DNA of 34,697 nucleotides from Gemmata sp. (GTDB lineage: Bacteria > Planctomycetota > Planctomycetia > Gemmatales > Gemmataceae), in assembly GCA_025055115.1 (NCBI GenBank), contig JANWYJ010000045.1, positions 1-34,697 on the forward strand, written 5' to 3'. Made by a program: the position numbers and the translations under genes. The notes below the pieces were generated by a model. That model saw nothing but the letters and a program-made list of their open reading frames with translations. It did not search any database and was not told where the DNA came from. This document shows positions 1-34,697 of the stretch, in pieces (the first letter of the stretch is position 1; every line of letters begins with the position of its first letter).

Positions 1-96
1 GGTAACAAAACTGCCGTAGACACAAGCGGGGGGAAGTTTCTAAACTCCTGAAGGGTGTGGTTTGGCCCGGACTTGTCGCAGGGATGCGCAGCGGAC
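1..96. other. Left edge, no gene recognised
   Basis: This stretch precedes the first glycosyltransferase. I see no recognisable gene end, terminator or promoter in it. A purine-rich GGGGGGAAG lies at about 28-36, too far from the chosen start to serve as its ribosome binding site. Confidence 0.4.
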
Positions 97-1314
97 ATGA
101 AACTTCTCCACCTCACCGCGAGCACATTTTTTGGCGGCCCAGAGCGACAGATGCTCGGGCTGGCCTTGGCCCTCCCTGCAGCCGTACGCAGCCACTTTGC
201 CAGTTTTCCGGAAGGTGGCCAGGCGCGCGACTTTTTACAAGTCGTACAGGAGCAGGGCTTTCCAGCCTACGAACTCCGCCACGACACGCCGCACCTCCGA
301 GCCGCGGTCCGCGAATTGACCGGCCTTCTCCGCCACACCGCCTGCGACGTTCTCCTGTGTCACGGCTACAAAGCCAACATCCTGGGCCGACTCGCGGCGC
401 GACGCGTGGGCATTCCCGCGGTCGCGGTGTCGCGCGGCTGGACCGGGGAATCGTTCAAAGTCCGCCTTTATGAATGGCTCGATCGGCGCCACCTGCGGTT
501 CATGGACCATGTCGTTTGCGTGTCAGAAGGGCAAGCGGCCAAGGTCCGTCGCTGGTGTGGCGTCCCCGACCAACGACTGTCCGTGATCCACAATAGCGCT
601 CGGCTGGAGGCCTTCACCGCCACCGATCCGACCGCACGGCAACGGTTACTTCGCTTCTTTGCCCAACCCGGCACGCCTCACGCCGGCACGAGCTTGCCAG
701 ACGATGGTTCGGCCAACCGCTCACCCATCACGGAGGTCGTCCTGGCCGCTGGGCGGCTCAGCCCGGAGAAAGGCTTCACGGTTCTTCTCGAAGCCGCCCG
801 GACGATTTGTGCCGCCGCGGCAACAGCCGGCATCGTCATTTTCGGAGAAGGTTCCCTGCGCGGTGTGCTGGAAGCGCGGATCGCGGAACTGGGTTTGACG
901 GGTCGAGTCGTTCTGCCGGGCTTTCGCGCCGATCTGGATACGCTCATCGCTGCCGCAGATGTCGTGGTGTTACCGTCGTTCACCGAAGGCCTACCCAACG
1001 TGGCGTTGGAAGCTAGCGCTGCGGGTGTCCCGGTGGTCGCCACTGCGGTTGGCGGCCTTCCTGAGGTTGTCAGCGACGGCGAAACTGGAACCCTCGTTCC
1101 CCCAGGCCATCCCGCAGCCCTGGCACAGGCCGTGCTCGAATTGCTCCGCGACCCGGCCTTACGCAGTTGCTTTGGCCAGGCCGGACGCCTCCGCATGCAA
1201 GAACTATTCAGCTTCAATACCCAAGCGCAAAGTTACCTCCGCTTGTTCCAGAATCTGAAGCCGAACCCCTTGCCGGTGCGTCTGCCGTGGGGGATGGCAC
1301 TGCCCCACGATTGA
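97..1314 (+). CDS. Glycosyltransferase family 4 (GT-B fold)
   Basis: The product (405 aa) is a cytoplasmic or membrane-associated glycosyltransferase expected to move a sugar from a nucleotide-sugar donor to a glycan or lipid-linked acceptor; the acceptor cannot be told from sequence. The N-terminal acceptor domain opens with MKLLHLTASTFFGGPERQ, a typical GT4 start with the glycine-rich loop. The C-terminal donor domain shows AAGRLSPEKGF (R220, K225), FGEGSLR and the E-x7-E motif in PSFTEGLPNVALEA (E297, E305), followed by a GLPEVV loop. A Pro/Gly/Ser-rich insert at about 188-210 separates the two domains. I chose the ATG at 97 because the family start lies there; an in-frame GTG at 55 would add 14 residues with no homology character. 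The same-strand GT at 1393 follows by 78 bp, so the two probably act in one surface-glycan pathway. Confidence 0.9.
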   Translation: MKLLHLTASTFFGGPERQMLGLALALPAAVRSHFASFPEGGQARDFLQVVQEQGFPAYELRHDTPHLRAAVRELTGLLRHTACDVLLCHGYKANILGRLAARRVGIPAVAVSRGWTGESFKVRLYEWLDRRHLRFMDHVVCVSEGQAAKVRRWCGVPDQRLSVIHNSARLEAFTATDPTARQRLLRFFAQPGTPHAGTSLPDDGSANRSPITEVVLAAGRLSPEKGFTVLLEAARTICAAAATAGIVIFGEGSLRGVLEARIAELGLTGRVVLPGFRADLDTLIAAADVVVLPSFTEGLPNVALEASAAGVPVVATAVGGLPEVVSDGETGTLVPPGHPAALAQAVLELLRDPALRSCFGQAGRLRMQELFSFNTQAQSYLRLFQNLKPNPLPVRLPWGMALPHD

Positions 1315-1392
1315 GGGTCGTCAGCAGCCGACCGGTTGCGCCAGCCTTTGTCATCGGTAAACGGAAGTTCGGTTTTCCCTGTGAGGTCCAGA

Positions 1393-2559
1393 ATGTCCGC
1401 GGCTACTGCTCCCCGCTCAAGCCATCCCCACTTGCGTTTGGCCCGCCATCCGGTGCGTGTTTGCTTTATGATCGACCGACTCAGCCGCGCAGGCACCGAA
1501 ACACAGCTTGTGGCCTTGATCCGCGAACTCGATCGTACTGAGGTGGAACCGTCGTTGGTGCTTCTCGATGGTGAAGATGATCTGTCGCGGGCCTTGGAAC
1601 CGGCTGATTGTCCGGTGCTGCGGCTGGGAGTACGCAAGTTGCTCAGCTGGCCTACGGTGACAGCCGCGCAGCGACTGCGACGCTTCTGGCACGACTACCC
1701 ACCCGATATTCTCCAGGTCTATTTTCTCGATAGCGCCTATTTCGCAGCACCGCTGGCCAAATGGTGCGGTATCCCGAAAGTCATTCGTGTGCAGAATAAC
1801 TTGGGTTACTGGCTGACGCCGCGGCATCGCGTCCTGAACCGTCTGCTGCGACCCTTTGTCGATGTCATTGTGACGAATAGTCAAGAGGGCAAACGCTCTC
1901 TGCTGGCGACCGACCGGCTTAGCCCCGAGCGTGTCGTGGTGCTAGAAAACGGTGTGGATATTGGCCGTTTTCGCCGCTTCATGCTGCCCGATACGTCGAA
2001 AAAGCTCGTTCGCGTCGGTTGTGTGGCCAATCTCCGCGCAGTGAAGAATATCGATGGGTTGATGCACGCAGCGCAGCAGGCACTGGCTCAACACCCACAA
2101 TTGGTCTTTGAAGTGGCTGGCGATGGCGAACAACGGGAGGCGCTCGAAAGCCTCCATGCCCGTCTGGGCTTGGGCGAGCGTTTTCTGTTGCATGGCTTGG
2201 TGGCGGATGTCCCAGGCTTTTTGCGACGGCTGGATATTGCCGTGTTGCCATCGCACTCCGAAGGGATGTCGAATGCCCTGCTGGAATACATGGCCGCGGG
2301 GCGCGCGGTGATTGCGACCGATGTAGGGGCCAACCGGCAATTGCTCGATGACGGCCGTTGCGGTCTGTTGGTTCCGCCGGGCCATCCCGCCGCGATCGCC
2401 GCGGCCATCACCGAACTGCTCACCGATCCGGTCCGGGCCGCCGCACTGGGAGCCGCCGCGCGGCGGCGTGTGCAGGAACTGTACAGCCGCGAAGCGATGT
2501 GCCGACGCTTCCAGCAATTCTACCGCGCGCTGATCGATGACGAGTTGACCATAAACTGA
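1393..2559 (+). CDS. Glycosyltransferase family 4 (GT-B fold)
   Basis: A second GT4 enzyme (388 aa) lies in tandem with the gene at 97. It has an N-terminal Rossmann domain with CFMIDRLSRAGTETQL (about 24-39), the donor-domain signature VANLRAVKN (about 211-219), VAGDGEQRE, and an E-x7-E motif in SEGMSNALLEY (E290, E298) followed by TDVGANRQLL. The N-terminal 20 residues before the fold are basic and unstructured. The ATG at 1393 is preceded by GAGG at 1383-1386; a TTG at 1336 in the same frame is possible but less likely. It shares only the family motifs with its neighbour, so the pair are paralogues of old divergence rather than a recent duplication. Donor and acceptor are unknown. No terminator is evident directly after it; the next 628 bp are non-coding. 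Confidence 0.9.
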   Translation: MSAATAPRSSHPHLRLARHPVRVCFMIDRLSRAGTETQLVALIRELDRTEVEPSLVLLDGEDDLSRALEPADCPVLRLGVRKLLSWPTVTAAQRLRRFWHDYPPDILQVYFLDSAYFAAPLAKWCGIPKVIRVQNNLGYWLTPRHRVLNRLLRPFVDVIVTNSQEGKRSLLATDRLSPERVVVLENGVDIGRFRRFMLPDTSKKLVRVGCVANLRAVKNIDGLMHAAQQALAQHPQLVFEVAGDGEQREALESLHARLGLGERFLLHGLVADVPGFLRRLDIAVLPSHSEGMSNALLEYMAAGRAVIATDVGANRQLLDDGRCGLLVPPGHPAAIAAAITELLTDPVRAAALGAAARRRVQELYSREAMCRRFQQFYRALIDDELTIN

Positions 2560-2667
2560 ACAAATTGTCAGAAATATTTCTCCCCCGCGCCGCTCCAGGG
2601 TTCAGGAAACGAAAACCACAGCCGATCGCATCACTCCCCCATGCCGCCGCTACCGGGTTCGAAGAAA

Positions 2668-2746
2668 GCCAACAACGAAAAAACCAACAACGAAAAAAGC
2701 CAACAACAACAACGAAAAAAGCCAACAACGAAAAAGCCAACAACGG
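2668..2746. repeat. A-rich short tandem repeat (CCAACAACG core)
   Basis: Five copies of CCAACAACG are each joined by a run of A with or without AGC, at a spacing of about 15-22 bp. The third copy is lengthened by extra CAA triplets. The reverse strand reads as GTTGTTGGCTTTTT units, which loosely resembles the GGCTTTTGTTGG core of the 32-bp array 220 bp away; common origin is only a guess. Confidence 0.8.
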
Positions 2747-2961
2747 CGATTTCATCCGCTGCTGCTACCGAAGCGGCTAGGGTTCACCTCCGGCTGTCGC
2801 CTTGGGAGAGCCAACGGGTATCATGATCCTCTTCTCGCACCCTGGGAGCCACACCGGGGACCCGAACACCGGGAGAGTCAGCCTTCCACAGCAAGTTTCT
2901 CGAGGCCGTTTCCAAACACTGGGCCAGTTGCCGCAGACGGCTTCGCAGACGGCTTATCGTT

Positions 2962-3121
2962 CGGCTTTTGTCGGGGTTTCAAACCGTCTCGTTCGGCTTT
3001 TGTTGGGGTTTCAAACAGTCTCGAGCGGCTTTTGTTGGGGTTTCAAACCGTCTCGTTCGGCTTTTGTTGGGGTTTCAAACCGTCTCGAGCGGCTTTTGTT
3101 GGGGTTTCAAACCGTCTCGAG
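2962..3121. repeat. Five-copy 32-bp tandem repeat with internal palindrome
   Basis: Five head-to-tail units of exactly 32 bp begin at 2962, 2994, 3026, 3058 and 3090. Each starts CGGCTTTTGTTGGGG (unit 1 has TC for TT) and holds the palindrome GGTTTCAAACC at 2975-2985 and every 32 bp after; unit 2 has a final A instead of C. The last two bases of the units read TT, AG, TT, AG, GG, the fifth being followed by the run of A. There are no spacers, and 32 is not a multiple of three, so this is neither CRISPR nor a protein repeat. It sits directly beside the terminator of the giant gene. Confidence 0.95.
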
Positions 3122-3123
3122 GG

Positions 3124-3170
3124 AAAAAAAACACCGGGCGGAGGATTGGTGCCGAAGCCTCCGCCCGGTG
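3124..3170 (-). terminator. Intrinsic terminator of the giant surface-protein gene
   Basis: Read leftward, a perfect 13-bp stem (arms 3158-3170 and 3132-3144, with a 13-nt loop) is followed at once by eight T (the A run 3124-3131 on the given strand). It begins 18 bp after the TAA stop at 3188. Stem, GC content and T-tract all fit a rho-independent terminator for leftward transcription. Rightward, the stem has no T-tract after it. Confidence 0.9.
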
Positions 3171-3187
3171 CCACACTGACACATCCT

Positions 3188-6100
3188 TTACTGACGCAGG
3201 AAGTACTCCGCGTGACGCAACAGGCGCACAAGGAGCGTTTCCTGATTGACTACACCTTGGTTGAGGAAGCCGACGAAATTATCCAGCTCGGTTTGGGTCG
3301 GGTTGCGGCCCAGGTAGGTATTGAAGACCCGCGTGACGTAAATACGGCGGTACTCGGTGGAATCGAGAATTTGCCGTGCCACTTGGGTGCGAGCCGCTTG
3401 CAGTTGGCTGACCTGACCCGCCGGGATGCTGTTGAGGAAGGCCAACTGCTGGGAAGCTTGCAGATCGTCGGCACTGCGGTTGAGCAGGTCGCTGTACAAC
3501 TTGGAGATGTACGAGGCGTTGGAACTGCCCGGACCGCTGAGGGGGAAGTACGCCGAACTACCCAAGATGAAGGCCAAAACGGCTTCCAAACGGTTGCCGC
3601 TCGATTGATAGAGCGACTCGAAGTTGGCGACTTCGTTATCTGTGGGCACCCGCGGCGCGGTGGTGCTGAGGAACTGCGTGTAGTAGTCGTAGTACACCCG
3701 TTTGCGGTATTCCGCGGTGTTAATGACCGCAGCCAACGCCGCCTCGCGGGCGGGGGTGTAGCTAGCCATCAAGGCATTCAATTGCGTGCGGAACTCGGTA
3801 CCGTTGGTGTCGATCGACGAGCGACCCAGCACCCCCAGATAAATACTGCGCAGCCAGTTGAAGTTGCTGTTACCGTTGAGCCGCAGGTACTCACTGGAGG
3901 ATACCAGGGCCGCGATGACCCGTTGATCACCAGAGGGTTGGCCGGGGGTCGGAGCGGCCCGCAGCATGTTGAGTAGGTTCACCTCCGGACCACTGAAGGG
4001 GCTGATCCAGAAGGCCCGAATTTCATCCAGGTTCGGATCGGGTACGCGATTGGGCGTGCGACCCAGATAGCGCAGGAAGTACTCGTTGAGTGTGCGGGCC
4101 AAGGCCGCTTCGTTGTGGACCAGGTCCAGTGCAATGCTCAGGCGGGTTTGACCGCTGGGGAAGTTGGTGGGCGGTGGGTTGACCTCGGGTCGGACATCGC
4201 GGTAGATGCTCGCCAACCAGGTAACATTGTTGTTGTTACCGCCGAAGGTGGCATTTTGGAAGTATTCATTGCTTGCGAGCAGTTCGGCCACCAGACCGCG
4301 CACCGTCAATTGACCATTGGCGATCCGGGTGCGGGCGTTCGCCAATTCCGCCGTTGTGGGCGTGCGGCGCAGGTAACGCTGGTAATTTTCCGTAATCAGC
4401 GTATTCAGGCCATCGGTCGAGCTGACCATTTGGGTAGCCACCGTCGCCAGTGCGCTATACCGGGCCGTTTCGACCGAGCTATTGAGCGTGAAGAACGTGG
4501 CATTGTCGGGCAACCGACCGTTGGGCGACAGGCCTTGGAAGTCGCGGAAGAGGGCGAAGAGGAAGCGGCCATTGTCATTTTGGTTGACCGACAAGCGTTC
4601 ACTGAATTTGTCGCCCGGTTGGGCGATGAAGGGGAACGGCCCTGGTCGTTCACCGTTGATGGTGTTGCCGTTTTGGTTCATCGCGTTGCCGGTATTGACG
4701 TACGTTCCGTCCTGATCAACGAAATCACGCAGGTCAATCCCCTGGGCATTCGGGCCCAGAATGAGGCGGTAACTGACGTCGCGCAGCCGCGGACCAAAGG
4801 TCAGCCGGTAGGTCCGGTTGGTGGTGTCAGTCGGTCGGATCGAAATCGGCATGGCCACGCCATCGCTGCTATTGACGAAGGCCAAGGCATTCTCGGCAAG
4901 GACCAACAGCAGCACCTCGCGTTCGGCCCGGGTGTACGGCCGCCCCGCCAGAGTCCGGAAGACCCAATCGAGCCAGTTACGGTCTTTGGCGATCTTCATG
5001 ATGCCTTGCTCTTCGCCCACCAATAGCGAGGTGAATTCGCTGTTGGCATACCCAATGGCCACATCCGTGATGCCATCTTGGTTGAGGTCCCCCAAGGCGA
5101 TCGTCGTGGGGTTATTGCCAGTCAGCGGATAGGCGAAGGGTGCGTCGAAGCGGATCGTATCGGGTCCTGACGACGCCGCGGTCGTTGTGTTGTAAAGTAT
5201 CGAGACTCCGCCACCCAAGAAGTTGTTGGCCACGACCACATCGAGCCGACCATCGCCGTTCATGTCGCCCAGGCGGACCGAACGCGGATTGCTCCCGGTC
5301 GGGAAGATCGAGGTACCCGCGGTCGTGAAACTGCCACCATCGTTGCGGAAAACGATGATCTCACCGCCGGCGGCATTGGCGGTCGCGACGATGTCGAGAT
5401 CGTTGTCGGTGTCGATCCGACCGACGGCCACCGATGTGGTGGGGATATTCGTCAGCCGCGGCGAAGCGGTGAAGCTGGGTGTGCCAACGGTGCTGGTGTT
5501 GGTCAGCAGCAAGACCCCGTTATCCCCCGCCAAGACCAGATCGGGCAAGGCGTTCCCCGCGAGGTTGCCAATCGCAATTCCCTTCGGAGCCACGATTTCC
5601 GTCGCACCGGGCGTGGCATCGCCCACCTTGATTTCCGTGGGCGAACCAAACGCGCCGGTACCATCACCCAGAAGGATGTTGATGGTGTATTCATCCGCCG
5701 CATTGAGCGCGGCATTGGCCGCGACAATATCCATGTGGCCATCACCGTCGATGTCGCCCCAGGCCAAGCCAATCGGGTTGCTACCGGCATTGAAGTGCGT
5801 CGGTGTAGCAAAGCTCAATTGACCGATGCTGGAGCGGTTATTGAGGAAAATCGTCAGGGTGTCACCGTCGCCTGCGCTGCGGCCACTGTTGGCCGTGGCG
5901 ATGTCGAGTTTGCCATCGTTATTGAAGTCGGCCACCAGCAAATCGGCCGGGCGCGAATTGGCGGGCAGATTGAGGATGAGCTGAGCTGTAGGCTCGTAAC
6001 CACCACCGACTTTGCCTTGGTAGATGCGCAGTTGGTTGTTGATCGCCACCACCTTATCGAGAACCGGGACGATGGTGGGATTATCGGTTCCGCCCAGGTT

Positions 6101-9100
6101 GACGGTTCGGCCCGTGAAGTTCCCGAAGATGACCGAGGTCGCGTTCGTCCCGGCAGGCAGGGCGAAATCATTGCCGAACTTCTGATAGGCTTCCGTGGTC
6201 GAGATGATCCGGGCCACAACGTTCCGCAACAGGCCGCCACGCTGCAGAGTGTTAACGTGAACGGTGATCTCATCGCTACTGGCGCCGACCGCGGGGTAGT
6301 TGCGCCCCAGCAGGCGGTTGTACAGTGAGGCGACCAACCGCGTATGGAACTCCCGCGACAACGGGTGCAGGGGGTTCTCCAGGGCGGTGGGGCCGGGGAA
6401 GGTACCATTGAGCGACCGAGCCCCCGTGAGCAGCTGAGTGACTTGCAAGCGCGTGATTTGCCCGTTGATGAGCTGCTGCCGGAACGAAACGGCAAACGCA
6501 TCATCATCAGCCGTGTTGGTGGTGAGCAGCCCCGAGGGCCGACCGAAGAAGTCGAGCCACAGCCGGTCAAGCCAATTGTCGATATTGCCCCCGGAGAGGG
6601 TCTGGAAGTAGGGATTATCGGAAGTGATGAAGGCTGTGAAATCCAGTTCACCGGTATTCCGCATCCGGTTGTAGACCACGCCGGTGCCCGGATCGGTTTC
6701 TTGCAGAATCGCTCCGGTCACGGGATCGCGTAAGAAGAAGGTCGACAGGCCGAACTCCCGCTCCGCCGGGGTCGCATTACGACCCAGATATTGCTGCGTC
6801 AATTCATCGATCCGTTTCAGAACAAAGTCGGTGCTGGTCAGAGCCAGTAGCGACATGAGCGTGCGGGCGACGTTATTCTGATCGGCGTTGAAGGTCCGCG
6901 GATCGACCGGGCTACTGAAGGTAACGTCAATTGTCGTCAACGGACCGTTATTCACCGGAGCACTGGGGGTAACGCTGATGACCGCGGGGCCGGAGCGTGC
7001 TGTGGAGAGGACAAACACGCCGCGGCCCTGTGTCGCCGCCGCCAGCAGTTCCAGACGGGGGTTGAATTGCAAATCCACCACCGGCACAGCGGGCAATCCC
7101 GCCCCCAAGGTGGTCCACGTCTGCCCTCGATTGGTCGAGGTGAAGACGCCCCGATCTGTACCTACGTACATCCGCCCGTTGGGAGCGCCGGTCGACGGGC
7201 GGGGATCGATGATGAGTTTATAGGCGGAAACCAACGGCAACTGTCCGCTACCTGAGCCGATGAACGCAGACCACGTCGTTCCGCCATTGGTCGTGCGGTA
7301 GACCCCCGCACGGCCGACCGGCACCGAGACCATCACATACGCAACGTTCGGGTTGGTCGGATCGACCGTGATACCGTTGATGCGATACGCTACCCCGCTA
7401 CCCACCGCCGTTGGCAGGTTGTTGGTAACATCGGTGAATTGGCCGCTGATCGTGCGATAGACGCGGCCGGTATCAGTCCCAGCCCAGTAGATGCCCGGCT
7501 CCGGTGAGAAGGCCAAAGCGGAGTAGAAGCCGGCATTACCCGGCAAGACACTGCCGGGCAGCACGTCCCAGACGTTACCGCCTGTTTGCGTCACATAAAC
7601 ACGGCGGGTGCCAAAGAGCAACTCATCGTAGAAGATTGGTTGGTTCTGGGCATCGGTCCCGGCGAGGACTTTATTGGGGTTGATGGCCAAAACCGGAGCA
7701 AAGCCGGCGCTATCGACCGTGCTGATCCCGGCCGTACCCACGCCTTCGGCCCCCGCGGCGAAGCTCGCCCCGGCATCGGCCGAAAACTCGGGGATAATCG
7801 CCAAGGAGTTGCCGTTGTACTGCCAGACGCGATAAAGCGTGGTGATGGTCTCGGTGGTGGCGTTGGGAGGCAGGTTGGCGGTGACCACTTGGGTGGCGTT
7901 GGGAATACCCAGATTCCCGAAGCCAGGCACCGTCGGTCCTACCAACCCCATCGTCTGCCAGGTCAGCGTGCCGGAGGTTAACGCGGTACCGACCCCTGAG
8001 GCCGAGATATAAAACCGGTTGGGGTCCGAAGGATCAATGGCCACTGAGGTCAGGTCGGTAATCTGCAAGTTCCCGTTCAGGTCGGTGATGGTCATGCCGG
8101 GCACATTGAACGGTGGCAAGTTCGATCCCCCGCCTCCTCCGCCGCCGCCACCACCACCACCACCGGTGTCAAGAATCCCCGCGCGGCTACTGCGGAAGTC
8201 GTAACCGAACCCCAACGGAACACCCCGGAAGATGCCATTCTCAGTGCCGATGAGCAGCCGTCCCTGCGTATCAAAGACCAATTCATGAATCGAGGGTGGT
8301 AAGCGGCGCCGGTTACTGCTATCGCTGGCCCGAGCTTGTTCAATGTCGTACCAGTAGACGCCTTCGCCATTGTACGGTTGATCACCAGCGATAACATTGC
8401 CGTTGGCATCCCGTTGCGCTGGGTAACGATTATTATTGGCGGCGGCCCGGGCGGCTTTATCAATGTCGTCGCCATCGTTGGGAATCGAGCCATTGAACAC
8501 ATACGTGGTGTCGCGCATGTTCCCGGTATCGACGCGAATCAAGGCATGTTGCGGGGTGGCGCTGGTGCTGAAGCGGCGCGATCCACCCACATACACCACG
8601 TTGGCATTGCTGGGATCAACCACCAAGACGCCCACGTTGGCCCCTTCATTGCCCAGCAAAGCGATATCAACGTAGTTTTCCGTAAACCGCGCATGCCCCG
8701 GTCCTGGTTCCTTCAACATCACGCGCGTGAAGTTGAGCATGTTGTCTTTCGACTTGAACAGCCCCAGATAGGTGCCCTGATTGAACTGATTGGCAGCGCT
8801 GGACGGCGGATTGGACATCAACACATAGACAATCGCCTCATCACCAACCCGACCGTTGCCTTGAGCGATTGTCACCCGGCCAACACTGCTTCCGCTGGGC
8901 AGTGTGTTGTTGGGAATGTTGGGATTGTCGCCACCGCGTTGCTTTTCCCAACTGGTGCCGCCATCGATACTCTTCCACACCCCCGCGGTGCTTGCTGCGT
9001 TGGAGGAGGTTTGACCGATATTCCCCAAACCGATGAGTATCCGGTTGGGATTGAAGGGGTCAACGACGATATCGGTCACCGAAGCGAGCGCGGCACTGGA

Positions 9101-12100
9101 CCCCAGGGGTGTGCCGTTATCGGTCATGTTCGCGGGATTGAGCAGGTTGATCCGCTGCGAGAAGCTGCCCACGTTATTGACCGTAGTGCCATTCCAGAGT
9201 GTGCCGTTCAAGGAGAAACGGAAATCGTCGATGCGGGTGGCCGTGAAGGTGCCGTTGGCCCCTGGATAACCCGTCACACCGCTGATGCGCACTTGTTCAC
9301 CCGTGCGAACGCGGTGGAAGTTGTTCGTGCGAATGATGATCGGCCCGCCGGTGGTGCCCGTCACCTGGTTAATACTGCCGTCGGCGATCTTGACGACGTT
9401 GGGGCCGCGGGAACCGTCGTCGTAGGAGGTGACGGCGACATAGGCGATGCCGGGGTTTTGCGGGTCCACGACGATCCGCGACACCCGCGCCCCGGTGAGG
9501 ATGCCCGGGCCAGCGGCCGTCGCCCCACCAATGACTTGCCACGTGCGGCCATCATCGGTCGATTTCAAAACCCCCACCCCGGCCCGCGACGTGAAGGCGT
9601 TATCGTCCACACCCGTTGCGGCATACACGGTCCCATCGGAACCGATGGCCAGGCTGCCCACTGCAACGTTCACCAATTGCCCCGTTTGGTCGCGCACGTT
9701 GTCGGTGAGGGCTTGCCAATCGCGACCACCGTTGACCGTCCGCCACACGCCGCCGTTGGCCGAACCAATATAGATGGTGTTGCCTGTCGGATCGCGCGGA
9801 TCGACCGCAATACCCGTCACCTTGCCCGTGACCGTGTTGTAGTCGAGACCGGCGGCAGAAATGTCGATCGGCCCAGGACCGACGGCTTGCCAATTCACCA
9901 AACTGGGGCCTTGCAGGATGAACTGGAAGGTTTGCGTGACCGAATTACCCGCCTGGTCCACCACCCGCACCGGGATCGTATTGATACCCGGCAGCAATCC
10001 GGTCGGGGTAAAGGAGAAGTAGCCATTGGCATCGACGGTGTTGATGATGACGTCGTCGGCATTGCCGAAGCCGTTGTTGCCAATATCGAAGATAATCTGA
10101 CTGATATTGTTGATGCTACCATTGTCGCGCACCAGACCAACGATGGTCGGGTCGGTCGACTGCTCCAAGGTGCTGGGGCTGGTCAAGAACGTGGGATTGC
10201 GGAGATTGAGGGCCAATAGTTGCGGGGCCGTGGTGTCCTGGAAGACCGTCTGCACCCGGACATCATCGATACCGACCAAGAGCTTGCCGCGGTTGTTGGT
10301 GCTGGCTATGCGGAGGCGAATGGTCTGCCCCTTGAAGGCACTCAAATCGACGTTGCTGATCGTGATCGTGCGGGCCGTGGTGGGATCGTTGGCCTGCGTT
10401 TGGAAGACATTGAGGCGCACATCGGCACTGGCCACACTGAGGATGTTGTTGGTGGGGCTCATGATATCGACGCGCACCTGTTGGTTCGCATCGGGGGTGT
10501 TGTAATCCAAGACCGGATTGAGCGACGGATTGCTCCATTCCCCAAACGACTGCAGGAATAGCGACATCGACAAGCGCACCGAGATGGCATTCGCGGGAAT
10601 GGTAATGTCTTGGTAAATCGCATGCGAGCCGGCGTAGCTGGCATCATCGTTGGGATTGTTACCGCCACGGAACGGTTGCCGATCGTGCTGATCGAGCATG
10701 GCGCGGAAGCGGCCATTGGCCGGAGGTGGCACGGTCACGCCACTCAACGGGCTGACACTACCGGTTTGGATGTTCCACTGGCCGGCACTGCCCGGCGGCG
10801 GATTGAGCAAGCGGAACGTATTCCATCCGGTGAGATTGCCTTGTTCGCCTGTCAGGTCGCGGGCTTCAAAGTTGCCGTTGCGCAACAGGTTAACACTGAT
10901 GATGTTTCCGCCCACGTTGAAGGTCGACAGCAAGCGGATCGGGTCGCTGACAACCGCAACACTCGACGGCGGCGGGGTGTTGGTGCTGGTGCCGCCCGCG
11001 ACGCGGTAGCTATCGATCTGAGCCGCAAAGCTGCCATCCCCCACGCCATACAGGACATGCGTGTTGTTCACCGGGCCTCGCGGCGGTGTGCCCGGCGGTG
11101 GCGGCGGCGACGGCGGTGAGAAGGTCGTCGAGGTCACAATCAAATCCACGAAAGCATCGCCGTTGACATTGACCGCCTGAATGCTGTTGAGCGGCCGGCC
11201 CGCTTCCACCGTGGTGTTGAGGGCCGATTGGAAACCCGTCCCAAAGTTATTGATGAGGACGCTGACGTTGCTACTGGTCGATTCGTTGCTGCTGACGGTG
11301 GCGATATCCGCAAAGCCGTCGTTGTTGAAGTCGGCCACTGTGACGGCCCGCGGATTGGGACCTACGGACAACGTCAGAATGTTGGCCGACGGGAAAGTCC
11401 CCAAACCCGTGCCGAAAGCCACCCGGACGCGCCCGCCGTTGGGGTCATCATCGGTCACCACAAAGTCGAGGTTGCCGTCGCGGTTGAAGTCGCCCACAGC
11501 AATGGCGGTTGCCCGCGGCGTATTGCCGCCACTGCCGAAGCTCACCTGGTTGCCACCCAGCTTGCTTTGGAAAGTACCATCGCCATTGCCGAGGCGGAAG
11601 GTCACACCGCGGTTGGAGCTGCCTCCACCGCCGCCTTTCCCCCCCGTACCATTATGGGCCACAAGCAAGTCGAGATTGCCGTCGTTGTTGAAGTCCGCCA
11701 AGACCACTTGGGTCGGGTTCGTTCCCACCGAGAAACGCGTCGGTGTGCCAAACGACAGGTTGCCCCCTGTGGAGGTATTCAGGAAAACCGAGACGTTATT
11801 GTCCTGCGCACTGGCGGTGACAATATCCAGCCGACCGTCACCGTTCAGGTCTCCCAAGGCCACGGACACCGGCTGACGGCTGTTGCCGCCGGAGCCACCG
11901 ACCACCGTCGACAGCGTCGTGGGGGCACTGTAGCCGCCACCCCGCAGGCCGAGGAAAATGTTGACCCGGTTATTGGCCTTGTCCACGGCGACCAAATCCG
12001 GGATGCCATCGTTATTCAAATCGCCCACCGCGACCGCAAAGGGCGTCGGCTGAGGTGTGGTCCCGCTCAGCGGCAGATGTGTCGCGGCCAGGAAGGTTCC

Positions 12101-14425
12101 ATCTCCTTGGCCAGGTGTGCCACTGCCGGTGTAGTAAGAGAGGGTACCGCTGGTATTGTCGGTGTTGTTGGTGGTCACCAGATCGGCGATACCATCGTTG
12201 TTGAAGTCGAGGGTTGCCGACCACGTCCCGCCACTGGTGTAGTTGCCATTGCCAATCACCCCGACCAGTTGGAAGCGGTTCGCATCCAATACGGTGATCC
12301 GGAAGATGCCGTTGGCCGCGGTATTTCCGCCGACACCACTGATCCGCACCAATTGTCCGGTGAATAAGCCATGATTGGAGCTGGTGATGACCACCGGCTG
12401 ACCATTGCCGGTCACGTCGGTAATCGTGCCAGTTTTTGTGGGCGTGATGGCCACGCCGACAGGTGTGGCCCCGGTCGGCGTGACCGGCAAGGCAAAAGTC
12501 CCCGTGTTGGCGGTGTAAGTCCCGCCCAGCGGGGTGTTCTGGGTACCGTTGAGATAGAAGGAATTGGCATCCACAACGGTCACAAAGAAGGTGCCGTTGG
12601 CCCCGGTAGCTCCGCCCACGCCCGAGATGGTGATTTGTTGACCGCTGCGAAGCCCATGATTGGGACTGGTGACCAGAATGCGCGTGTCGGTGGCCGACGA
12701 CGACGTGTCTTTGGTAACGTTGGTGATGATGCCGGGAAGAGCGATCCAGGTTCCGGTGTTGGCGGTACCGGTGCCCGCGGTGTTAGTACCGTTGAGGGTG
12801 AAGGTATTGGCGTTGACAACCGTGATGTAGAAGGTCCCGTTGGCCGCGGTGAAACCGCCGACGTTGGCGATCGCCACCCGCTGTCCGGTGACCAGACCGT
12901 GATTGGGGCTGGTGATTGTGATCGGATTGGTGCCATCGCCACTGGAGGCCGTGATCAGCCCCGTTTGCAATGCCGACCGGGAAATGAAGCCCCCCGCCGC
13001 GGCATTGTTCACATAAACCAGCTCCAGGTTGCCATTGTGATTCAAATCGCGCAGCTGCAGAGCCGACGGATTGGTGACGCCCGCGCCAATTCCTGCGGTA
13101 CTCTGGAACGTACCAGTGCCATTGTTGAGCAAGGCGTAAATCTGTCCACCGCTGGCCGTCGTTGTCACCACGATGTCGCGTTCTTGACTGGTGCCGACGT
13201 TGGTGCGGACAATCCCGGTGGCCACGGAGCTGGCCGCGCTACCGGAGATAAACGTGGCGTTGAAGCTCGGTGTCGCCCCCGTGCTGGTATTGAGCAACAC
13301 CGAAACCCCGTTGCTCCCCCCCACCACCAGATCATCGAGTTCATCATCGGTGAATCGGCCCACAGCAATACTTGAAGGTGTCTGCAAGTTGGCCGGGGCA
13401 TTGGTCCCCACCGCGATCGTCGTCGCGGTGGTGGAGAATGAACCATCACCGTTGCCGGTTAACAGATAAACGACAAAGTTCGATCCGTTGAGAGTGGCGG
13501 CGGAGAAGGCCAAGTCGAGATTGGCATCTTTGTTGAATTTCCCGGCGACGATCCCGTTAATCCCACTACCCACCGAGATGTTTGTGGCGCCACCGAAGGC
13601 CAATTCTCCGGGGGTGCTGTTTTGGTTGAGGAAAATACTGACGTTGCCGGTGGCATTATTGGCCACGGCCAGGTCGAGCTTGTTATCGTTGTTGAAGTCG
13701 GCCAATACCATCGCGACCGCACCGGCCCCCGCGGGCAGGTCCAACGACAAATTCGGGGTCGTCGCGAACCCCCCGGAAGCCTGACCGAGATAGACGTTGA
13801 CGGTTGATTGCTTGTTGCTAGCGACCAACAGGTCGGCGATGCCGTCGTTGTTGACATCGGCGGACAGCACGGCTGTCGGCGCGAAGTTGGTGGTCCCCGA
13901 AGCGGGCAAGCTGATCGTCGAAACGGCACCCAGGCCATCACCGGTCAACGGAGCAGTCGAAAGGCTGCCAAAGCCCGTATTGACGTTGGCCACAACGATT
14001 TCCCCTGGCCGTGCCAAGGGATCGAGTGTGCTTTTACTGATGATCTGATCGCCGCGCAAAAACAGCGAGTAGGAACCAGCCGTCAACGCGCCCCCATTGA
14101 CCGACAAATCGTTCCGCGAAATGACGGCGACGAATGTCGCGCTGTTGTAGGAGACTTGGGCGATGTTGACCTGCGTTCCATCTGCGGCAAATAACCGATA
14201 GGTGTCGGGGTTGTCGGCCCCGAACACGTCTTCCGAGAATTGGATGGTGATGTTGGTGCCGAGAGTACCGCCAGTGCCCGGCGTCACGCTCAGTACGGTC
14301 GGTATGGCGGGAACGTCGCGTTCTTCCAGTTGTTCCAGTTCCAGTCGGCGTGGCAGACGCTTGCGTTGGGCCAGCGACCGCTTGGGGCTTGAACCGCTGT
14401 GACCGAAAATCTTGTACCAACTCAT
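3188..14425 (-). CDS. Giant secreted multi-domain surface protein (FG-GAP, BNR, DUF4214)
   Basis: This protein of about 3745 aa is probably exported and cell-surface or extracellular. After a basic start comes LELEQLEERDVPA (28-40), the planctomycete N-terminal export-type motif. Then follow a bacterial Ig-like domain (about 42-150), a long FG-GAP/VCBS block of D-x-N-x-D-G Ca-binding loops (about 175-1175) interrupted by three tandem E1-FCCH-like modules (about 490-735), a galactose-binding-like domain (about 1200-1410), a BNR/sortilin-type propeller block (about 1510-2480) with a fourth FCCH-like module and 13 consecutive glycines (2088-2100), DUF4214-like modules (about 2520-2750), a second FG-GAP block (about 2780-3140), and further DUF4214-like modules to the end. 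I see no catalytic motif; adhesion or matrix function is inference. I chose the ATG at 14425 for its upstream GAGAAAGG; the frame stays open to 14506. A terminator follows. Domain borders are estimates. Confidence 0.93.
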   Translation of the reverse strand: MSWYKIFGHSGSSPKRSLAQRKRLPRRLELEQLEERDVPAIPTVLSVTPGTGGTLGTNITIQFSEDVFGADNPDTYRLFAADGTQVNIAQVSYNSATFVAVISRNDLSVNGGALTAGSYSLFLRGDQIISKSTLDPLARPGEIVVANVNTGFGSLSTAPLTGDGLGAVSTISLPASGTTNFAPTAVLSADVNNDGIADLLVASNKQSTVNVYLGQASGGFATTPNLSLDLPAGAGAVAMVLADFNNDNKLDLAVANNATGNVSIFLNQNSTPGELAFGGATNISVGSGINGIVAGKFNKDANLDLAFSAATLNGSNFVVYLLTGNGDGSFSTTATTIAVGTNAPANLQTPSSIAVGRFTDDELDDLVVGGSNGVSVLLNTSTGATPSFNATFISGSAASSVATGIVRTNVGTSQERDIVVTTTASGGQIYALLNNGTGTFQSTAGIGAGVTNPSALQLRDLNHNGNLELVYVNNAAAGGFISRSALQTGLITASSGDGTNPITITSPNHGLVTGQRVAIANVGGFTAANGTFYITVVNANTFTLNGTNTAGTGTANTGTWIALPGIITNVTKDTSSSATDTRILVTSPNHGLRSGQQITISGVGGATGANGTFFVTVVDANSFYLNGTQNTPLGGTYTANTGTFALPVTPTGATPVGVAITPTKTGTITDVTGNGQPVVITSSNHGLFTGQLVRISGVGGNTAANGIFRITVLDANRFQLVGVIGNGNYTSGGTWSATLDFNNDGIADLVTTNNTDNTSGTLSYYTGSGTPGQGDGTFLAATHLPLSGTTPQPTPFAVAVGDLNNDGIPDLVAVDKANNRVNIFLGLRGGGYSAPTTLSTVVGGSGGNSRQPVSVALGDLNGDGRLDIVTASAQDNNVSVFLNTSTGGNLSFGTPTRFSVGTNPTQVVLADFNNDGNLDLLVAHNGTGGKGGGGGSSNRGVTFRLGNGDGTFQSKLGGNQVSFGSGGNTPRATAIAVGDFNRDGNLDFVVTDDDPNGGRVRVAFGTGLGTFPSANILTLSVGPNPRAVTVADFNNDGFADIATVSSNESTSSNVSVLINNFGTGFQSALNTTVEAGRPLNSIQAVNVNGDAFVDLIVTSTTFSPPSPPPPPGTPPRGPVNNTHVLYGVGDGSFAAQIDSYRVAGGTSTNTPPPSSVAVVSDPIRLLSTFNVGGNIISVNLLRNGNFEARDLTGEQGNLTGWNTFRLLNPPPGSAGQWNIQTGSVSPLSGVTVPPPANGRFRAMLDQHDRQPFRGGNNPNDDASYAGSHAIYQDITIPANAISVRLSMSLFLQSFGEWSNPSLNPVLDYNTPDANQQVRVDIMSPTNNILSVASADVRLNVFQTQANDPTTARTITISNVDLSAFKGQTIRLRIASTNNRGKLLVGIDDVRVQTVFQDTTAPQLLALNLRNPTFLTSPSTLEQSTDPTIVGLVRDNGSINNISQIIFDIGNNGFGNADDVIINTVDANGYFSFTPTGLLPGINTIPVRVVDQAGNSVTQTFQFILQGPSLVNWQAVGPGPIDISAAGLDYNTVTGKVTGIAVDPRDPTGNTIYIGSANGGVWRTVNGGRDWQALTDNVRDQTGQLVNVAVGSLAIGSDGTVYAATGVDDNAFTSRAGVGVLKSTDDGRTWQVIGGATAAGPGILTGARVSRIVVDPQNPGIAYVAVTSYDDGSRGPNVVKIADGSINQVTGTTGGPIIIRTNNFHRVRTGEQVRISGVTGYPGANGTFTATRIDDFRFSLNGTLWNGTTVNNVGSFSQRINLLNPANMTDNGTPLGSSAALASVTDIVVDPFNPNRILIGLGNIGQTSSNAASTAGVWKSIDGGTSWEKQRGGDNPNIPNNTLPSGSSVGRVTIAQGNGRVGDEAIVYVLMSNPPSSAANQFNQGTYLGLFKSKDNMLNFTRVMLKEPGPGHARFTENYVDIALLGNEGANVGVLVVDPSNANVVYVGGSRRFSTSATPQHALIRVDTGNMRDTTYVFNGSIPNDGDDIDKAARAAANNNRYPAQRDANGNVIAGDQPYNGEGVYWYDIEQARASDSSNRRRLPPSIHELVFDTQGRLLIGTENGIFRGVPLGFGYDFRSSRAGILDTGGGGGGGGGGGGGSNLPPFNVPGMTITDLNGNLQITDLTSVAIDPSDPNRFYISASGVGTALTSGTLTWQTMGLVGPTVPGFGNLGIPNATQVVTANLPPNATTETITTLYRVWQYNGNSLAIIPEFSADAGASFAAGAEGVGTAGISTVDSAGFAPVLAINPNKVLAGTDAQNQPIFYDELLFGTRRVYVTQTGGNVWDVLPGSVLPGNAGFYSALAFSPEPGIYWAGTDTGRVYRTISGQFTDVTNNLPTAVGSGVAYRINGITVDPTNPNVAYVMVSVPVGRAGVYRTTNGGTTWSAFIGSGSGQLPLVSAYKLIIDPRPSTGAPNGRMYVGTDRGVFTSTNRGQTWTTLGAGLPAVPVVDLQFNPRLELLAAATQGRGVFVLSTARSGPAVISVTPSAPVNNGPLTTIDVTFSSPVDPRTFNADQNNVARTLMSLLALTSTDFVLKRIDELTQQYLGRNATPAEREFGLSTFFLRDPVTGAILQETDPGTGVVYNRMRNTGELDFTAFITSDNPYFQTLSGGNIDNWLDRLWLDFFGRPSGLLTTNTADDDAFAVSFRQQLINGQITRLQVTQLLTGARSLNGTFPGPTALENPLHPLSREFHTRLVASLYNRLLGRNYPAVGASSDEITVHVNTLQRGGLLRNVVARIISTTEAYQKFGNDFALPAGTNATSVIFGNFTGRTVNLGGTDNPTIVPVLDKVVAINNQLRIYQGKVGGGYEPTAQLILNLPANSRPADLLVADFNNDGKLDIATANSGRSAGDGDTLTIFLNNRSSIGQLSFATPTHFNAGSNPIGLAWGDIDGDGHMDIVAANAALNAADEYTINILLGDGTGAFGSPTEIKVGDATPGATEIVAPKGIAIGNLAGNALPDLVLAGDNGVLLLTNTSTVGTPSFTASPRLTNIPTTSVAVGRIDTDNDLDIVATANAAGGEIIVFRNDGGSFTTAGTSIFPTGSNPRSVRLGDMNGDGRLDVVVANNFLGGGVSILYNTTTAASSGPDTIRFDAPFAYPLTGNNPTTIALGDLNQDGITDVAIGYANSEFTSLLVGEEQGIMKIAKDRNWLDWVFRTLAGRPYTRAEREVLLLVLAENALAFVNSSDGVAMPISIRPTDTTNRTYRLTFGPRLRDVSYRLILGPNAQGIDLRDFVDQDGTYVNTGNAMNQNGNTINGERPGPFPFIAQPGDKFSERLSVNQNDNGRFLFALFRDFQGLSPNGRLPDNATFFTLNSSVETARYSALATVATQMVSSTDGLNTLITENYQRYLRRTPTTAELANARTRIANGQLTVRGLVAELLASNEYFQNATFGGNNNNVTWLASIYRDVRPEVNPPPTNFPSGQTRLSIALDLVHNEAALARTLNEYFLRYLGRTPNRVPDPNLDEIRAFWISPFSGPEVNLLNMLRAAPTPGQPSGDQRVIAALVSSSEYLRLNGNSNFNWLRSIYLGVLGRSSIDTNGTEFRTQLNALMASYTPAREAALAAVINTAEYRKRVYYDYYTQFLSTTAPRVPTDNEVANFESLYQSSGNRLEAVLAFILGSSAYFPLSGPGSSNASYISKLYSDLLNRSADDLQASQQLAFLNSIPAGQVSQLQAARTQVARQILDSTEYRRIYVTRVFNTYLGRNPTQTELDNFVGFLNQGVVNQETLLVRLLRHAEYFLRQ

Positions 14426-15447
14426 CGAAGTGGCCTTTCTCGAAGGAGTAGCGGAGTACTTGTGGTCTCCGCGAATCCGAGAGTGTTCAATCCCAGAGTT
14501 CCGCAATACCCTGACGGGTGAAAGTCCAAAACGTCCCAGAGTTCCCGCATGCTAGCGCCCCGCGACGCCAGCGATGGGAATGGCGTTGCTGTCGGTTGTA
14601 CCTGCGGACCCCCAACGCAGGCACACAGCGTTTTGTGGGGGCGTTCTCCGCGGATAACGAGTGGGGCATCCACCACAACGAGTCGTTCGTGGATGGAATT
14701 ACACGAGGTGCGGCCACTGAATCGATTCGTAAGATGATTCCGGAAATCCGTCGTGTGCCGAACCCCTTTTTCTCCCTCCCGTGGGCGGTGTTGGCCGCTT
14801 GGGGGCAACTCAGCTAACACCGCGACAGCCGGAAGGTTTCGTTTTCTGAATGTCTGCTGCCAGAATCGCGCGGGATTCTTGTCTGGGCGAAAATCCGCTC
14901 CGCAACGGTTGGGTGTGGGTACAAACCGTGAGGCGAATCTGAACAATAAATTATGAAAAGCCCGTGCCGACGCAGCAACGGCGTTTTGCGAATTTCGGCC
15001 AGATCGCAATTGTGACGTCGGAACGCCCACCCCTGCTCCGTCCTTCACAAAACGCTGTTTTTCCGTGGAGCTCGAAAAGGTAGAAATCACATCGTTCCGG
15101 CTGGGCGGTTGTCGTCAACAAACCTCGCTTTCTTCCTGCGACGGTACCGGGGATGTGGCGGATTGATGCGTATCTTTGTTTCTGTCGGCACAAGCATCAT
15201 TCGGGGTGGAAGGGGACGAACCGTTGGCACCCTTTCGGCCTGCGCCGCTGGTGTTATCGGCACAGGCCGGCGAACTCGACCGGACTTGGCCAGAAGGATC
15301 GCCAGTGCCCCGCGGACAGCCGGCCGGGTCGCTGCGATGGTGTGCTCTGAGTCCAGGCTCGCAGGGCCTACACTCCGAGCGTTGTCTTGGCATTCTGCGG
15401 TTTTGGCCCACTGGGGACGGCACCTGTGGCCAACGACCAAGGCCGCA
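14426..15447. other. Long non-coding stretch between serS and the giant gene
   Basis: I find no supportable gene in these 1022 bp; the open frames are Arg/Pro-rich and lack family features. It must hold the leader and probably the promoter of the giant gene, but I see no convincing -35/-10 pair. It contains an inverted repeat built on GCGTTTTG (see the separate entry) and a related direct copy, ACAGCGTTTTGTG, at 14625-14637. Confidence 0.5.
14977..15059. repeat. Spaced inverted repeat (GCGTTTTG arms)
   Basis: Arms at 14977-14992 and 15044-15059 are reverse complements at 14 of 16 positions, with a 51-bp spacer. The right arm holds CACAAAACGCTGT (15046-15058), whose exact reverse complement also occurs at 14625-14637. 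It could be a regulator site or chance; the spacer is long for a terminator and there is no T-tract. Confidence 0.4.
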
Positions 15448-16746
15448 TTATCCCCGTTTTTTGGGCTGAATGCGGTCTTGGCCGACCCACGGTCGCAGCA
15501 CTTCCGGAATGACCACCGAACCGTCGGCCTGTTGGTAATTTTCGAGAATGGCGATGATGGCCCGCGTACACGCCACCGCGGTGCCATTGAGGGTATGGAC
15601 GAAGCGTGTGCCTTTGAATCCCTTGCCTTTGTAACGAATACCCAAACGGCGCGCTTGGAAGTCGGTACAATTGCTGGTGCTGGTGATTTCCCCGTATGCG
15701 CCACCCTGTCCACGACCGGGCATCCACGCTTCCAGATCGTACTTGCGGTACGCCGGACCGCCCAGATCGCCGGTGGCGGTATCGATCACCCGATAACACA
15801 AACCCAACCCTTGGAAGATTTGCTCCTCGAGGGTACGAATCTCTTCATGGATGGCATCGCTGCTTTCGGGTGTACAGAAAGCGAACATCTCGACCTTGGT
15901 GAATTGGTGGACGCGGTACAGGCCGCGTGTGTCGCGTCCTGCGGCTCCGGCCTCGGTGCGGAAGCAGTGTGACAGGCCGACATAGCGTTTGGGTAATTCG
16001 GCTTCGTCCAAAATTTGGTCGCGGTGCATGCCCCCGAGGGTAATTTCTGCCGTCGCGATCAAGCACAGGTCGGTATCGGCGATGGTGTAGATTTGCCGCG
16101 TCTGCGGGTTGGGGTCGCGTGGCATAAAGCCAATGCCTTCCAGAACGTCGACCCGCGCCAGGTCTGGGGTCACAATGGGGGTGTAGCCGGCTCGCCGGCA
16201 GTGCTGCAGGGCGTATTGGACCAAGGCCACTTCCAGAAGGGCGGCTTCGTTTTTCAGGAAGTAGAACTTCTGGCCGGCCACTTTGGCGCCGGCTTCAAAA
16301 TCCGCCAAATCGAGCTTTTCACACAATTCGACGTGATCTAGGGGTGGAAAATCGAACTGGCGCGGTTCGCCGAACTGACCGACGACTCGGTTGGCCTCTT
16401 CGCCACCGACCGGGGCGTCCGGATGCGTCATGTTGGGAATGAGCAGTAACTGCGCGTGCAGCTCACTTGCCACGGCCTTCAATTGCTCGTCAATCGCCGC
16501 CACGTCCTGATCCACGGCGGCCGCTTGCTCTTTGAGGGCCTGCTTTTCTTCGGGCGTTGTTGCGGTCGGGAACTTCTTGCTGATTTCGTTCTTTTTCGCC
16601 GCTGTGGCACTGCGCCGCTGCACCAATTCCTTGCGTTGTGTTTCTAGGGCCACCACCCGATCGACGGGGGCCGCGGAAACACCGCGCTGGTGGCAGTTGC
16701 GTTTCACCGCCTCGGCATTTTGCCGAATGAAGTCCGCGTCAAGCAT
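15448..16746 (-). CDS. serS: Seryl-tRNA synthetase
   Basis: This class II aminoacyl-tRNA synthetase (432 aa) charges tRNA-Ser with serine in the cytoplasm; length and order fit the bacterial family. The N-terminal MLDADFIRQN and the long charged helical arm (about 30-110) form the coiled coil that grips the tRNA variable arm. The catalytic core shows motif 2 with CFRTEAGAAGRDTRGLYRVHQF and motif 3 with GTAVACTRAIIAILENYQ, plus the TSNCTDFQARR segment that helps bind serine. The ATG at 16746 matches the family start. It stands alone on the leftward strand, 96 bp from the stop of the DinB-like gene. I see no T-box or other leader element before it. Confidence 0.97.
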   Translation of the reverse strand: MLDADFIRQNAEAVKRNCHQRGVSAAPVDRVVALETQRKELVQRRSATAAKKNEISKKFPTATTPEEKQALKEQAAAVDQDVAAIDEQLKAVASELHAQLLLIPNMTHPDAPVGGEEANRVVGQFGEPRQFDFPPLDHVELCEKLDLADFEAGAKVAGQKFYFLKNEAALLEVALVQYALQHCRRAGYTPIVTPDLARVDVLEGIGFMPRDPNPQTRQIYTIADTDLCLIATAEITLGGMHRDQILDEAELPKRYVGLSHCFRTEAGAAGRDTRGLYRVHQFTKVEMFAFCTPESSDAIHEEIRTLEEQIFQGLGLCYRVIDTATGDLGGPAYRKYDLEAWMPGRGQGGAYGEITSTSNCTDFQARRLGIRYKGKGFKGTRFVHTLNGTAVACTRAIIAILENYQQADGSVVIPEVLRPWVGQDRIQPKKRG

Positions 16747-16842
16747 GAGGGATATTCCGCGTGGGGGAGTCCGAAGTTACTTGGGTCGAAGTTGGCGACG
16801 AAGGGCCGCGACTGTATCCGACAAGCCCTGCTGCCGCCAGGT

Positions 16843-17337
16843 TCACCAAATCGGTTGATAGCCGAGCATCCGGCGGATGAGCGCAATTTGGCCACAATGG
16901 AGCATCTCGTGCAAAGGAGCATAGCGCAGGCTGGCCAGGCGTGTGGTGAACAGCGGATGGGGCCGCAGCACGGGCAAGTCGAGGTCGGCATCGGGATAGT
17001 GGGGTAGTTCCGCCATCACTTGGGCATGAACCCGGTGATAGACATCGCGAATCTGCTCGGCGGAAATTCCGGTCACCTGCGCCGGATCGGATTGGCGGCC
17101 AAACTGCTGGAGGAAGCTATCCGGGATCAGCGCTTCATCGGCCGCGCTGCGGGGTCGCAAACGGGCCAGACACAGCAGATACTCCGCCATCGCGATATGA
17201 CCCACCTGCCAAGCGATGTGCGAAACACCGCCGGGCGGAATGGTGAACCAGGCCGACAGTGGCACCGACTCGAGGCGTTCGAGGGTGTAGCGGCGGGTGA
17301 AATCGAGTTGGTCGAGGGCTTCGCGCAGACGGTTCAT
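16843..17337 (-). CDS. DinB-like four-helix metalloprotein
   Basis: A 164-aa protein of the DinB/YfiT fold. The metal-binding histidine triad is visible as H47 (QVGHIA) and H143 plus H147 (LHEMLHCGQI), the usual placement at the end of helix 2 and in the last helix. Family members include damage-inducible proteins and thiol-dependent transferases of low-molecular-weight thiols; which applies here cannot be told. The ATG at 17337 overlaps the TGA of citrate synthase as ATGA, so the two are probably translationally coupled. The in-frame sequence further upstream (to 17433) lies inside the citrate synthase gene and shows no family character, so I start at the overlap. Confidence 0.85.
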   Translation of the reverse strand: MNRLREALDQLDFTRRYTLERLESVPLSAWFTIPPGGVSHIAWQVGHIAMAEYLLCLARLRPRSAADEALIPDSFLQQFGRQSDPAQVTGISAEQIRDVYHRVHAQVMAELPHYPDADLDLPVLRPHPLFTTRLASLRYAPLHEMLHCGQIALIRRMLGYQPIW

Positions 17338-18482
17338 GGTCGCTCTTCCAACGGGACGTATTTGACACCAGTTCGGCCCACATAAATCTGTTCGGGTCGG
17401 AAAATCCGGTTGCCGACCAATTGTTCCGTCCAATGGGCCAGCCAGCCGGCCACGCGGGCAATGGCGAAGATGGGTGTGAACAAATCCGTGGGAATCCCAA
17501 TCGCCTGGTACACGACCCCCGAGTAGAAATCGACATTCGGGTAGATGCCTTTGGGTCCGTAGATGCCCGCGCAGAGGCGTTCGAGTTCTAGGGCAGTTTC
17601 GTAATTCTTGGGCCGCGTTGTTTCCGCAAACATGTGCTCGGCAATCTCTTGTAAGACCGTCGCCCGGGCATCCTTGACTTTGTAGACCCGGTGGCCAATG
17701 CCCATCACTTTGAATTTCGGGTCGGCCGCGCGTTTCGCCTCCAGCCAGGCCTTGACATTTTCCGGCCCGCCGATCTCTTCAAATTGCCGCAAGGCTTCCT
17801 CATTGGCCCCCCCGTGGAGCGGACCGGACAAGGCGCCCACCGCCGAGGCGATCGTCTGATACGGATTGGCGAGGGTGGAGCCAGTCACCCGGGCGGCGAA
17901 GGTGCTGGCGTTCATGGTGTGTTCGGCATGCAGAATCAGGCAAGCATCGAGGACTTTGCGGACGGCGGGTGTGGGTTCTTTGCCAAAAAGCATGTAGTAG
18001 AAGTTGCCAGCGTGATCGAGATCGCTGCGCGGATCGAGGATGTCTTCACCACGACGGGTGCGGTGGAAGGCGGCCACCAGCGTGGGTAGGCTGGCCAACA
18101 GCCGCAGGGTGGCGTCCCAGTTCTTCCCCGGATCGTTGACATGTGGGCAAGGGTAGAACATGCCTAACGCCGCGACTCCAGCATGCAGGGCATCCATCGG
18201 GTGCCCCTCGGCGGGCATGCAACGAATGAGGTCTTTGAGGCGGAAGTGAATACTGCGGCGCTGGCGGAGGTCGTGATCAAAGTCGGCCAATTGCTTCTGC
18301 GTGGGCAGTTCGCCTTTGATGAGCAACCAGGCCACTTCCTCAAACGTGCTTTCCTTGGCGAGAACCTCAACTGCAATACCGCGATACTCTAGGACAGCTT
18401 TCTTGCCATCGAGAAAACTGATCGCGGATTTGGCCGCCGGAACATCTTCAAGACCCGGTTTATAGTCGACTTCAGTCGTCAT
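17334..18482 (-). CDS. gltA: Citrate synthase
   Basis: This enzyme (382 aa) condenses acetyl-CoA and oxaloacetate to citrate, the entry step of the TCA cycle. The catalytic triad is in place: H223 in GPLHGGANEE, H264 in GIGHRVYK and D318 in NVDFYSG. Length and the start TEVDYKPGLEDVPAAKSAISFLDG fit the short bacterial type, so a 2-methylcitrate synthase role is possible but less likely without prp neighbours. The ATG at 18482 is the family start; in-frame upstream sequence to 18542 is not conserved in character. The DinB-like gene overlaps its stop. A 127-bp gap separates it from the reductase gene upstream; I see no clear promoter there. Confidence 0.96.
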   Translation of the reverse strand: MTTEVDYKPGLEDVPAAKSAISFLDGKKAVLEYRGIAVEVLAKESTFEEVAWLLIKGELPTQKQLADFDHDLRQRRSIHFRLKDLIRCMPAEGHPMDALHAGVAALGMFYPCPHVNDPGKNWDATLRLLASLPTLVAAFHRTRRGEDILDPRSDLDHAGNFYYMLFGKEPTPAVRKVLDACLILHAEHTMNASTFAARVTGSTLANPYQTIASAVGALSGPLHGGANEEALRQFEEIGGPENVKAWLEAKRAADPKFKVMGIGHRVYKVKDARATVLQEIAEHMFAETTRPKNYETALELERLCAGIYGPKGIYPNVDFYSGVVYQAIGIPTDLFTPIFAIARVAGWLAHWTEQLVGNRIFRPEQIYVGRTGVKYVPLEERP

Positions 18483-18609
18483 TGGCAGTCTCGGGTGGGC
18501 CGGGGGGAGGATTCTTACTGCCATGATAGTGAGCGGCCGCAACGGCGTAAGCCCCCTTCACGTCTCTTACCGTCGAGACGTTCCCGCAGCTAGGCCGATT
18601 CTGCGCCGC

Positions 18610-19605
18610 TTAGCGATCGCCGATTTTGAGCAACACCTTCCCCCCCTTGCCCGGCTGGGCCGCATGGGTGACCGCTTGCTGGACCTGCTCCAGAGGGTAA
18701 ACCGCGGCGAATTGCGATTGCAGCACCCCTTCCCGCATCAGGCTCGCCACCTGGCGGAACAAACGCAGCATTGTCAGAATGCTCTGCGTGCGCGCCCACC
18801 GGGCCAGCCAAAAACCCTCCACGCGCAAGGTATTGCCAATCAGCGCCCGCGGATGAACGGCTATCGGTTCATCCGCCAGTGAACCATACACCAAACAGCG
18901 CCCCCCCTCACCCAAGCAGGCCACCACCTCCGACCCCACCGACCCCCCCACAGCATCCAGCGCGTAACGCACGCCTTCGGGCACCATCCGCCGCACCTGC
19001 TGCGCGATCGAACCCTCCGATGCCACGATAACCTGATCGGCCCCCAACTTCTTCAGTTCCTCAACGTGTTCGCGACGACGCACAATATTGATCGTGCGAA
19101 ACGCATATTTGGCCCCCAAGCGGATGACCATTTTGCCCAGTTCTCCCCCCGCAGCGCTTTGGACCAACCACGCCCCCCGGGGAATACGGAGTACCTTCTG
19201 CGTCATGGCCAAGGCGGTGGCGGGGTTGACGAAGAACGTAGCGGCTTGTTCATCGCTCAGTTCGTCGGGCACCGGAAGGACCTGCCGCGCCTGGGTCACG
19301 GTGTATTCCGCCCAATTCCCCACACGGTCGTTGATGACCGCGACGCGGCGGCCCCGGCGCAGCCACCCCAACAGCCCGCCGCCGTGAGCTTCCACAATAC
19401 CTACACCCTCAAAACCGGGTGTGGCCGGCAGCACCGGTTTGAGGCCATACTGACCGGCGATGTACATCAGATCGGAAGGATTCACCGGACTGGCCAGCAT
19501 ACGGACCAGCACCTCACCGCGGCGCGGTTGTGGCGCTGGTACATCGTCTTCCACCCGCAGCACGTCCGCCGGCGGGCCACACCGATCAAACACCACACGT
19601 TTCAC
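18610..19605 (-). CDS. MECR/ETR1-like 2-enoyl thioester reductase (MDR family)
   Basis: A 331-aa medium-chain dehydrogenase/reductase without zinc ligands. It resembles the mitochondrial enoyl thioester reductase MECR/ETR1, which reduces trans-2-enoyl-ACP or -CoA with NADPH. NPSDLMYIAGQYG carries the tyrosine (Y53) that matches the catalytic Tyr of that family. The cofactor loop AAGGELGKMVIRLGA (151-165) leads into RTINIVRRREHVEELKKLGAD, very like MECR, and VEGFWLARW (262-270) matches its GFWLSQW stretch. The start is GTG at 19605, with GAGGAA 5 bases upstream. It lies 254 bp downstream of fabF on the same strand, so an enoyl-reduction role in fatty-acid synthesis is plausible. A general quinone reductase is the alternative. 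Confidence 0.8.
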   Translation of the reverse strand: MKRVVFDRCGPPADVLRVEDDVPAPQPRRGEVLVRMLASPVNPSDLMYIAGQYGLKPVLPATPGFEGVGIVEAHGGGLLGWLRRGRRVAVINDRVGNWAEYTVTQARQVLPVPDELSDEQAATFFVNPATALAMTQKVLRIPRGAWLVQSAAGGELGKMVIRLGAKYAFRTINIVRRREHVEELKKLGADQVIVASEGSIAQQVRRMVPEGVRYALDAVGGSVGSEVVACLGEGGRCLVYGSLADEPIAVHPRALIGNTLRVEGFWLARWARTQSILTMLRLFRQVASLMREGVLQSQFAAVYPLEQVQQAVTHAAQPGKGGKVLLKIGDR

Positions 19606-19859
19606 AAGCGTTCCTCACCGCAAGCCACGATCGTTTCTGGACACAAACCCCACCGCTGCGGGCCACAGTTCTTCGGCCCTTCTCGGCCACCGGCGCCACC
19701 GAGAGCATCCCAAACCCAAACAGCGGATGAACTTCGACCCGACAAGGCCGGATGAAAGGACCATAGGTGGTGCCCGCGGACATGCGCGGGGAGAGGGGAG
19801 CCGGGGGGGCGAAGAAGCGAGGGTGACTAGGTGAAGGCGTAGCCCACAGTAGGGGAACA

Positions 19860-21140
19860 TTACACCGCGCCGAGGGCCAACGAGCAGTTATGCCCGCCGA
19901 AGCCGAAGCTATTCGACAACACGCGGCGCACGCGCACTTCCCGGGCCGTGTGCGGGATGTAGTCCAGGTCGCAGCCGCCTTCGTAATCTTGATTGTCCAG
20001 ATTGATGGTTGGGTGCAGAACGCCATGGTGGATGCTCAGGGCGCAGGCAATCGCTTCGACACCGCCACTGGCCCCCAGCAGATGCCCAATGAGGCTTTTG
20101 GTGCTGGAGATCATCAACTTTTTGGCATGGTCTCCAAAAACTTGCTTGACCGCTTTGGTTTCCGCCACATCGCCCAACGGGGTACTGGTGCCGTGGGCGT
20201 TGAGATATTGCACCTCCTCGGGATTCCAGCCGGCATCGGTGATGGCCAGGCGCATGGCTTCGGCGGCTCCGAGGCCTTCTTCATGCGGGGCCGTGATGTG
20301 GTAGGCATCGGCGGTGTTACCGACCCCACAAACTTCGGCATAGATCGTGGCTCCGCGCGCTTTGGCCCGTTCGTATTCTTCGAGAACGAGAATCCCGGCC
20401 CCTTCACTGAGAACGAAGCCGTCGCGGTCTTTGTCGAACGGGCGGCTGGCCCTTGTAGGTTCATGATTGCGTTCGGAAAGGGCACGGCAAGCGATAAAGC
20501 CCCCCAACCCTAACGGCGTGATCGCCGCTTCGCTACCACCGGTGATCATGACATCGGCATAGCCATAGCGGATCGCCGCCAGGGCATCGCCAATCGCATG
20601 CGCAGCCGACGAGCAGGCGGTACTGACCGTGGTGTTCGGACCGCGCAGACCATAGCGGATGGAGATATTGCCGCTGGCGGCATTGGCGATCATCTTGGCG
20701 ATGACGAAGGGGGAGAGGCGGCCCGGTCCGCGTTCCATCAGGGTGGTATGGGCGTCCTCCAATTCGGCCAATCCGCCAATACCACTGCCGATGATGCAAC
20801 CACAACGGAAGGGGTTCTCTTTCGCCAGCTCAAGGCCGCTGTCGCGGATCGCTTCGTGCGCGGCCACCAGGGCGAATTGGGTGAAGCGATCGAGCTTGCG
20901 GGCCGAGCGAGCGTCGATGATCGGTTCGGGTTGAAAGCCTTTGACTTCACCGCCAAAGGTGACTTTGAAGGGGACAGTAGTACCGTTGATGAGGGGGGCG
21001 GCGGACGTGTCAAAGAGGGTGATGGGCGCAATGCCACTGCGCCCGGCGAGCAGGCCCCGCCAGTAGTCCGGCACATTCAAGGCCAGCGGGTTGACAGTAC
21101 CCAACCCGGTGATGACGACCCGACGACGCATCATGACCAT
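19860..21140 (-). CDS. fabF: 3-oxoacyl-ACP synthase II (KAS II)
   Basis: This cytoplasmic condensing enzyme (426 aa from this start) extends acyl-ACP by two carbons with malonyl-ACP. The Cys-His-His triad is clear: C176 in VSTACSSAAHA, H316 in NAHGTSTPLGD and H353 in STKSLIGHLLGASGG. RVVITGLGTVNPL at the N-terminus and the FGFGGHN loop near the C-terminus are typical. The start is ambiguous among GTG 21143, ATG 21140, 21134 and 21131; I prefer 21140 because its A is shared with the TGA of acpP (TGATG), implying coupling. It is the last gene of the fab cluster. A weak 6-bp GC hairpin lies downstream at 19773-19790 without a T-tract. Confidence 0.96.
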   Translation of the reverse strand: MVMMRRRVVITGLGTVNPLALNVPDYWRGLLAGRSGIAPITLFDTSAAPLINGTTVPFKVTFGGEVKGFQPEPIIDARSARKLDRFTQFALVAAHEAIRDSGLELAKENPFRCGCIIGSGIGGLAELEDAHTTLMERGPGRLSPFVIAKMIANAASGNISIRYGLRGPNTTVSTACSSAAHAIGDALAAIRYGYADVMITGGSEAAITPLGLGGFIACRALSERNHEPTRASRPFDKDRDGFVLSEGAGILVLEEYERAKARGATIYAEVCGVGNTADAYHITAPHEEGLGAAEAMRLAITDAGWNPEEVQYLNAHGTSTPLGDVAETKAVKQVFGDHAKKLMISSTKSLIGHLLGASGGVEAIACALSIHHGVLHPTINLDNQDYEGGCDLDYIPHTAREVRVRRVLSNSFGFGGHNCSLALGAV

Positions 21141-21385
21141 CACTGGGTTTTGCTTTTGACCGCGGCATCGATATAGTCGATCGCTTCACCGACGGTTTTG
21201 ATCTTTTCCGCTTGATCGTCGGGGATTTGGATGTCGAACTCTTCTTCCAATTCCATGACAAACTCGACAATGTCGAGGGAATCGGCGCCGATGTCTTCGA
21301 TAAAGGTGGTATTGCGAGTGATCTTCTCTTTGTCGTAGGCGAAATGTTCGCTGACAATTTCGATCACACGTTGCTCAACGGACAC
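21140..21385 (-). CDS. acpP: Acyl carrier protein
   Basis: This small acidic four-helix protein (81 aa) carries growing acyl chains on 4'-phosphopantetheine. The attachment serine is S36 in the GADSLDIVEFVMELEEEF signature. Length and charge are normal for the family. The start is GTG at 21385, decided by GGAGG at 21394-21398, eight bases upstream; the in-frame ATG at 21445 would add 20 residues running through three hairpins and is rejected. Its stop overlaps the fabF start. The 247-bp gap upstream, where fabG sits in the classic cluster, is non-coding and ends in a three-hairpin leader. Confidence 0.97.
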   Translation of the reverse strand: MSVEQRVIEIVSEHFAYDKEKITRNTTFIEDIGADSLDIVEFVMELEEEFDIQIPDDQAEKIKTVGEAIDYIDAAVKSKTQ

Positions 21386-21400
21386 GGTTTGATCCTCCGG

Positions 21401-21451
21401 GCGGTGGGTCGACCACCGCAGCGCTTGCGCGCTGACCGGCTCCAACCGGTC
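21401..21451 (-). promoter_or_regulatory. Three contiguous hairpins in the acpP leader
   Basis: Directly 5' of the acpP ribosome binding site (GGAGG, 21394-21398) are three back-to-back perfect hairpins: 21401-21419 (7-bp stem, GCGGTGG pairing with CCACCGC), 21419-21434 (6-bp stem, CAGCGC with GCGCTG) and 21434-21451 (6-bp stem, GACCGG with CCGGTC). Neighbouring hairpins share their boundary base. No T-tract follows, so a plain intrinsic terminator is unlikely. An RNA-stability or processing element that raises acpP expression is my inference. Confidence 0.6.
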
Positions 21452-21632
21452 ACGCCAAGCCGCACCTGTGGATGCTTCGACCCGCCGGGGGGCAGCCGGT
21501 GGCCACCCGCGGGTTCATATACGAAAGAAATCTACTAATCTGCCCGCTTGGGGAAAACCCCAATTCCCTGACGCCCGTCGTGAAAGCGGAAAATCCGGCC
21601 TGCTGATCACTTCGGTCGAACGGGGTTGCTTG

Positions 21633-22544
21633 CTAGAGGGCCGGAATGTTGCGCAGGTCCGCCTGGCGGTCGATCCGTTTCAGTAAGCCAGCCAGCACCC
21701 GTCCGGGGCCAATTTCGTAAAACCGTTCGATCCGCGCAGCCAACAATCCGCGCAGGGTTTCTTCCCAGCGGACTGGAGCCAGAACTTGTCGGACCAGCAA
21801 TTGGCGAATCTCGTGGGGGTCGGTGTGGGGTTGGGCGTCCACATTCGACCACACGGGCACCCGCGGCGCTTGTAGAGGGATATTCGCCAGAACTGCGGCC
21901 AGTTTTTCGTCCGCCGGTTTCATTAAGGATGTATGAAAGGCCCCGGCGACAGCCAAACGCACCGTGCGGATCGCACCGTGGCGCAGGCACAACTGCTCGA
22001 AGCGCTCCAGGGCTGCCAACATGCCCGAGACGACCGTGTTGCCCGGGCAGAGCAGATTGGCAATTTCCAACGTGTCGGAGCCGCGGGCTTGGGCCACCAA
22101 GGCCTCGACTTCGGCCCGGTCGATCCCCAGGACGCTGACCATGCCGGAAGGGACGGCTTGCGCGGCCTGTTGCATCGCTTGGCCGCGGGCTTGCACGAGC
22201 CGCAGGCCGTCATCAAACGTCAAGGCGCCTGCGAAGGTTAAAGCGGTGTATTCGCCCAGACTCAGCCCGGCCGTAGCCACCACGTCGTCTTCCACCGTCG
22301 GTTCGCTGGCCCGCAGTTGTTCCAACGCGGCCAGGCTAGCGACAAAGATGGCCGGTTGGCTGATGTCGGTGGCGTTCAACTTCTCCGCCGGCCCGTCGCG
22401 GCAGATTTGTAACAGGTCGTAGCCCAGAATTGTCGCCGCCCGGTCGAAAAGTCGTGCCGCTGCCGGCAGGGAGGCACACAGGGCTTGGGCCATGCCCACT
22501 GTTTGCGCCCCTTGACCGGGGAAGAGAAAGGCAATCCGTGGCAT
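21633..22544 (-). CDS. fabD: Malonyl-CoA:ACP transacylase
   Basis: This enzyme (303 aa) moves malonyl from CoA to ACP, supplying the extender unit for FabF. It has the N-terminal FLFPGQGAQ oxyanion loop (Q11), the nucleophile S95 in GLSLGEYTAL, R120 in VQARGQAM for the malonyl carboxylate, and H204 in VAGAFHTSLM. The residue before the nucleophile is Leu where many FabD have His; all other catalytic positions are present, so I judge it active. The ATG at 22544 gives the family-typical start PRIAFLFPGQGAQ. A 136-bp gap separates it from plsX, the place where fabH usually sits. Confidence 0.96.
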   Translation of the reverse strand: MPRIAFLFPGQGAQTVGMAQALCASLPAAARLFDRAATILGYDLLQICRDGPAEKLNATDISQPAIFVASLAALEQLRASEPTVEDDVVATAGLSLGEYTALTFAGALTFDDGLRLVQARGQAMQQAAQAVPSGMVSVLGIDRAEVEALVAQARGSDTLEIANLLCPGNTVVSGMLAALERFEQLCLRHGAIRTVRLAVAGAFHTSLMKPADEKLAAVLANIPLQAPRVPVWSNVDAQPHTDPHEIRQLLVRQVLAPVRWEETLRGLLAARIERFYEIGPGRVLAGLLKRIDRQADLRNIPAL

Positions 22545-22634
22545 GTTGCATCCATCCTGTGGGTTGGTCCGGTGGCCCTCCGGAAGCCGTCGGGGCCGCC
22601 TTCGCGCTTCTACCTGCGCGGACCCCAGGGCGAT

Positions 22635-22666
22635 GATATTCTTCGATCAGGATATTCTTCGATCAG
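22635..22666. repeat. 16-bp perfect tandem duplication
   Basis: GATATTCTTCGATCAG occurs twice head to tail at 22635-22650 and 22651-22666, in the gap between the plsX stop and the fabD start. The two copies are identical. A third partial copy (GATA) follows. No function is evident. Confidence 0.9.
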
Positions 22667-22680
22667 GATACCGGCTTGGC

Positions 22681-23691
22681 TCAGTCGTCGTTGCCGCTGG
22701 GCAATTGTTCCAACTCGGCTACGATTTTGTCGTTGATTTTCAAACGACAATCCAAAGCCGCGACGCTCAAGGCGTTGGCAATCGCACGCTCGTTGGAGGA
22801 ACCATGGCAAATGATGCACACACCATCGACCCCCAGTAGTGGCGCTCCACCAAACGCGCTATAGTGATACTTGCCGACCAACTGCACGGCGGCCTGGGCC
22901 GCCAGCTCACGATCATGGGGCAGTGGGTGAATGACCTCGCTTTTGACCATCCCCATGATGAATTCAAAAACGCCTTCACACAACTTTAACACGACATTGC
23001 CCGTAAAACCATCGGTCACCACCACATCGACGGTGCCGCGGTGGATGTCGCGCCCTTCAATATTGCCGTAAAAGTGATCTTTCAGGTGGCTAGTGCGGAA
23101 AAGCTCATAGGTTTTTTGGACCAACTCGTGCCCTTTGCCTTCCTCCTCGCCGACGTTCATCAACCCCAAAAGCGGCCGGTCGATGTGGAGCATCGACTGA
23201 GCGAACACTTTACCCATCACCCCATATTCGAGCAGATGCCGCGGTTTGGGGAAGACATTGGCCCCGACATCGAGAATCACACAGCGGCCCTTGGCCGTGG
23301 GCATGACGGTGGCTATGCCGGGTCGATGAACGCAGTGGAGGAATTTGCGGGTTTTCAGACCCCCGGCGACCACCGCGCCGGTGTTGCCGGCCGAGACCAG
23401 GCCCTCGACGGCCCCCGTGGCCAGCAGTTGCCAGCAGCGGAAGATCGACGCTTCGGGCTTGCGCCGGATCGCTTCCGCGGGTTTTTCCCTCATTTCGACC
23501 ACTTGCGGCGCATGAATCAGCTCCACGCGGTTGGCCGGCACCGCCGCGGCGGCCAAGCGCGGTTCGAGTTGCGCTTGATCGCCAACCAGCACAATGGTCA
23601 GATCGGGGTTTGCTTCGAGGGCCAACCGCGTCCCGTGGACGTTGGGTGTCGGGCCGTGATCACCGCCCATCGCGTCGAGGGCGATCCGCAT
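22681..23691 (-). CDS. plsX: Phosphate acyltransferase
   Basis: PlsX (336 aa) converts acyl-ACP to acyl-phosphate, the donor for PlsY in phosphatidic acid synthesis; it is a peripheral membrane enzyme. The N-terminus MRIALDAMGGDHGP is diagnostic, and SAGNTGAVVAGG, ILDVGANVFPK, VVVTDGFTGNVVLKLCEG and the C-terminal GGAPLLGVDGVCIICHGSS are all family hallmarks. The ATG at 23691 follows the rpmF stop by 3 bases and uses GGGGAAG inside the end of rpmF as ribosome binding site. The rpmF-plsX pairing is a classic arrangement linking ribosomes and lipid synthesis. Confidence 0.97.
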   Translation of the reverse strand: MRIALDAMGGDHGPTPNVHGTRLALEANPDLTIVLVGDQAQLEPRLAAAAVPANRVELIHAPQVVEMREKPAEAIRRKPEASIFRCWQLLATGAVEGLVSAGNTGAVVAGGLKTRKFLHCVHRPGIATVMPTAKGRCVILDVGANVFPKPRHLLEYGVMGKVFAQSMLHIDRPLLGLMNVGEEEGKGHELVQKTYELFRTSHLKDHFYGNIEGRDIHRGTVDVVVTDGFTGNVVLKLCEGVFEFIMGMVKSEVIHPLPHDRELAAQAAVQLVGKYHYSAFGGAPLLGVDGVCIICHGSSNERAIANALSVAALDCRLKINDKIVAELEQLPSGNDD

Positions 23692-23694
23692 AGG

Positions 23695-23889
23695 TCACTT
23701 CCCCTGTTTCTCATCGGGCAATTGGATCGCGTCGCGGCCTTGATAAAACCCACAATTGGAGCAGACCCGGTGCGGCAACACCGGTTCGTTGCAACGCGGG
23801 CAATATTGAATTTGCACCGCAACGAGCCGATGATGACTACGCCGGTGCCCTTGCCGGGAGTTGGACGTGCGTCGTTTGGGTACCGCCAT
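23695..23889 (-). CDS. rpmF: Ribosomal protein L32
   Basis: This 64-aa protein of the large ribosomal subunit begins MAVPKRRTSNSRQGHRRSHH, the universal L32 N-terminus. It carries a complete zinc ribbon with two CxxC pairs (CPRC and CSNC, about 30-47), so it is the zinc-containing form. The ATG at 23889 is the family start; a GTG 12 bases upstream in frame is not needed. It heads the leftward rpmF-plsX-fabD-acpP-fabF series. A plausible promoter lies 43-71 bp upstream. No DUF177 (YceD) gene precedes it, unlike in many bacteria. Confidence 0.96.
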   Translation of the reverse strand: MAVPKRRTSNSRQGHRRSHHRLVAVQIQYCPRCNEPVLPHRVCSNCGFYQGRDAIQLPDEKQGK

Positions 23890-23931
23890 GACTACACTCA
23901 CGCTCGTGTTGGAGAATCCGTGAAGACAGTC

Positions 23932-23960
23932 ATGTTAGGACCGACGCGCAACACAGTCAA
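23932..23960 (-). promoter_or_regulatory. Candidate sigma-70 promoter for rpmF
   Basis: Reading leftward, TTGACT (complement of 23955-23960; 5 of 6 to consensus) is followed after exactly 17 bp by TAACAT (complement of 23932-23937; 4 of 6). The rpmF start is 42 bp beyond. The -35 hexamer lies at the edge of a 32-bp tandem duplication that repeats the hexamer, but only this copy has a -10-like sequence at the right distance. Confidence 0.5.
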
Positions 23961-24013
23961 GCAACGCCCCTGCGGGCTTGGAACACAGTCAAGCAACGCC
24001 CCTGCGGGCTTGG
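23950..24013. repeat. 32-bp perfect tandem duplication upstream of rpmF
   Basis: Two identical 32-bp units run from 23950-23981 and 23982-24013. Each starts AACACAGTCAAGCAACG and ends GCGGGCTTGG. Each holds AGTCAA, which on the leftward strand is the -35-like TTGACT. The unit length equals that of the array at 2962, but the sequence is unrelated. Confidence 0.95.
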
Positions 24014-24163
24014 CACGCGGCGCGGACCACGGGAGGCGGCTGGACCGCACCCCCGACCTCACGGCCGCGGAGCCGAGCCGCGTCACCATCGCCTGTGGAC
24101 CGGACACCAAAGGCCGGCATTCTCGCCACCGAAATTCTAAGTGATTGTGTGTGAAGATGTTGT

Positions 24164-24197
24164 GTGAAATATCGTTGGTTGTGAAATATCGTTGGTT
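24164..24197. repeat. 17-bp perfect tandem duplication upstream of the HIT gene
   Basis: GTGAAATATCGTTGGTT occurs twice head to tail at 24164-24180 and 24181-24197, followed by a shorter GAGTT repeat. It lies about 70-100 bp before the HIT gene start, where promoter elements would be expected. Confidence 0.9.
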
Positions 24198-24266
24198 GAG
24201 TTGAGTTGATCGATAGGGTGTGTGGCAAGGCATCGGCACCGCTTATTTTCCTCAGGGAGTCGCCGC

Positions 24267-24791
24267 ATGGATCGTCTATGGGCCCCGTGGCGCTTGGCGT
24301 ATATCACCGCGACCAAACAGCCGCTGCCAGATTCGGGCAGTGATTGCTTTTTGTGCCACGCAGTGCGCGACACGCACGATCGCGACAATCTGCTGCTGGG
24401 GCGTACGGCCCGCTCCGTGGTGGTGCTCAATCGCTTCCCTTACAACAACGGCCATTTGTTGGTGGCCCCCGTCGCCCACAAGGCCACGCTGGCTGAGCTG
24501 AGCGACGATGAATTGCTCGATCTGCAAGTGACGTTGCGGAAGCTGGTGGGGATTCTGGAGAAGCGTATGACGCCCGCGGGGTTCAATATTGGTTTGAATT
24601 TGGGTCGTGTGGCGGGGGCGGGTTTGCCGGGGCATTTGCATTGGCATTTGGTTCCCCGGTGGAATGGCGATACCAATTTCATGCCGGTTGTGGCCGACAC
24701 GCGTGTCATTTCCCAATCGCTGGAAGCGTTGTACGATATGTTGGCGGACGACTGCCGCCGCGTGTTGGCTGCGGCGGCGGTTGCGTCGTAA
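24267..24791 (+). CDS. HIT-family nucleotide hydrolase or transferase
   Basis: A 174-aa histidine-triad protein acting on nucleotide phosphoanhydrides, probably dinucleoside polyphosphates such as Ap4A. The triad HLHWHLVPR (H123, H125, H127) is intact. The start MDRLWAPWR and CFLC (C27, C30) place it in the zinc-binding branch related to Ap4A phosphorylases. NNGHLLVAPVAHKATLAEL is the typical core. The ATG at 24267 has GGGAG eight bases upstream; in-frame sequence further upstream reads through repeats and is not used. It is followed in 63 bp by the dGTPase-like gene, so the pair may share a nucleotide-sanitation role, which is inference. Confidence 0.92.
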   Translation: MDRLWAPWRLAYITATKQPLPDSGSDCFLCHAVRDTHDRDNLLLGRTARSVVVLNRFPYNNGHLLVAPVAHKATLAELSDDELLDLQVTLRKLVGILEKRMTPAGFNIGLNLGRVAGAGLPGHLHWHLVPRWNGDTNFMPVVADTRVISQSLEALYDMLADDCRRVLAAAAVAS

Positions 24792-24854
24792 GCGGGGAGC
24801 CGGGTGTCGGTGGTGAGGCGCGGCCATCCCCCCTTGGGAAATCCCCTACGTTGT

Positions 24855-26075
24855 ATGCCACCTGCAATAACGACCGTCGATTGGCTGGACTGGGAAGAGC
24901 GGTGGCTGGCCCCCTATGCGATGTCGTCGCGGGCCAGTCGCGGGCGACGCTACCCCGAGGCCGCCCATCCTTACCGCACGCTCTACCAACGCGATCGTGA
25001 ACGTATCGTTCACTGCACCGCGTTCCGCCGTATGACCGGCAAAACCCAGGTCTTCGTCGCTTCCATCAACGATCATCACCGTACCCGCCTGACCCATACC
25101 CTCGAAGTGACCCAAGTGGCCCGCACGGTGGCGCGCCGCCTGCGACTCAACGAAGATTTGGCGGAAGCGATCGCCCTGGCCCACGACATCGGCCACCCTC
25201 CCTTCGGCCACGCCGGCGAGGAGGCTCTCAACGAGTGTCTGCGGCCCTTTGGCGGCTTCGACCACAACTTGTTTGGTCTACGCCGGGTGGATGAACTGGA
25301 GGAACGCTACCCGCAGTTTCCCGGCTTGAATTTGTCGTTTGAAGTCCGCGAAGCGTTCGTCCAACATAGTGGGCGGTGGGATATACCCGAATGTGAGGAA
25401 TTCCGCGCAGCCGGCAGCCCTTTGCTGGAAGCCCAACTGGTAGACGCCGTCGATTCCCTCGCCTACGACACCCACGATACCGACGATGCGCTAGGGCTGG
25501 GGGTTATTACTCTCGACGAGCTGGCACGTGTCGAATTCTGGGCGCTGGCCGTGGACCGGGTTCGCCAGCACACCCCCGGCTTACGCGATGGTGCCTTGCG
25601 CATCGCCGTGATCCGCGAATTGTTGGCGTGGCAGGTCGCCGATTTGTTGGAAGAAACCACCCGCCGGCTGGAAGCGGCGAACATTCGCACCATCGCCGAT
25701 GTTCGCACAGCCACCCAGCCACTGGTCGGATTTTCCTCCGAATTGACCGCGCTACGCCAGGGGCTGGAACGTTTTCTCCACGAGCGGGTTTATAAGCATC
25801 ACCAGGTCTTGCGGATGACGACCAATGGCAAACGGATTCTGCAAGCGCTTTTTGCGGAATATGTCCGTTCGCCGGAACTGTTACCCGAAAAGCACCTGCG
25901 CCGCTGGACGGGTGCCGAAGTCCGCATCGGTCCACCACCGCCCGGTTGGTCCACAGCCGCCCGACCGCGGATCGACTGTCTGGAACGTGTGGTCGGCGAT
26001 TATCTCGCCGGTATGACCGACCGCTACGCCCAGTGGGAGTATCAACGACTGTTTCTACCCACCCTGGACCGATAA
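24855..26075 (+). CDS. dGTPase-like HD-domain triphosphohydrolase
   Basis: A 406-aa HD-superfamily enzyme, expected to cleave dNTPs (often dGTP) to the nucleoside and triphosphate. It shows DRERIVHCTAFRRMTGKTQVF near the N-terminus, metal ligands H81 (RLTHTLEV) and H110-D111 (ALAHDIGHPPFGHAGEEAL), and the later Asp in DSLAYDTHDTDDAL. Length is right for the short dGTPase-like clade rather than E. coli Dgt (about 500 aa). I chose ATG 24855; GTG 24804 with a closer GGGGAG is an alternative adding 17 residues without family character. True substrate is uncertain, as homologues vary. Confidence 0.92.
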   Translation: MPPAITTVDWLDWEERWLAPYAMSSRASRGRRYPEAAHPYRTLYQRDRERIVHCTAFRRMTGKTQVFVASINDHHRTRLTHTLEVTQVARTVARRLRLNEDLAEAIALAHDIGHPPFGHAGEEALNECLRPFGGFDHNLFGLRRVDELEERYPQFPGLNLSFEVREAFVQHSGRWDIPECEEFRAAGSPLLEAQLVDAVDSLAYDTHDTDDALGLGVITLDELARVEFWALAVDRVRQHTPGLRDGALRIAVIRELLAWQVADLLEETTRRLEAANIRTIADVRTATQPLVGFSSELTALRQGLERFLHERVYKHHQVLRMTTNGKRILQALFAEYVRSPELLPEKHLRRWTGAEVRIGPPPPGWSTAARPRIDCLERVVGDYLAGMTDRYAQWEYQRLFLPTLDR

Positions 26076-26132
26076 GATGAAAGAATCGTGAGTGCGGTTC
26101 ATCAGACCCACTCCCATTTTCCCGAGGTTCCC

Positions 26133-27305
26133 ATGCTGTTGTGGCTGGTTCGAATCACTTACATTTGCTTGCTGATTGGTATGGTCAGCATCGCTATCAC
26201 CATGTTCGCGGACGTGCGCGATAGTACCAGCATGGTGTTGGTCCCTGTCGCGATGCTGCTAGTGGGTTTCTTGGTGCTATTCACCGATTTGCGCGAAAAA
26301 CAAAAGCAGATCACCACCATTTCGGCTGTGTATTTTGGGTTGTTGCTGGGGCTTCTGTTGGGTTATCTCTTTTCGCTGGCTTTGGCGCCGATCATTGAAA
26401 TGACCTATGGGGAAAAATCGCCCCTGAATTTATTGTCGCGCTTATTGATTACTGTGATTTGCTGTTATGTAACGATTTCAACGCTTCTACAAACCAAAGA
26501 CGAGTTTCGCTTTATTATCCCGTATGTCGAATTTTCCAAACAAACCCGGGGTGGACGGCCACTGGTCTTGGATACCAGCGTCATCATCGATGGCCGGATC
26601 GCCGATGTGTGCGATACTAAGTTGATTGACAATCCGCTGATTGTGCCGCGTTTCGTCTTGCAAGAGCTGCAAGCCATCGCCGATAGTTCCGACAAACTCA
26701 AACGCAACCGTGGCCGCCGCGGACTCGACGTGCTGAAGCGATTGCAGAATAATCCGAAACTGCAACTGCAGATGCACGATGGCAACGTCCCCGAATTGCG
26801 CACCGGCGAACGTGTTCGTGTGGACGAGCGGCTGGTGCTGCTGGCGAAATCACTCAACGCCCGCGTGGTCACCAATGACTTCAACCTTAACAAAATCGCC
26901 CAGTTGCAAGGTGTGGATGTCATCAACCTCAACGAACTGGCCAACGCGATGAAGACGGTGGCGTTGCCGGGCGAGTATTTGCAGGTCCGCGTTGTGAAAG
27001 CCGGTGACCAGGTGGGGCAAGGGGTCGGCTATCTCGACGATGGTACTATGGTGGTTATCGAGCAGGGACGACCGCACATTGGCCAGGAAATTTCCATCGT
27101 GGTCACCAGCGTGTTGCAAACGCCGGCGGGGCGCATGATCTTTGGCCGACCCGACCAGCGCACCAGCGGATCGCACACGCCGTATCCCACGGGCAGTGGC
27201 AGTGGTGGCGATTCCAAGATGGGCCTGCCCCCGGTCAGCGGTCCGGGCGACTCCCGCATGGGAGGAACGGCTCTCCCCCGTGACCCCAAAGCCGGGGAGG
27301 CCTGA
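26133..27305 (+). CDS. Membrane PIN/TRAM-domain protein (YacL-like)
   Basis: A 390-aa protein with about four membrane helices (residues 1-120), a PIN ribonuclease-type domain (about 142-272) and a TRAM RNA-binding domain (about 278-340), the architecture of Bacillus YacL. PIN acidic residues are present in LVLDTSVIIDGRIADV (D147, D153), LQEL (E178), D231 and TNDFNLNK (D249). The C-terminal 50 residues are a Gly/Ser/Pro-rich tail not usual in YacL. The function of the family is poorly known; RNA cleavage is inferred from the fold. The ATG at 26133 is preceded by GAGG six to seven bases upstream. A strong terminator follows 30 bp after the stop. Confidence 0.93.
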   Translation: MLLWLVRITYICLLIGMVSIAITMFADVRDSTSMVLVPVAMLLVGFLVLFTDLREKQKQITTISAVYFGLLLGLLLGYLFSLALAPIIEMTYGEKSPLNLLSRLLITVICCYVTISTLLQTKDEFRFIIPYVEFSKQTRGGRPLVLDTSVIIDGRIADVCDTKLIDNPLIVPRFVLQELQAIADSSDKLKRNRGRRGLDVLKRLQNNPKLQLQMHDGNVPELRTGERVRVDERLVLLAKSLNARVVTNDFNLNKIAQLQGVDVINLNELANAMKTVALPGEYLQVRVVKAGDQVGQGVGYLDDGTMVVIEQGRPHIGQEISIVVTSVLQTPAGRMIFGRPDQRTSGSHTPYPTGSGSGGDSKMGLPPVSGPGDSRMGGTALPRDPKAGEA

Positions 27306-27334
27306 GGTTGCCGACGGCGCTGCCTACGGGGGTG

Positions 27335-27373
27335 CGAACCCACGGCCGGCGACTCCGTGGGTTCGTTGTTTTT
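27335..27373 (+). terminator. Intrinsic terminator after the PIN/TRAM gene
   Basis: A perfect 11-bp stem (CGAACCCACGG at 27335-27345 and CCGTGGGTTCG at 27355-27365) with a 9-nt loop is followed by TTGTTTTT (27366-27373). It ends the HIT, dGTPase, PIN/TRAM run and separates it from the TPR-like gene. Confidence 0.9.
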
Positions 27374-27406
27374 CCCAGCACTCCGCCCTCGCAGGAGAAG
27401 ACGCTC

Positions 27407-28174
27407 ATGATGCGCTTCCTTCTCGTGAGCCTGCTCAGCGGACTGACTCTCAGCCTCAGTGAGGGCTTGGCTCAACCCAACAAACCGCTCAGTGAACCTG
27501 GCGGCGGAACGGCCGCCGAGGAGAAATTGCCCTCCGCGGCGTCGGGCTTCTCCGACGTGGCCTTGGTGGAGCGGTGTATCAATGCCCGTAAAGAATATGA
27601 GAATAGCCTCAAAGCGCTTTACGAACATTATGTGAAAGTCGGTGATAAGCAACGCGCTGCCTGGGCCGAACGTGAACTGATGGCCTATCACCTCGCCTGG
27701 AAGCCATCGTACAATCTCGACGTCAAAGATGTGCCCCCCCCGACGCTGGAAGCCCGCGTCAACGTCAAAGAAGCCAATGATCTGTACCGGCTGGCGATGG
27801 AATACAAAGGCAAAGGCTTGGGCGACGACTATATTCTCAATATGCGGCGTGCTGAACTACTGTTGCGCGAAATACTCGAAAAATACCCCAGTTCCGACAA
27901 AATCGGCGATGTGGCGTATCAACTGGGCGACATTTACGAAAGCCGAGCCTATAAACAGTATGACCGAGCCGCCAAATACTTCGAGCGATCCTTCGAATGG
28001 GCCAAAGGCAGCCGTACCGACGCACGCCTGCGTGCGGCGATCCTCTACGATCGCCACCTCAACGAACGCTCGAAGGCGATGGAACTGTATCGCAGTGTCA
28101 TCGACCACGACACCGATCCCAACCGCATTCGGCAAGCCGAAAAACGCTTGGCAGAACTCAATGGCCGCAAGTGA
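27407..28174 (+). CDS. Secreted TPR-like protein
   Basis: A 255-aa protein with a signal peptide (MMRFLLVSLLSGLTLSLSEGLA, likely cleaved before Gln23) and an all-helical body. Residues about 120-245 contain TPR-like units (ANDLYRLAMEYKGKG, AELLLREILEKYPSSDKIGDVAYQLGDIYES, AAKYFERSFEWAKGS, AMELYRSVI), so it probably serves as a periplasmic scaffold. No enzymatic motif is seen and the partner is unknown. The ATG at 27407 has AGGAGAAG seven bases upstream; a second ATG is adjacent at 27410. It has its own transcription unit, since a terminator lies just upstream. Confidence 0.85.
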   Translation: MMRFLLVSLLSGLTLSLSEGLAQPNKPLSEPGGGTAAEEKLPSAASGFSDVALVERCINARKEYENSLKALYEHYVKVGDKQRAAWAERELMAYHLAWKPSYNLDVKDVPPPTLEARVNVKEANDLYRLAMEYKGKGLGDDYILNMRRAELLLREILEKYPSSDKIGDVAYQLGDIYESRAYKQYDRAAKYFERSFEWAKGSRTDARLRAAILYDRHLNERSKAMELYRSVIDHDTDPNRIRQAEKRLAELNGRK

Positions 28175-28224
28175 TCGCCCTGGCCACTTGGGTATCCCCC
28201 GGGTCAGTTGAGAAGAGAGCCTTC

Positions 28225-28354
28225 CACGGCTTGTACCAAGGGGGCAACTGGAAATCGCTGCTTGTGACAATACGGCTGACATTTGACAATACGGCTGACA
28301 TTCGCGCTGCCCTCGACACACGGGTTGTGCCAAGGGGGAAACCGAAAAGCGCTG
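28225..28354. repeat. Nested repeats upstream of the cation transporter gene
   Basis: A 19-bp unit, TGACAATACGGCTGACATT, is perfectly duplicated in tandem at 28265-28283 and 28284-28302. It is flanked by a diverged direct repeat at 28225-28260 and 28319-28354 (about 30 of 36 identical), with the shared core CCAAGGGGG. The second 19-bp copy creates an exact TTGACA at 28283-28288, but no -10 sequence lies 16-18 bp on. Confidence 0.85.
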
Positions 28355-28421
28355 GGCTACTACCCCGGCCCAAAACGGTGTTCTGGGCACGGCGAGTCGC
28401 AGATGGGAAGTGAACTTCGGC

Positions 28422-29363
28422 ATGGAACCTTTGGCCCAGTTGCGTTGGCCGGTCGCATTATCCGTAGTGGCAGCGGTATTGACCATCGGTTTGAAAGGCA
28501 CCGCCTATGCTCTGACGGGTTCTGTAGGGCTTCTGACCGATGCTTTGGAATCGTTGGTCAACCTTCTGGCTGCCCTGACCGCCTACTTCGCCCTGTGGTA
28601 TGCTTCCCACCCCGCTGATCCTACCCACACCTACGGCCATGAGAAAATTGAATTCTTTTCCAGCGGTCTGGAGGGTGTGCTGATTGTCGTCGCCGGCTTG
28701 GGCGCTGCGGGCTATGGCTGGCACCGTCTGGTATTCCCCGAGCCACTCGCCCAGCTGGAAGTCGGTTCGGCCCTGGCCCTGGCCGCATCGCTGATCAATC
28801 TCCTCGTCGCCCGCCTATTGCTCCACTATGGCCGCCAGCACCAATCCATCGTCATGGAAGCCGATGGGCAACATCTGATGGCCGACGTGTGGACCTCCGT
28901 GGGTGTCCTGGCCGGATTAGCCTTGGTTTACCTGACGGGCTATACGTTATTCGACTCCTTGCTGGCCATTGGCATGGGCGCACACATCACATGGATCGGC
29001 TACGGCCTGATCCGCCGTTCCTTCGACGGTCTGATGGATCATGCGATTCCGCCGCACGAATACGAACGACTCCGCGAAGTGATTCAAGCCCATCTGCCCG
29101 CCGGGGCGACCTTCCACATGCTCCGTACACGCCTCTCCGGCGCACGCCGCTTTGTGGAGTTTCATCTGCTGGTCGATGGGGATTTGTCGGTACGCGAAGG
29201 ACATCACCTCGCAGAACAGTTAACCCAAGCGGTGACGCGGGTATTACCGGAAGTAGCCGTGACGATTCATGTCGAACCGGTCGATGAGCAAGAATCCTGG
29301 GAACCAGAGTATTTACGCCGACTGGGCGAAGACCCGGGGCCGCACTCGTCGTCATCCTCATGA
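28422..29363 (+). CDS. Cation diffusion facilitator (CDF) metal transporter
   Basis: A 313-aa CDF carrier, usually a proton-coupled exporter of Zn, Mn, Fe or Co. It has about six membrane helices, the TM2 motif GLLTDALESLVN (about 36-47), the loop motif YGHEKIEFFSSG (71-82) and the TM5 motif HLMADVWTS with H151 and D155, followed by a cytoplasmic ferredoxin-like domain (about 205-290). In TM2 the usual last metal-ligand Asp appears as Asn47, seen also in the DALESLVN subgroup as I recall it, so metal specificity is uncertain. The ATG at 28422 is chosen over GTG 28410, whose purine-rich stretch is too close. Its stop overlaps the next start (ATGA), tying it to two import permeases. Confidence 0.92.
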   Translation: MEPLAQLRWPVALSVVAAVLTIGLKGTAYALTGSVGLLTDALESLVNLLAALTAYFALWYASHPADPTHTYGHEKIEFFSSGLEGVLIVVAGLGAAGYGWHRLVFPEPLAQLEVGSALALAASLINLLVARLLLHYGRQHQSIVMEADGQHLMADVWTSVGVLAGLALVYLTGYTLFDSLLAIGMGAHITWIGYGLIRRSFDGLMDHAIPPHEYERLREVIQAHLPAGATFHMLRTRLSGARRFVEFHLLVDGDLSVREGHHLAEQLTQAVTRVLPEVAVTIHVEPVDEQESWEPEYLRRLGEDPGPHSSSSS

Positions 29364-30298
29364 ACTGGTCCGAGCTGCTTGAGCGTCTGAACACCTCCGC
29401 GCTCTGGGAACCGGCGCTGGGTACAGCACTGTTAGGGTTGATGGCCGGCACGACCGGGGCCTTGGCCGTCGTCCGTCGGCAGAGCTTAATGGGCGACGCG
29501 GTGGCTCATGCGGCCTTACCTGGAGTGGCGGTGGCGTTTCTGCTGGGAGCGCGGGCGCCGCTGGCGTTGGTGCTGGGGGGGGCAGCCGCCGGATGGCTGG
29601 CCATGCAGACCGTGAGACTTCTCACCCACCGGTCGCGCGTCTCCTTCGATACCGCCTTGGCCGGGGTTCTGGCCGTGTTTTTTGGCGCTGGCTTGGTGCT
29701 GTTCACCTACATCCAGCGGAATGTCCTCGGAGCTACGCTCACGCCACTGGAACGGTATCTGTTTGGTCAAGCCGCCTTCCTCCGCCACGACGATTTGCTC
29801 CTCATTGGAAGCTTCACGACAGCCACACTGGTGATCATGATGGCTCTGTGGAAGCCATGGGCCACCATCAGTTTTGATCCGGCGTTTGCCGCCAGTATTG
29901 GTCTACCGGTGCGGCGGCTCGAATGGACTCTCACCACCCTGCAGGTACTGGCGGTCGTGATTGGGCTGAAAGCCGTCGGCGTGGTGCTCATGACGGCTCT
30001 GTTGATTGCTCCTGGAGTGGCCGCGCGGCAGTGGAGCCACCGGTTGGGCTTCGTGGTGCTGGGGGCGGGTGTGTTCGGCGCCGGCGCGGGCTTGATCGGC
30101 ACGCTTGCGGCTCACCTGGCCAGTTTCCAATTCGCGAAAGGTCGATCCGTCCCCACAGGGCCAATCATTGTGTTGACCGCGACGGCCTGGGTGGTACTCT
30201 CGCTGCTGGTGGGTCCGGCCCGCGGATGGTTGTGGTCGAAGGGGTGGCGAAGGTCACGGCTGCCCCGCCCCGATCCAAACGCTCCCACGCAACCATGA
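29360..30298 (+). CDS. Metal ABC transporter permease (ABC-3 family)
   Basis: A 312-aa membrane protein of the ZnuB/MntB/TroC family, which forms the channel of Zn or Mn ABC importers. There are about eight to nine hydrophobic helices. Family signs are RRQSLMGDAVAHAALPGVAVAF (about 39-60) and GLKAVGVVLMTALLIAPGVAAR (about 213-235). The C-terminus is a short basic, Pro-rich tail. Starts and stops overlap on both sides (ATGA at 29360 with the CDF gene, ATGA at 30295 with the second permease), so the three are translationally coupled. No ATPase or substrate-binding protein gene lies nearby in the window. Confidence 0.93.
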   Translation: MNWSELLERLNTSALWEPALGTALLGLMAGTTGALAVVRRQSLMGDAVAHAALPGVAVAFLLGARAPLALVLGGAAAGWLAMQTVRLLTHRSRVSFDTALAGVLAVFFGAGLVLFTYIQRNVLGATLTPLERYLFGQAAFLRHDDLLLIGSFTTATLVIMMALWKPWATISFDPAFAASIGLPVRRLEWTLTTLQVLAVVIGLKAVGVVLMTALLIAPGVAARQWSHRLGFVVLGAGVFGAGAGLIGTLAAHLASFQFAKGRSVPTGPIIVLTATAWVVLSLLVGPARGWLWSKGWRRSRLPRPDPNAPTQP

Positions 30299-31419
30299 GT
30301 TCCATCATCGAACTGACGCTTGTTCTCGCTCTTGTCGCGGCAGCCTGTGCCCTGCCGGGCGTCTTTCTGGTCCTGCGGCGGGCCGCGATGACCAGCGACG
30401 CCATCGGTCATGTTCTGTTGTTTGGTATCGTGGTGGCGTATTTCCTCACGCGCGACTTGGAATCCCCGTGGTTACTGGTGGGAGCAGCGGCTGCCGGGCT
30501 ACTGGCGGTGATCTTGGTCGAGACGTTAGCCCAAAGCCAGCAGATGCGCTCCGATGCGGCCTTGGGCCTGGTGTTTTCCGCGCTATTTGCGGCGGGAGTC
30601 TTGCTGGTCAGCGTGAGCGTGAAGAACGTTCACTTGGACGTGGATTCTGTCCTCCTGGGGCAGCCGGAATTGGCGACCGAACCGCGTTGGAGCATCAGCG
30701 GGGTTCAGCTGCCACCGGTGGTGATCATCGCCGGTGTGCTCGTGCTCAACGGCTTACTCGTGATACTGTTTTTCAAAGAACTGAAGCTCAGCACGTTCGA
30801 TCCAGAACTGGCGGCGGTGTTGGGTTTCCACCCGGCCGCAGTCCACTACGGGTTGATGACAATGGTGGCTATCACGGCCGTGGCATCGTTTGATGCCGTT
30901 GGTCCGGTATTGGTGGTCGGTTTTTTCGTTGTCCCCGCGGCAGCCGCCTATGTGCTGACCAATCGGCTGGCGGTGATGGTGCTGGCCGCCATGCTCGTGG
31001 GCATTGTGGGTGCTGTGGGCGGTACCCTCATGGCCGAGGTCGGCAATACCACCACCGCGGGGGCCGTGGCCGCAACGTTGGGGCTACTTTTCGCGGTGGT
31101 GTTTGTGACGGCTCCCGAACGCGGACTGATCGCCCAATGGCGGCAGCGGCGGCGACAGATCCAAAACTTCCAGGAACTGATGCTGGCGGTCCATTTACTG
31201 CAACATGAGGGGTTACCCGAGGAAGCCGACGAATCGCGCTGGCGCGACTTGCACACCCACCTCTCCTGGCAGCCCCTGCAGGTGGCCGCTGTGGTTCGGC
31301 GGGCCGAGCAGCGCGGGCTGGTCGTCCGCCGCGGCGAGTATTTGCATCTGACCGATCAAGGCCGGACCTTGGCCCGGAGCGTTTTGCATGGTGATCCGCC
31401 GTCGCTATCCGCAGGATGA
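30295..31419 (+). CDS. Metal ABC permease fused to winged-helix-like domain
   Basis: A 374-aa protein. Residues 1-275 are a second ABC-3 permease, with the family segment LRRAAMTSDAIGHVLLFGIVVA (about 28-48) and SFDAVGPVLVVGFFVVPAAAAY (198-219). Residues about 290-374 form a soluble domain: helices FQELMLAVHLLQHEGLP and LQVAAVVRRAEQRGLVVRRG, then YLHLTDQGRTLARSV, which reads as a winged helix of DtxR/MntR type without obvious metal ligands. TroC-type permeases with such tails are known in other bacteria. It pairs with the preceding permease as a likely heterodimer. The ATG at 30295 is set by the overlap; the open frame continues upstream to 29923 but lies inside the first permease. Confidence 0.9.
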   Translation: MSSIIELTLVLALVAAACALPGVFLVLRRAAMTSDAIGHVLLFGIVVAYFLTRDLESPWLLVGAAAAGLLAVILVETLAQSQQMRSDAALGLVFSALFAAGVLLVSVSVKNVHLDVDSVLLGQPELATEPRWSISGVQLPPVVIIAGVLVLNGLLVILFFKELKLSTFDPELAAVLGFHPAAVHYGLMTMVAITAVASFDAVGPVLVVGFFVVPAAAAYVLTNRLAVMVLAAMLVGIVGAVGGTLMAEVGNTTTAGAVAATLGLLFAVVFVTAPERGLIAQWRQRRRQIQNFQELMLAVHLLQHEGLPEEADESRWRDLHTHLSWQPLQVAAVVRRAEQRGLVVRRGEYLHLTDQGRTLARSVLHGDPPSLSAG

Positions 31420-31469
31420 CGACGGCCACAACAGTCAAAGACTTGAGGCCTGATTGGCCGGCACCGCCC

Positions 31470-31575
31470 CATCAGCGCGCGCGTTGAGCCGATGGGGGAT
31501 CCCCAGGTCGAAAGCGACAAGATGCCATAACGGGACCAGCTTCATCAGCGCGTGCGTTGAGCCGATGGGTGATCC
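31470..31575. repeat. Spaced 33-bp direct repeat between convergent genes
   Basis: CATCAGCGCGCGCGTTGAGC (start of the unit) occurs at 31470-31502 and again at 31543-31575 with 2 mismatches over 33 bp; the spacer is 40 bp. Each unit is itself an imperfect hairpin (CATCAGC against GCCGATG). The pair lies between the end of the permease gene and the end of the DUF4159 gene, where it could weakly stop transcription from both sides. Confidence 0.85.
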
Positions 31576-31577
31576 TT

Positions 31578-34118
31578 TCAGCGTTTGAGCGAATAGAGAA
31601 CCACCGCGCTGGCAATGCGGAGGGCACTGTCCTTATCGTGCCCCAAGCAATCGGCGGACTTATGACCTTCGATCGCACAGCCGATGTCGTATTTACTGTA
31701 AATGACCACCCAGCGTTCCCCGATTTTGATGCCTTCGAGGTACACCGGGTAGGTGCGGAGTTCTTTCTCCGGCCCGGTGCCGTCGGCATTTTCGCGCCGG
31801 CAGCGGACGTTCTTCAAATCAATGCCGGCCTCGGCCGCGATGCGATAAAGCGGTTCTTCCTTCCCATCCGGCGTGCGGGTGGGAATCACTTGCAGCTTGA
31901 GTTTCTCGTCGGCCCACATGGTCTCCATTGCAGCGCGGAACGATTGGTCGAACTGCTTCCACTTGGTGAAGTCCGCACACGCGGCATCGACCAACAAGGT
32001 ACCGCCGCTTTGCAGATTAGCCTTGATGTTATCGATGGCGTCGGGTGTGAAGTCGATTGTGGCCCGGCCGTGCAGGTACATGAACTTGTAGCGGTGCAAG
32101 TTCGGATCGGTCGGCGCCAGGACCGCGCTGGTTTTGGCCACATTGAGCTTGGCTTGCACTTCCAGGTAGGCCATGAGGTTGCGCAGGGAATCGGGCGCGG
32201 GGATCGCATCCTTTTGGTTGCTGTACTTCAGTTGCAAGGCACGGAATTGGCTGCGTGCGATGCTGCTGTCTTTGGCTGTTGTGATGAGGGCACGGGTCAG
32301 TTTGGGTTTGGGTAATTCCATGCCTGTGGCATAGGCGATGATGTTGCGGGCCAGGCAGAAGGCTTTCTCACCGCGGTTTTTGGGATCGCGGGCGTTGGTC
32401 GGTGTGGGGATGAAACGACTTTCTTCCCAATAACCGGCCAGCGGGCTGGGGCTGAAGACGGCGATAGTGCGGCAGCCGCGATCGATGTACATCAGATCGG
32501 GGAAGTCCTGCTTGCTGATGCCGGGGAACATCGTCCAGATGGCGTGTTCGGGGGGCATGGGGCGGAGAGTGCTGCCGGGGAAGATGCGATCCACCAACTC
32601 TTCAAACGAATCTGCAAACGCCCGGTCACCGCAGCACGCCTCGGCCAACAGGAAACCGCCTTCCTCGACATACTTTTGCAGAATCAGCTCCTCGTTCGTG
32701 AGATTTTCACCGACACGGGAAACAAATGGCATCGGCCCATGACCCGTGAGGTAAACGATCGGTGATTGCACCAACAGGCCCACTTCGGCAAGGCGTTTTT
32801 CATCGCTACTGAGATCAATCAAGCGTGGATCGTAAACCTGCCACGACAAGGGCGCATTGTCGAAGATTTCGCGTGACGCAAACTCGACGAGATGGCGGCA
32901 GTCGTTGTGTTTGCGGTTCCAGTTTTGCACGCTAGTGGGGCGATTGTTGGCATCCAGTTCGGTCAGAACCCCTTGTCCGAGGCCGGCGGCGACTTCGGTC
33001 TTGTCGAATCGGCCCCAGGCGAACTTGCTGATAAGCACCGGTGTTCGACCTTTCGACAAAAACAACAGCGCAAACGACGTGGTGATGATCGATTGCCCAG
33101 CGTCGATGGTACCGCGTTTCTCAGCGCCTAAGGAGAAGGAACCATCGGGTTGTTGCATCCGCACCAGTTTCTGGCAGCCTTCGCGGTACCAGTCGATACG
33201 GCCGATGAAGCGCTGTCCGGAGAGCCGCCCCAAGCGTTCGATACCGTAGAAGTTGTAGAAGTAGGATTTGCCCTCCATGAAGTTGAAGTTCAAGGCGATC
33301 CAGCGCATCCCTTTGGCCAGCGGCGTGTTCTCGGAATAAATACCGCAGCGTTCGGCCACACCGGTGAGGTCGTTCAATTGCTGTTCGCTCTGGCCCAATC
33401 CCATATTGGCGATGTACAGACCGCACGCCCCGGCGACAGTCATGGTGAAGCTCTTGGCGGGGTCGCCGGGGTAGTAGTAGGTCCAGTAGCCGCCGCGGTT
33501 GCCATCGGGCAGTTGCGTGCGTGTGTAGAAGTCTTGGATTTCTCGCCACAGTTTGTCGTCGATCTTCACCCCGGCGGTTTTGGCGGCGTAGAGACCCAGC
33601 AGGGCGTATTGCGTGTTGGAGTTGTCGGCCAGTTGCTTGGCGGGGTAACTCCAGCCTGTCAGTTGGCCATCGCGGTAGACCGCGGTTTTCTGGAACCATT
33701 CAACATTCTTTTGAATCTTTGGCAGATACTTCGGATCGCGCGTTTCGGCCAGCACCATCGTTTGCAGGGCGACGACATAGGTTTTGTCCGCTTCCAGGTC
33801 TTGGAGGAATTGCAAGGCTTTATCGACCACCGGATCGCCGGGTTTGACGCCCGAGGTGAGTAGCGCCAAGGTCGCCAGCGCTGTGACACCGCCTTTCAGC
33901 CCCGCGATTTCGCCAAAGACCAAATCTTCCCAATTGCCGTTGCGTTGTTCTTTCTTCAGATAGGCAATGCCGCGTTCGATGGCCGTGCGGACCTCCTCGA
34001 CGAGGCGGTCGTCGCTGGTGGGGGCTTTCCCGGCGGGTTGCGCGGGGGCCGTCGGATTCCACACCACCACCCCAGCGGCGCTGATGGCGACTACCACCAC
34101 GGCCAGCGAACGTGTCAT
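31578..34118 (-). CDS. Secreted terpenoid-toroid-like plus double DUF4159 protein
   Basis: An 846-aa exported protein. A hydrophobic leader (MTRSLAVVVVAISAAGVVV) precedes Ala/Pro linkers. Residues about 45-370 form a helical repeat region of the prenyltransferase/squalene-cyclase toroid type (GIAYLKKEQRNGNW, LLTSGVKPGDPVVDKALQFL, QPDGSFSL), with no DxDD cyclase motif, so catalysis is doubtful. Two DUF4159-like domains follow: about 450-575 (YLTGHGPMPF, EEGGFLLAEACCGD) and about 670-846 (FMYLHGRATIDF, LQSGGTLLVDAACAD). Function is unknown; such proteins are common in planctomycetes. The ATG at 34118 has a GGGGG about eight bases upstream, and the frame stays open to 34307, inside purL. It lies 47 bp downstream of purL. 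Confidence 0.88.
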   Translation of the reverse strand: MTRSLAVVVVAISAAGVVVWNPTAPAQPAGKAPTSDDRLVEEVRTAIERGIAYLKKEQRNGNWEDLVFGEIAGLKGGVTALATLALLTSGVKPGDPVVDKALQFLQDLEADKTYVVALQTMVLAETRDPKYLPKIQKNVEWFQKTAVYRDGQLTGWSYPAKQLADNSNTQYALLGLYAAKTAGVKIDDKLWREIQDFYTRTQLPDGNRGGYWTYYYPGDPAKSFTMTVAGACGLYIANMGLGQSEQQLNDLTGVAERCGIYSENTPLAKGMRWIALNFNFMEGKSYFYNFYGIERLGRLSGQRFIGRIDWYREGCQKLVRMQQPDGSFSLGAEKRGTIDAGQSIITTSFALLFLSKGRTPVLISKFAWGRFDKTEVAAGLGQGVLTELDANNRPTSVQNWNRKHNDCRHLVEFASREIFDNAPLSWQVYDPRLIDLSSDEKRLAEVGLLVQSPIVYLTGHGPMPFVSRVGENLTNEELILQKYVEEGGFLLAEACCGDRAFADSFEELVDRIFPGSTLRPMPPEHAIWTMFPGISKQDFPDLMYIDRGCRTIAVFSPSPLAGYWEESRFIPTPTNARDPKNRGEKAFCLARNIIAYATGMELPKPKLTRALITTAKDSSIARSQFRALQLKYSNQKDAIPAPDSLRNLMAYLEVQAKLNVAKTSAVLAPTDPNLHRYKFMYLHGRATIDFTPDAIDNIKANLQSGGTLLVDAACADFTKWKQFDQSFRAAMETMWADEKLKLQVIPTRTPDGKEEPLYRIAAEAGIDLKNVRCRRENADGTGPEKELRTYPVYLEGIKIGERWVVIYSKYDIGCAIEGHKSADCLGHDKDSALRIASAVVLYSLKR

Positions 34119-34165
34119 CGTCACGACCCCCGACGGTTGGAAGAACTGACACCCCATTATACCGC

Positions 34166-34697
34166 CTACCAGCGCAGCGGTTTCTGCCACGCCTCTTTGA
34201 GAGTGGCGAGTTTGACCCAAATCTGCCATTGGCCATCCGAACCGGCCATGCGCAAACGCGGTTCGGCCACTGTGCGGCCAACGCCGACCACAGGTACTCC
34301 GGCACAACAGGCTTCGAACGCCGCGGCATGTTCGGGCTTCACTTCCACCAGAAAGCGTGTCGGCGATTCGCTGAAGAATTTCGCTTCGTCGCTGAGCGAA
34401 CCAGGCAGGGCCGTCAGATCCGCACCGATTCCTCCCGCGAAGGCCATTTCGGCGATCGCCACGGCAAGACCGCCTTCGCTCAAGTCGTGACAGGCGCGGA
34501 CAAGCCCTTGGATGATGGCGGCATGCACAGCGCGGAAAATCTTCGGTGCCATGACCCGATCGACCTGCGGCACCCGGCCACCGCGGCGGTGGGTCACCAG
34601 GTGGAAGTGTGACCCCCCCAATTCGTCTTGGGTGGTACCGAGCAGATACAGAACGTTGCCCGGCTCTTTGAGGTCCATGCTGACACAGCGGCGCACA
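34166..34697 (-). CDS. purL: Phosphoribosylformylglycinamidine synthase, C-terminal part
   Basis: This is the 3' end of purL, cut by the window edge (about 177 residues seen). The enzyme makes FGAM from FGAR, glutamine-derived ammonia and ATP in purine synthesis. Recognisable parts are SMDLKEPGNVLYLLGTTQDE, LGGSHFH, the signature ACHDLSEGGLAVAIAEMAFAGG, and LSDEAKFFSESPTRFLVEV near the end. Whether the gene is the short PurL type or the long fused type cannot be told here; the lack of a glutaminase domain after this region points to the short type. Stop is TAG at 34166. Confidence 0.93.
   Translation of the reverse strand, partial: VRRCVSMDLKEPGNVLYLLGTTQDELGGSHFHLVTHRRGGRVPQVDRVMAPKIFRAVHAAIIQGLVRACHDLSEGGLAVAIAEMAFAGGIGADLTALPGSLSDEAKFFSESPTRFLVEVKPEHAAAFEACCAGVPVVGVGRTVAEPRLRMAGSDGQWQIWVKLATLKEAWQKPLRW

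Follow-up and report, generated by a model that had tools for sequence, protein, structure and literature searches.

A five-unit 32-bp array in a Gemmata genome as the apparent tandem copy of one end of a dispersed MITE-like element

A tandem array of five 32-bp units in Gemmata sp. (contig JANWYJ010000045.1; by the window we mean the whole stretch of 34,697 nucleotides that was analyzed) appears, from sequence comparison, to consist of tandem copies of one terminus, the right one, of a dispersed element of about 77 bp with imperfect palindromic symmetry, and not to be a free-standing array of binding sites. We consider it very likely that a MITE-like 77-bp element lies here between converging genes and that its right 32 bp were duplicated, probably by slippage, followed by duplication of a 64-bp block. 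This element-end reading replaces a tempting, unsupported regulatory one.

The array, its neighbors and the element

TRF reports the array with a period of 32, 5.1 copies at 2957-3119, 93% matches, no indels and a score of 284. An exact-match search places the palindrome GGTTTCAAACC at 2975, 3039, 3071 and 3103, with a mutated copy, GGTTTCAAACA, in unit 2; the five-unit array with one mutated palindrome that an earlier note had described from the letters is thus confirmed. The same note had the units ending in TT, AG, TT, AG and GG, which holds for the first four, whereas the fifth ends in AG. Beyond 3121, the sequence continues as GGAAAAAAAA.

On one flank of the array is a glycosyltransferase gene (1336-2559, forward strand) and on the other the gene for a 3772-aa FG-GAP/DUF4214 protein (3188-14506, reverse strand), and these directions agree with the placement between converging transcripts, one gene ending at 2559 and the other at 3188. 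The terminator of the 11-kb gene, said to adjoin the array, has a good candidate in an inverted repeat (I1) at 3122-3175 on the reverse strand, a neighbor that lies outside the element. It contains a hairpin with a DNA folding z of −5.0, followed by eight T on the reverse strand, and is probably the terminator of the gene for the 3772-aa protein. A simple terminator scan of 2500-3400 listed none, probably because the 13-nt loop of this hairpin exceeds the loop limit of 8 in the scan. The 3772-aa protein has 11 FG-GAP_3 stretches together with DUF4214 and phycobilisome-linker-like matches, and is probably a surface protein.

In BLAST searches of the genome, the array gave 17 further short matches, and a longer query matched 12 other places over 69-99 bp; these matches start around 2899, ahead of the array, and lack it. 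The earlier note had seen the array but had overlooked this leftward continuation, from 2902, into a larger dispersed unit. The window copy of the element (2902-2990, forward strand) matches the family model R1, from whose training set it was excluded, with 79.2 bits (E 1.2e-18 for the whole genome, 8.5e-21 for the window), and is 89 bp long owing to an internal 12-bp duplication. It begins with the left terminal inverted repeat GAGGCCGTTTCCAAACACTGGG (2902-2923, forward strand, from the family alignment A1), followed by the tandem duplication of CGCAGACGGCTT (two units, family D3, 2932-2955, forward strand), a 12-bp unit that is single in the closest copy, C82. The last 32 bp of the window copy (2959-2990, forward strand) are its right end and at the same time unit 1 of the array, so that units 2-5 (2991-3118, forward strand) represent four additional tandem copies of this end.

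Across the family, the left terminal inverted repeat of the 77-bp element reads GAGG.CGTTTGCAAACACCGGG and the right one, read inward, GAGAC.GTT..AAAACCCGAC. The palindrome GGTTTCAAACC is the GTTT-NN-AAAC core at the tip of the terminal inverted repeat. With no gene, a length below about 500 bp and imperfect terminal inverted repeats, the element has the size and the ends of a MITE.

Copies, mobility and distribution of the element

The family alignment A1 comprises 14 of the 18 BLAST loci; the window copy, two copies with internal duplications, and C68, a near-duplicate of C11, were omitted. The 14 copies align over 77 columns with a mean column identity of 92%, and copies of equal length are pairwise 81-97% identical (mean 88%, 91 pairs). 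R1, the covariance model built from these 14, detected 19 copies in the genome with strong E values (3.5e-26 to 1.2e-18); 14 of these had built the model and five had no part in building it. C68:1-909 (L045) and C11:1-930 (L048) are a duplicated segment of 0.93 kb, 93% identical, which lies at two contig ends and carries a copy of the element; the strong copies therefore number 18 independent ones. Open reading frames of at least 70 aa in the duplicated segment are short and have no assignment.

Beyond the 19, R1 gave six more matches at E 1.7e-9 to 6.8e-6; at E ≤ 10 it had 40 matches altogether, with 150 of 2298 first-look candidates scored. The weaker matches are of similar length and mainly have the tips in common. 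A pattern for the tip, GAGNNNGTTKNNAAAC, has 44 matches in the genome, compared with 9 for the reversed control. A broader sequence model for diverged members, R2, yielded five more copies (E < 1e-6) in 1.174 Mb of stretches of this genome that are free of R1 matches, one of them with a tip already listed for the GAGNNNGTTKNNAAAC pattern. By rough extrapolation, the total for this genome may be some 40-60 members.

Two copies of a diverged member, C15 and C51, are identical in 77 of 77 positions, and a comparison of 80 bp of their flanks showed no relation; the element has therefore moved, in the manner of a MITE. The 19 strong copies and this identical pair at unrelated sites also show the dispersal expected of MITEs. 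Both C15 and C51 are preceded by CTA and followed by TAG, which is compatible with a TA duplication. Among the 19 core copies, 17 carry a T at the second position ahead of the element and 13 an A at the second position behind it, but left and right flanks are not repeats of one another, and no consistent target-site duplication, a MITE feature that may be lost with age, was seen. Direct flanking repeats scoring 28-29 are present in three of 30 copies, where the 99.9th percentile of cross-locus pairs is 20, and two further copies exceed the 99th percentile (17). One of the three is C22 (L066, about C22:175833-176030), where the insertion apparently lies within a diverged element of greater age, the right half of which seems to have been duplicated around it.

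MITEs are mobilized by the transposase of a related insertion sequence, and the mobility of the element would likewise have been driven by a transposase. In the genome of the window, PF01609, PF01797, PF13340 and PF13358 had no match at E ≤ 0.001; for PF01797 the assembly searched is 98% complete and the control was positive in 5 of 14 genomes. Two relatives of the genus, G002 (L113) and G010 (L111), carry an 870-bp insertion sequence with the terminal inverted repeat GAGTGTGTTTTGAAAC, which at one end of the G010 insertion differs by one base. This insertion sequence, which we take to be IS5-like, is flanked by 3-bp TNA target duplications (TCA in G002, TAA in G010), and the G002 insertion contains a transposase-like reading frame with a frame shift. 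Its ends have the same form as those of the element, GAG-NNN-GTTT-NN-AAAC, but other letters, and the 3-bp TNA duplication belongs to the insertion sequence; it thus illustrates a possible form of a mobilizer.

Among the other genomes searched, the family is sparse. Searches with R1 in 18 further genomes from the genus gave nothing at E ≤ 0.01, and R2 was likewise unmatched in 793 kb of sequence sampled from eleven relatives within the genus. In the family of the host, 2 of 95 genomes match R1 at E ≤ 1e-4, including the genome of the window. G096, from another genus of this family, has a copy first detected by R1 (E 2.0e-7) and found again as the one match of R2, which was not trained on it, in 171 kb whose contig was sampled because it contains the copy. 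In 58 other genomes, the totals for GAGNNNGTTKNNAAAC are lower than in the genome of the window and mostly near their controls, the highest being 21 against a control of 23. The excess over the control is strongest in G038 (20 against 12) and G010 (12 against 3); in G010, seven of the twelve matches are ends of the kind found on the 870-bp insertion sequence. A 20-base core pattern had 0 matches in genome_contigs and a two-ended pattern 0 in both genome_contigs and viral_contigs, these exact-pattern scans spanning part of the variation among copies and the collections possibly omitting this genome and very near ones.

We also considered and rejected an origin from a plasmid or phage, 2902-3121 of the window having no match in the plasmids and phages collections, and membership in a known RNA family, the window having no Rfam match at gathering score. 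A search of the open-access literature returned nothing on miniature inverted-repeats together with Gemmata; since it was based on words and not on the sequence of the element, the family may still have been published. Overall, the array looks like an unremarkable case in which one end of a MITE-like element of narrow distribution was amplified in tandem.

Prokaryotic MITEs are likewise short, gene-free, largely intergenic elements with terminal inverted repeats, a predicted fold and tens of copies (PMC10969869). Unlike MITEs as they are portrayed there, the element lacks a clear target-site duplication, the genome search turned up no parent insertion sequence, and its inverted symmetry spans most of only 77 bp. 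A MITE with a tandem minisatellite has been described in Porphyromonas gingivalis as BrickBuilt, with units of 23 bp and no spacers (PMC4596501). BrickBuilt resembles the element in being an intergenic MITE in strains of one species and in holding a minisatellite; the latter is described as a part of BrickBuilt, whereas here it occurs in one copy and would be the copied right end (PMC4596501).

Origin of the five units

Units 3 and 5 of the array are identical and the two-unit blocks 2-3 and 4-5 agree in 63 of 64 bases, which fits a duplication of the end followed by duplication of a 64-bp block; the latter step had already been surmised from the unit ends in the earlier note and is borne out by this comparison. 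In the proposed sequence of events, a MITE-like, non-autonomous element whose terminal inverted repeats are imperfect would have inserted between the two converging genes, after which its right 32 bp would have been tandemly duplicated, probably via replication slippage between the short TCG matches at both unit edges, and next the two-unit block of 64 bp. The palindrome GGTTTCAAACC, perhaps a former contact site of the transposase, would have been carried along passively, and we infer that the array has no present function. Slippage, which had been named as the plain alternative to binding, is the best explanation, its route through TCG microhomology being suggested by the unit edges.

Small tandem duplications abound in this genome, and the array is therefore likeliest a by-product of DNA copying. 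In 1.174 Mb, we counted 226 tandem duplications with units of 13-60 bp (90 perfect, 136 imperfect), against 4 in 400 kb of G017 and 4 in 393 kb from ten further genomes of the genus, which makes the density about 19 times that of the genus samples, given that our stretches (L180-L239) were picked by position, not at random, and that coding fractions were unmatched. That most of them are imperfect argues against an explanation by assembly artefact alone. How large the excess appears varies with the detector: for units of 11-60 bp, the counts in 400 kb each were 107 for this genome and 20 for G017, of which 13 are 12-mers, an approximately fivefold difference. G096, which also carries a relative of the element, is raised as well (13 duplications in 171 kb). 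Of all these observations, the frequency of short tandem duplications most deserves follow-up, and this genome, duplication-rich compared with the sampled relatives of its genus, is a natural system for studying how duplications originate.

A more far-reaching reading gives the genome the leading part: an unusual state of replication or repair would scatter short duplications, mostly with units of 14-25 bp, at a density many times that of its relatives in the genus, an orphan superfamily of hairpin-like elements of about 77 bp, for which no transposase was recognized, would grow and decay in the same way, and the array would be an extreme product of this process. We hold this to be possible though unlikely. 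Small tandem duplications of their own, at the end or internally (units of at least 11 bp), occur in 8 of 37 elements, the window included, and in 25 of 215 flanking windows (Fisher p 0.11); as this difference is not significant, the element is not shown to provoke duplications. An enrichment inside elements obtained with a looser detector (12 of 37) was discarded, since several of these cases are 10-bp matches of the element's own sequence.

REP, RNA and binding-site readings

That the 77-bp family belongs to the REP/REPIN type, with a tyrosine (Y1) transposase as its mobilizer, rather than being a MITE that goes with a DDE insertion sequence, seems to us distinctly unlikely. It is short and dispersed, consists of two imperfectly inverted halves and has tens of copies in one species among those searched; yet with PF01797 unmatched in the genome there is no candidate RAYT, and the GTAG tag is absent from the ends of the element. 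REPINs share with the element the two inverted halves that form a hairpin and the dispersed extragenic location, and also occur in tandem clusters (PMC3116915); the element differs in lacking a tyrosine transposase match or REP tag and in having as its tandem unit a part of itself, without flank (PMC3116915). Tagged REPs have been reported in Planctomycetes, and those with a CGTC tag are said to be without a dedicated transposase (PMC3733652). The GTAG- and CGTC-tagged REPs are palindromic dispersed repeats like the element, but in the description given there they are stem-loops of 20-40 bp with an unpaired tag at one end (PMC3733652), whereas in the element CGTC sits inside the terminal inverted repeat and not as an unpaired tag.

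We find it improbable that the elements are hairpins kept for a function in RNA, namely protection of 3′ ends or termination, even though 34 of 36 loci have no called gene over the element and its transcripts are predicted to form one long, imperfect hairpin. A consensus structure for the 14 copies comprises 22 predicted pairs, none of which (0/22) shows a compensatory change, and the element has no T run. The orientation of neighboring genes is mixed, with 9 tandem, 8 convergent and 4 divergent arrangements at the 21 classifiable intergenic loci (of 36 other loci, two were covered by genes and 13 unclassified, using a crude gene caller). In DNA folding, two intact core copies were modestly better than shuffles (z about −2.3), while the window copy and three diverged copies were hardly or no better (z −0.8, −0.6, −1.2 and +0.2). 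A structure for the broader family was rejected as well, the A2 consensus fold being without any base pair. The fold and neighbor data give no pointer to a function.

The earlier note proposed a phased array of protein-binding sites, with the palindromes all facing one side of the DNA. Such an array, which might serve a repressor, nucleoid or partition-type protein, is very improbable indeed, although the five units are of equal length, the palindrome is intact in four of them and the array is intergenic. The genome has no second array, and the partial BLAST matches elsewhere are single and separate. When the genome and its relatives were searched, as had been suggested as a check, the unit recurred in the genome as single element ends, which accounts for it, and the core family had no match in the 18 genus relatives. 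Outside the array, the exact 11-mer GGTTTCAAACC occurs seven times in the genome against four for the reversed control; of the five examined, those at C2 and C82 are lone ends of the element and those at C10, C12 and C49 are non-elements, the other two lying at C65 and C97. Nor do the unit lengths of duplications in this genome follow the helical period: for 225 units of 13-60 bp in 1.2 Mb, the 10.5-bp periodicity was R 0.04, a value reached by 92% of jittered sets, and with a cut-off of 16 bp (n=184) it was 0.18 (20% of jittered sets), or 0.21 at 11 bp (7%). An early phasing signal (R 0.23, n=114) was biased by its lower cut-off at 11 bp. As every exact tandem array keeps a constant phase, equal spacing alone says little. 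The case shows how a minisatellite that mimics a phased array of binding sites can arise from one terminus of a small inverted-repeat element.

Other short tandem duplications in the window lie at 2665-2746, 22633-22671, 23945-24020, 24161-24201 and 28261-28305, and a second, imperfect repeat tract with the consensus CGAAAAAACCAACAA is found upstream of the element, at 2660-2745.
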